Shown: piece by piece, positions 1 to 43,639 of the stretch | How the letters are laid out: each line of letters opens with the position of its first letter | Position numbering within the stretch: position 1 is the stretch's first letter | Source: an uncultured Actinomycetes bacterium | GTDB lineage: Bacteria; Actinomycetota; Acidimicrobiia; Acidimicrobiales; RAAP-2 | NCBI GenBank assembly: GCA_903875425.1 | Contig: CAIQWC010000021.1 | Span: forward strand, 1-43,639 | DNA length: 43,639 nucleotides | Reading direction: 5' to 3' | Notes under the pieces: model-generated | The model's database searches: none | What the model was told of the DNA's origin: nothing | The model's input: the letters and a program-made list of their open reading frames with translations, nothing else | Position numbers and translations under genes: made by a program

Positions 1-198
1 AATAACCATGTGACCTTTGGGCTGCACTCTCCCCACCTGTGCATTGGCGCCCACCTCGCGCGCCTTGAGCTTCGTGTGCTCTTCGAAGAACTCTTGCCCC
101 ACGTCAACGATATTGAGTTCGCAGCACCGCCTGCTCGGCTGCGGTCGAACTTTATTAGTGGTTTGAAGTCCATGCCCGTTACCATTGACTGGAAATGA
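1..198 (+). CDS. Cytochrome P450, C-terminal fragment (cut by window edge)
   Basis: The reading frame is open from base 1, so this is the last 65 codons of a longer gene. It contains the heme-thiolate loop: FG, then H-x-C-x-G (codons 12-16), followed directly by AHLARLEL, the start of the L helix in bacterial P450s, and the usual short beta-rich tail. The cysteine would be the axial heme ligand. P450s catalyse oxygen-dependent hydroxylation or dealkylation with an electron-transfer partner, which is not visible here. The loop is slightly off consensus: there is one residue more than usual between FG and the cysteine, and the second glycine is a serine. The stop overlaps the next start (ATGA), so it is translationally coupled to the C26 hydrolase. 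The substrate cannot be told. Confidence 0.85.
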   Translation, partial: NNHVTFGLHSPHLCIGAHLARLELRVLFEELLPHVNDIEFAAPPARLRSNFISGLKSMPVTIDWK

Positions 199-920
199 CC
201 GCTCCCCTCATCGGACTCTCGACTAGGCGTTGGCCCCTCGCCATGCTGGGTGCCGCCATTCCTGCGGCCTATGAGGATGGCTTCTTCGACATGGGCATTA
301 GTGACTACCCCGCAGCGGTTGCCGCCGCCGGCGGTGTCGCGGTGCATCTGAGTCGAGACGCTGACCTTGGCTTTTTGCTCGATCACCTTGATGGCCTGAT
401 CATGACAGGTGGTGCTGATGTGTCTCCTGCGCGGTATGGATCACCGCACCCCGAGTTGGTCGGGCCAACCGAACCTGAGCGTGACGCTTGGGAAGAGGCG
501 CTCTATCGCGGTGCCGTTGATCGAGACATACCGGTGCTTGGGATCTGTCGGGGCTTTCAGTTAATCAACGTGATTAACGGGGGAAGCCTGGTTGAAGACG
601 TGGCTCGAGACGAAGGCGACGGCCACCCACGCTTTGACCGCGATCGTCACGAACACGGCCACGAGGTACGAACCGTTGCGGGAACTTTGGCAAGCGAACT
701 CTACGGTGACTCAGTGTCGGTCAATAGCTTGCACCACCAGATTGTGCGTGCCGTAGCCGAAGGCTTAACTGTTTCGGGTCGCGCCCCCGACGGCAGCGTT
801 GAAATTTTAGAGCTACCTGGCAAAGAGGTGTTCTGCGTGCAGTGGCACCCAGAGTCACTCGATCACGACCCTGCATTGACGTGGCTGGTGAGTGCCGCAG
901 CGCGCTTCGCTGCTTCTTAG
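195..920 (+). CDS. Class I glutamine amidotransferase-like hydrolase, peptidase C26 (PuuD-like gamma-glutamyl amide hydrolase)
   Basis: This 241-residue protein has the C26 architecture: MTGGADVSPARYG (about 70-82), the nucleophile elbow LGICRGFQ with Cys118, SVNSLHHQ (about 175-182), and the His218/Glu220 pair in QWHPE. Family members hydrolyse gamma-glutamyl amide bonds. PuuD removes glutamate from gamma-glutamyl-GABA in the putrescine pathway, and related proteins act in amine or anilide catabolism. It starts at the ATG overlapping the P450 stop. Its stop lies in a shared TTAG with the convergent glutamine-synthetase-like gene. A ligase and a hydrolase of the same bond side by side suggest a gamma-glutamylation route for an amine. 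The substrate is inferred only from context. Confidence 0.88.
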   Translation: MTAPLIGLSTRRWPLAMLGAAIPAAYEDGFFDMGISDYPAAVAAAGGVAVHLSRDADLGFLLDHLDGLIMTGGADVSPARYGSPHPELVGPTEPERDAWEEALYRGAVDRDIPVLGICRGFQLINVINGGSLVEDVARDEGDGHPRFDRDRHEHGHEVRTVAGTLASELYGDSVSVNSLHHQIVRAVAEGLTVSGRAPDGSVEILELPGKEVFCVQWHPESLDHDPALTWLVSAAARFAAS

Positions 921-2206
921 AGGAAGGGCAAGTACTCGGTCCGCTCCCAGTCTGTGGTCGCGGCGAGGAACTTGCTCCATTCGCTGCGCTTGATGGCTAA
1001 GTGCTGAGCGACGATCTCTGAGCCAATGGCTTCGACGAGTTCGCTGTCTGCTTCCAAGGCATCGAGACCAGCCCCTAAATGCTCGGGTACGCCAATGGTC
1101 GCATCAACGTTGTCGAAGCCGTCCCCACTTTCGGGAGCACCCGGGACCATCTGGTTCACAACGCCAAGGCGAGCGGCTTGCAATACTGCGGCCATGGCGC
1201 TGTGAACGGGGGCCGCGCCATCGCTGAGTCGGTGCTCTATGCGCGTTGGCGCTCCGCGTTCGGGTGGGATGCGGATGGTCGCGCCACGGTGGTCGTGACC
1301 CCAGTTGGCCCAGTAGCCAGAGAGTTGTCCAGGACGTAAGCGACGGTAGGCGTTCACCGTTGGCGCGCAGATACCCGAGAGACCTTGGTGGTGGGCGACG
1401 AGGCCAGCAATGACCTGTTTGGCCACGGGAGCTAAGCCATCGTCGGCGCGTGGGTCGTCAAAGAGGTTGCGTCCGCTGTCGTCAGCAAAGGAGATGTTGA
1501 GGTGCAGGCCCGAACTGCCACGCTCGGTGAAGGGCTTGCCGAGGAAGGTCCACATCAAGCCGTGCTTCGCGGCGAGTTCGCGAGCGAGCAACTTGAATAA
1601 GAAGGCGTCGTCGGCGGCTTTGAGCGCCCAGTCGTACTCCAAGGTGAACTCGAACTGGCTCTCGTCATACTCAGAGTTAATTGCCTCTATGGGAAGTCCG
1701 GCGGCTTCGGCGCTACGCCAGAGCTCGTCGATCATGCCTCGAGGATCCACGGCTGGGCCGGTGCCGTAGACGTAGGCACCAGGTGTTGAAATCGGCTGCC
1801 AGCCGCCGCGGCCATCGGGCTCGAGCAAGAAGGCTTCAAGTTCGATGCCAACCTTGGGTTGGTATCCCAAGCTCGTGAGATCGTCAATGGCGCGGCGAAG
1901 CGCATGACGGGGGGAGACGGCGACGGGTTCGCCGAGACGCATTAGGTCGGCGATGACGATGCCGGTGTTGTCTTCCCAACCGGGGCGCATGGTCACGGGA
2001 TCAAAGACAGCATCCATGTCGGGGAGGCCTTCGAAGAACATTGATCCTGGGGTTCCCGGCGTCATGGTGCGGTCAAAGCCCAGGGCCCAGGTTCCCGTGC
2101 AGTGTCGAGCACCACGTTCAATGAGTCGCATGGGCACGTACTTGCCTCGAGCAAGGCCCAAGTGGTCTGGCCACAGGACACGAATACGGTCGTAAGAGGT
2201 GTTCAC
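917..2206 (-). CDS. Glutamine synthetase family protein (gamma-glutamylamide ligase, PuuA/GlnA3-like)
   Basis: The protein has 429 residues from the chosen GTG start. Family signatures in order are YDRIRVLWPDHLGLARGKYVP at the N-terminus, the metal-binding IELEAFLL (about 119-126), NSEYDESQFEFTL, SGLHLNIS, NAYRRLRPGQLSGYWANWG and the arginine/ATP segment with IEHRLSDGAAPVH. Assimilatory GlnA is usually a little longer and regulated by adenylylation. The companion C26 hydrolase and catabolic setting favour a ligase joining glutamate to an amine. A GGGGG ribosome site 7 bases upstream supports GTG at 2206. An in-frame TTG at 2260 would add 18 residues without family similarity. It follows marR on the same strand and is probably in one transcript. 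Confidence 0.85.
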   Translation of the reverse strand: MNTSYDRIRVLWPDHLGLARGKYVPMRLIERGARHCTGTWALGFDRTMTPGTPGSMFFEGLPDMDAVFDPVTMRPGWEDNTGIVIADLMRLGEPVAVSPRHALRRAIDDLTSLGYQPKVGIELEAFLLEPDGRGGWQPISTPGAYVYGTGPAVDPRGMIDELWRSAEAAGLPIEAINSEYDESQFEFTLEYDWALKAADDAFLFKLLARELAAKHGLMWTFLGKPFTERGSSGLHLNISFADDSGRNLFDDPRADDGLAPVAKQVIAGLVAHHQGLSGICAPTVNAYRRLRPGQLSGYWANWGHDHRGATIRIPPERGAPTRIEHRLSDGAAPVHSAMAAVLQAARLGVVNQMVPGAPESGDGFDNVDATIGVPEHLGAGLDALEADSELVEAIGSEIVAQHLAIKRSEWSKFLAATTDWERTEYLPFL

Positions 2207-2225
2207 AGCAGTTCCCCCGCTTGCC

Positions 2226-2264
2226 TTAGTGACTGAGATTGAGAAGTCGTTCGTACCCAAACAT
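2226..2264 (-). CDS. Possible 12-codon leader peptide ahead of the GS-like gene
   Basis: An AGGAGG motif (2274-2279 on the minus strand) sits 9 bases before an ATG at 2264. The frame reads MFGYERLLNLSH and then TAA. It lies between the marR stop and the GTG of the GS-like gene, out of frame with the latter. This is the best ribosome site in the gap, yet it serves no long frame. It could be a regulatory upstream ORF, or a remnant of an earlier longer start. It is too short to judge by coding statistics. Confidence 0.3.
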   Translation of the reverse strand: MFGYERLLNLSH

Positions 2265-2284
2265 ATTTGTAGACCTCCTAGGTG

Positions 2285-2815
2285 TCAACTACTGCCCTGC
2301 TCCAAGGCTGCTACTTGGGCCGTAACTTTGCGAAGCAAGGTGGCGAGCTGTTCTTGTTCACTCAGGCTCAGCGCAGCGGTTACCAGACTCTCATGGGCAT
2401 TGAATTCAGGGAAGGTGTCTTTGATGACCTTGGTTCCCTTCGCGGTGAGCTTGACTAGGACCAAGCGCCCATCTTCGGGGTGACTAGAGCGTTTCACCAG
2501 TCCTCGCTGCTCGAGGGTCTTCAGCACGCCGGTGAGCGTTCCCTTTGTCGATCCCGTCTCTTGGGCGATGTGGCGGGTCTCTTGTTCGCCCCAGATCCAC
2601 AGCACCCACAAGACGGTGAAGGCGGCCCAGGAGAGGTCGTGTTCGGCAAGCACCGTTGACTCCATGTGACTTCTCACCGTGGTGGCGGCCCGGTAAATAT
2701 TAGAAACTGCTGCCATGGCCGAAAAGTCAAAGGATTGGCCATCGAGTCTGGCGCGAATATCGGCTTCTGCCTTGGTGATCTCGGCAGACTTCGAGCTAGC
2801 AAGGCGGCGACTCAT
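2285..2815 (-). CDS. MarR family transcriptional regulator
   Basis: The 176-residue protein has a winged helix-turn-helix core: LSWAAFTVLWVLWIWGEQETRHIAQETGSTKGTLTGVLKTLEQRGLVKR, then the wing HPEDGRLVLVKLTAKG. Flanking N- and C-terminal helices would form the dimer interface. MarR proteins are dimeric repressors, or occasionally activators, released by phenolic or other aromatic ligands, which fits the adjacent aromatic ring-cleavage operon transcribed divergently. The start ATG at 2815 has no ribosome site but lies 6 bases after TAGCAT, suggesting leaderless translation. The likely target is the 20-bp palindrome at 2885-2904, with a near copy at 8695-8714. HpaR (4-hydroxyphenylacetate) is the functional analogue I would compare first. 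The ligand is not known. Confidence 0.9.
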   Translation of the reverse strand: MSRRLASSKSAEITKAEADIRARLDGQSFDFSAMAAVSNIYRAATTVRSHMESTVLAEHDLSWAAFTVLWVLWIWGEQETRHIAQETGSTKGTLTGVLKTLEQRGLVKRSSHPEDGRLVLVKLTAKGTKVIKDTFPEFNAHESLVTAALSLSEQEQLATLLRKVTAQVAALEQGSS

Positions 2816-2821
2816 GGGACC

Positions 2822-2827
2822 ATGCTA
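2822..2827 (-). promoter_or_regulatory. -10 element of marR (leaderless)
   Basis: TAGCAT on the minus strand ends 6 bases before the marR ATG, so transcription should begin at or next to the start codon. There is no Shine-Dalgarno sequence. The -35 region is weak. Confidence 0.55.
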
Positions 2828-2884
2828 GGAGGTGTGCCGGCGATGAGCGGCAAGAATGGGTTGCGCTGGCCCTTGTCAGCAATT

Positions 2885-2904
2885 ATCGTTTGTATCCTAA
2901 CGAT
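2885..2904 (+). promoter_or_regulatory. Palindromic operator upstream of the meta-cleavage operon
   Basis: ATCGTTTGTATCCTAACGAT is an imperfect 20-bp palindrome (8 of 10 half-site positions pair) lying 12 bases before the FAH-gene start. It overlaps the possible -10 TATCCT (2893-2898), with a TTGTCA at 2873-2878 as a poorly spaced -35. Seventeen of 20 bases recur at 8695-8714 before the permease gene. The size and symmetry suit a MarR dimer, and the marR gene is divergent from this site. Repressor binding here would block RNA polymerase. Confidence 0.7.
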
Positions 2905-2916
2905 CTGGGGAGATTC

Positions 2917-3816
2917 ATGGCTAGCGAAATCCGACGCATTCTCTTGGACGGCGTTGCCACGAAGGTGGATCGTCACGGCAACGACCTCGTCGCCGCCGAT
3001 GGTCGACGTATCGGCGTCGACGATGCCATCCACCTTCCTCCGGTGCTGCCGAGCAAGATTCTGTGCTGCCACCTCAACCACATCAGTAGGGTTCGTGAAT
3101 TTGGGACCACCTTGCCCCCAGCGCCCACCTACTTTCACAAGCCCATCTCTTCGCTCAACGCCCATGGCGCAGCCATCGTGCGTCCCTCGAACTGCAAGTG
3201 GTTGAACTTTGAAGGCGAAGTCGCCATTGTGATTGGCAAGACGGCTAAATCGATTGACTACGAAGAAGCCGGCGACTACATCGCTGGCTACAGCGTGGCT
3301 AATGACTATGGCCTCCACGACTTTCGAGACACCGACGCAGGATCCATGCTTCGGGTCAAAGGTGCTGACACCCTCTGTCCTGTTGGCCCAGGACTCGTCT
3401 CCAATTGGGATTTTCGAGATAAGGCAATGAAGACCTACGTCAACGGTGAACTCAAGCAGGACGGATCCACCGAGGAGATGGCCTGGGACATGCACTACCT
3501 CGTGGCGGATCTGGCTCGGCTCATCACCTTGGAGCCAGGCGACATCATCTTGTCGGGTACCCCAGCTATTTCGCGCTCAGTACAACCTGGCGACGTCGTT
3601 TCCGTTGAGGTCGAAGGTCTTGGCACCTTGACCAATCACATTGTGGAGGGCCCGACGCCAGTATCGAAGCGTTTCGGTGCTCAGCCCACCGAAACGGACG
3701 AGGTGCTGTCGACGGCCATGGGTGGCGACTGGCCCGATCGAGGCAAGCGCATCCCAGGATCTACTCCTCGCGACCAGTTACCCATGCCCGAAATTCGTCC
3801 TCGCTGGGAGCGCTAG
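2917..3816 (+). CDS. Fumarylacetoacetate hydrolase family protein (HpaG/HpcE-like isomerase/decarboxylase or hydrolase)
   Basis: The protein has 299 residues. The ATG at 2917 is chosen because GGGGAG lies 4 bases upstream; an in-frame TTG at 2890 lies inside the operator. The FAH core is visible: KILCCHLNH, then FHKPISSL, the metal ligands Glu99 and Glu101 in NFEGEVA, Asp130 in ANDYGLHDF, KGADTLCPVGP, and GDIILSGTP near 230. The family cleaves or isomerises C-C bonds in keto-acids, including the tricarboxylate decarboxylase and isomerase steps after homoprotocatechuate ring cleavage. It is first in an operon with the aldehyde dehydrogenase (TAGATG junction) and the extradiol dioxygenase. Which of the two reactions it performs cannot be read from sequence. 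Confidence 0.88.
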   Translation: MASEIRRILLDGVATKVDRHGNDLVAADGRRIGVDDAIHLPPVLPSKILCCHLNHISRVREFGTTLPPAPTYFHKPISSLNAHGAAIVRPSNCKWLNFEGEVAIVIGKTAKSIDYEEAGDYIAGYSVANDYGLHDFRDTDAGSMLRVKGADTLCPVGPGLVSNWDFRDKAMKTYVNGELKQDGSTEEMAWDMHYLVADLARLITLEPGDIILSGTPAISRSVQPGDVVSVEVEGLGTLTNHIVEGPTPVSKRFGAQPTETDEVLSTAMGGDWPDRGKRIPGSTPRDQLPMPEIRPRWER

Positions 3817-5292
3817 ATGGTCGAACACGCTCGCGTCGACGTTGCCGGTTCTCTCGTATCGGTTGACCACTTCATTAACGGAGTGCGCGTGGCCTCGGAA
3901 GCTACCTTTGAAGACCGCTCGCCCCTCGATTGGAACTGGCTACTCGCCAAGGTATCTCGAGGCGATGCTGGCACTGCTGAGCTTGCCGTCAGTGCAGCTG
4001 TTGAAGCCTTCCCCGCTTGGGCGGCACTGAGCCCTACCGAGCGTGGTGACTACCTGCGTCGCTTGGCCGCCTTGATTGATGAACGCCAAGAACAGATCGC
4101 CTTGGTCGAGTGCGCCGACATGGCCATGTTGGAAGCATCGCTTCGCCTTCGAGTCATTGCCAGAGGTGCTCGTAACTTCCGGGCCTATGCCGAACTCGCT
4201 GAGCAGTTCGACGGCCGTCACTGGGAGTCAAACGGCACAGATAACCGCATTCAGCGCATGCCAGCGGGTCCGACGGTGGTCATTACCCCGTGGAATGCAC
4301 CGTTCATGTTGTCGACGTGGAAAACCGCACCGGCCTTAGCCGCTGGCAACACCGTGATCTTGAAGCCCGCGGAATGGTCGCCCTTGAGTTGCTCCATGCT
4401 CGCTGATCTCGTCGCTGAAGCTGGCTTTCCCCCGGGCGTGTTCAACATCGTTCAGGGTATTGGTGAAGAGATTGGCGCCGCCCTCGTCGCCGACCCTCGC
4501 ATTCGTCGCGTGAGTTTCACCGGCTCGCCAGAGACCGGTCGCATCATCGGCGAGGCTGTTGCTCGCAACCTCACGCCCTTCACCGCCGAGCTCGGTGGCA
4601 AGGGCCCCCTCATGGTGTTCGCGGATGCGGACCTCGATGCAGCGGCCAAGGCAGCGGCCAACATGTACGACGATTCAGGTCAAGTGTGCTTAGCGGGGAC
4701 GCGCATCTTGGTGGAATCTTCTCTTCGAGATGAGTTCCTCGACAAGATGCGCAGCTTTGTCGACGCCCACGTCTTGGGCGATTCGAGAGAAGCCACCACC
4801 ACCATTTCGCCCATGATCCACCCGGTACACCTCGCAAGCGTCGAGGGATTTGTCGACCGCGCGCGTGAGCATGGCGACACTATTGTCTTTGGTGGACGGC
4901 GCTGGAAAGAAGATGGCCTGTGGTACGAGCCCACCTTGATTAGTCCGAAATCTAATGATTCAGAAGTGGTGCAGCGCGAAATATTTGGACCGGTACTGAC
5001 CTTCCAAACGTTTGAGACCGAAGACGAAGCGATCGCTCTGGCAAATTCAACGGCCTATGGCTTATCGGGCATCATTTGGACCACCAGCCAAGAGCGAGCG
5101 CACAGAGTTGGTAGTGCACTGCGTGCGGGGACCGTATGGGTCAACTGCTTCTTAGTTCGCGACCTCACTGCCCCCTTCGGTGGCTTTGGGATCAGCGGTA
5201 TTGGCCGTGAAGGTGGCGACTACGCCCTCGACTTCTATAGCGATCTCAAGACCTTGCAGATCAAGGAACACACGACGAAAGAAGGCCCATGA
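3817..5292 (+). CDS. NAD(P)-dependent aldehyde dehydrogenase, probably 5-carboxymethyl-2-hydroxymuconate semialdehyde dehydrogenase (HpaE-like)
   Basis: This 491-residue enzyme is full length for the ALDH superfamily. It shows ITPWNAPFML, the cofactor segment ILKPAEWSPLS, the FTGSPETGR loop, the catalytic Glu258 in ELGGKGP, the nucleophile Cys291 in GQVCLAGTR, and the C-terminal GGDYALDFYSDLKTLQIK typical of the HpaE/HpcC branch. It would oxidise the semialdehyde made by the downstream extradiol dioxygenase to the dicarboxylate. It begins immediately after the FAH stop, and its own stop overlaps the dioxygenase start (ATGATG), so expression is coupled. The N-terminal about 30 residues are less conserved. 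A 2-hydroxymuconic or betaine-type aldehyde role is possible, but the neighbours favour the meta-cleavage step. Confidence 0.88.
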   Translation: MVEHARVDVAGSLVSVDHFINGVRVASEATFEDRSPLDWNWLLAKVSRGDAGTAELAVSAAVEAFPAWAALSPTERGDYLRRLAALIDERQEQIALVECADMAMLEASLRLRVIARGARNFRAYAELAEQFDGRHWESNGTDNRIQRMPAGPTVVITPWNAPFMLSTWKTAPALAAGNTVILKPAEWSPLSCSMLADLVAEAGFPPGVFNIVQGIGEEIGAALVADPRIRRVSFTGSPETGRIIGEAVARNLTPFTAELGGKGPLMVFADADLDAAAKAAANMYDDSGQVCLAGTRILVESSLRDEFLDKMRSFVDAHVLGDSREATTTISPMIHPVHLASVEGFVDRAREHGDTIVFGGRRWKEDGLWYEPTLISPKSNDSEVVQREIFGPVLTFQTFETEDEAIALANSTAYGLSGIIWTTSQERAHRVGSALRAGTVWVNCFLVRDLTAPFGGFGISGIGREGGDYALDFYSDLKTLQIKEHTTKEGP

Positions 5293-6170
5293 TGGGAGAC
5301 ATCGTTGGAGCAGCACTCGTCGCTCACGTCCCGACCATCGTGTTGCCCGAAGCGATTCGCCTCGAGCTCAACGAGGGCAAGGAAATTAGCTTGGTTCCTG
5401 GGCTTCACCGGCTACGCGAAGAGTACCTAGCCCCCTTACAACCCGACGTGATTATCGTTCTCGACTCGCACTGGTACACCACGGTTGAAACCGTGGTCTC
5501 TTCGGCGGATCGACGCAAGGGATTCTTTACCAGCTCAGAACTTCCCCGTGGCATGTCGAGCGTGCCCTACGACATGCCTGGCGATCGAGCCTTAGCCGAA
5601 GCTATCGCCGCAGAAGCTGAGGATATCGAGGCCTGTTGGATTACTCCCATTGACAACGAACACCTCCACCCCGAATACGCCACCATCAACTTGTTGGAGT
5701 TCCTCCAAGGCGACGAAGCCTGGATTTCAATTTCTAGTTTGCAGACCGGCGATCCGCTCGACTTTCACAATGTGGGGCTCGCCATAGCGCGCGCCGTGGC
5801 CAAGACTGATCGACGGGTGGTGTTGCTCGCATCGGGGGCTATGAGCCACACCTTTTGGGGCGTGCGTGAACTTCGCCAGCACGAATCATCTGATCCCTCC
5901 AACATCACACCTCGCGGTGCTGTCGAGGCCGATGCGCAAGTTCTGGATGCTTGGTATCGAGGCGACCACGCCTGGGTGATTGACCATATGGACGCCTACG
6001 CGCAGTTTCGTCCCGAAGCTCGCTTTGCCCACTACCTCACCATGGCATCCGCCCTTGGTGGCCGCGAATGCCGAGCCGTGGGCAGACCCTTCTCGGAATA
6101 TGAGAATTCCATCGGTACCGCCCAAATCCACGTAGCCTTTGATCGTCCCTCCGACGGTTGGACGAACTGA
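5289..6170 (+). CDS. Class III extradiol ring-cleavage dioxygenase, homoprotocatechuate 2,3-dioxygenase-like (HpaD/HpcB)
   Basis: The protein is 293 residues, LigB/class III fold. The N-terminal GAALVAHVPTIVLPEAIR, the metal/substrate segment VIIVLDSHWYTTVE (about 57-70), the conserved NEHLHPEYATI, LASGAMSHTFWG (about 182-193) and the C-terminal SEYENSIGTAQIHVAF match 3,4-dihydroxyphenylacetate 2,3-dioxygenases. These use non-heme Fe(II) and O2 to cleave the catecholic ring next to the hydroxyl pair, yielding the semialdehyde for the preceding gene's product. Two ATGs (5289, 5292) overlap the upstream stop; either may serve. The exact ring substrate (homoprotocatechuate or a substituted catechol) is inferred from similarity and operon partners. 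Confidence 0.85.
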   Translation: MMGDIVGAALVAHVPTIVLPEAIRLELNEGKEISLVPGLHRLREEYLAPLQPDVIIVLDSHWYTTVETVVSSADRRKGFFTSSELPRGMSSVPYDMPGDRALAEAIAAEAEDIEACWITPIDNEHLHPEYATINLLEFLQGDEAWISISSLQTGDPLDFHNVGLAIARAVAKTDRRVVLLASGAMSHTFWGVRELRQHESSDPSNITPRGAVEADAQVLDAWYRGDHAWVIDHMDAYAQFRPEARFAHYLTMASALGGRECRAVGRPFSEYENSIGTAQIHVAFDRPSDGWTN

Positions 6171-6182
6171 GAAAGGACCATC

Positions 6183-6989
6183 GTGCTCTCAGGTTTCCTC
6201 TTTCCCCGAACCGAATCGGGTCGCAGTTCACTCTTGCCCCCTCCGCCGTGGAACTACTCAGGCGATTTACTCACCATTGAGTACCGCACCGATCCCGCCG
6301 CCATTCGTCGCGTACTCCCTGAGCCCCTGAGCTTGGTCAATGAGGATGAAGACCCGGGGGCCGTAGCGGTGATCTTTGCTGATTGGCAATCAAGTGCCGA
6401 TGATCAGCGCGAATTCACCGATCCCATTCGCATGCAATACAAAGAAGCCTTTGTCGTGGTGCGCTGTCGCTACGCCGGGCAGATATTCTCCCGCTGCATC
6501 TATATCTGGGTGGATACCGACTTTGCGATCGCCCGAGGAAACCTTCAGGGCTATCCCAAGAAGCTCGGATCGATTTACCAAAGCCGACCGGTATCGGTTG
6601 GTCGCGGTGGTCCGCGCTTGGAAAAAGGTGGCCTTTTCGCCGGCACCCTCGCGGCCTATGACCGTCGCTTAATCACGGCCAGCGTCAGGCTCGAAGAGCA
6701 AGTCGAAACCGGTGGCTTCGTCAATGGCCACGCCATGTTGCACCATCGCTGGATGCCTAAAATTGAACTCGATGGTGAAGACACCATCTCTGAGTTGGTG
6801 ACCATGCGTGGCGTCAACGTCGAGCTGGGGCCCATCTGGTCAGGAACACCGAGCATTGAATTAGGTCGGTCACCGGTTGAGGAACTCGAGGACTTGGCCC
6901 CCATCGAGATGCTTGGTGGCTACTGGCAGAGCGTTGGTACCACCTTTGCCGGGGGCACCACCCTCGAGTCGCGCGTTCCTTCGCGTTAG
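6183..6989 (+). CDS. Acetoacetate decarboxylase (ADC) family protein
   Basis: The 268-residue protein contains NLQGYPKKLGSIYQ. The Lys126-Lys127 pair corresponds to the catalytic Schiff-base lysine and the lysine that lowers its pKa in acetoacetate decarboxylase. FSRCIYIWVDTDFAIARG just before it is also typical. The GTG start is supported by GAAAGGA 6-12 bases upstream. It is the last gene of the FAH-ALDH-dioxygenase operon, 12 bases after the dioxygenase. ADC-fold proteins decarboxylate, hydrate or aldol-condense keto acids, so it might replace a missing step (isomerase, hydratase or decarboxylase) of the meta-cleavage pathway. That is inference. Its stop shares TTAG with the convergent amidotransferase gene. 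Confidence 0.82.
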   Translation: MLSGFLFPRTESGRSSLLPPPPWNYSGDLLTIEYRTDPAAIRRVLPEPLSLVNEDEDPGAVAVIFADWQSSADDQREFTDPIRMQYKEAFVVVRCRYAGQIFSRCIYIWVDTDFAIARGNLQGYPKKLGSIYQSRPVSVGRGGPRLEKGGLFAGTLAAYDRRLITASVRLEEQVETGGFVNGHAMLHHRWMPKIELDGEDTISELVTMRGVNVELGPIWSGTPSIELGRSPVEELEDLAPIEMLGGYWQSVGTTFAGGTTLESRVPSR

Positions 6990-7660
6990 CGAGTGGCGAT
7001 GTCTTCGATAAAGAAGTCGACCAGGGTGGCCACGTTAGCTACTGCTTGGTCGTATCGCTCAGAGGTCTCTGCCAGTACGGCATCGACGTTGAGCCCGAAG
7101 TTGCGCATCTCGTCTTCGCCGCCATTGGGAAGCCAACGCTCGAGTTGGCCTCGCTCCACCTCGGGGTGGAACTGTACGCCGAGGTTGCGTCGAATGGAAA
7201 AGGCCTGTACGCAAAGTTCGTTGGTGGCCAAGATTTCCATTTGCGCAGAAGGCAGGCATCGGTCGCCGTGGAACTGAAACCACTTATCGCTGGCGATCCC
7301 AGGGTTCGTCGATTCGATTTGGTACCAGCCAATTTCATAGCTACCAGAAGACTCAACGACCCCACCATGGGCGACGCACAGTGCTTGCGAACCGAAGCAG
7401 ATCCCAAGAACAGCGATGCCGAGCTCATCGGCTCGACGGAGAAAAGCAAGTTCCGAGTCGATCCACTGCCCAACGCTGTCTCGGTCATAGACCGACCATT
7501 TAGAACCCAGCACCATGGCGAAGTCGTAGGTGGCAACATCGGGAATCGGTCCATCACGAAGCACGTTGTGCACGTCGATCACCGCGCCGCGTCGGGTAAA
7601 TTCCTCGCCAACGAGACCGGGGTCGTCTTCTCGGTGATGTCGCAACGCAATGACCCGCAC
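6986..7660 (-). CDS. Class I glutamine amidotransferase domain protein (GMP synthase-like GATase family)
   Basis: This stand-alone 224-residue GATase domain has the nucleophile Cys88 in LGICFGSQALC and His165/Glu167 in VQFHPEVE. It is not the PuuD type, as the HHQ segment is replaced by WFQFHGDRCLP. It lacks the ATP-pyrophosphatase half of GMP synthase. The start is GTG at 7660, with AGGAGG 6 bases upstream. Longer in-frame starts to 7867 would run through the divergent oxidoreductase gene and are rejected. Stand-alone members hydrolyse glutamine or gamma-glutamyl conjugates. In this island it could be a second deglutamylase, but the substrate is unknown. Confidence 0.82.
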   Translation of the reverse strand: MRVIALRHHREDDPGLVGEEFTRRGAVIDVHNVLRDGPIPDVATYDFAMVLGSKWSVYDRDSVGQWIDSELAFLRRADELGIAVLGICFGSQALCVAHGGVVESSGSYEIGWYQIESTNPGIASDKWFQFHGDRCLPSAQMEILATNELCVQAFSIRRNLGVQFHPEVERGQLERWLPNGGEDEMRNFGLNVDAVLAETSERYDQAVANVATLVDFFIEDIATR

Positions 7661-7686
7661 GGCCAACCTCCTCGTAGATGGAGATG

Positions 7687-7692
7687 ATCCTA
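7687..7692 (-). promoter_or_regulatory. Candidate -10 of the GATase gene
   Basis: TAGGAT on the minus strand lies 26 bases before the GTG at 7660, leaving room for a short leader with the AGGAGG ribosome site. It sits in the 61-bp divergent gap with the luciferase-like gene. Confidence 0.35.
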
Positions 7693-7721
7693 GTGGGAGG
7701 GATTCAAGATTGGCTGGGAGA

Positions 7722-8672
7722 ATGGTGGCACCGATGACGCTAAAGATGATTCTGCTCTTAACGGAAAACGAAACCATGGTCCCTACGCCAGATGTCGGTG
7801 ACCTCGTCGACATGGCAGTGGTGGCCGAAGCCGCTGGCTTTGATGCCGTCATGATTTCAGAGCACATCGTGCTCGGTCCAAGCGCGAACGAGATGGGCCT
7901 AGCTGAGAATCCTCGCGACTACGCCTTGCCGGGCAATCAAGACCCGGCCACGATCTGGCCAAGCCAACTCGTGCTGGCCAGCGCCGTGGCCCAGGCGACC
8001 ACCTCGCTTCGGGTCATACTGGGAGCAAATATTTCTCCACTTCACCACCCTTTAATTTTGGCGAAAGATTTTGGAACCCTCGATACCTTGAGCCGCGGAC
8101 GCTTGATCGTGCAACCGACGGTGAGTTGGCACCGAGATGAATACGACGCGCTGGGGGTTGACTTTACAAAGCGCGGAGCGATCTTGGACGAGCAGTTAGA
8201 GATCTTGACCTTGGCGTGGACCGCGGGATCGGGGAATTCCTTCTCCTTCCATGGGCAACACTTTGACTTCGGCGACGTATGGATGGAGCCACAGCCCTTC
8301 ACGCCAGGGGGCCCACCTCTGTGGTTCGGAGGATCCAGCCTGCACGGCTCGCTGCTTCGACGCCTCATTCGCTATGGATCGGGTTGGAACCACCTAGGCG
8401 CAATCAGCGATGAGGACATGGTCACACTCATCCAAGCGCTCGCCACGCAAGGTCGATCCTTGGCTGAGATTGAGCTCGTCGGGGGGACCAGGGGCCAGTT
8501 TTCAAGTCCTGATAGCTGCTCACCGCTCGAGCCAGTCTTGGCTACGATCCCCGCTCAAGTAGCCCGCGGATTTGGATCCATTTGCATCAAGCCCGCGCAA
8601 TTTATAGATCAGCTCGGTGAATTTAGGGCTTTTTGCGACAAAGTAATGGAGTTTTCGGCCTCTTTAAAGTAA
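7722..8672 (+). CDS. Luciferase-like monooxygenase family (LLM) F420- or FMN-dependent oxidoreductase
   Basis: A 316-residue TIM-barrel protein of the bacterial luciferase-like superfamily: DMAVVAEAAGFDAVMISEHIVLG near the N-terminus, TTSLRVILGANISPLHHPLILAKDFGTLDTLSRGRLIVQPTVSWHRDEYDALGVDF in the middle, then a flavin-binding segment PPLWFGGSS. In actinobacteria this type often uses coenzyme F420. Some members are FMN monooxygenases that attack C-S, C-N or carbonyl bonds. The start is ambiguous: ATG 7722, GTG 7725 and ATG 7734 are in frame, with GGGAG at 7716-7720 fitting the last two better. It is divergent from the GATase gene. A role in the aromatic/amine pathway is inferred from location only. 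Confidence 0.8.
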   Translation: MVAPMTLKMILLLTENETMVPTPDVGDLVDMAVVAEAAGFDAVMISEHIVLGPSANEMGLAENPRDYALPGNQDPATIWPSQLVLASAVAQATTSLRVILGANISPLHHPLILAKDFGTLDTLSRGRLIVQPTVSWHRDEYDALGVDFTKRGAILDEQLEILTLAWTAGSGNSFSFHGQHFDFGDVWMEPQPFTPGGPPLWFGGSSLHGSLLRRLIRYGSGWNHLGAISDEDMVTLIQALATQGRSLAEIELVGGTRGQFSSPDSCSPLEPVLATIPAQVARGFGSICIKPAQFIDQLGEFRAFCDKVMEFSASLK

Positions 8673-8685
8673 ACGAAACAAATCC

Positions 8686-8714
8686 TTGCTTTACATCGTT
8701 TGGATCCCTACGAT
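8686..8714 (+). promoter_or_regulatory. Permease promoter
   Basis: TTGCTT (8686-8691), a 17-base spacer, then TACGAT (8709-8714). The -10 is the right half of the palindromic operator, so an operator-bound protein would occlude the promoter. The start codon is 45 bases downstream. Confidence 0.5.
8695..8714 (+). promoter_or_regulatory. Second copy of the palindromic operator, before the APC permease
   Basis: ATCGTTTGGATCCCTACGAT differs at 3 of 20 bases from the site at 2885-2904. It is the only other copy I found in the window. It links the permease-SDR operon to the ring-cleavage operon as one regulon, with MarR (2285-2815) the best candidate binder. Confidence 0.7.
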
Positions 8715-8759
8715 CAAATATCAAGTACGCGTCGCTGACGCGCTGATGGGGGGAATGAT

Positions 8760-10202
8760 ATGGAAAACGACGGAGGAATCCTTCTCGGAGAAGGCAAGGG
8801 CAAGCTCACCACGATTGACGCCATAGGTCAGTCAATGGCAGCGGGCCCTGTGTTCTCAACGGCCATTATCGGCGCGTTCATGTACTCGTTCTGCCCGGGC
8901 GCTTCGCCGGCAACGATGATCTTGACCACCATTGGCATCTTGGGGCTTGGGCTCGTCATCGCAGGCTTCGCCAAGAAGTTCTCAGGTGCGGGTGCGCTCT
9001 ATGAGTACCTGGCGCACTCGATTGGCAAGCGTGCCGGCGTCATGGGTGCTGGTGCGTACTGGCTTGCCTACACCGCCTTCGGCGTTTCGATTCCGATCAT
9101 CGCCGGTTGTGTCACGGCTCCGTTTTGCGCTGCGCACCTCGGGTTTAACCCACCTTGGTGGGCCTGCACCCTCGTCATTACTGCCATCATTGCGGCCTTG
9201 AACCTGATTGGTGTTCGCATCTCGGTCAAGACGCAGCTGTCGGTTCTGTCGCTATCGCTCATCCCCTTCGCTATTTTGTGCATCGTCGTCATCGCCAAGG
9301 GTGGCGCTACGGGTAACACCTTTGCCGTATTCAACCCGGGCCACGTCGAAGCCGGTGGATCAGTTTTCAAGGGCATGTTGTTTGCAATTTTGATGTTCGT
9401 TGGTTTCGAACTCTCAGCATCGCTTGGTGAAGAGACTGCTGAGCCGAAGAAGTCAATTCCTCGTGCGGTGATCGCCACGGTCCTCATTGTCGGTGTTGTC
9501 TACACCGTCACCCAGTACGTCGGCTCCATCGGCTCTGGTGGACCCAACAAGGTCCCCTTTGACTTTGGTGTCATGGCTCAGGTCTACGTTGGTAACTGGC
9601 TCTCGATCTTGATAAACCTCGGGATTATCTTTGACATCATCGGCATCGGTATTGGCTTCTTCTCTGGTTGCAGCCGGGTTGGATTCGCCCTTGCTCGCGA
9701 CGGCATGCTGCCGGCGCCGTTGGCCAAAGTCTCCAAGCGTCGGGTGCCTGCAGTCAGCTTGTGGGTCACCATCGCCCTGACCGTGCTTGGAACCGTCATT
9801 ACCGGCCTTGCCTTCCACTGGGACAACGGTATGAACTCGAGCATTGGCCTGATCAATGCAGCGTGGGGCTACGAAGTGCTCTCCGCTATGGGAACCATCA
9901 TCGTGGCCCTCGTCTACGCCACCTTGTGCATCGCGGGCTTCTTCATGTTCATCAAGGACAAGATGTGGCTGACGGTGCTTGGCGCAGTACTGGGCTTTGC
10001 CGTGGCTGTTGGTGCCGTCACTGCCCAGTTCCTGCCAGGCTTGGCGCCATCGGGCACCGCTGCGGTGGGCCGTACGATGGGAATTATTGGCGTTGGTGTC
10101 GTGATCGTGTGGATTATCTACCACGTCGTGCGAAACCCGGACCGTGTCGAAGCAGCTGGCGAGCACGCCCTGAAGCATGAGATGACGGAAGTCAATCTCT
10201 AA
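8760..10202 (+). CDS. APC superfamily amino acid/amine permease
   Basis: This 480-residue protein has about 12 hydrophobic segments. The first membrane segment begins TTIDAIGQSMAAGPVFST, the APC pattern with small residues in unwound helix 1. A later segment FVGFELSASLGEETAEPKKSIPRAV is the characteristic APC loop after helix 6. It should import an amino acid, amine or related solute by proton or sodium symport across the cytoplasmic membrane. The start ATG at 8760 follows a G-run ribosome site (8747-8753). It is preceded by the shared palindromic operator and followed 24 bases later by an SDR gene. Its co-regulation with ring cleavage suggests it imports the aromatic amine or amino acid that feeds that pathway. 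Confidence 0.9.
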   Translation: MENDGGILLGEGKGKLTTIDAIGQSMAAGPVFSTAIIGAFMYSFCPGASPATMILTTIGILGLGLVIAGFAKKFSGAGALYEYLAHSIGKRAGVMGAGAYWLAYTAFGVSIPIIAGCVTAPFCAAHLGFNPPWWACTLVITAIIAALNLIGVRISVKTQLSVLSLSLIPFAILCIVVIAKGGATGNTFAVFNPGHVEAGGSVFKGMLFAILMFVGFELSASLGEETAEPKKSIPRAVIATVLIVGVVYTVTQYVGSIGSGGPNKVPFDFGVMAQVYVGNWLSILINLGIIFDIIGIGIGFFSGCSRVGFALARDGMLPAPLAKVSKRRVPAVSLWVTIALTVLGTVITGLAFHWDNGMNSSIGLINAAWGYEVLSAMGTIIVALVYATLCIAGFFMFIKDKMWLTVLGAVLGFAVAVGAVTAQFLPGLAPSGTAAVGRTMGIIGVGVVIVWIIYHVVRNPDRVEAAGEHALKHEMTEVNL

Positions 10203-10226
10203 TCCACATCGAGCGCTTAGGAAACG

Positions 10227-11039
10227 ATGACTGATAACGAAGCTGCTGCGAAGGTAGCAATCGTTACCGGCGGTGCTACCGGCATCGGTGAAGCAGCAGT
10301 AGCTGGCCTCGCCGGTGCCGGTTGGCACGTCTGGGCACTGGGGCGACGCCGAAGCGCGCTGGATGCGCTTGAAGCTTCCACCAGCGCCAAGGGTCTTGTC
10401 TGTGACGTCAGCGTGGTGAGCGAGGTTGAATCTGCGGTCGCTCACATCCTCGACATTGAGGGTCGCCTCGATGGCCTGGTGCTCAACGCCGGCACCATGG
10501 TGGAAGGCACCTTGGGCGATACCAGTGTTGAACAGTGGGACCAGGCCATTGGCATCAACCTCACGGGTGCGTACCTTGTTGCGCATGCCTGTCTCGAAGC
10601 GCTTACGGAATCGAAAGGTTCTGTCGTGAGCATTTCTTCAGTGGCGGGCTTACGCGCTGCTGGAGGGCTGGCCGCGTATTCGATTTCCAAGGCTGGCCTC
10701 TTGATGCTCAGCCACAGCATCGCCGTTGACTATGGACCTCGAGGCGTGCGCTCCAATGTGGTGTGTCCTGGCTGGACCCGCTCAGAGATGGCCGATGCGG
10801 AAATGGCAGCCTTCGCTGAGATGGCCGGTGGGGGAGTAGAAGATGCTTACGAAGAGGTAACCCGCCTCGTTCCTCAGCGACGCCCTGGGACCTCCGCAGA
10901 GGTAGCTCAAGCAATTATCTGGCTGCTCTCCGAGGCCGCAAGTTATGTCAACGGAGCCACGCTCAGCGTCGATGGTGGCTTGGGCATCCTTGAAGTTGGC
11001 ACCATCGGCTATGACTTCACCGTTGCGCCACGCGCTTAA
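10227..11039 (+). CDS. Short-chain dehydrogenase/reductase (SDR)
   Basis: This 270-residue classical SDR has the Rossmann motif TGGATGIG (14-21), LNAG (87-90), catalytic Ser137 with Tyr151-x-x-x-Lys155 in AYSISKAG, and a PGW segment after the substrate loop. It would oxidise or reduce a hydroxyl/carbonyl group with NAD(P). It is 24 bases after the permease and likely in the same transcript, hence part of the operator-controlled regulon. The C-terminal tail after VDGGLGILE is a few residues longer than in most relatives. Its stop overlaps the convergent ABM-like gene by TTAA. The substrate cannot be told from sequence. Confidence 0.87.
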   Translation: MTDNEAAAKVAIVTGGATGIGEAAVAGLAGAGWHVWALGRRRSALDALEASTSAKGLVCDVSVVSEVESAVAHILDIEGRLDGLVLNAGTMVEGTLGDTSVEQWDQAIGINLTGAYLVAHACLEALTESKGSVVSISSVAGLRAAGGLAAYSISKAGLLMLSHSIAVDYGPRGVRSNVVCPGWTRSEMADAEMAAFAEMAGGGVEDAYEEVTRLVPQRRPGTSAEVAQAIIWLLSEAASYVNGATLSVDGGLGILEVGTIGYDFTVAPRA

Positions 11040-11332
11040 GCGGTCGCGACTACCTCAAGGTGGTCAACAACGGGGTCTCCAGTAAAGAGAGGGCTGATGG
11101 TGGCGCGCCAGGTGGCGAAAACTTCTGAACCACGAAAACCTACCGTGTGATCTTCTAAGTTGTCCCACTCAATCAACAGCACGTAGGTGCCGGGCAACTC
11201 AAGGGAGCGAGTCAGACGAACGGAGCGACAGCCTGGAGACGACCTGATGAGATGAATGGCGCCAGCCAGGGTTTCATCACTTTCGCTAATGCGGGCCGGG
11301 TCTAATTTGAGAATTGCGTGTTCAAGCACCAT
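11036..11332 (-). CDS. Antibiotic biosynthesis monooxygenase (ABM)/YgiN-type small protein
   Basis: A 98-residue ferredoxin-like dimeric alpha/beta barrel protein. VLEHAILKLDP at the start, a central helix with GCRSVRLTRSLELPGTYVLLIEWDNLEDHT, and VDHLEVV at the end fit the ABM domain family. Members include cofactor-free quinone-forming monooxygenases and proteins of unknown role. ATG at 11332 is chosen because relatives begin at MVLEHA; a GTG at 11338 would add two residues. No ribosome site is visible. It lies downstream of the M20 amidohydrolase on the same strand (24-base gap) and could act on aromatic intermediates, though it may be unrelated to the catabolic cluster. Confidence 0.7.
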   Translation of the reverse strand: MVLEHAILKLDPARISESDETLAGAIHLIRSSPGCRSVRLTRSLELPGTYVLLIEWDNLEDHTVGFRGSEVFATWRATISPLFTGDPVVDHLEVVATA

Positions 11333-11355
11333 GTCCACATTGTGCCACGTTTGGC

Positions 11356-12516
11356 TCAGCGTTGAAGGAGGCGGGCACGAATGGCCGGGTCACTCGCGGC
11401 GTCAGCCGCAACGCTTGCAAGGGCACAGGCGCCGTCAAGGAGTGCTCGTTCTGCGTTAGCGCCAAGGCAGGCCGCCGTGAATTCGGGCTGATGGTTTACT
11501 GCTCCGTTACTCACGACATCGATGAGGGGATGAATGGCCGGCAGGGCGAGCGAGATATTGGCCATATCCGTTGAATAGGTCGGTAGTGCCTCACCAGCTT
11601 CTTCTCGAGCAAAGTTACGACCTTGGGCTTTTGCGTGCTTGGCATAGAGGGCGAGTAACACCGCGTCTTGTTCCATATGGGTGTAGCGAGGACCCAGCTC
11701 TTCAATGCTGACCTCACAAGCACTCGCTAAGGCCCCGGCCTCAAAGCAAGCTCGAACCCGAGGTAGTAGGGCCTCGAGCCGTTCAGCGCTCACTGAGCGA
11801 CACATGTAGCGAGCGGTCACCTTGGAGGGGATGATGTTGGCCGCTTGGCCACCATCGGTGACGACGCCGTGGACTTGGTCACCGGCGGGGAGTTGCTGGC
11901 GCAGCAGACCAACGGCGACTTGCGCAATTGTCATGGCGTCGCCTGCGTTTCTCCCCTCCCAGGGTGCCGCTGATGCGTGGGCGGTGCGGCCCGTGAAGGT
12001 CACATCAAAGTGGGCCACCGCGAGACACGCAGATTCGAGTTGATCAAAGGACCACGGGTGCACCATGAGCGCGGCGTGGATGGGATCGAAGCCACCACGA
12101 TCCAAGATCAAGACTTTGCCGGCTCCCCCTTCTTCGGCAGGAGTTCCCATGACGTGCACGGTGACCCCCAAGGCATCGGCGAGACTCGCGAGGCCCAGGC
12201 CAGCACCAAGAGAAGCGGCAGCAATGAGGTTGTGACCACAGGCATGGCCCACGTCGGGGAGCGCATCGTATTCAGCCAAGAAGGCGACGTGGAGATCGCC
12301 TGAACCGAAGACGGCATCGAAGGCGGTATCGAGACCACACAAGGGCGTCGTAATGGTGAAACCACGGGCTTTCAAAAGATCAACGCAGCGCTTCATGGAA
12401 TCGTGTTCTTGAAAACCCAATTCAGCGCTGGCGTGAATTGCTTCGCTTAAGGCCGTGAGTTCAGGCGCAGCCTCGTGGATGATCCGACGTGCTTGTGTGG
12501 CCCCGTCGCTTCCCAT
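11356..12516 (-). CDS. M20 family metallo-amidohydrolase (AbgA/AbgB- or amidase-like)
   Basis: The 386-residue protein shows the M20D pattern: FLAEYDALPDVGHACGHNLIAAASLGAGLGLA with Asp and His metal ligands, MGTPAEEGGAGK containing the catalytic and metal-binding glutamates, MVHPW, then the dimerisation/lid domain (FTGRTAHASAAPWEGRNA) and a final metal-binding histidine near HPLIDVVSNGAVNHQPEF. Such enzymes remove acyl or p-aminobenzoyl groups from amino acids such as glutamate. It starts 2 bases after the biotin carboxylase stop with no obvious ribosome site, so translation is probably coupled. Its role beside a carboxylase is unclear. An N-acyl-glutamate or amide substrate would be consistent with the gamma-glutamyl theme, but that is speculation. 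Confidence 0.86.
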   Translation of the reverse strand: MGSDGATQARRIIHEAAPELTALSEAIHASAELGFQEHDSMKRCVDLLKARGFTITTPLCGLDTAFDAVFGSGDLHVAFLAEYDALPDVGHACGHNLIAAASLGAGLGLASLADALGVTVHVMGTPAEEGGAGKVLILDRGGFDPIHAALMVHPWSFDQLESACLAVAHFDVTFTGRTAHASAAPWEGRNAGDAMTIAQVAVGLLRQQLPAGDQVHGVVTDGGQAANIIPSKVTARYMCRSVSAERLEALLPRVRACFEAGALASACEVSIEELGPRYTHMEQDAVLLALYAKHAKAQGRNFAREEAGEALPTYSTDMANISLALPAIHPLIDVVSNGAVNHQPEFTAACLGANAERALLDGACALASVAADAASDPAIRARLLQR

Positions 12517-12518
12517 CG

Positions 12519-14273
12519 TTACTCGATGATGATAACGATGTCACCGTTACCGACTGAGTCGCCCACGGAAACTCGCACTTCCTTGATGGTTCCGTCCTTG
12601 TCGGCCGAAATAATATTTTCCATCTTCATCGCTTCCAATACACATACGGTTTGACCCGCTTCAACGGCGTCACCGACCGCAACGAGAACCTTGACGATGG
12701 TGCCCTGCATGGGAACGACGATGGTTCCCGACGCTGCCTTGGCCACCGAGCCACCCGAGGACTTGCGCTTGGTGGACTTAGCGCCGCCACTTGCCACCAC
12801 GGCGCCAGCAGCTGACTCAGGCAAGAACAACTTCACGTCGTAGCGCCGCCCCGCCACCTCGGCGGTAACGATGCGCTCCACCGTGGGCTCGGCTTCATCG
12901 CCACCGGGCACGGGGTTGACCTCGAGCTTCGAGAGATCGAGGGTTTCTTCTACCCACTTCGTTGAGTGAATGCCCGCGGCAAAGTCCGCGTGCTCGAGGA
13001 TGGCTTGCGCGGCCGGGATCGTGGTCGCGACCCCTTCAATCACCGTTTCTTCCAAGGCGCGCAGCATACGACGCCGAGCACCCTCACGAGTGTCGGACCA
13101 CACGATGAGCTTGCCAATCAAGTTGTCGTAGTACTGGCTGATTTCGTCGCCCTCTTCGTAGCCTGCGTCGAGACGAACGCCGGGACCAGACGGTTGGCGG
13201 AACTTGGTAATGGGCCCGGGAGAAGGCGTGAAGCGTCCACCCGAGGGATCTTCTGCGTTAATGCGAACTTCAATCGCTGAACCCATGCGCTTGATCTCAT
13301 CCTGACCGAAGGGGATAGCCTCGCCCGAGGCGATACGGATCTGCCACTCAACGAGGTCGAGACCCGTTACGAGTTCCGTGACAGGGTGTTCAACTTGGAG
13401 CCGCGTGTTCATCTCGAGGAAGTAGAACTCGCCATCTTGGTAGAGGAATTCAACGGTGCCCGCGTTGTAGTAGCCACAGGCTTCAGAGACCTTGACGGCG
13501 GCCGCTCCCATGGCTTGGCGGATTTCATCGGGGAATTCGGCGGCGGGCGATTCTTCAATGAGTTTTTGGTGACGTCGTTGGCTTGAGCAGTCACGCTCGC
13601 CAAGCCACAAGGTATTGCCATGGGTGTCGGCCAAGACTTGCATCTCAATGTGGCGAGGCCAGGTCAGGTAGCGCTCGACGTAGCACTCATCGCGACCGAA
13701 GTAACTGAGTGACTCGCGCTGCGCAGATTCAAGCGCTTCGGCGGCTTCTTCGGCTGCGTGGACGACCTTCATGCCTCGTCCACCACCACCGAAGGCGGCT
13801 TTGATGGCTACGGGCCATCCGAATTCTTTACCAAAGGCCACAACCTCGTCGGACGAGACCAGAATTTCCGAGCGACCCGGCACCCCACTGACGCCGGCTG
13901 CCTCGGCGGCGATCCGTGAGCTGATCTTGTCACCCATGACCTCAATCGATTCGGGTGGAGGGCCGATGAAGGTCACGCCCTTTGCCGTGATGGCGCGCGC
14001 GAAGTCGGTGTTTTCAGAGAAGAAGCCGTAGCCGGGGTGAACGGCGTCGGCGCCGGAGTCTTCGATGGCTTTCAAGATTGCGTCGGTGTTGAGGTAGCTC
14101 TCGGCTGCCGTTTGTCCGCCGAGGGCGTAGGCCTCATCGGCGAGGCGCACGTGGAGCGCGTCGCGGTCGAGTTCGGAGTACACCGCTACGGTGCCGATAC
14201 CCATCTCGCGACAGGTTCGGATGACGCGAACAGCAATTTCGCCACGGTTGGCAATCAAGACTTTCTTCAACAC
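12519..14273 (-). CDS. accA: Acyl-CoA carboxylase alpha subunit: biotin carboxylase with biotin carboxyl carrier domain
   Basis: The protein is 584 residues, as in actinobacterial AccA3-type subunits. The biotin carboxylase part begins KKVLIANRGEIAVRVIRTCREMGI. It carries the ATP-grasp glycine-rich loop AAFGGGGRGMKVV, EMNTRLQVEHPVTE with catalytic residues, and a C-terminal cap. After a Lys/Ser-rich linker comes the biotinyl domain with EAMKMENI, Lys550 being the biotin site. It makes carboxy-biotin for an acyl-CoA carboxyltransferase (acetyl- or propionyl-CoA), giving malonyl- or methylmalonyl-CoA. No beta subunit is encoded nearby. GTG at 14273 with GAGGG about 8 bases upstream is the start; TTG one codon later is possible. 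It is divergent from birA, which biotinylates it. Confidence 0.93.
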   Translation of the reverse strand: MLKKVLIANRGEIAVRVIRTCREMGIGTVAVYSELDRDALHVRLADEAYALGGQTAAESYLNTDAILKAIEDSGADAVHPGYGFFSENTDFARAITAKGVTFIGPPPESIEVMGDKISSRIAAEAAGVSGVPGRSEILVSSDEVVAFGKEFGWPVAIKAAFGGGGRGMKVVHAAEEAAEALESAQRESLSYFGRDECYVERYLTWPRHIEMQVLADTHGNTLWLGERDCSSQRRHQKLIEESPAAEFPDEIRQAMGAAAVKVSEACGYYNAGTVEFLYQDGEFYFLEMNTRLQVEHPVTELVTGLDLVEWQIRIASGEAIPFGQDEIKRMGSAIEVRINAEDPSGGRFTPSPGPITKFRQPSGPGVRLDAGYEEGDEISQYYDNLIGKLIVWSDTREGARRRMLRALEETVIEGVATTIPAAQAILEHADFAAGIHSTKWVEETLDLSKLEVNPVPGGDEAEPTVERIVTAEVAGRRYDVKLFLPESAAGAVVASGGAKSTKRKSSGGSVAKAASGTIVVPMQGTIVKVLVAVGDAVEAGQTVCVLEAMKMENIISADKDGTIKEVRVSVGDSVGNGDIVIIIE

Positions 14274-14354
14274 GTTTCGACCCTCTCTGTCTGTCTTCCT
14301 AAGCGTTTGGTTGGTGGGGGAACCCTAAGGCGCGACATATCTTTCCATTGACTC

Positions 14355-14360
14355 TAGGGT
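14355..14360 (+). promoter_or_regulatory. -10 element of birA (leaderless)
   Basis: TAGGGT ends 6 bases before the birA ATG, and there is no ribosome site. The divergent gap (14274-14366) also holds the carboxylase promoter, which I could not place. Confidence 0.55.
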
Positions 14361-14366
14361 GTCCGC

Positions 14367-15128
14367 ATGAGGCCTCATAACTATAAGGTCAGTCACTTTG
14401 GTGAGATTGATTCCACCAACACCCAAGTGGCGGCGGCGGCTCGGGCTGGAGCCCCCGATGGAACCGTGTACTGGGCCGATTTTCAGAGCGCCGGGCGTGG
14501 TCGACTCGACCGGGTTTGGGAAGCCCCACCGGGGAGTTGCTTGATGGCCTCAGTACTGATTCGAGAGCCTCTCTTGGCCCTCGATCGCGTCCATGCCATC
14601 ACCGGGGTCGTCGCCTTATCGATTATCGAAGCCCTTGGTGATTTCGATATTGCCGGCGCGGCCATGAAGTGGCCCAACGATGTGCTCGTTGGGGAGAACA
14701 AGCTCGCTGGCGTACTCGCCGAGCTCGTTGATGCGCCACCGCGCGCAGCGGTAGTGGTGGGATTCGGCATCAACGTGACCTATGGCGGCCCCCCTGAGGC
14801 TCAGGCGACGTCGCTTGCGATCATGACGGGACGGACGCTCGACCGCGCAGCCTTGCTTGATGCCATCTTGAACAGAGTGGCTATGAACCGTGCGCTCTTG
14901 CGCGATGACGCCGGCTGGCAGACCCTGAGGGAACGCCTTGAAGGCGTACTCTCGACGATCGGCCAAGAGGTTGTCGTTGAGCTAAGCGACGGTTCGCTCA
15001 CGGGCCATGCGGTGGGATTGAGCGAGAAGGGCTACTTGCTGCTCGATACCGAGCAAGGGCGCCGAGAGGTAGTTACGGGCGATCTTCGGCACCTTCGATC
15101 CACAGGTAGGACTGATTCGGGTAAGTAA
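14367..15128 (+). CDS. birA: Biotin-[acetyl-CoA-carboxylase] ligase, group I
   Basis: The 253-residue protein begins directly with the catalytic domain: IDSTNTQVAAAARAGAPDGTVYWADFQSAGRGRLDRVWEAPPG contains the GRGRxxR biotinyl-AMP loop. It continues with MKWPNDVLVGENKLAGVLAEL, VVGFGINV and a small C-terminal SH3-like domain (TGHAVGLSEKGYLLLDTEQGRREV). It lacks the N-terminal winged helix of E. coli BirA, so it is a monofunctional ligase and not a repressor. It attaches biotin to carrier domains such as Lys550 of the divergent carboxylase subunit. Translation seems leaderless. Its stop at 15126-15128 overlaps the promoter of rmlB. Confidence 0.93.
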   Translation: MRPHNYKVSHFGEIDSTNTQVAAAARAGAPDGTVYWADFQSAGRGRLDRVWEAPPGSCLMASVLIREPLLALDRVHAITGVVALSIIEALGDFDIAGAAMKWPNDVLVGENKLAGVLAELVDAPPRAAVVVGFGINVTYGGPPEAQATSLAIMTGRTLDRAALLDAILNRVAMNRALLRDDAGWQTLRERLEGVLSTIGQEVVVELSDGSLTGHAVGLSEKGYLLLDTEQGRREVVTGDLRHLRSTGRTDSGK

Positions 15129-15131
15129 GGT
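15126..15131 (+). promoter_or_regulatory. -10 element of rmlB (leaderless), within birA stop
   Basis: TAAGGT, whose first three bases are the birA stop codon, ends 7 bases before the rmlB ATG. No ribosome site is present. Confidence 0.5.
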
Positions 15132-15138
15132 TGCGGGC

Positions 15139-16149
15139 ATGAACATTCTTGTAACCGGCGGAGCCGGCTTTATCGGCTCTGCCTTCGTCCGCTACTGGCG
15201 AATGCAACACCCAAACGACAAGGTGGTGGTCTACGACGTCATGACTTACGCGGCCACGATGGAATCCATTGCCTCGGTAGAGAACGACATCACCTTTATT
15301 AAGGGCGATATTTGCGATCTTGACGCGGCGACGGCTGCCCTGCTTGACAACAAGGTGGACGTCATTGTGAACTTTGCTGCGGAATCGCACAACTCGCTCG
15401 CGGTCTTAGATCCCACGCGCTTTTTTTCGACCAACGTGCTCGGTACCCAGACCATGCTCGAAGCCGCAAGGCAGGTTGGGGTGCGTCGCTTTCACCACGT
15501 CTCGACCTGTGAGGTATACGGCGATTTAGACCTTGATGCGGACCTTGCCTTTACGGAAGCGTCTCCGTATCGTCCCCGCACGCCGTATAACGCGTCGAAG
15601 GCCGGTGGCGACCACGCAGTTCGTGCCTACTCAGAAACCTATGGCCTTCCCATCTCCATTACCAACTGTGCGAATAACTATGGCCCCTTCCAGTTTCCTG
15701 AAAAGGTTCTGCCCTTGTTCACGGTTCGTGCGCTGAATAATGAGTCCTTACCCGTGTATCAGTCTTCCGAAAATCGTCGCGAGTGGTTGCACTGTGATGA
15801 CCACTGTCGTGCCATCGAAGCTGTTCTCGAGCGCGGCCGTGAAGGAGAGACCTACCACGTTGGCTCTGGCGTCGAAGCATCGGTGACGCAGATTGCAGAC
15901 CTCGTGCTCGCCACGCTCGACAAGCCTCAGTCGCTCAAAGTTACGGTGCCGGACCGTCCCGGTCACGATCGTCGTTACGTGTTGGACTGCTCTAAAATTC
16001 GTCGTGAACTCGGATGGGAGCCCACCGTTTCCTTCGAAGAGGGGATTGCGGAAACGATCCGTTGGTACGCCGAGAACCGGGCGTGGTGGGAGCCATTGCT
16101 TGGTCGCGCTCCTGTGGTGGAGAGCGCTTGGGCCAGCCCGCAGGGATGA
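15139..16149 (+). CDS. rmlB: dTDP-glucose 4,6-dehydratase-like NAD-dependent epimerase/dehydratase
   Basis: This 336-residue extended SDR has the NAD motif GGAGFIG (7-13), NFAAESHNS, the active-site triad region VSTCEVYGD (Ser122, Cys124, Glu125), Tyr150/Lys154 in YNASK, and ITNCANNYGPFQFPEKVLPLF followed by REWLHCDDHCRAI. It removes water from dTDP-glucose to give the 4-keto-6-deoxy sugar, step 2 of dTDP-rhamnose synthesis. The classical T-D-E triplet reads T-C-E here, so the usual acid Asp is a Cys. It overlaps rmlD by ATGA. Since rmlA is 16 kb away, the pathway genes are split. A different NDP-sugar substrate cannot be excluded. Confidence 0.85.
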   Translation: MNILVTGGAGFIGSAFVRYWRMQHPNDKVVVYDVMTYAATMESIASVENDITFIKGDICDLDAATAALLDNKVDVIVNFAAESHNSLAVLDPTRFFSTNVLGTQTMLEAARQVGVRRFHHVSTCEVYGDLDLDADLAFTEASPYRPRTPYNASKAGGDHAVRAYSETYGLPISITNCANNYGPFQFPEKVLPLFTVRALNNESLPVYQSSENRREWLHCDDHCRAIEAVLERGREGETYHVGSGVEASVTQIADLVLATLDKPQSLKVTVPDRPGHDRRYVLDCSKIRRELGWEPTVSFEEGIAETIRWYAENRAWWEPLLGRAPVVESAWASPQG

Positions 16150-17039
16150 AAATTCTCGTAACTGGAGCGACGGGTCAGGTAGGTACGGATCTCGTTCAGG
16201 TGCTCGCGGGCATCACTCCTCGCGCTGGAGTGGCTACGGCACTGCTGGGTATGGACCCGGTGGCTCCTGGTGAGTTCGACGTTATGGCTTGTGGCCGAGT
16301 TGATCTCGACATCACCACGACAACGGCGATTGAGGCTGTGATCGAATCAGGGCGACCCGATGTTGTCGTGAACTTGGCGGCCTATACCAAGGTTGACCTT
16401 GCCGAAGATGAACCCGATCTGGCCTACGCGGTTAACGAGGGAGGGGTCGCTACGGTGGCGCGCGCCTGCGAACGCTACGGTGCGCGACTGCTCCATATCT
16501 CCACCGACTACGTATTCTCGGGTGAACTAGGCCGGCCATTGTGCGAGAGCGATGTGCCTGATCCACAATCGGTGTACGGAGCATCTAAATTTGCTGGTGA
16601 GCGCCACGTCCACGATGGCGCGGTGGTACGAAGTTCTTGGATCGTAGGCCTAGGCGGTCGTACGGTCATTGACGTGGCCATGGCGGCTGCCGCTGAGGGC
16701 CGCACATTGCAATTTGTTGCTGATCAAGTGGGAACCTTGACGGCATCGGCGGACTTAGCTGCTGGACTGGTGGCCTTCGTGAGAGAGCCCCTCTCGGGCG
16801 TTATTCACTTGGCGGGTAGCGGCGAGGCGAGTTGGTACGAGATCATCGCCACGGCGCTCGAGATGGCGGGTGGCTCGAGGGACCAGGTAAGCCCCATTGC
16901 CACCCGTGAGCTCCAACCAGCGCAGCGTGCGAAGCGGCCCGCCTATTCACCCTTGATTTCAGAACGATTGGGAGATCGTCGACTTCCTGCTTGGCAAGAC
17001 GGGCTCGAACGTCTCATTAAGGCTAAGCAAGCGAGCTAG
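16146..17039 (+). CDS. rmlD: dTDP-4-dehydrorhamnose reductase
   Basis: The 297-residue protein has the RmlD N-terminus MKILVTGATGQVGTDLV, LDITTTTAIEAVIESGRPDVVVNLAAYTKVDLAEDEPDLAYAVNEGG, LLHISTDYVFSG, the YGASKFAGE Tyr/Lys pair, VVRSSWIVG and a C-terminal substrate region with RPAYSPLISERLG. It reduces dTDP-4-keto-rhamnose to dTDP-L-rhamnose with NADPH. The start is the ATG overlapping the rmlB stop; the frame is open further upstream, but inside rmlB. Often RmlC (epimerase) sits beside or is fused to it; none is visible here. The following SDR and glycosyltransferase suggest a cell-wall rhamnose role. Confidence 0.9.
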   Translation: MKILVTGATGQVGTDLVQVLAGITPRAGVATALLGMDPVAPGEFDVMACGRVDLDITTTTAIEAVIESGRPDVVVNLAAYTKVDLAEDEPDLAYAVNEGGVATVARACERYGARLLHISTDYVFSGELGRPLCESDVPDPQSVYGASKFAGERHVHDGAVVRSSWIVGLGGRTVIDVAMAAAAEGRTLQFVADQVGTLTASADLAAGLVAFVREPLSGVIHLAGSGEASWYEIIATALEMAGGSRDQVSPIATRELQPAQRAKRPAYSPLISERLGDRRLPAWQDGLERLIKAKQAS

Positions 17040-17132
17040 GGCCCCCTTGGCCTTTCGTCCATGGCGCGGCCCCTATGTACGGTGGCGAGGCTTGGACTGC
17101 AGGGCTGCGTCGGGCATGATGGAGGAGTGAGC

Positions 17133-17888
17133 ATGGACCGATTCGATGTGAGCGGCCGTACCGCCATCATCACGGGTGCCTCGAGTGGCCTTGGTCGTCG
17201 CTTCGCTGAAGTACTCCATGACGCCGGCGCAAATGTCGTGATTGCTGCTCGCAGAATCGAAAAGCTCCATGAGCTGGCGAGCCACCTTCCTCGCTCGCGT
17301 GCCGTAGGGTGCGATGTGACGCGCCATGACGACCGAGTGGCCTTAGTCGCCGAGGCGAGGGAGGCCTTTGGCTCTATCGATATTTTGGTGAACAATGCCG
17401 GCGTGTCAGGCCCCGTCGTTCCTTCAGAAGTCCAAGCCTGGGAACAGTGGGAGAACACCCTTGCCGTAAACCTTTCGGGTTTGTTTGGCATCACGCAGTT
17501 GGTAGCGAGGCACATGCTTGATCAGGGGAAAGGCTCCATCATTAATGTGGCTTCGATATTTGGTCTCGTTGGTTCTGCTCCGGTACTCGATTCGGCCTAC
17601 GTTGCCGCCAAGGGAGCGGTCGTGAACCTTACCCGTGGCTTAGGCGCCGAATGGGCCGATCGAGGTGTGCGCGTCAACGCGATCGCACCGGGATGGTTTC
17701 CTTCTGAGATGACCGACCACATGGTGGACAATGAGCGCTCTCAGCGCTACATCGCTCGTAGCTGTCCGATGGGGCGTATGGGACATGAGGACGAGCTCGA
17801 CGGCGCCCTGCTGTTCTTTGCGAGTGATGCGTCCTCATTTTGTACTGGACAAACGCTGGCAATCGATGGGGGTTGGACGGCTATCTAA
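17133..17888 (+). CDS. Short-chain dehydrogenase/reductase (SDR), glucose/3-oxoacyl reductase type
   Basis: This 251-residue classical SDR has TGASSGLG (14-21), NNAGVSG, Ser141 and Tyr156-x-x-x-Lys160 in DSAYVAAKGAVVNL, and a C-terminal FASDASSFCTGQTLAIDGGW. The ATG at 17133 is chosen because GGAGGA ends 6 bases upstream; a GTG at 17127 would be too close, and 17061 would add 24 unsupported residues. It is 93 bases after rmlD on the same strand, between the rhamnose genes and a glycosyltransferase. The substrate is unknown; membership in a sugar or lipid pathway is only suggested by position. Confidence 0.88.
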   Translation: MDRFDVSGRTAIITGASSGLGRRFAEVLHDAGANVVIAARRIEKLHELASHLPRSRAVGCDVTRHDDRVALVAEAREAFGSIDILVNNAGVSGPVVPSEVQAWEQWENTLAVNLSGLFGITQLVARHMLDQGKGSIINVASIFGLVGSAPVLDSAYVAAKGAVVNLTRGLGAEWADRGVRVNAIAPGWFPSEMTDHMVDNERSQRYIARSCPMGRMGHEDELDGALLFFASDASSFCTGQTLAIDGGWTAI

Positions 17889-17965
17889 CTCGAACACATC
17901 GAGGACATCGCTCTGCGTACTCTGTGCCCCTATGGGTCGTCGCTTCGAGTGCAACGGAAGATGAC

Positions 17966-17991
17966 GCGGACGAAGTCCCTTTCGCGTCCGC
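17966..17991 (+). other. GC-rich inverted repeat between SDR and glycosyltransferase
   Basis: GCGGACG and CGTCCGC (7-bp arms, 12-base loop) lie in the 146-bp gap after the SDR. No T-run follows, so an intrinsic terminator is doubtful. It could be an RNA hairpin or protein site. Confidence 0.3.
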
Positions 17992-18034
17992 GATAGCGCG
18001 ACGTGGTGATGAGGTGGGATACTGGCCCCTAACC

Positions 18035-18919
18035 ATGAACCCACCGCTTAGCACTCCGAGCACGGTCGCCGCCGTCGTTGTTGACTACAACGCTGGCACG
18101 ATTTTGAAAGAAGCGATCGAGTCCTTACTGGGCGATGACGTCTCTAGCCTTGTGGTGGTAGAAAACGGAGCGCGAGGAAGTGTTGCTCGCGCGCTAGGTG
18201 AGCTTGCGACATCGGTGACCATCGTGAATCCCGGCCGGAATGGAGGCTTTGGCAGCGGCGTGAATCGTGGCGTTGCAGCCTTGCCCAACGATGCCTCGGT
18301 GGTGTTGGTATGCAATCCCGATATCGCTTTGTATGCGGGCGCTACGCAAGCGTTGCGTCTCGCGCTCGAGGCCCATCCCACCTGGGGGATCGTTGGTCCG
18401 ACCATCGTCTCGCCCAATGGTGAGCTCTATGCATCAGTTCGTCGATTTCCTAGCTTGCTCGATGCCGCCGGCCATGCCCTGCTTGGGGTGATCTCGCCAA
18501 GGAATCGTTTTACGCGCCGCTATCGATCGGCGGCTACGCGTCGAGACGGGGGAGTCGATTGGGTCTCGGGCGCTTGTTTCGCCATCCGTAGGGATGTCTT
18601 CGAAATTCTCGGTGGCTTCGACGAATCGTTTTTTATGTTCGCTGAAGACATGGATTTATGTTGGCGCTGCCACGAAGCTGGGTGGACGGTTGGCGTGGCG
18701 CCACGGGCTCGCGTCCTGCACCACGAAGGCGTCACGCGGCAATCCAAGCGCTACCGCATGATCATCGAGCATCACCGATCAGCCCTTCGCTTCCAGGCTA
18801 AGACGACCCGCCATGCCAAGGCCCTGCTGCTGCCACTGGCCGCCGCGGTCCTTGGCCTGCGCCTCACCATCGCGCTGGCACGAGAGGCCACGCGGCGCCA
18901 CGGGGACAGGCAAAGTTGA
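18035..18919 (+). CDS. Family 2 glycosyltransferase, WbbL-like rhamnosyltransferase
   Basis: The 294-residue GT-A enzyme starts STVAAVVVDYNAG, with NPGRNGGFGSGVNRGVAAL, the DxD-like NPDIAL, VSGACFAIRRDVFEILGGFDESFFMFAEDMDLCWRCHEAGW (acceptor and catalytic region) and a hydrophobic/basic C-terminal helix (about 263-285) that would touch the membrane. In mycobacteria WbbL adds rhamnose to the decaprenyl-PP-GlcNAc linker of arabinogalactan. Nearby rmlB-rmlD supports dTDP-rhamnose as donor. ATG at 18035 is the first start fitting the domain. The open frame to 17840 overlaps the SDR end and looks non-coding. The ribosome site is weak (GAGGTGGGA, about 15 bases away). The exact acceptor is unknown. 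Confidence 0.83.
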   Translation: MNPPLSTPSTVAAVVVDYNAGTILKEAIESLLGDDVSSLVVVENGARGSVARALGELATSVTIVNPGRNGGFGSGVNRGVAALPNDASVVLVCNPDIALYAGATQALRLALEAHPTWGIVGPTIVSPNGELYASVRRFPSLLDAAGHALLGVISPRNRFTRRYRSAATRRDGGVDWVSGACFAIRRDVFEILGGFDESFFMFAEDMDLCWRCHEAGWTVGVAPRARVLHHEGVTRQSKRYRMIIEHHRSALRFQAKTTRHAKALLLPLAAAVLGLRLTIALAREATRRHGDRQS

Positions 18920-18944
18920 CAAAACTTGTCTGATTTGGTCAGAT
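18916..18944 (+). promoter_or_regulatory. metY promoter with overlapping palindromes
   Basis: TTGACA (18916-18921) overlaps the glycosyltransferase stop. After 17 bases comes TCAGAT (18939-18944), a weak -10. Between them lie GACAA-aac-TTGTC (18918-18930) and CTGA-tttgg-TCAG (18930-18942). A repressor site for methionine control is plausible. The 69-base gap is too short for the usual SAM riboswitches. Confidence 0.45.
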
Positions 18945-18988
18945 TGGCACAGGGAAGAAGATCCCGTAACCAATTCCAAGGAGGATAA

Positions 18989-20275
18989 GTGTCCGAAAAC
19001 CAAGGTTTCGAAACGCGTCAAATTCACGCAGGGGCCGAGCCAGATCCCACGACGGGCGCTCGCGCCACGCCGATTTACCAAACCACGAGTTTTGCCTTCC
19101 GTGACACAGCGCACGCTGCTGCGTTGTTTGGCCTGGCTGAACCCGGCAATATCTACACCCGCATCATGAACCCAACGCAAGGGGTCTTCGAGGAGCGTAT
19201 TGCGAGCCTCGAGGGGGGCGTCGGCGCACTCGCCTTGGCTTCTGGCCAAGCTGCGGAGACACTGGCTATTTTGAACTTGGCTGAAGCCGGCGACCACATT
19301 GTGGCTTCACCGTCGCTCTATGGCGGCACCTACAACTTGTTCCACTACTCGCTGCCAAAGTTGGGTATTCAAGTGGACTTCGTCGAAGACCCCGACAACC
19401 TTGAGCAGTGGCAAGCCGCCGTGAAGCCCAACACCAAGGCCTTCTACGGCGAGACCATTGGTAACCCACGCGGTGACGTCCTCGACATTGCCGGTGTTGC
19501 TGGGGTAGCGCACGCCAACCAGGTCCCGCTGATCGTCGACTCCACGTTGGCAACGCCGTACTTGGCCAATCCCTTGGCCCATGGTGCCGACATTGTCGTG
19601 CACTCAGCAACCAAATTTATTGGTGGCCACGGAACGGCAATCGGTGGCATCATCGTCGATGGCGGTAGCTTTGACTTCGGTGCTTCGGGTCGACACCCCG
19701 GCTTCACCGAGCCAGACCACAGTTACCACGGCCTCAAGTACTGGGAAGCCCTCGGACCTGGTGCCTACATCATCAAGGCCCGCGTGCAAGGTCTTCGTGA
19801 CCTCGGAGCGGCGATCACGCCGTTTAACTCGTGGCTCTTCATCCAAGGAGTCGAAACCTTGAGTCTTCGCATGGAGCGTCACACGGCGAACGCCCAAGCG
19901 GTCGCTGAGTGGCTCGAAGCTCGTCCTGAGGTCACCTGGGTTAACTACCCTGGCCTCAAGAGCTCACCATGGTACGAGCGCGCTAAGACCGTGCTGCCAC
20001 GAGGTGCGGGAGCTATTTTGACCTTCGGGATCAAAGGTGGAGCACAAGCCGGTCAGAAGTTCATTGACTCGCTTGAATTGTTTAGCCACTTAGCGAACGT
20101 CGGCGACGTTCGTAGTCTTGCTATTCATCCGGCCTCAACGACGCACTCGCAACTCACGCCCGAGGAGCAAGCCACGACGGGGGTAAGCCCCGATACGGTA
20201 CGTCTCTCCGTTGGCATTGAGCTGATTGACGACATCTTGGCGGACCTCGATCGCGGGTTGCGCGCGACTACATAG
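18989..20275 (+). CDS. metY: O-acetylhomoserine sulfhydrylase (PLP enzyme, Cys/Met metabolism family)
   Basis: At 428 residues it has the length and features of Met[30 protein letters not shown] at the N-terminus, [31 protein letters not shown], the PLP-binding [10 protein letters not shown] (Lys near residue 209) and a C-terminal [11 protein letters not shown]. It makes homocysteine from O-acetylhomoserine and sulfide. The GTG start is set by AAGGAGGA ending 3 bases upstream (18978-18985). The next gene, metX, makes its substrate, so the two form a direct-sulfhydrylation pair. A promoter with two palindromes precedes it. Confidence 0.93.
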
Positions 20276-20297
20276 TTCGTCGCTAGCCTCCATAAGC

Positions 20298-21452
20298 GTG
20301 GGTATCGCGCCAGAACATCGTGAAGCGCTGGCCGTAAGCGGCGCTTGGCGTCTCGGCATGCCCGTTGCCAATCGATTCTTCGCCACCCTCGGTCCCTTGC
20401 GTACCGAGGGTGGCGACGTCATCGGTAGCGATGGATCGCCGATCACCATCGCCTACGAGACCTATGGCACCTTGAACGCCGATGGCTCGAATGCAATTTT
20501 GCTCCTCCATGCATTGACCGGCGACGCTCATGCGGCAGGTTCGACAGGGCCGGGGCAAGCAACACCTGGATGGTGGGACGCCTTCATCGGAGCTGGTCGC
20601 GTACTCGATACCGATCGATTCTTTATTGTCTGTCCCAATGTTCTCGGAGGTTGCCAAGGAAGCACCGGGCCCTCATCGCTTGACGGTGACGGTGTTGCTT
20701 GGGGGAGTCGTTTCCCCGTGCTGACGATCCGGGACCAGGTAGTCGCCGAACTCGGTCTCGCTGATGCCCTGGGCATCGCCTCATTTCACAGCGTGATTGG
20801 TGGCTCCATGGGCGGTATGCGTGCGCTCGAGTGGGCACTCCTTGCCCCCGAGAGAGTCCAACGGCTGGTGCTCTTAGCCACGGGTGCTGCGGCGACTGCC
20901 GAACAGATCGCCCACTGCCACGTGCAAATCGAAGCGATTAGAAGCGACCCCTTGTTTCGCGGTGGTGACTACTACGACGCGGAACCGGGCGAGGGACCAT
21001 GGCGAGGTCTCGGTGTTGCGCGCAGCATGGCTCAAATTACCTATCGAGCCCGTGTCGAGCTCATTGAGCGTTTTGGACGTAGCCCCCAAGAGGGTGAAAA
21101 CCCGCTTTCGGGAGGTCGCTTTAGCGTCGAGGGTTACCTCGACTACCAAGCCATCAAACTCAACGAGCGTTTTGATGCCAATAGCTACGTACTCTTGAGC
21201 CAAGCGATGAACCTGCACGACGTGGGTCGGGACCGAGGCGGCGTCTTGGCCGCGCTTCGCAGTATCGAGATTCCAACGACGGTGGTGGGTTTTGATTCTG
21301 ATCGGCTCTACCTGCCCGATGAACAGCAAGGTTTGGCCGACGAAATACCGGGTTGCGAGCGCATGATCTTACTGAGTTCTCACTTTGGCCATGATGCGTT
21401 CTTGCTCGAGTTCTCCCTCATGGCACCCCACCTAAGCCGAGCCTTGCTCTAA
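20298..21452 (+). CDS. metX: Homoserine O-acetyltransferase
   Basis: An alpha/beta-hydrolase acyltransferase: ITIAYETYGTLNADGSNAILLLHALTGDAHAAG, the GWWDAFIGAG region, CPNVLGGCQGSTGPSS, the nucleophile Ser170 in GGSMGGMRALEW, and the Asp/His partners in FDSDRLYLP and SSHFGHDAFLLE. It acetylates L-homoserine with acetyl-CoA, feeding MetY encoded just upstream. The GTG at 20298 gives 384 residues. TAGCCT (20284-20289) lies 8 bases before it, so it may be leaderless. ATG at 20358 is the main alternative, and relatives show similarity from about that point. The gap to metY is 22 bases. Confidence 0.9.
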   Translation: MGIAPEHREALAVSGAWRLGMPVANRFFATLGPLRTEGGDVIGSDGSPITIAYETYGTLNADGSNAILLLHALTGDAHAAGSTGPGQATPGWWDAFIGAGRVLDTDRFFIVCPNVLGGCQGSTGPSSLDGDGVAWGSRFPVLTIRDQVVAELGLADALGIASFHSVIGGSMGGMRALEWALLAPERVQRLVLLATGAAATAEQIAHCHVQIEAIRSDPLFRGGDYYDAEPGEGPWRGLGVARSMAQITYRARVELIERFGRSPQEGENPLSGGRFSVEGYLDYQAIKLNERFDANSYVLLSQAMNLHDVGRDRGGVLAALRSIEIPTTVVGFDSDRLYLPDEQQGLADEIPGCERMILLSSHFGHDAFLLEFSLMAPHLSRALL

Positions 21453-21488
21453 GAGGCAGCCCGGCGAGGAAGCATCGGCGAAGACCGG

Positions 21489-21494
21489 TAGGAT
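21489..21494 (+). promoter_or_regulatory. Candidate -10 of secA
   Basis: TAGGAT ends 9 bases before the secA ATG. No Shine-Dalgarno sequence is seen, so the leader would be absent or a few bases long. Confidence 0.4.
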
Positions 21495-21503
21495 TGGTTA
21501 CTT

Positions 21504-24209
21504 ATGAGCGTTGTCTCCAAGATCCTCAGAGCCGGTGAAGGCAAAAAAGTCCGTCGTTTGGCGGAGCTCGTTCCCCTCATCAACGAGCTCGAACCGACCA
21601 TGGAAGCGCTCAGCGATGAGCAACTTCAAGCCAAGACGGCTGAATTCCGTGAGCGTCTCGCCAAGGGGGAGACGCTCGATGACTTGTTGATAGAGGCGTT
21701 CGCTGTTGTTCGTGAAGGAGCGTGGCGCGTGTTGGGTCAGCGCCACTTCGACGTTCAGATCATGGGCGGGATGGCACTGCACTTTGGCTGGATTGCGGAA
21801 ATGAAGACTGGTGAAGGAAAGACCCTCGTCTCCACCTTGCCGGTCTACCTGAACGCGCTTGCCGGCAACGGCGTTCACGTCGTGACCGTCAATGACTATC
21901 TCGCCACTCGTGACTCTGAATGGATGGGGCGATTGCATGCATGGCTAGGCCTCAGCGTCGGCCGCGTCGGACCTGATATTACTGATTTTGCTGAGAAACA
22001 GGCCGCCTACAACTCGGACGTTACGTACGGTACGAATACCGAATTTGGTTTCGACTACTTGCGCGACAATATGGCAGCGAGTCGTGAGCAGATGGTCCAG
22101 CGTGGTCACCACTACGCCATCATCGACGAAGTGGACTCCATCCTCATCGATGAGGCAAGGACCCCGCTCATCATTTCAGGCCCCGCCGAGCAGGCAGCGA
22201 GGCTCTACTACCAGTTCGCAGGAATTGCTCGAAGTTTGAGCCGTGATATCGACTACGAAGTCGATGAAGAAAAGAAGCAGGTCTTCCCGACCGAAGAAGG
22301 TATCGCGAAAGTTGAAAAGGCGCTAGGAGTAGACAACCTCTACGATGCCGTGTCGGTTGGTTACGTGCAGCAACTAACCCAAGCACTGCGGGCGAAGGAA
22401 CTGTACCGTCGCGATAAGGATTACCTCATCGCCGATGGTGAGGTAAAGATCGTCGATGAGTTTACGGGGCGCACCCTTGATGGTCGTCGCTGGAGCGAAG
22501 GCTTGCACCAGGCAGTGGAAGCCAAGGAACGGGTTCGTATCCAAGACGAGAACCACACCTGGGCGACGGTCACCTTGCAGAACTTCTTCCGGCTCTACGA
22601 GAAGTTGGGCGGTATGACCGGAACGGCGGAAACTGAAGCCGGAGAATTCGCATCCACCTACAACCTCACCGTTGTTCCTATCCCGACCAATCGTGATGCA
22701 CTGCGGATTGATCAACCCGACCTTGTCTTTAAGACCGAAGCAGGGAAGTTCGATGCGACCGTTGAAGACATTGTCGAGCGCCACGAGAAGGGCCAACCCG
22801 TCTTGGTCGGCACCGCATCGGTGGAGAAATCAGAAGAATTGTCCCGGCTACTCGCCAAGCGTGGCGTTACCCACGAGGTCTTGAACGCGAAGCAGCACTT
22901 CAGGGAAGCCGAAATTGTCTCTCAGGCGGGTCGCTTAGGAGCTGTCACGGTTGCCACCAATATGGCTGGTCGAGGCGTTGACATTTTGCTGGGCGGCAAT
23001 CCTTCGGGTCTCGCAATTCGCGAGTTACGGGCCAAAGGCCTCGATCCCAGCACCGAAGATGGTGTGGCAGAGCTCGCCAAGCTCGAAGCCCACTTCGCCA
23101 AGGAGTGCGCTGAGCAAGGCGAGAAGGTCAAGGAACTCGGTGGCCTCTACGTCCTGGGCTCTGAGCGTCACGAATCACGCCGTATTGATAATCAGCTACG
23201 TGGTCGATCAGGCCGTCAAGGAGAGCCCGGTGAGAGCCGCTTCTTCTTGTCCCTCGAAGATGATCTGATGCGGCTCTTTGCGAGTGGAGCCATGAGTTGG
23301 GTGATGGACAGAGCGCTCCCCGACGATCAGCCCATTGAAGCCAAGATGGTGACCAAGGCCATTGAGCGTGCCCAAAATACGGTTGAAGGTCGCAACGCTG
23401 AAGTTCGCAAAGACGTCTTGAAGTACGACGAAGTTCTCAACGAGCAGCGCAAGATTATTTATAAGCGCCGTCTACAAGTTATCGATGGCGATGACCTTCA
23501 TGATTACACCGTTGAATTACTCGAAGCGGCTATGCATACGGCTGTCTCGACCACCTGTCCGAGTGACTTCCCCGAAGAGTGGGACCTAGCGCAGCTCATC
23601 GCCGAGGTAACTCAGTACTACCCAACCAAATTCTCAGTCCAAGACCTCGCCCAGGCCGGTACGCAAGACCAACTCGTCGAATCGCTCGTCAACGAGGTAC
23701 TCGACTTCTACGAGCATCGCCCCGAATCCTTCCCCGGAGGCGAAGAGCAAGCCAGAGAAATTGAACGCGAAGTCATGCTTCAAATTATTGATCAGCATTG
23801 GCGTGATCACCTCGCGGAGATGGATTATCTCCGCGAAGGTATCAACCTTCGTGCGGTGGCCCAACAAGACCCCCTCGTCGCGTGGCAGCGTGAGGGCTAT
23901 TCGATGTTTGGTCAACTCATGGAGCACATCGACGAGGATTACCTGCGTTACGTGCTTCACGTTGATGCGATCAGTGAACAACCTCAAGAGCCAGCCCTCG
24001 ACCAAGCGGTCTACGTGGCTGCCGAAGATCCGGTGGCCACCTTCGCTTCCACCCCTATGCCGGTTCACGATGGGGAGGTGCCTCTGGCGCCGCCCGCTCC
24101 TGCCGACTTCGTTCCCGTTGTCAAAGACGAGCACCAAAAGATTGGGCGTAACGAGCCCTGCTGGTGTGGCAGCGCAAAGAAGTTCAAGCAGTGCCATGGC
24201 GCAATCTGA
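21504..24209 (+). CDS. secA: Preprotein translocase ATPase SecA
   Basis: The 901-residue protein is full length. Nucleotide-binding domain 1 has the Walker A TGEGKT (102-107) and the DEAD-type IIDEVDSILIDEARTPLIISGP (about 206-227). The preprotein cross-linking domain follows, then domain 2 with NMAGRGVDILLGGNP and LRGRSGRQGEPGESRF. The helical scaffold and wing domains end in a linker and a C-terminal zinc motif, EPCWCGSAKKFKQCH. SecA drives secreted proteins through SecYEG by ATP hydrolysis. It is chromosomally linked to prfB, with a 14-base overlap. Retention of the zinc tail suggests SecB- or lipid-binding capacity. Confidence 0.98.
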   Translation: MSVVSKILRAGEGKKVRRLAELVPLINELEPTMEALSDEQLQAKTAEFRERLAKGETLDDLLIEAFAVVREGAWRVLGQRHFDVQIMGGMALHFGWIAEMKTGEGKTLVSTLPVYLNALAGNGVHVVTVNDYLATRDSEWMGRLHAWLGLSVGRVGPDITDFAEKQAAYNSDVTYGTNTEFGFDYLRDNMAASREQMVQRGHHYAIIDEVDSILIDEARTPLIISGPAEQAARLYYQFAGIARSLSRDIDYEVDEEKKQVFPTEEGIAKVEKALGVDNLYDAVSVGYVQQLTQALRAKELYRRDKDYLIADGEVKIVDEFTGRTLDGRRWSEGLHQAVEAKERVRIQDENHTWATVTLQNFFRLYEKLGGMTGTAETEAGEFASTYNLTVVPIPTNRDALRIDQPDLVFKTEAGKFDATVEDIVERHEKGQPVLVGTASVEKSEELSRLLAKRGVTHEVLNAKQHFREAEIVSQAGRLGAVTVATNMAGRGVDILLGGNPSGLAIRELRAKGLDPSTEDGVAELAKLEAHFAKECAEQGEKVKELGGLYVLGSERHESRRIDNQLRGRSGRQGEPGESRFFLSLEDDLMRLFASGAMSWVMDRALPDDQPIEAKMVTKAIERAQNTVEGRNAEVRKDVLKYDEVLNEQRKIIYKRRLQVIDGDDLHDYTVELLEAAMHTAVSTTCPSDFPEEWDLAQLIAEVTQYYPTKFSVQDLAQAGTQDQLVESLVNEVLDFYEHRPESFPGGEEQAREIEREVMLQIIDQHWRDHLAEMDYLREGINLRAVAQQDPLVAWQREGYSMFGQLMEHIDEDYLRYVLHVDAISEQPQEPALDQAVYVAAEDPVATFASTPMPVHDGEVPLAPPAPADFVPVVKDEHQKIGRNEPCWCGSAKKFKQCHGAI

Positions 24210-25338
24210 GGGCATCGGTGGCGGCCGAGATAACGCCTCTGTTTTAGAAGAAATCAGGCAGCGCCTCGCCGAAGCCGAGGGCTATCTCAATATCGGAGAT
24301 GCTCGTGCTCGCAAGGTGGCGCTAGAGGAACAAGCTGCGAAGCCTGATCTGTGGGACGATCAAGATCAGGCACGAGCCGTGACCACGGAGCTTGGTCGCG
24401 TCTCCGACGACGTCACTCGCTTCGATCGACTCGCCGAAGCACTGGGCGATGCCGATGTAGCGCTAGAGATGATTACTGAGGCCAACGCTACTGGTCAACC
24501 TGATCCGGGTCTCGAAGCTGAACTTGCCCGTTCGCTCGAGAACCTTGAGCGAGAACTAGGCGGCCTAGAAATTCAAAGTCTCTTCCAGGGTGAATACGAC
24601 GAATACGACGCCATCGCCGAAGTGCACGCCGGTGCTGGCGGTACGGACGCTCAAGACTGGGCCGAGATGATGGTGCGCATGTACTCGCGATGGGCTGAAC
24701 GTCGTGGCTTCGACGTTGAGGTAGACGAAACTACCGAAGGCCAAGAAGCTGGCCTGTTGTCGGCGACGTTCATCGTAAAGGGCCGCTTTGCCTATGGATT
24801 ACTCTCAGCCGAACGTGGCGTTCACCGTCTCGTACGCATGAGTCCCTTTGACTCCCAACACCGTCGCCAAACTTCTTTTGCCTCCATGGATGTCACGCCC
24901 TTCATCGAAGACGTTGGCGACCAGGTGGAGATCGATGAAAAGGATTTGCGCATCGATACCTACCGCGCATCGGGCGCCGGTGGTCAGCACATCAACAAGA
25001 CAGACTCGGCGGTGCGTCTCACCCACCTACCCACAGGGATTGTGGTGAGTTGTCAAAACGAGCGAAGCCAGCATCAAAACAAGGCCCGCGCCATGCAGAT
25101 TCTCCAAGCCAAGCTCATTGAGCGAGCACGCGCTGAGCAAGAAGCTGAGATGAATGCCCTAACGGGGGACAGGAGCGACAATGCCTGGGGTAATCAGATT
25201 CGCTCCTATGTCATGGCTCCCTATCAATTAGTCAAGGACTTGCGCTCCAATGCGGAGACCGGCAACGTTGACGCGGTGTTAGACGGAGACCTTGATGAAT
25301 TTATCGAGGCCGAACTTCGCCGTCGCCGTAGCGCCTAA
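24196..25338 (+). CDS. prfB: Peptide chain release factor 2
   Basis: The 380-residue class I release factor has the SPF stop-codon recognition tripeptide at 216-218 (reading UGA/UAA) and GGQ at 262-264 for peptidyl-tRNA hydrolysis, followed by INKTDSAVRLTHLPTGIVVSCQNERSQHQNK. The start ATG at 24196 lies inside the 3' end of secA in another frame and gives the normal N-terminus with helical domain 1. The whole gene reads in one frame, so the +1 programmed frameshift common in other bacteria is absent. An in-frame extension upstream to 23761 is merely open sequence in secA. No strong ribosome site is seen; coupling to secA is likely. Confidence 0.96.
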   Translation: MAQSEGIGGGRDNASVLEEIRQRLAEAEGYLNIGDARARKVALEEQAAKPDLWDDQDQARAVTTELGRVSDDVTRFDRLAEALGDADVALEMITEANATGQPDPGLEAELARSLENLERELGGLEIQSLFQGEYDEYDAIAEVHAGAGGTDAQDWAEMMVRMYSRWAERRGFDVEVDETTEGQEAGLLSATFIVKGRFAYGLLSAERGVHRLVRMSPFDSQHRRQTSFASMDVTPFIEDVGDQVEIDEKDLRIDTYRASGAGGQHINKTDSAVRLTHLPTGIVVSCQNERSQHQNKARAMQILQAKLIERARAEQEAEMNALTGDRSDNAWGNQIRSYVMAPYQLVKDLRSNAETGNVDAVLDGDLDEFIEAELRRRRSA

Positions 25339-25445
25339 TCACCCAAGGCAGCGCTCTCAGGCGCCCTTCAGCAGGTTCTGGAATTCACAAGACTCGTGGC
25401 CTAGGCTCGAAGCATCTCATTCTGAGATTGACCGGAATAGGAATT

Positions 25446-28400
25446 ATGCCAAAGCGTCGATTGTCGAATCATCTTGCCCGGATAGCTGCCCTCGCACTGG
25501 CGGGTCTCGCCATCGTTTCAGTGACGGCACTGACTTTGCCGGCATCGGCTTCCTCCACAACGGGGGCCAGTGCCCTCATCACAATTGACCCAACGGGCAG
25601 CGTACAGACCCAACCTTCGGGTACCGCCCAGAGTTACCAGATTCACCTTTCTTGTTCTGGGGTCACCTCAAGCTGTGGTCCCAATTCAACGATTCGCATT
25701 CCGCTCGATACGGGAACGACACCTCCGATGGACGGCGGTAAGTGGGGGTTTTCGGCTTCTAGCTCAACGAGTGGCTTGATCACGGATGGTCCCACCGTTG
25801 ACGGTACTGATCTGGTGATCAATCTGGCTGATGATCGCTTTGTTGCGGGATACAGCGGCTCTATTTTGTTGAAAATCACGCCCCCTAATGGCATCACGCC
25901 TAACAACACGACGTGGTCGGTTCGCCCCAGCGTCTCAGGAGACAACATTAAGACGGTGACCGCACCGACGGCGAGTGACTCCAAGGCCACCGCTTCGCCA
26001 CAAACGTCAGTGGCGAAGCAGACCGCCGATGGTGGGAGTGTCTATGAAGTCAATAGCGAAGTGACCTATCTCCTTACGGTCAAGTGCACGTCGCCATCGA
26101 CGGGCAACTTGTTTCTCGATACTGGTTCCATTGTCGACACCCTGCCTGCTGGGGTTACCTACGTGTCCTCAGAGCCAGCGGGAGCAAGCGTGGCTGGCCA
26201 AACGGTGACTTGGCGCGTGTCCAAGAATGATCTGGCCACCTTGCCTGCAGGTTGTGCTGAGGGGGCGACCGGCCCCACCAGTTACAAAGTGGTGGTCCAG
26301 ATGCCAAGTACGACAACGGGTTCCCAGCTCACCAACAAGGCGAGTTTCTCAGGCACCGGTCCCGATGCCCAAGTCCCTGCCGGCAAGACCAGTACCTCGA
26401 ATGCCCAAGTCCCTGTGTCTTTGGTGACCACACCCAATGTGGGACCAGGGCTTGGCTACGCCGCAATTTCTAAGACGGCGCTTGCGCCTTTGGCGCAAGG
26501 CGGCATTAGCTCTGGCAATCAATACGTGGCCACCTATCCCGGTGACTGGTTGCCGCTCACCCAGACGCCGTCTTACCGAGCAGGAGCAGCTGCGGCTTCC
26601 TATCAGACCACGGTGTCCTATGGACTGCTTGGAACCTATGAAACGAAATTGATTGATCCGCTGCCGTGCATTGATAACTACTCAGGCACTGGCAACGTGT
26701 ATCCATCCTCTGACTACACCAACCCGAGCTGTTCGAACCTAGCGTTTCATTCTCAGTACTTCAACGTCAACTCACCTGGCTACGACACCAGCGTGAATGG
26801 CCTTGGCCAGGCTTATGCCAATGGATGGCGCCCGCAAATTTTGATTCAAGGAAGCGCTAACCCGGTTTCACTGAACGCCACCGCCTCGGTGGCCACGACG
26901 GCGACGAGTGCAAACTTTAAGATCCCGAGCGGTGACGAAGTCATTGCCGTCATTGTTCCGACATCGGCGCGACTTAAATGCAAAACCCTGCAGTTGACCG
27001 TTTGGGGATATGCCGATGCTTCGCTTTTGAACTTGCATAGCAATTTGGTGAGTGAACTTAAAAATATTGCAACGGCCATTCCTGAGTATCCGGCAGGAAC
27101 GCCGCTACAGCCTGTGCAAAACAACGCATCAATCTTTACCGTGCCCCCCAAGGTGGGCTTGGGTATTTCGAAATCCTTTGGGGCCCTCGGGGCAGCGTCT
27201 GGTGGTGGAACTGAGTTGACGATGGTTGGCCAAGTATCAAGCCCAACTGCGCTGACGAACAACGTGGTGTTGACTGACTTGCTTCCTACGGCCATGCAGT
27301 GGCTGAACCCCGTTACCTCTATGGCGCTGTCGTTGGCCCAAGGCTCGCAAACCGCCATCAAAGCCGCTGCTACGGTCAATCGCATTCGCGATTACGAGAA
27401 TTCGGGCCGCCAACTCATTCGTATCACCATTCCCGCGAGTGCTTTCACTACGGCCGGAAGTTGGAAGATTACCTTGCCAACGGGTGCGATTCGCGTGACC
27501 GTGCCGACAAGTCAACCGGCGATCTATCCCAACACTGACCAAATCTTCTTGTACAACTTCGCGACGCAGCAAATCACCCAACAGTGTACGACGCCAACGC
27601 AAACCTCCGGCGGTATCTCAACGGCGACCTTTGAAAACGACAACTCGCAAGATTTGGCTGGAGATGGTCACAAGAGTGAGAACTACTGCCAGAACGCAGC
27701 GAGTCTGCAAGTTAAAGGATCGGGTCCCGCCATGGCGCTGATCAAGACGGTGCAAGGGGATCTCGACTCAGTGCCACGAGGTGCCTTGGGCGTCGGTAAC
27801 GTCACGCCAGGTTCGGCTGGTTACGCCGACTACACCTTGACCTGGGCCAATGTGGGAAGCGACACCTTGGCTAATCCCGTGATTTATGACATCTTGCCTT
27901 TTGTCGGCGACACGGGGGTGAGCAAGGCTCAAGCATCAGTACCTCGTGACTCGCAATTTGCTCCCACCTTTGTCAGTGTCGGCACCTTGCCATCGAATAT
28001 CGACGTGTCCTATTCGGTGTCGAGCAATCCCTGTCGTGGGCCGGTGTATTCCCAAGCCCCCGATTGTGTTGATGATTGGAGTTCTTCACTACCGAGTCCG
28101 CCGTCGTTGGTGCGAGCTCTTCGCTTTACCGCGATAAATGCTGCGACCACCTATCCCAATGGGTCGAGTTTCGCGGTATCGGTGCGCGTCACCATCCCGG
28201 CCAATGCCTTGAACCGCACCGCCTGGAACTCAGCGGCCACCCATGCGACTGACGTAACGTCTCCGTCGTCGCACCCGCTTCCGGCCGAGCCACCTAAGGT
28301 CGGCATCAGAGCCACCAGCCCGCCGGTCTATGACACCGCCGCATCAACGAACGCGACGACGGTGGATGAGCCATTGGTGGACAATATTCACCTCTCGGGC

Positions 28401-29210
28401 GTGGGATCGTCCACGGTTGATGTGACCTGGACGCTGTATGGCCCTCTCCCACCCGTTGATGGGTCTTGCCGGGGCCTTGATTGGGCTGGCGCACCCGTGG
28501 ACTCCACGGGAACCAAGACCTGGGTTGATGGCGATGGTAACCGGGTGCTCGGTCCCACAAACGTTGGCTTGGCTGGCTGTTACTCGTGGGGCTACGAGCT
28601 CGTGGATGCGGATTACTCACTAACGCCCGACGTGATCTATCCCGGCAAAGTGTCAGAGACCACCTTGGTGACAAAACACACGCCATCTATCGAAACGAAC
28701 GCCAGTGTGATGGGATCGTCGCCGACCAAGATCTATGACAACGTCACGATCACGAAATCTGGCGTTGGTATTTCACTAAATGCCGACCCAACGGCGACGC
28801 TTACCTGGCAACTCATGGGTCCCGTGCCTGTGGTCAACAATGCGTGCAGTGATGTGAATTGGATGAAGGCGCCACAAGTGGCGACCGGTACGATTGCAAT
28901 TACTCGAGACGGTACCTACAAGACGCCAGCGACGGCGATTGGCACGCACGGCTGCTACTCCTTCATTGAAAGCCTTGACGGTTCGATCCAGCGCGACGCC
29001 GTGGTCTCGGGAGTGGGGAAAGGACCTGAATCTATTCGATTGCCGCTCGCTCCCACGCCGACGTCCACCTCGACGTCCACCCCGACACCAACGCCTCAGC
29101 CCACACCGCTTCCGGAAACTGGATGGGACGCTGCACGATGGAGCACGATGGCGCTCGTGTTGCTTGTGGCTGGATTACTAAGCCTTGGCTTACGGCGTCG
29201 GCGTATCTAA
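25446..29210 (+). CDS. Large secreted, sortase-anchored (LPETG) surface protein with DUF11-like repeats
   Basis: The protein has 1254 residues. An N-terminal signal peptide shows positive residues, a hydrophobic core and an ASA-type cleavage site near residue 37. The body is Ser/Thr/Gly-rich with beta-sandwich repeats of DUF11 type (TYLLTVKC, NNVVLTDLLPTAM, ADYTLTWANVGSDTLANPVIYDILP). Two related modules near the end (about 965-1080 and 1085-1190) each contain VDVTWTLYGPLPPVDGSC / ATLTWQLMGPVPVVNNAC and GCYSW / GCYSF. A Thr/Pro/Ser linker leads to LPETG (1222-1226), a membrane helix and an RRRR tail. Sortase should link it to peptidoglycan. ATG 25446 is chosen; TTG 25428 is possible. The role is unknown: adhesion or surface layer. 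No sortase gene is nearby. Confidence 0.85.
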   Translation: MPKRRLSNHLARIAALALAGLAIVSVTALTLPASASSTTGASALITIDPTGSVQTQPSGTAQSYQIHLSCSGVTSSCGPNSTIRIPLDTGTTPPMDGGKWGFSASSSTSGLITDGPTVDGTDLVINLADDRFVAGYSGSILLKITPPNGITPNNTTWSVRPSVSGDNIKTVTAPTASDSKATASPQTSVAKQTADGGSVYEVNSEVTYLLTVKCTSPSTGNLFLDTGSIVDTLPAGVTYVSSEPAGASVAGQTVTWRVSKNDLATLPAGCAEGATGPTSYKVVVQMPSTTTGSQLTNKASFSGTGPDAQVPAGKTSTSNAQVPVSLVTTPNVGPGLGYAAISKTALAPLAQGGISSGNQYVATYPGDWLPLTQTPSYRAGAAAASYQTTVSYGLLGTYETKLIDPLPCIDNYSGTGNVYPSSDYTNPSCSNLAFHSQYFNVNSPGYDTSVNGLGQAYANGWRPQILIQGSANPVSLNATASVATTATSANFKIPSGDEVIAVIVPTSARLKCKTLQLTVWGYADASLLNLHSNLVSELKNIATAIPEYPAGTPLQPVQNNASIFTVPPKVGLGISKSFGALGAASGGGTELTMVGQVSSPTALTNNVVLTDLLPTAMQWLNPVTSMALSLAQGSQTAIKAAATVNRIRDYENSGRQLIRITIPASAFTTAGSWKITLPTGAIRVTVPTSQPAIYPNTDQIFLYNFATQQITQQCTTPTQTSGGISTATFENDNSQDLAGDGHKSENYCQNAASLQVKGSGPAMALIKTVQGDLDSVPRGALGVGNVTPGSAGYADYTLTWANVGSDTLANPVIYDILPFVGDTGVSKAQASVPRDSQFAPTFVSVGTLPSNIDVSYSVSSNPCRGPVYSQAPDCVDDWSSSLPSPPSLVRALRFTAINAATTYPNGSSFAVSVRVTIPANALNRTAWNSAATHATDVTSPSSHPLPAEPPKVGIRATSPPVYDTAASTNATTVDEPLVDNIHLSGVGSSTVDVTWTLYGPLPPVDGSCRGLDWAGAPVDSTGTKTWVDGDGNRVLGPTNVGLAGCYSWGYELVDADYSLTPDVIYPGKVSETTLVTKHTPSIETNASVMGSSPTKIYDNVTITKSGVGISLNADPTATLTWQLMGPVPVVNNACSDVNWMKAPQVATGTIAITRDGTYKTPATAIGTHGCYSFIESLDGSIQRDAVVSGVGKGPESIRLPLAPTPTSTSTSTPTPTPQPTPLPETGWDAARWSTMALVLLVAGLLSLGLRRRRI

Positions 29211-29283
29211 GGGTGCGCTGGCTTCGATATCCGCTGAATGCATGACAATTCAAGCGACCCCAAGGTCAAAGGGCGGCCGAGTA

Positions 29284-29303
29284 GGCTGGGTAGGCCCAAA
29301 GCC
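29284..29303 (+). terminator. Weak hairpin after the surface-protein gene
   Basis: GGCTGGG pairs with CCC and AGCC across a TAGG loop with a two-base bulge, followed by TTGT. It lies in the 119-bp gap before ftsE. The stem is short and the T-run poor, so a terminator or just a structured leader is equally possible. Confidence 0.25.
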
Positions 29304-29329
29304 TTGTCGGTGAGGGTATTGACTGCACC

Positions 29330-30034
29330 ATGATCACATTCGAAAACGTCACCAAGATTTACAAGGCTGAAACTCCGGCCTTAGATAACGTCTCCGTGGA
29401 TATTGATAAGGGCGAATTCGTCTTCCTCGTTGGCTCTTCAGGTTCGGGAAAAACTACCTTCTTGCGCTTATTGCTTCGCGAAGAAGCACCAAGCAAGGGC
29501 CGAATTATTGAGGCCGGCCGTGACCTTGGCAGCTTGCCGAAATGGCGTGTTCCTTTTTTGCGGCGCAACATTGGCTGCGTCTTTCAAGACTTTCGGCTCC
29601 TACCCAACAAGTCGGTCTTTGAGAATGTGGCCTTCGCCCTTGAGGTCATCGGTAGGCCTAAGAGCGTGGTTAAGTCGCAGGTTCCTCAGGTTCTCGAGTT
29701 GGTAGGACTAGGCCAGAAGATGGAGCGACTGCCCTCTGAGCTCTCTGGGGGTGAGCAACAGCGCGTTGCCGTGGCTCGAGCCTTCGTGAACCGTCCGCTC
29801 ATTTTATTGGCGGACGAACCAACGGGAAACCTTGACCCCACCACGTCTGAAGGAATCATGACCCTCCTGGATCGAATTAATCGAACCGGCACGACGGTCG
29901 TGATGGCCACCCACGATAAGCAAATGGTGGACCGCATGCGTCGTCGCGTCTTGGAACTTGACCACGGTGTATTGGTTCGCGACCAGAGCCGAGGCGTCTA
30001 CGGCATTGATGATTCTGCCGGGAGTCAGGCCTAA
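29330..30034 (+). CDS. ftsE: Cell division ATP-binding protein FtsE
   Basis: The 234-residue ABC ATPase has Walker [10 protein letters not shown] (35-43), the Q-loop [16 protein letters not shown], signature LSGGEQQR (138-145), Walker B LILLADEP (157-164) and the H-loop ATHD. The Q-loop text is characteristic of FtsE. With FtsX it signals to peptidoglycan hydrolases (RipC-type in actinobacteria) during division. Its stop overlaps the ftsX start (TAATG). GTGAGGG is 14 bases upstream, too far for a good ribosome site, so the start relies on family alignment. Confidence 0.97.
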
Positions 30035-30918
30035 TGCCTAACTTTAGCGATTACGCCTTCCGCGAAACGGTCTCGAATCTTTGGCGTAACCGCCTCATGA
30101 CGATTGCTGCAATTTTAACGGTCACGATTTCCTTGACCTTGGTAGGGGCAGCGCTCTTGCTCAAGCAAGGCGCGGCCAACGCGGCGCAGATTTGGCAGCG
30201 TGACACGCAAGTTTCCGTCTGGATGGCGCCGACCGCCTCGCCCTCAGAGATTGCTGCGGTCGGTAGCCAGCTGAACCAACTGCCCTACGTCCGTGCCTGT
30301 GTCTACCGCGGTCAGGCCTATGACTACGAAGAAGCTCGGAAACTCCTAACCCCCGCGGAATTCTCGGTTCTTCGCGTTGGGGATATGCCGACCTCGTATC
30401 GCTGTACGCCGCTACAAAGCCAGGATGCTCAGATCATCGTGAACCGCTTCATGACGCAACCTGGTGTGCAGAATGTTCGCGCCCCCCTCCAACAAATCCA
30501 CGCCATGCAACAAACCATCACGGTACTCCAGTGGGTCTTTTTGGTGATTGCCTTGGTATTGCTACTCTCGGCGGCGGTACTCATTATCAATACGATTCGA
30601 CTAGCCATCTTTGCTCGGCGCCGAGAAATCTCGGTGATGAAACTGGTAGGCGCAACCAACTGGTTTATTCGTATCCCCTTTATGGCCGAAGGCCTCACGC
30701 AGGGAATCTTGGGATCGGGTTTTGCCGCTCTGTTGGTCTATGGCCTCCACGTATGGCTTAACGCGCTCGGTAATCCCAACAACCCCAACGCGATTCTCAC
30801 TCAGATCAGCGTGCATGGTTGGCAGATGTTCTGGACCGAGGCCGTGCTGTTTGGTTTTGGTGCCTTGATTGGTGGCGTGGGTTCCTCGCTGGCCATTCGT
30901 CGATTCCTCGACGTGTAG
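30034..30918 (+). CDS. ftsX: Cell division protein FtsX
   Basis: The 294-residue membrane protein begins with FSDYAFRETVSNLWRNRLMTIAAILTVTISLTLVGAALLLKQG (cytoplasmic tail plus first membrane segment). A periplasmic domain of about 110 residues follows, containing two cysteines, and then three C-terminal membrane segments with INTIRLAIFARRREISVMKLVGATNWFIRIPFMAEG, the classic FtsX coupling helix. It pairs with FtsE in the membrane. In many actinobacteria smpB follows; here the next gene is a short SSB. Confidence 0.96.
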   Translation: MPNFSDYAFRETVSNLWRNRLMTIAAILTVTISLTLVGAALLLKQGAANAAQIWQRDTQVSVWMAPTASPSEIAAVGSQLNQLPYVRACVYRGQAYDYEEARKLLTPAEFSVLRVGDMPTSYRCTPLQSQDAQIIVNRFMTQPGVQNVRAPLQQIHAMQQTITVLQWVFLVIALVLLLSAAVLIINTIRLAIFARRREISVMKLVGATNWFIRIPFMAEGLTQGILGSGFAALLVYGLHVWLNALGNPNNPNAILTQISVHGWQMFWTEAVLFGFGALIGGVGSSLAIRRFLDV

Positions 30919-30996
30919 CGCTCGTAGTCCGACCGTTGTGGCTTGAACGCGCCTCCGGGAGATTCTTGGTGGCCGAGCAGCAACGAGGAGCAACCT

Positions 30997-31359
30997 GTGG
31001 CAAGCACGACCTTTGTGAGCGGAAACTTAACTCGAGACCCTGAGATCCGTTACCTCGCTGATGGGACGGCAATGACAACGTTCTGCATCGCGGTCAATCG
31101 CCGCTGGCAAGAAAAGTCATCGGGGACGTGGAATGAGTCAACGAGTTTCCTGGACGTTGCGTGTTGGAGAGAACTCGCCGAGCACGCCGCCATGAGTCTT
31201 ACAAAAGGGGATCGTGTTTTGGTCAACGGTTACCTTGAACAGCGCTCGTGGACCAGCACGGAGGGCAAAGCTCGATCTCGCATCGAGCTCGTTGCTCAAG
31301 ATCTAGGACCATCGCTCCGTTTCCGACCCGTGAGTCCACACGAGGAACTCCGCGTTTAG
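30997..31359 (+). CDS. Short single-stranded DNA-binding protein
   Basis: The 120-residue protein is a single OB-fold: TTFVSGNLTRDPEIRYLADGTAMTTFCIAVNRRW, then TSFLDVACWRELAEHAAMSLTKGDRVLVNGYLEQRSWTSTEGKARSRIELVAQDLGPSLRF, matching bacterial SSB. The disordered linker and acidic DDDIPF-type tip that recruits partner proteins are absent. It is therefore probably an accessory SSB (like SsbB of actinobacteria) and not the main replication SSB. The GTG at 30997 follows GAGGAG by 6 bases; the frame is open further upstream without support. It shares a TTAG double stop with the convergent msrB. Confidence 0.87.
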   Translation: MASTTFVSGNLTRDPEIRYLADGTAMTTFCIAVNRRWQEKSSGTWNESTSFLDVACWRELAEHAAMSLTKGDRVLVNGYLEQRSWTSTEGKARSRIELVAQDLGPSLRFRPVSPHEELRV

Positions 31360-31754
31360 GTGTCGCGGCGTTCGTAGTCGATAGATAAGGAATTCACGCA
31401 GTAGCGTAGACCTGTTTCAGTAGGGCCGTCGTTAAAGACGTGACCTAAGTGGCCTCCGCAACCACCACAGATAATTTCGATGCGGAGCATGCCGTGGTTG
31501 CGGTCTTCGCGCTCGATGATGGTTCCTGCTGCTGCGTCGAAACTCGGCCATCCACAGCCCGAGTCAAATTTGGCGTCGGTAGTAAACAAGAGTTCCCCGC
31601 AACCACCACAGGTAAACACACCGCTTCCCTCGACGTGATTTAACTCACCGCTGAAGGGGCGCTCGGTACCTGCCTCGCGCAAAATGGCGAAGCGCTCGGG
31701 CGCCAAAACAGCCTTCCACTCGTCTTGCGTCTTAGAAATGGGGAACTCGCTCAT
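31356..31754 (-). CDS. msrB: Peptide-methionine (R)-S-oxide reductase
   Basis: The 132-residue MsrB has zinc cysteines C49/C52 (CGGC) and C96/C99 (CGGC), SGCGWPSF with resolving Cys67, and the catalytic Cys119 in RYCVNSLSI. It repairs methionine-R-sulfoxide in proteins with thioredoxin. The ATG at 31754 is preceded by GAGGTG; a longer frame to 31784 is less likely. It stands alone on the minus strand between ssb and rmlA. Confidence 0.95.
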   Translation of the reverse strand: MSEFPISKTQDEWKAVLAPERFAILREAGTERPFSGELNHVEGSGVFTCGGCGELLFTTDAKFDSGCGWPSFDAAAGTIIEREDRNHGMLRIEIICGGCGGHLGHVFNDGPTETGLRYCVNSLSIDYERRDT

Positions 31755-31812
31755 CAACACCTCGCTGCCTTGGATCCTTACCATGATCAGCGTAGAGGTT
31801 TATCCCGAAAAT

Positions 31813-31850
31813 CCGGTCGTAACCGGGGGTAAGCAGACCTGGTCTAGATT
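31813..31850 (+). promoter_or_regulatory. rmlA promoter with inverted repeat (leaderless)
   Basis: TAGATT (31845-31850) ends 6 bases before the rmlA ATG. At the expected -35 position lies CCGGT-cgta-ACCGG (31813-31826), a perfect 5-bp inverted repeat. No ribosome site is present. Confidence 0.5.
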
Positions 31851-31856
31851 CACTGC

Positions 31857-32603
31857 ATGCGTGGAGTACTGCTAGCTGGTGGAACCGGGTCGCGTCTCTT
31901 GAGGCTGACCAAGATTACGAACAAGCATCTCTTGCCCGTTCACGACCGTTCGATGGTGGAGTGGGCTGTCGAAGCACTGGTGGCTGCTGGAGTTAGTGAC
32001 TTGCTCTTAGTCACGGGTGGATCGAGAATTGGCGACTTCATGCAGCTACTCGGCGATGGCCACGAATTAGGGCTGAACTCTTTGAACTACGCGGTACAAG
32101 AGCACGCCGGGGGTATCGCTGAGGCGCTGGGTTTGGCTGAAAGTTTCGCCGAAGGCGAAGCCATCGTGGTCATGCTGGCTGACAACATTTTTGAGTGGAG
32201 TTTCGAAGCTACTATCGCGGCCTTCAGCGCAAATCCTGTGGGCTGTCGTCTCGTGCTCAGTGAATCAGATGACGTCGATCACCTTCGTCACTTAGGGGTC
32301 CCTGAGATCGACGACCAGGGAACCATTCGCTCCATTATTGAGAAGCCCCAGGATCCACCGAGCAGCTTCGCGGTAACGGGCGTCTACTGCTACGACCCCG
32401 ACGTCTTTACCATCATTAAGACTCTGGTTCCCTCGGGCCGAGGTGAACTTGAAATCACGGATGTCAACAATCACTACGTCCGCGAAGGACGAGCTGCTTT
32501 CGACGTACAGCCGGGTTTCTGGGGTGATGCGGGCGAGTCAATCGCTGCCTATCAAAGCGTGGGCGAATTCGTATCGCGACACGGCGCTAATAAAGCCCGC
32601 TGA
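31857..32603 (+). CDS. rmlA: Glucose-1-phosphate thymidylyltransferase-like nucleotidyltransferase
   Basis: The 248-residue protein shows MRGVLLAGGTGSRLLRLTKITNKHLLPVHDRSMVEWAVEAL, VVMLADNIFE (metal-binding Asp), GVPEIDDQGTIRSIIEKP, TGVYCYDPDVF and RGELEITDVNNHYV, all hallmarks of RmlA. It joins glucose-1-phosphate and dTTP, the first step of dTDP-rhamnose synthesis. It is about 40 residues shorter than typical RmlA (about 290), mostly at the C-terminus, as in the short form of some actinobacteria and archaea. The G-x-G-T-R loop reads GGTGSR. It is 16 kb from rmlB-rmlD. Its stop is 4 bases from the convergent dxs stop. Confidence 0.85.
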   Translation: MRGVLLAGGTGSRLLRLTKITNKHLLPVHDRSMVEWAVEALVAAGVSDLLLVTGGSRIGDFMQLLGDGHELGLNSLNYAVQEHAGGIAEALGLAESFAEGEAIVVMLADNIFEWSFEATIAAFSANPVGCRLVLSESDDVDHLRHLGVPEIDDQGTIRSIIEKPQDPPSSFAVTGVYCYDPDVFTIIKTLVPSGRGELEITDVNNHYVREGRAAFDVQPGFWGDAGESIAAYQSVGEFVSRHGANKAR

Positions 32604-32607
32604 ATCC

Positions 32608-34527
32608 TTACTCTGCGTCGCGCTGGCGTGCCGCATGAGCAGCTTTGAGCTGGCTACGTAGCGACTGCGCGATGCCCGCTGCATCGAGACCGATACCGGC
32701 CAAGATCGATTCAGGATCCGCCTGAGAGAGATACCGTCTCGGGATGCCGAGTGATTCGCTAGCAGGGCACGACAGTGCGCGCTCAAGGGCTCGTTGTGCC
32801 AGGGCGTCTCGCAAGAACGTTCCCGCCCCGCCAACGCGTATCCCATCTTCTACGGTCACGACCAAGTCGTGAGCGAGGGCATCATCGAGCATTACTGGAT
32901 CGGCAGGGGAGACAACACGAGTGTCCCAGACGGTAACGTCGATGCCTTCGCGGCTGAGTATGTGCGCAGCTTCTAAGCACCGAGCCGTCATTTTGCCAAC
33001 ACCAAGGAGGCAGAGCGCAGCGCCACCTTGTCGAATCTTTCGAGCTTGGAGCCCTTCACCCGTGCGGCCGTCTAGATTCACCGGCGCCGTCTTTGGAAAG
33101 CGAATGGTGGAAGGTCCGTCGAGGCCGAGCGCCGTCGAGAGCATGATGGGGACTTCTTCAGTGCACGAGGGGGCGAAGACCGTCATGTTGGGGACGCTCA
33201 GGGCTAAGGCCATATCAAGAATGCCGTGGTGGCTCGCTCCGTCGTCGCCGGTGATACCGGCTCGATCAAGCACGATGGTGACGGGAAGGCGATGGAGACC
33301 TACGTCGTAGTAGGTCTGATCAAAGGCTCTCGTAAAGAAGGTCGAGTACACCGCCACGACGGGTCGCAGCCCACCCATCGCCATACCTGCGGCAGCGGTC
33401 ATCTCGTGTTGTTCGGCAATACCAACATCGATGAATCGATCGGGGAAACGATCTTGGAAGGGGAGCAAACCGGTTGGCCCAGGCATCGCTGCGGTGAGCG
33501 CGACGACCCGGTCATCCAAGGTGCCAATATCGAGCAGCGCTCGGCTGAATGCCTCGGTGTACGAGGCTACCGATGGTTGATCATCGCCACCCGTCGCCGA
33601 GGCCTTAGCAACCTTGAAGTCATGGAGACGTTGAATTTCATCGTGCTCTGCGGGGCCATAGCCGCGACCTTTTTGCGTGAGTACGTGCACCAAGATGGGT
33701 CCATCCCAGTCCGCGGCATTTTTTAAAGCCTGTTCGAGCGCTGGCATGTCGTGGCCGTCGATGGGCCCGACATAGCGCACGCCGAGCGCTTCAAAGAAGG
33801 TGTGGGGACTAACGAGTTCACGTAGTGCAGAGGTGATGCCGTGGACACCGCTGTAGGCCACTGGCCCAAAACCAGGGATGTCGCGCAACATAGTGCGAAG
33901 GCGCTCTCGTGCTTGTACGTAGGTGGGGTGAAGCCGCAGCGACGTTAACGACTGAGAGAGTTGCGAGACCGTTGGGGCGTAGCTACGGCCATTGTCGTTG
34001 AGCACGAGTACCGCTCGTCGACCAGAGTGGCCAAAATTATTGAGTGCCTCGTAGGTCATCCCACCCGTGAGTGCGCCATCGCCAACAAGGGCGACGACGC
34101 GACGCTCGCCACCCCTACCCGCCATCTCGCCTCGAAGTTCAAAGGCGGTGGAGAGTCCATGGGCGTAGCTGAGCACGGTGGATGCGTGGGAGTTCTCTAT
34201 CCAGTCATGCTCGGATTCGCTGCGCGAGGGGTAGCCACTTAAGCCACCTTCCTGGCGCAGATTTTTGAAGCCATAGCGTCGCCCGGTCAGTAATTTATGG
34301 ACGTAGGTCTGGTGGCCCGTATCGAAGAGGATGGCGTCTTGGGGCGACGAGAACACGCGGTGAAGCGCCAGGGTCAATTCGACAACGCCAAGGTTCGACC
34401 CTAGGTGGCCGCCGGTGGCGGTCACGGTCTCGACAATGAATGAACGAATTTCTTGGGCGAGTTGGACCAACTGTTCGGGGCTTAAGGCCCGGAGGTCTTC
34501 TGGGGTTTCGATTTGGGGCAGCAACAT
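32608..34527 (-). CDS. dxs: 1-deoxy-D-xylulose-5-phosphate synthase
   Basis: This 639-residue thiamine-diphosphate enzyme is full length. The N-terminus has GHLGSNLGVVELTLALHRVF and FDTGHQTYVHKLLTG. The ThDP motif GDGALTGGMTYEALNN (about 148-163) ends the first domain. The second contains RFIDVGIAEQHEMTAAAGMA with the catalytic Glu and DRAGITGDDGASHHG, and the third is a transketolase C-domain. It condenses pyruvate and glyceraldehyde-3-phosphate for the MEP isoprenoid pathway. The ATG at 34527 follows AGAGGAA. It is divergent from tldD. Confidence 0.97.
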   Translation of the reverse strand: MLLPQIETPEDLRALSPEQLVQLAQEIRSFIVETVTATGGHLGSNLGVVELTLALHRVFSSPQDAILFDTGHQTYVHKLLTGRRYGFKNLRQEGGLSGYPSRSESEHDWIENSHASTVLSYAHGLSTAFELRGEMAGRGGERRVVALVGDGALTGGMTYEALNNFGHSGRRAVLVLNDNGRSYAPTVSQLSQSLTSLRLHPTYVQARERLRTMLRDIPGFGPVAYSGVHGITSALRELVSPHTFFEALGVRYVGPIDGHDMPALEQALKNAADWDGPILVHVLTQKGRGYGPAEHDEIQRLHDFKVAKASATGGDDQPSVASYTEAFSRALLDIGTLDDRVVALTAAMPGPTGLLPFQDRFPDRFIDVGIAEQHEMTAAAGMAMGGLRPVVAVYSTFFTRAFDQTYYDVGLHRLPVTIVLDRAGITGDDGASHHGILDMALALSVPNMTVFAPSCTEEVPIMLSTALGLDGPSTIRFPKTAPVNLDGRTGEGLQARKIRQGGAALCLLGVGKMTARCLEAAHILSREGIDVTVWDTRVVSPADPVMLDDALAHDLVVTVEDGIRVGGAGTFLRDALAQRALERALSCPASESLGIPRRYLSQADPESILAGIGLDAAGIAQSLRSQLKAAHAARQRDAE

Positions 34528-34559
34528 AGGTTCCTCTTCAAGGCTACTACCCGGAACCT
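34528..34559. promoter_or_regulatory. Inverted repeat in the dxs/tldD divergent region
   Basis: AGGTTCC (34528-34534) and GGAACCT (34553-34559) are perfect 7-bp arms separated by 18 bases. The site covers the dxs leader and its candidate -10 TAGCCT on the minus strand, and lies 18 bases upstream of the tldD -10. It could bind a regulator of both genes. Confidence 0.35.
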
Positions 34560-34576
34560 GGACCGCTTCGGGCGGG

Positions 34577-34582
34577 TAACCT
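34577..34582 (+). promoter_or_regulatory. -10 element of tldD (leaderless)
   Basis: TAACCT ends 7 bases before the GTG start of tldD, with no ribosome site. Confidence 0.5.
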
Positions 34583-34589
34583 GCGCTCT

Positions 34590-35984
34590 GTGACTGAACT
34601 TATAGACCTCGTGCCCGCCTCAACCATCCAAGCGGTTCTTCATGAAGCCATGGGTCGAGGAGCTGAATTCGCCGAAGTGTTCTGTGAAGACCGTGTCAAT
34701 CGCAGTGCGTCACTCGACGATGGACGCGTGGAGGAACTGAGTACCGGAGCCGAACGGGGCGCGGGCATTCGTGTCGTTGTAGGGGGCACCACTGGCTTCG
34801 CTCATACTGCCGATCTCTCCGAGGCAAGTTTGATTAACGCTGCTCGCACGGCGGCGTCGGTCGCAGGGGGAGGTGCCGCTAAGACGGTTGCGCTCGGTAG
34901 CCCGCAGCATCACCGAGCACACCAGTCCCGCGGCATCGACGCGGTCGCTACCGCCGAGAAGCTTGCCTTGCTCAAGCGGGTCGATGAGGTTGCCCGCAGC
35001 GAAGGTGGAGCAATTACGCAGGTGCAGGCCGGCTACCTCGAGGGACGGCGCCGTATCTTGGTGGCCAACTCCGATGGGATCTTCTCAACTGACGACCAAG
35101 TGCGCACCCGCTTCAACGTGGTGTGTGTGGCCTCAGGCGACACAGGCCTGCAAACCGGTTTTGAGTCAGCTGCGCACACTCGTGGTTTTGAAATGTTCGA
35201 AGATATCGATGTCGACGAGATGGCGCGACTCGCGGCGCGGCGCGCTATCACCAAGTTGTCAGCACGCCCGGCTCCGAGCGGCGAGCTGCCCGTGGTACTC
35301 GCTAACGCCGGCGGCGTGCTGTTCCATGAAGCCTGCGGTCACGGCCTGGAAGCTGATCACATTGTGAAGGATTCTTCGGTATATGCCGGGAAGGTGGGGG
35401 AACTCGTCGCCAGCCCCCTCGTCACCTTGGTTGATGATGGATCCATGACGGGCGAGTGGGGCTACTCCTCGATTGATGATGAGGGTCACCCCGCCGGCCG
35501 AAATGTTCTTATCGAAAACGGCATCCTCACCGACTACATGTGGGACATGCTTCGCGCCCGCAAAGAAGGACGCCCGAGCAGTGGTAACGGTAGGCGTCAG
35601 TCATATCAGCACTTACCTATGGTTCGCATGACGAATACCTTCGTGATGGAGGGGGCCGAAGACCCCGACGACATTGTGGCGCAAACGTCCCACGGCGTCT
35701 ATGTGGCAAAACTCGGCGGTGGCCAAGTCAATACCGCCACAGGCGATTTTGTTTTTGGGACCACGGAGGCCTACCTGATCGAAAATGGAAAGATCACTGC
35801 GCCGCTACGCGACGTCAATATGGTGGGCAACGGTCCCGAGGTGCTTCGTAGCATTGACGCGGTGGGAAGCGACTTCTCTATGGTTCCGGGGACCTGTGGC
35901 AAGCAGGGCCAAGGAGTGGCGGTTGGATGCGGTCAACCTACCTTGCGTCTAGCCGGTATCACCTTTGGTGGTACCGCCGCATGA
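34590..35984 (+). CDS. tldD: TldD-type metalloprotease
   Basis: The 464-residue protein carries the zinc motif HEACGH (His246-Glu247-His250) followed by GLEADHIVKDSSVYAG, plus the N-terminal TldD segment CEDRVNRSASLDDGRVEELSTGAERGAGIRVV and the C-terminal MVGNGPEVLRSIDAVGSDFSMVPGTCGKQGQGVAVGCGQPTLRL. TldD forms a heterodimeric peptidase with TldE, degrading unfolded peptides and, in some systems, maturing RiPP peptides or cleaving the CcdA antitoxin. The GTG start is leaderless by the -10 distance. It overlaps tldE by ATGA. No RiPP precursor is evident nearby. Confidence 0.94.
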   Translation: MTELIDLVPASTIQAVLHEAMGRGAEFAEVFCEDRVNRSASLDDGRVEELSTGAERGAGIRVVVGGTTGFAHTADLSEASLINAARTAASVAGGGAAKTVALGSPQHHRAHQSRGIDAVATAEKLALLKRVDEVARSEGGAITQVQAGYLEGRRRILVANSDGIFSTDDQVRTRFNVVCVASGDTGLQTGFESAAHTRGFEMFEDIDVDEMARLAARRAITKLSARPAPSGELPVVLANAGGVLFHEACGHGLEADHIVKDSSVYAGKVGELVASPLVTLVDDGSMTGEWGYSSIDDEGHPAGRNVLIENGILTDYMWDMLRARKEGRPSSGNGRRQSYQHLPMVRMTNTFVMEGAEDPDDIVAQTSHGVYVAKLGGGQVNTATGDFVFGTTEAYLIENGKITAPLRDVNMVGNGPEVLRSIDAVGSDFSMVPGTCGKQGQGVAVGCGQPTLRLAGITFGGTAA

Positions 35985-37336
35985 GTGATTTAACGCAGAT
36001 TGCTGCTCGGATTATCAATGAAGCCAAGGATGGCGAATCCGTTGAGGCCTACGTATCTCGAGGGGTCGATACTGATGTCGCCGCCTACGGTGGTGAAGTC
36101 GAATCGCTCACCCAAGCGTCTTCCTCGGGTGTTGGAGTACGTATTTTGCTTCCCTCGGATGAGGGATTCCAAGTCGGCTTCTCGTGGGCGGGATCGCTCG
36201 ACGATGACGCGGTTCGCCTCGCGCTGCGCCAAGCGCGGGAAAACGCTACCTTCTCAAGCGTCGATCCCTACGCAGGGCTTGCCGAACCAGACGGGTTTCC
36301 CATTACGAAGCTCGCCCTCGCATCCCCTTCATTCTCGGCGATGACCATCGACGACAAGATTGCCCTCACCCTTGAACTCGAGCGAGCCACCATCGCGGCT
36401 GATCCACGGATCAAGAGTGTCGATCACGCTTCCTATGGCGATTTCCGATCAGAGACCGCCATCGCCACCACTAGTGGTATCGCGACGTCCGATGAGCGAA
36501 CCGGTGCTTACCTATCGGTTTCGGCTTTGGCTGGCGATGATACGGAGACACAGTCGGGCTACGGCCTGAGCGTGGGACGAGACCCCTACGACCTTGATAC
36601 TGCCGTAGCAGTGGGTGATGCGGTCGAACGCTCGACTCGCCTGCTTGGGGGAACGAAACCTCTTTCGGGGCGTGTCACCATGGTGCTGGACCCTCGCGTG
36701 AGCGCGAGCGTGCTCGGGCAAGTCGCCGCGGCGCTTTCGGGCGATGCGGTAGCGAGAGGCCGGTCATTTTTTGTTGACCGCATCGGCGAAGTCGTAGCAA
36801 GCCCTCTCGTTACCTTGATTGATGACCCGACGGATATGCGCTTCTTCGGTGCTTCAGCCGTTGATGCAGAGGGCTTGGCATGCCGACGCAACGTGTTGAT
36901 CAATCAGGGCCGGCTTGAGCGTTTTGTTTATGACAGCCAAGCGGCCCGCAGGGCCGGGACCCAATCGACAGGCTCAGCGGTACGGGGTGGTTTCGCGGGC
37001 CGCTCCGGAGCCGGCTGTCAGGCGCTCTTGCTGGCTCCTGGCGAATTAGACCTCGACGCATTACTCGCTGCGGTAGGCGAGGGTATCTACGTACAATCCA
37101 TTAGTGGTGTTCACTCAGGGGTGAGTTCGGTGAGCGGAGATTTTTCCGTTGGCGCAGAGGGGCTCATCATCCGCGACGGCGTCTTGGCTGAACCTTTCCG
37201 AGAGGCGACGGTTGCCTCTACGCTCCAGCGCATGCTCCAAAACGTCAGCGCTGTGGGCTCTGATCTCACGTGGTTACCGGGCTTAGCCGCGGGGTTGAGT
37301 GTCGCCATCAGCGACGTACAACTCTCGGGTCGTTAA
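35981..37336 (+). CDS. tldE: TldE/PmbA-type partner of TldD
   Basis: The 451-residue TldD/PmbA family protein lacks the HExxxH zinc site, as expected of TldE. Visible family segments are VEAYVSRGVDTDVAAYGGEVESLTQASSSGVGVRIL, RVTMVLDPRVSASVLGQVAAALSGDAV, RRNVLINQGRLERFVYDSQAARRAG and YVQSISGVHSGVSSVSGDFSVGAEGLIIRDG. It starts at the ATG overlapping the tldD stop and works as the non-catalytic half of the complex. It ends one base from the convergent FmdB-like stop. Confidence 0.93.
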   Translation: MSDLTQIAARIINEAKDGESVEAYVSRGVDTDVAAYGGEVESLTQASSSGVGVRILLPSDEGFQVGFSWAGSLDDDAVRLALRQARENATFSSVDPYAGLAEPDGFPITKLALASPSFSAMTIDDKIALTLELERATIAADPRIKSVDHASYGDFRSETAIATTSGIATSDERTGAYLSVSALAGDDTETQSGYGLSVGRDPYDLDTAVAVGDAVERSTRLLGGTKPLSGRVTMVLDPRVSASVLGQVAAALSGDAVARGRSFFVDRIGEVVASPLVTLIDDPTDMRFFGASAVDAEGLACRRNVLINQGRLERFVYDSQAARRAGTQSTGSAVRGGFAGRSGAGCQALLLAPGELDLDALLAAVGEGIYVQSISGVHSGVSSVSGDFSVGAEGLIIRDGVLAEPFREATVASTLQRMLQNVSAVGSDLTWLPGLAAGLSVAISDVQLSGR

Positions 37337-37337
37337 C

Positions 37338-37664
37338 TTAGGGCTTAGCGTCGCTCGCCGGGGTGGCCGCAGCTGGGGTGGCCGCTGCTGGGGTGGCCGC
37401 TGCTGGGGTAGCCGCAGGGCTTGCGTCGGCCGACGGAGTTGCACTCGGCGCCGGCGTCGCCGTTGAACTCGAGGAGCTACTCGACGATGGTCGAGAGTCG
37501 TTCTTGTAGAAGCCGCTGCCTTTAAAGACGATACCGACGTTGCCAAAAACTTTTCGAAGCGACCCTCCACAGGCTTCGCACAGCGTGAGCGGGTCGTCCG
37601 AAAAGGACTGGACAACGTCGAGGTGCTGGCCGCATTGGTCACAGGCGTACTCGTAGGTGGGCAT
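37338..37664 (-). CDS. FmdB-type zinc ribbon protein with Ala/Pro/Thr-rich tail
   Basis: The 108-residue protein begins MPTYEYACDQCGQHLDVVQSF. The cysteine pairs C8/C11 and C31/C34 (LCEACGG) form the small FmdB/CxxC ribbon, followed by LRKVFGNVGIVFKGSGFYKND, typical of the family. The last about 45 residues are low-complexity: a Ser run, then Ala/Pro/Thr repeats. The function is unknown; the name derives from a formamidase gene cluster regulator. ATG at 37664 is preceded by GGAGGA. ATGTTA at 37702-37707 on the plus strand gives a minus-strand TAACAT as a possible -10. Confidence 0.85.
   Translation of the reverse strand: MPTYEYACDQCGQHLDVVQSFSDDPLTLCEACGGSLRKVFGNVGIVFKGSGFYKNDSRPSSSSSSSSTATPAPSATPSADASPAATPAAATPAAATPAAATPASDAKP
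37360..37419 (-). repeat. 15-bp tandem repeat in FmdB-like gene (TPAAA units)
   Basis: Four head-to-tail 15-bp units (plus-strand form GGGGTGGCCGCTGCT with one to three changes) encode Thr-Pro-Ala-Ala-Ala repeats near the C-terminus. Units 2 and 3 are identical, suggesting recent slippage. Confidence 0.85.
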
Positions 37665-37840
37665 GGATCCTCCGGGGGTCACTGCTGGTAGTGGGCTCCA
37701 ATGTTACCGGAGGCTTCGCCACCTAGGGTCGGCCCCGGAGATGGGGAAGGGATGGAGTTCCTCGCGGCTCGCCCCATCGCCGTGCACAGTGGCTCGGGTA
37801 CTTGCTCGCGCTAGCTAAGGCAGAGCTAAGCCCCGAGGAA

Positions 37841-38719
37841 TTATTCTTTCTCAGCTTCGCCCTGCTTGGTCTCGGTTTGCTTCACGAATTGACCACGGCG
37901 CTCGGCCCGGTCTAAGGAGCGCTCAACGTCAATCCAGCGAAGTTCCGATTGCTCGGCGGTCTCATCGTTGGGCATTTTGCTGAACTTGATGTAGGCAATG
38001 GTCCACAGGACACTGAAGGTGCCAAGTTTGGCGATGTAACCGGCAGCTTGTTGATCAGCGAGCGGCGAAATATGTAGGACGCGGCGCTGATCCGTGAACG
38101 ATGAGTAGAGCGCTCGGTTGGCGATAATCCAAGCAAATGACAAAAAGGTTGGCGCTACCGACTGCGCAACGAGGTAGCCCACTTTCCCCAAGGGTGACAT
38201 CTTGGGCAGGCCGGGAACTTTGTCGAGTATTGGTTGAAAGAGTACGAATCCCGCAATCAACATCGCCAGGCTCATCAGCGCGGCCACCCATGGGTTCTGG
38301 CAACTCCAGGCCACCGTCCCTGGCACGCCCGTCACGGCCAAGAGCGCCGTCGTGGTGATGATGGCAATCCCGGGTCTGGCCAGGCGAATAACGAGCCAAT
38401 CAATGGGCGCCGGTCGAGTCAGCCGGGCCGCCAAGGCGTCGGGGAGGCCCAGCATGAGCAAAGGAGCAGCGCCTAGAACTAAGAGGAGACGCTGCACCAC
38501 CAGGGCCGCTAACGAGGTTGAGTGGGCCAGATCAGCCACAGGCCAACTCGTCGCAATCAACACCATGGCGAGCGCGCTGAAGAAGGACCAGCGCTGACGC
38601 TTACTCGCGGGAACCGCTCCAGAGCGGGTTGCTTCGAGATACCACGCTGCCAACGCCAAGACCACCAGGAGCGATCCGAGGTGGAATTGAGGAGCCGTCC
38701 AAGAGAAGGTGGCAATCAC
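37841..38719 (-). CDS. CtaG-like cytochrome c oxidase assembly membrane protein
   Basis: The 292-residue polytopic protein has about seven hydrophobic segments. SWTAPQFHLGSLLVVLALAAWYL at the N-terminus, VQRLLLVLGAAPLLMLGLP and the conserved ISPLADQQAAGYIAKLGT near residue 220 are hallmarks of the CtaG family linked to caa3-type oxidase assembly and copper delivery. The charged cytoplasmic tail is rich in Glu/Lys/Gln. The GTG start at 38719 is 17 bases from the divergent pafBC start. No strong ribosome site is visible. The 158-bp gap after its stop (37683-37840) holds no gene I can recognise. Confidence 0.82.
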   Translation of the reverse strand: MIATFSWTAPQFHLGSLLVVLALAAWYLEATRSGAVPASKRQRWSFFSALAMVLIATSWPVADLAHSTSLAALVVQRLLLVLGAAPLLMLGLPDALAARLTRPAPIDWLVIRLARPGIAIITTTALLAVTGVPGTVAWSCQNPWVAALMSLAMLIAGFVLFQPILDKVPGLPKMSPLGKVGYLVAQSVAPTFLSFAWIIANRALYSSFTDQRRVLHISPLADQQAAGYIAKLGTFSVLWTIAYIKFSKMPNDETAEQSELRWIDVERSLDRAERRGQFVKQTETKQGEAEKE

Positions 38720-38723
38720 GGCG

Positions 38724-38729
38724 TAGTGT
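38724..38729 (+). promoter_or_regulatory. -10 element of pafBC (leaderless)
   Basis: TAGTGT ends 7 bases before the pafBC ATG. The rest of the promoter lies inside the first codons of the divergent CtaG-like gene, so expression of the two may interfere. Confidence 0.5.
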
Positions 38730-38736
38730 CGCCTGT

Positions 38737-40662
38737 ATGGCTGGAGATAATTACAAACTCGAACGACTCACCGATTTGATCTTGACCTTGCTTGATGCCA
38801 AGAACCCCATCACGCTCGACGAGATCGCCCGAGAGATTCCCGGATACCCCGACGGTGCCGAGGCCCGCCGACAAGCCTTCGAGCGGGACAAAAAATTGCT
38901 GCGAGGCGAAGGTATTGAAATCGAAGCCGTCGCCATCGATGGTCCGGCTCAGTTTGGCTACCGCATTAATCCCGATACCTACTTCCTTCCCGACTTGGAT
39001 TTGACGTCGGAGGAGGAAGCCGCGCTGAACTTGGCGGTGGCGGGTGTTCATATGGGCAACGATAGCGGTAGCGATGCTTTAAGGAAACTTGGAATATCTG
39101 CCATCGAAGAAGTGCAGCCCATTACGCTCCTGGGCAATGTTCCGGGGCTCGATCGACTCTTCCAAGCTATTATCGCTAAGGCGGAGGTACGCTTCCGTTA
39201 CCTCGACGAAGCCCGCAAAGTCGCTCCCGTGCACTTGCGGTTTGCCGGCGGTCACTGGTATCTCTCGGGTTGGGCCCGCGAACGCGGCGCAGCCAGAATT
39301 TTCCGCGTTGATCGCATCGAGGGGGAGATCACGCTTGGTCCTTCAGGCTCTGGTATTCCCGACGGCGAGGTGCCTCGAAGCGTTGACCTGCCAGGCGCCA
39401 CAGCCGCGCGCGATGATGGTGCTCCCGACGTCATTGAGGTGTCGGTATTGGTTGACGCAGCGTGGGTATGGCGCGTAGCGGCAGAGTTGGGTAATCGAAC
39501 TCTGGTCGTAAGCCACGATGATGGGACAGCGGAATTCACAGCGCCCATGCCTCGATTTGACCTCGCTCGGACGTGGGCGCTCGGCCATCTCGATCACCTC
39601 ACGGTACTTGGACCTCCCGAACTTGTTGCCGACGTCAGTCGAGTATTGACGCAAACCATTGCGCTCCACAGCACAACACCGACGCCAAGCGTCGCGGTTC
39701 CCACCACCATGGGTCCGAGCGGTGATGGAAGGAGAACGGCACCCGTCATTCAAGATCGTCTACGTCGTCTACTCGCGATGCTCGAGTGGCTCGCCACCGA
39801 AGGCTCAGCCACCACTGCCGAAGTGGCACAAAGATTCTCGATGACACCAGAAGAAGTTGTCACTGAACTTGAACTCGCGGCGTGCTGTGGTCGACCCCCG
39901 TACTCTCCGGGCGAGTTGATGGACATCATTGTGGATGCTGACGAAGTCCATGCGACCTTGCCTGATCTTGAGCGCACAAGGCGATTTACGGCTTCTGAGG
40001 GAGTCGCGATTGCGGCCTCAGCTCGGACCATCCTGGCGATGCGTGGGGCTGACGCCGGAGGCCCCTTATCGAGGGCTCTCGGGAAACTCGAAGCGCTGCT
40101 CGGAGAGCATGATGTTCTTGAGGTAGATCTGCCGACTCCACCCTTGCTAGAAAGCGTCCTGAAGGCCTGTGACGAGCATCGTCAACTCGAGATCGAGTAC
40201 CTGTCGAGTTCGCGTGATGAACACACGATTCGCGTCATCGATCCACTCCGCGTGGGTGCCGATCAAGGCCGTTGGTACCTTCAGGCCTATTGCCACCGGG
40301 CCCAAGAGCTGCGAACCTTCCGCATTGATTTAATTAAAGAATGTCGGGAGATCGGCAATGCGCAAGCCCATGACATCCCGGCAGAACCCGTGACCGCCTT
40401 TAGCGACGATGGTGCAGCCGAGGTGGCGATCGTTCGCGTGGGCCCCGGCGCACGCTGGCTTGCTGACTCCATCCCGGTGCGGGGCCGCGTGAGTGACGGC
40501 AACGACCAAATTGTGTCGATCAGTGTGTCGGGGCAGCGTTGGTTTGAGCGTCTTGTGATTCAAGCGAGTCCCGATGCCGAAGTGCTCAGTCCCCAGGATT
40601 TGCGCGACGGCGTACGCGACACTGCTGCGCGCACCCTCGGGAGGTATCAGCCGACGGTGTGA
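38737..40662 (+). CDS. pafBC: Fused PafB-PafC WYL-domain transcriptional regulator
   Basis: The 641-residue protein has two homologous halves. Half 1 (about 1-315) begins KLERLTDLILTLLDAKNPITLDEIAREIPGYPD, a winged HTH of PafB type, then a WYL domain (VRFRYLDEARKVAPVHLRFAGGHWYLSGWARERGAARIFRVDRI). Half 2 (about 335-641) begins RLRRLLAMLEWLATEGSATTAEVAQRFSM with CCGRPPYSPGELMDIIVD, the PafC type, and a second WYL domain (LEIEYLSSSRDEHTIRVIDPLRVGADQGRWYLQAYC). PafBC activates the LexA-independent DNA-damage regulon in actinobacteria, probably sensing ssDNA through WYL. It is usually two genes beside tatA/tatC; here it is fused and followed by a relaxase gene 7 bases later. Confidence 0.92.
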   Translation: MAGDNYKLERLTDLILTLLDAKNPITLDEIAREIPGYPDGAEARRQAFERDKKLLRGEGIEIEAVAIDGPAQFGYRINPDTYFLPDLDLTSEEEAALNLAVAGVHMGNDSGSDALRKLGISAIEEVQPITLLGNVPGLDRLFQAIIAKAEVRFRYLDEARKVAPVHLRFAGGHWYLSGWARERGAARIFRVDRIEGEITLGPSGSGIPDGEVPRSVDLPGATAARDDGAPDVIEVSVLVDAAWVWRVAAELGNRTLVVSHDDGTAEFTAPMPRFDLARTWALGHLDHLTVLGPPELVADVSRVLTQTIALHSTTPTPSVAVPTTMGPSGDGRRTAPVIQDRLRRLLAMLEWLATEGSATTAEVAQRFSMTPEEVVTELELAACCGRPPYSPGELMDIIVDADEVHATLPDLERTRRFTASEGVAIAASARTILAMRGADAGGPLSRALGKLEALLGEHDVLEVDLPTPPLLESVLKACDEHRQLEIEYLSSSRDEHTIRVIDPLRVGADQGRWYLQAYCHRAQELRTFRIDLIKECREIGNAQAHDIPAEPVTAFSDDGAAEVAIVRVGPGARWLADSIPVRGRVSDGNDQIVSISVSGQRWFERLVIQASPDAEVLSPQDLRDGVRDTAARTLGRYQPTV

Positions 40663-40669
40663 ACCGTCC

Positions 40670-41857
40670 ATGCTTTCTCTTTCGTCGCTCACACGCTCCA
40701 ATGCTGGCTATTTGACGAGTGATCAGGCTCGAGAGGTGGCGGAGGTAACCGGCGATCAGGTGACGCGCTGGCTGGGGCGATCCGCTCAGGTCCTTGATCG
40801 CAAGGGAGCGGTAGTCCTCGAGGATCTCGAGATGCTCTATGCCGGCCGTATTCCGGGGGGCACCTTGCTCGATCGCTCGCGGCGGAGCATCGTCGGTTGG
40901 GATTTAGTCTTTGCCGCACCAAAATCAGCAAGCGTCATCTTTTCTAGCTCCGATCATGATGTGGCGAGCGCTGCGGTCGGCGCGCACGAGCGAGCAGTCG
41001 ACGCTGCCCTTGCTTACCTTGAGGACCGCGCACTCACCATGCAGCGTCGCCGAAGCGATGGCGCGGTCCTATGGCCCGTGGGCGTCGCGGCTGCGCGATT
41101 TACCCATGGGGTAAGTCGTTCGCTCGACCCGCACCTCCATAGTCATGTCTGCCTACCCAATATTGCCCAAGCGGTCGATGGTCGCTTTGGCGCGCTTGAC
41201 GGACGAGGGCTCTACGCTCACCGTAGCGCTGCCGACTCGCTGTATCGAGCGGTCTTGCGCTATGAATTTACGAAGACGCTCGGCGTTGAGTACGCATCCT
41301 GCGCGAGCGGGCTTGATCGCATATGCGGAATTTCGAGGACTCGAGAATTAGCGTTTTCCCATCGCAGAAACGAAATGAAACAAGGCCGACGTGACCGCGA
41401 CCCAAAGGTCTCGCCTTCGCGTCGTGATGTAGAGGATGCGTGGCGACGGCAAGAAGCCACAGCCTTCGACGTCGCTGAGGCCTCGCTCACGCCCGCTGAA
41501 TCCCTGATTGATGAATACCGCTTCTCGTCGGCTCTTGAGACCAGCGGGTTTCGTCCGCGCGAGATCGTGGCGGCTCTGGGCAATGCCGCTGCTGGTGGCA
41601 TGAGTCGCCAAGCGATGGAGTATGCCGTCAAGGCCTGGTCGACACAGGCTGGGAGGGGCATCTACGAGGAGTCGCTGTTGCGAGCGGCAGTGATCCCTTC
41701 TCCTTCTCTCTTGCGTGTGTTGGGGCCACGCCCTACGGATCTCATCGCCCTCGATCGGTGGGAGCGAGCTCGTCTCGTCGTCGATCGTAACGATCGTTCA
41801 CGGAGCGAGCGCTATAGGGCTCGGGGATTAAGCGATCGCGAGTTTGGGAGCCGCTGA
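40670..41857 (+). CDS. MobF-type relaxase domain protein (TrwC/TraI N-terminal domain), no helicase
   Basis: The 395-residue protein has the TrwC relaxase signature: N-terminal LTRSNAGYLTSD with candidate nucleophile Tyr14, WDLVFAAPKSASVIFSSSD (78-95), and the metal-binding motif with His146 (FTHGVSRSLDPHLHSHV) and His157/His159. Relaxases nick oriT and become attached to the strand through tyrosine. Typical MobF proteins exceed 900 residues and carry a RecD-like helicase; here only about 150 residues follow the relaxase domain, ending RWERARLVVDRNDRSRSERYRAR. The ATG at 40670 is 7 bases after pafBC, so it is probably co-transcribed. Its last 116 bases overlap the convergent coupling-protein gene. 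It may be domesticated, or an internal-deletion remnant of a conjugative element. Confidence 0.8.
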   Translation: MLSLSSLTRSNAGYLTSDQAREVAEVTGDQVTRWLGRSAQVLDRKGAVVLEDLEMLYAGRIPGGTLLDRSRRSIVGWDLVFAAPKSASVIFSSSDHDVASAAVGAHERAVDAALAYLEDRALTMQRRRSDGAVLWPVGVAAARFTHGVSRSLDPHLHSHVCLPNIAQAVDGRFGALDGRGLYAHRSAADSLYRAVLRYEFTKTLGVEYASCASGLDRICGISRTRELAFSHRRNEMKQGRRDRDPKVSPSRRDVEDAWRRQEATAFDVAEASLTPAESLIDEYRFSSALETSGFRPREIVAALGNAAAGGMSRQAMEYAVKAWSTQAGRGIYEESLLRAAVIPSPSLLRVLGPRPTDLIALDRWERARLVVDRNDRSRSERYRARGLSDREFGSR

Positions 41858-43112
41858 GCGACTTCCAGGGCTCATCGCGATACGCCGGGCTCAAGGAAAT
41901 CCAATTCACGTTCTTGGACGCATCGAGCAAGAGCGCTTGGTCGACCTTTCCCCGAGCCGTGATCGCCGATTGGTAGATGGTTTCAGGATGAGCAGCATCA
42001 GTACGTGAGCCACGAGCCCCTCGTCCCATCGGATAGGTAATACTGCTACGAAGAACATCGTGTTCACCGCCCAGGGCGGCAATGAGTTCTAAGGTGCTTC
42101 GATCAGCGACGCCCGGGAAAACCACAGTGGTGGAGAAGAGTGACAAGAATCCGTCAGCGATAGCGCCCCATCGCTGGCGAGCTTGGGAGAGATCCTGGAG
42201 GCAGCCGAGCACGAGGAGCCCTTGTCCCGCCCCTTCGCTAATGAGGCGGGGTAAATCGGGAAGCGGCGCAATGTTGGCGAGTTCATCGAGGGCAAAGAGC
42301 GTGTGAGGTAGGTCGTCGCTGCGTCGAAACACCGATTCACTGATGTCGCTGAGCATGCCGACGACGAGGGGGGCGAGCAGCCTTTGTGAGCTTGATGATG
42401 CGCACACGTAGAGCGTGTCGCTTGAGTGGGCAAACTGCTGAGCGTCTATCTCGGGAAGGTCGTAGTGCTTACGAACTGCATCGGAGCGGTAGACGCCGAG
42501 GGTGCCCGAAGCCGTCGAGTAAATGCTCGATAGTTCTCGTGCTTCGGTCGCGCTTATGCCCAACAGTAAGTCGATCGCCGGGTGTGTCCCGAGGTGGTGA
42601 TCCAAGATGGCAAGGGGTTCGGCGACCTGGCGTCGGTCGACCCAAGCGGTTATCTCGCTCATGGTCACGTGCTCTAGTGCGGAGGCATGGAGCAGGCACG
42701 CCAAGAGAGCCCCGGCGCGCTCAGACCAGTGGTCATCGCTCAGCTGTCGACCAAGTCGGGCCGCACCGACCATGGCGTTAGCGGCGAGTAACGCTCCATC
42801 CCAGGTATGGGCGAGGCGCAACGGCGACCAGTGAATACCTTGGACGGAATCGGGTGCTTCGATACTGCCGAGAGGGTCAAAGAGGAAACAATCTCCCGCC
42901 TCGCTCCGAGCACGATGCGTTGCATCAAGGACATCTTGTTTTGTAGAGGTAACAACGACGGAACCCGGTGCACATAAGACGTTTGGGATAATCAGGGAGG
43001 AAGTTTTACCGGAGCGTGTAGGACCTAACGCTAAGCAACTTCGTTGCGATCCTGACCATATCCATGCGGCATTACTTCGCCCAAGCATGATTCCATCAGA
43101 ACGATGATTCAT
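41742..43112 (-). CDS. VirD4/TraG-type coupling ATPase, soluble, possibly 5'-truncated
   Basis: The 456-residue protein has Walker A GPTRSGKT (30-37), Walker B LFALDELANI with PLPDLPRLISEGAGQGLLVLGCLQDLSQARQRWG after it (the TraM/TraG recognition segment), and SDDHWSERAGALLACLLHA. T4 coupling proteins bring relaxase-DNA to a secretion channel. The usual N-terminal membrane helices are missing. ATG 43112 is taken as start, but in-frame codons remain open for 30 codons upstream to a TGA at 43203-43205 and read FRFSRPLWS just before it, which looks coding. TTG 43121 and ATG 43088 are alternatives. The gene faces the relaxase and overlaps it by 116 bp. No other secretion genes are present. Confidence 0.8.
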   Translation of the reverse strand: MNHRSDGIMLGRSNAAWIWSGSQRSCLALGPTRSGKTSSLIIPNVLCAPGSVVVTSTKQDVLDATHRARSEAGDCFLFDPLGSIEAPDSVQGIHWSPLRLAHTWDGALLAANAMVGAARLGRQLSDDHWSERAGALLACLLHASALEHVTMSEITAWVDRRQVAEPLAILDHHLGTHPAIDLLLGISATEARELSSIYSTASGTLGVYRSDAVRKHYDLPEIDAQQFAHSSDTLYVCASSSSQRLLAPLVVGMLSDISESVFRRSDDLPHTLFALDELANIAPLPDLPRLISEGAGQGLLVLGCLQDLSQARQRWGAIADGFLSLFSTTVVFPGVADRSTLELIAALGGEHDVLRSSITYPMGRGARGSRTDAAHPETIYQSAITARGKVDQALLLDASKNVNWISLSPAYRDEPWKSLSGSQTRDRLIPEPYSARSVNDRYDRRRDELAPTDRGR

Positions 43113-43426
43113 GCTCCACAACGGTCTCGAAAAGCGAAATGCTTGACATTGGTGTCCAGACGTAGTGGCATTGATGGAGTTGCTTAAACAGGTATGGATA
43201 TTTCAAGACACAGAAGTCGGAATTTATTTCGACGAAATGTTTTGAAGTTCATATCTGAATAGGTGACGGTGGGCCAATTTGGTTTCACCGACAGCAGGGT
43301 TGCTGGCGGCCGAAACGAAATGGACTACTGATCTACACCAGGCCTTTATCTGTTTTGCGTTCGACGTCGGTGGAACGAAGCAGTCGAGGTCCCGACGTAG
43401 GAAATGAGACCTTAGGAGGTACTCAA
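43113..43426. other. AT-richer intergenic stretch between coupling protein and histone-like gene
   Basis: This gap of about 314 bases is visibly richer in A/T (especially 43180-43260) than the rest. It contains TTGACA at 43143-43148, a small AAGC-gaaat-GCTT hairpin (43132-43144) and an inverted repeat CGGTGGGCCAA / TTGGTTTCACCG at 43267-43290. Probably it holds the promoter of the histone-like gene (TTATCT around 43347 is one possible -10). I see no convincing gene, tRNA or att site. An oriT is possible but unproven. Confidence 0.4.
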
Positions 43427-43639
43427 ATGGCAGTTGCCAAGAAGGCAAAGAAGAAGGCTCCGGCTCGCAAGGCCGTAGCAAAGAAGGCAACCAAGAAGGC
43501 TCCGGCTCGCAAGACCGCAGCTCGCAAGGTTGCTAAGAAGGCTCCGGCTCGCAAGACCGCAGCTCGCAAGACAGCTAAGAAGGCTCCGGCTCGCAAGACC
43601 GCAGCTCGCAAGACAGCTAAGAAGGCTCCGGCTCGCAAG
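43427..43639 (+). CDS. Lysine/alanine/arginine-rich histone H1-like DNA-binding protein (5' part, cut by window end)
   Basis: Seventy-one codons are visible. After MAVAKKAK the protein is composed of a 14-residue unit, KKAPARKTAARKTA, with KKAPARK starting at residues 9, 23, 37, 51 and 65. Such basic PAKK-like repeats occur in bacterial histone H1-like proteins and in the C-terminal half of actinobacterial HupB. They bind and compact DNA without a fixed fold. No HU domain precedes the repeats, so a HupB would need it after the window end; an H1-like protein is more likely. AGGAGGT 6 bases before the ATG is a strong ribosome site. The opposite-strand open frame is a repeat shadow. Confidence 0.85.
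   Translation, partial: MAVAKKAKKKAPARKAVAKKATKKAPARKTAARKVAKKAPARKTAARKTAKKAPARKTAARKTAKKAPARK
43451..43639 (+). repeat. 42-bp tandem repeat of the histone-like gene
   Basis: About 4.5 units of 42 bp run to the window end. The last two full copies are nearly identical at the DNA level, including synonymous positions, which points to recent unequal exchange or slippage. Confidence 0.9.

Follow-up and report, generated by a model that had tools for sequence, protein, structure and literature searches.

A palindrome before ring-cleavage, permease, glutamine-synthetase-like and P450 genes is the probable operator of an adjacent MarR-family regulator

Described regulators of aromatic catabolism and the present locus

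The MarR-family regulator PcaV of Streptomyces coelicolor has the β-ketoadipate pathway as its target, a ring-cleavage route other than the one described here, and the clusters for aniline and 1-naphthylamine degradation bear the names tdn/atd and npa. The hpa-meta operon of E. coli, Yersinia and Acinetobacter is the domain of HpaR/HpcR. The Yersinia HpaR study reports half-sites 4 bp apart, one site centred at -8, and an operator of the form TTAA-N4-TTAA (PMC7180172). The 1-naphthylamine study describes aniline/1-naphthylamine clusters with a glutamine-synthetase (GS)-like γ-glutamyl ligase, an amidotransferase-like enzyme and a ring oxygenase, followed by ring cleavage; the word 'MarR' is absent from that text (PMC11335346).

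We analysed a stretch of 43,639 nucleotides from an uncultured member of the Acidimicrobiales (the window), in which a MarR-family gene is divergent from a ring-cleavage operon. The relevant genes are the following.

1..198, +, 3' end of a cytochrome P450 gene (remainder and operator on contig G000:C27, locus L108)
195..920, +, PuuD-like γ-glutamyl hydrolase (peptidase C26)
917..2206, -, GS-like ligase (GTG start at 2206 picked from the sister-genome alignment)
2285..2815, -, MarR-family regulator, 176 aa, the proposed binder
2917..3816, +, fumarylacetoacetate-hydrolase family protein (FAH), HpaG-like
3817..5292, +, aldehyde dehydrogenase (ALDH), HpaE-like
5289..6170, +, LigB-type extradiol dioxygenase, HpaD-like
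6183..6989, +, acetoacetate-decarboxylase family protein (ADC), MppR-like
6986..7660, -, glutamine-amidotransferase-like protein (labelled by eye from the sequence; no operator before it in this genome)
7734..8672, +, LLM-class (luciferase-like, F420-type) oxidoreductase (no operator before it in this genome)
8760..10202, +, APC-family permease, amino acid/polyamine type
10227..11039, +, short-chain dehydrogenase (SDR), downstream of the permease

Contig C27 overlaps the window start by 141 bases. The longest ORF of the GS-like gene starts at 2260, which would place positions 2246-2265 inside the ORF.

The MarR protein scores 52.0 bits against PF01047, above the Pfam gathering score of 24.6, and its recognition-helix residues K91-V97 (KGTLTGV) and wing residues D115 and R117 are invariant in 24 sequences. 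The top structural neighbour of its AlphaFold model (pLDDT 91.1) is the HpaR-DNA complex 7el3 (Z 18.0, rmsd 1.4 over 135 residues), which is tied within 1 Z with ligand-bound PcaV and others. The best 50 structural matches listed span Z 16.1-18.0 and 128-164 aligned residues, and many are titled MarR-family regulators. The protein combines three traits of the family, namely a winged-helix domain, the MarR fold in its model and, judged from sequence and conservation, a dyad-symmetric predicted operator of about 16-20 bp in its divergent or own promoter.

The locus resembles the HpaR/HpcR system in the MarR fold, in a regulated operon with HpaG-, HpaE- and HpaD-type enzymes and, by the Yersinia account, in the 4-bp half-site spacing and a site near -10 (PMC7180172). 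It differs from that account in its operator, which has GTTYG-N4-CRAAC-like cores with ATC/GAT flanks, in the number of operators (at least four in the window genome) and in a regulon that adds GS-like, PuuD-like and P450 genes. HpaR (TIGR02337) is the best NCBIfam match of the MarR protein, but the score of 53.7 bits lies below the curated cut-off of 121.2 and the half-site is also different, so that membership of this equivalog was rejected; likewise, the HpaG-, HpaE- and HpaD-like genes adjoining marR each score below their equivalog cut-offs. The likeness to PcaV consists of the MarR fold with its natural ligand bound (4fht, Z 17.5) and an actinobacterial origin, whereas the sequence match reaches only E 1.1e-5. 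A GS-like ligase and an amidotransferase-like enzyme are both present as in the aniline/1-naphthylamine clusters, at the family level only; a Rieske dioxygenase is described there (PMC11335346), a P450 is present here, the cleavage enzyme here is of the HpaD type, and no two-component Rieske dioxygenase was found among ten window proteins scanned.

Operator sites and putative promoters

The first-pass annotation had pointed out two 20-bp palindromes, ATCGTTTGTATCCTAACGAT and ATCGTTTGGATCCCTACGAT, before the ring-cleavage operon and the permease. Their positions and placement are correct, 17 of the 20 bases are identical, and 8 of 10 pairs are complementary in each. Its statement that no third copy exists proved wrong, as a weaker site lies before the GS-like gene and is kept in the sister genome. 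With the site of the P450 gene, the operators are as follows.

2885..2904, operator 1 (strongest), ATCGTTTGTATCCTAACGAT, between marR and the FAH operon, 12 bp 5' of the FAH start codon; matrix score 23.9
8695..8714, operator 2, ATCGTTTGGATCCCTACGAT, before the permease and SDR genes, 45 bp 5' of the permease start codon; score 15.6; ATCGTTGGGTTACATACGAT in the sister genome
2246..2265, operator 3 (weaker), GTCGTTCGTACCCAAACATA, before the GS-like gene, 39 bp from the chosen start codon; score 7.6, rank 3 in the window; ATCGTTCGGGTCCAAACATA in the sister genome
Contig C27:1239-1258, operator 4, 2 mismatches, 5' of the P450 gene that reaches into the window with its final 198 bases

The sister genome has counterparts of all four. 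The idea of an operator serving a regulon held up, but its extent did not stop at two sites: there are at least four operators here, and γ-glutamylation and P450 genes are included. The consensus is ATCRTTYR-N4-YRAACGAY, in which the half-sites are nearly fixed and the centre is variable.

The joint pattern of the two palindromes, at up to 3 mismatches, occurs in the window only at 2885 and 8695, and 100 dinucleotide-preserving shuffles yielded 0 matches. In the rest of the window genome (1.61 Mb, 46 contigs, 97.7% complete) it matched only C6:35277, at 3 mismatches. A looser dyad pattern, at up to 3 mismatches, found 19 places in this genome, and its reversal found 11. Regulon sites account for three of the 19; the remaining 16 are indistinguishable from background. 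Many random copies would have spoken against an operator; the regulon promoters alone stand out.

The site at 2246-2265 surfaces with the looser dyad consensus or with a matrix trained solely on another genus. When this matrix, built only from genus g21 (35 distinct FAH-promoter sites), was applied to the window, the three regulon promoters (2885, 8695 and 2246-2265) ranked first, as did four regulon promoters in 19 kb of the sister genome. The GS site, at 7.6, is weak, since a score of at least 8 is expected by chance 0.9 times per 43.6 kb.

Each of the three window sites overlaps a putative -10 element.

2861..2889, +, putative FAH-operon promoter, TTGCGC-N17-TATCGT, -10 overlapping the left half of operator 1
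8686..8714, +, putative permease promoter, TTGCTT-N17-TACGAT, -10 at the right end of operator 2
2260..2288, -, putative GS-like-gene promoter, TTGACA-N17-TATGTT, -10 within operator 3 (10 of 12 matches in the scan)

The promoter scan of the window did not report the FAH-operon and permease promoters, which were both assigned by reading the sequence. Both hexamers of the FAH-operon promoter are unchanged in the sister genome, and the promoter of the GS-like gene is conserved in the alignment. In two-genome footprints the operator halves are kept while the flanks diverge, and nearly all -35 and -10 letters of the GS, FAH and APC promoters are retained. Inspection by eye revealed no clear promoter of marR itself with an operator on its -10; auto-repression in the window genus is therefore only plausible. 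A terminator-like hairpin at 2865-2880 was at chance level (1 found; shuffle mean 0.7, sd 0.9).

Conservation of the site in relatives

Comparison of the upstream regions of orthologous clusters bore out conservation, extending to the Streptomycetaceae. In MarR-bearing genomes of two genera, outside genus g13, all 47 clusters with a readable FAH promoter have the site there with no more than 1 mismatch, while the reversed-pattern control gave at least 3 mismatches in all 47. The count was restricted to FAH alignments that begin no later than residue 8, reach 60% identity or more and have 50 or more bases of upstream sequence, leaving out G065 and 10 MarR-bearing genomes without a readable FAH start; it includes two clusters of genome G077, and some genomes have MarR and FAH on different contigs.

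In one genus marR is divergent, in the other it closes the operon, and the FAH site is present in both; marR changes place, but the operator remains attached to the transcription units. It adjoins marR in g1 and g13, whereas in g21 marR lies inside the controlled operon. In g13, which has marR next to ALDH, 4 of 4 clusters contain the core GTTYG-N4-CRAAC between marR and the ALDH start, and the sole other core in these four stretches (66 kb together) precedes the L101 P450 homolog.

In relatives the site is often also found before P450/PuuD, GS and APC genes. Across 39 loci there were 40 sites with at most 1 mismatch versus 0 for the reversed pattern, and a further 29 loci gave 31 versus 0. 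Six duplicate loci were removed by a 200-base test; L122 (G091:C58 is the same contig) and others of its class stayed among the 29. Among P450 promoters, 29 of 44 distinct rows have a site with at most 3 mismatches (control, 1 of 44); such a site is absent from all 11 rows whose identity is 46% or lower. The operator is likewise present in Streptomyces, Embleya and Yinghuangia clusters.

Among 172 family genomes, the exact motif occurs in 38 of the 59 with the MarR gene versus 10 of the 113 without, at 52 distinct places versus 4 matches for the reversed control (reverse-strand duplicates of one place counted once). Exact matches in G090 and G163 were rejected as regulon members, having no MarR ortholog (E 1e-20) and no cluster-gene homolog within the surrounding 8-9 kb. 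Genomes without detected MarR keep the operator in 3 of 7 readable FAH promoters; two of these keepers are 65% and 79% complete, and the third, G121, is 96% complete, with a best MarR-like match of E 1.5e-4 and no MarR ortholog found. In G141 the FAH site is lost and one site is kept between P450 and PuuD. In G145 (97% complete), G065 (86%) and G064 (64%) there is no MarR ortholog, and the cluster stretches fetched (12 kb in G065) contain no site at 2 mismatches or fewer.

Proposed repression and the pathway under control

The adjacent MarR, already named as the obvious binder by the first-pass annotation, is supported by the conservation of the site, its tracking of both the transcription units and marR, and the scarcity of random copies. 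We consider it very likely, on the strength of these sequence comparisons, that the palindrome is the operator of the MarR protein at 2285-2815, whose dimer would sterically repress four units until a pathway ligand binds. A homodimer would cover the consensus at the -10/start region, each half-site taking one winged helix. The predicted targets are the FAH-ALDH-HpaD-ADC operon together with divergent marR, the permease-SDR unit, the GS-like gene and the P450-PuuD unit. The bound dimer would block RNA polymerase, and an aromatic pathway substrate or intermediate, lodged in the MarR pocket, would release it and switch on all four units together. We infer binding, repression rather than activation, the promoter positions, auto-repression and the ligand class.

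An unlinked regulator that co-evolved with the pathway could instead use the palindrome, leaving the adjacent MarR with another role, and both G121, with its operator and no detectable MarR ortholog, and G141, with its one retained site, would fit. This is quite improbable, given that the motif tracks marR across the family, that the site adjoins marR in g1 and g13 and marR lies within the controlled operon in g21, that the site geometry fits MarR dimers, and that G145, G065 and G064 lack the ortholog and, in the stretches fetched, any site with at most 2 mismatches. Nor would the MarR protein have to be a simple steric repressor: Yersinia HpaR is reported to activate a second promoter while bound at a distance from it (PMC7180172). 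Activation or dual regulation is nevertheless unlikely here, as all three window promoters have the site over the putative -10, where bound protein would block RNA polymerase.

Selection for DNA or RNA structure (a terminator, mRNA hairpin, or restriction or recombination site) rather than protein binding could draw on the FAH site, which lies just 5' of the ribosome-binding site and may be transcribed. It is extremely improbable in view of the variable centre between nearly fixed half-sites, the few copies outside one regulon, and the permease, P450 and GS sites of the window genus, which lie 35-45 bp from the start codon and not at the ribosome-binding site. With putative -10 elements lying under the window sites, the model that fits best is steric repression of the HpaR kind, lifted by a ligand of the pathway.

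The regulon combines γ-glutamylation with a P450, ring-cleavage enzymes like HpaD, HpaE and HpaG, and a permease, which suggests that its genes serve the uptake and breakdown of an aromatic amine; the substrate may be aniline-like or tyramine/dopamine-like. Tentatively, and with less confidence than the operator assignment, this could be an undescribed actinobacterial regulon under one MarR sensor, in which the amine would be imported, γ-glutamylated by the GS-like enzyme, oxidised by a dedicated P450, freed by the PuuD-like hydrolase and ring-cleaved by the HpaD-type enzyme, an ADC-family enzyme replacing the HpaH/HpaI steps. Among the literature matches listed, a partial coverage that leaves novelty unproven, there was no described pathway or regulon of such make-up, and none listed for the first eight operator letters with 'marr' was related.

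A two-copy palindrome has thus become an operator consensus with a probable binder and a regulon of at least four promoters, which occurs in Acidimicrobiales MAGs and as far afield as Streptomyces and Embleya in culture. Membership of one regulon links a GS-like ligase, a PuuD-like hydrolase, a P450, extradiol cleavage and a permease, whose joint role was previously not evident, and the substrate therefore becomes searchable through the ligands of one purified repressor.

Operators in the window and its genome

The cluster comprises genes for a PuuD-like hydrolase, a GS-like ligase, MarR, FAH (HpaG-like), ALDH (HpaE-like), a LigB extradiol dioxygenase (HpaD-like), an acetoacetate-decarboxylase family protein (ADC, MppR-like), an LLM oxidoreductase, an APC permease and an SDR. 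The curated cut-offs of HpaG, HpaE, HpaD and HpaR were reached by none of the cluster's matches. The sites discussed below are as follows.

2246-2265, operator before the GS-like gene; putative promoter TTGACA-N17-TATGTT
2285-2815, minus strand, MarR gene
2885-2904, operator before FAH; putative promoter TTGCGC-N17-TATCGT
8695-8714, operator before the APC permease; putative promoter TTGCTT-N17-TACGAT
8727-8743, minus strand, hairpin

The two palindromes described in the first-pass annotation are present at 2885 and 8695, with 17 of 20 bases in common and 8 of 10 dyad pairs in each, and each lies 5' of the gene set named there, the ring-cleavage operon and the permease, respectively. At up to three mismatches, their joint pattern was found nowhere else in the 43.6-kb window and never in 100 shuffles, and the genome-wide search (1.61 Mb, 46 contigs) returned one extra place, at three mismatches. 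The claim that there is no third copy did not hold, as further sites lie before the GS-like gene in the window and in the P450 promoter on C27, an own-genome contig.

A scoring matrix was built from 35 distinct FAH sites of g21, another genus of the same family; the window's genus contributed none. The top three scores in the window were at 2885 (23.9 bits), 8695 (15.6) and 2246 (7.6), the next being 4.2, and across 19 kb from the sister genome (G027) its four best-scoring places were exactly the promoters of P450, FAH, APC and GS. Since 0.9 matches scoring 8 or more are expected by chance per 43.6 kb, the GS site rests on its position, its promoter and its conservation amid diverging flanks.

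The window is an entire contig whose first 141 bases are the start of C27 in reverse, placing an assembly break within the P450 gene (window 1-198). The remainder of this gene is on C27, with the site TTCGTTTGGAGCCAAATGAT upstream, which the sister genome retains. Inspected by eye, C27 also shows an acyl-CoA-dehydrogenase-like gene together with the beginning of an ALDH gene of PuuC-like appearance.

Conservation across the family and beyond

A MarR ortholog (E 1e-20 or better) is encoded in 59 of 172 family genomes, own genome counted. The sister genome has an identical gene order and both palindromes. When conservation was checked in relatives, all 47 readable FAH promoters of MarR-bearing genomes of g21 and g1, the window's genus, matched ATCRTTYRNNNNYRAACGAY (one row per cluster), 25 without mismatch and 22 with one, while the reversed pattern had at least three mismatches in every one. 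At up to one mismatch, 39 family loci held 40 sites and 29 further loci held 31, versus 0 for the reversed pattern in both sets.

Wherever the whole operon was fetched in g21, the order is FAH-ALDH-HpaD-ADC-MarR, with MarR last and FAH divergent from the GS-like gene; despite this altered order, the FAH ribosome-binding site is immediately preceded by the 20-mer (e.g. ATCATTTAGGTACAAACGAT). Where a fetched g21 cluster contains both P450 and PuuD, the two genes are transcribed divergently. A third gene order occurs in the genus g13, where the FAH promoter mostly lacks the site (7, 7 and 2 mismatches in the three clusters read). There the core GTTYG-N4-CRAAC lies between marR and ALDH-led genes in 4/4 clusters, and the sole other core in the four stretches, at L101:6529, precedes a P450 homolog at 6567. 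One genome, G077, has two cluster copies on separate contigs (loci L036 and L156), both having a MarR gene and operator-like sites of their own.

Of 44 distinct P450 promoter rows, 29 carry the site at up to three mismatches (control, 1/44), and the 15 misses take in all 11 rows of 46% identity or less. Both genomes of the window's genus have it before the permease at 2 mismatches, and two g21 permease orthologs show weaker versions (2 and 3). LLM, SDR, ADC and in-operon MarR promoters are as a rule without it, except the divergent ADC of locus L051 and the MarR of L026 (2 mismatches each); the window's divergent amidotransferase-like and LLM genes thus have no operator of their own. Operator-like sites at L126:8967 and L145:16119 precede homologs of the amidotransferase-like gene (6986-7660), which is site-less in the window genome.

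Among 36 loci of named genomes, including Streptomyces silaceus, S. longisporoflavus, Embleya hyalina and Yinghuangia (MarR relatives of 50-54% identity), 31 held at least one site at up to two mismatches, and L118, L121, L127, L147 and L149 held none. The Streptomycetaceae sites precede ADC, MarR, ALDH or GS (e.g. ATCGTTTGAGACCAAACGAT in L142). The S. longisporoflavus cluster joins a GS-like ligase, P450, PuuD-like hydrolase and PuuC-like aldehyde dehydrogenase with ring-cleavage genes.

MarR as the predicted binder

MarR, put forward in the first-pass annotation, is well supported as the predicted binder: the exact motif ATCRTTNRNNNNYNAACGAY tracks its ortholog, occurring in 38/59 genomes with it versus 10/113 without (Fisher p 3e-14, related genomes being non-independent). 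Of the 52 exact-motif places, 29 share a contig with a MarR ortholog less than 6 kb away; the reversed control gave 4 matches in the 172 genomes. K91-V97 (KGTLTGV), invariant in 24 MarR sequences, opens helix 91-103 of the structure model, which we take as the recognition helix. Among solved structures, DNA-bound HpaR (7el3) comes nearest to the model, with ligand-bound PcaV and further MarR proteins within 1 Z of it; this supports the fold and DNA-binding mode rather than any ligand.

Seven FAH promoters were readable in genomes without detected MarR. The site is kept in three (G073, 65% complete; G133, 79%; G121, 96%) and absent in four (G064, G145, G141 and G055); G065, outside this count, has no site in 12 kb. 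Because G121 is 96% complete, yet its best MarR-like match reaches only E 1.5e-4 beside an intact FAH operator (L151), it either genuinely departs from the pattern or has a gap in its assembly; a different regulator may have taken over at its cluster. Loci L152, L153, L154 and L155 are clusters without the FAH-promoter operator, from genomes in which no MarR was detected; in L152 (G141) a palindrome with one mismatch is still present in the P450-PuuD interval. Full consensus matches at L164:1480 (G090) and L165:4689 (G163), in genomes lacking the MarR ortholog and with no cluster-gene homolog nearby, reflect chance or another MarR protein.

Promoter architecture and pathway

The three window operators each overlap a putative -10 hexamer, and the sister genome keeps all three promoters' hexamers bar one permease -35 base (TTGCTT versus TTGCAT); a consensus scanner reports the GS promoter only. 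Yersinia HpaR has half-sites 4 bp apart, as in the window operators, with one site centred at -8, according to passages of PMC7180172. A MarR dimer on the operators would exclude RNA polymerase, and repression relieved by a pathway ligand is the likely logic. Between the second operator and the permease start, the hairpin (1 found versus 0.1 in shuffles) could be a leader structure; by eye, a similar short inverted repeat seemingly occurs in the sister genome.

As a predicted element, the operator of the first-pass annotation is well supported. For its consensus, the regulon width and the enzyme combination, no description was found in the literature searched, mostly at the level of search listings; a MarR operator over aromatic catabolism is a kind of system already known. 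Because the enzymes resemble those of aniline and naphthylamine gamma-glutamylation pathways (as described in passages of PMC11335346), joined here to homoprotocatechuate-type ring cleavage, our best guess is that the substrate would be an aromatic amine.
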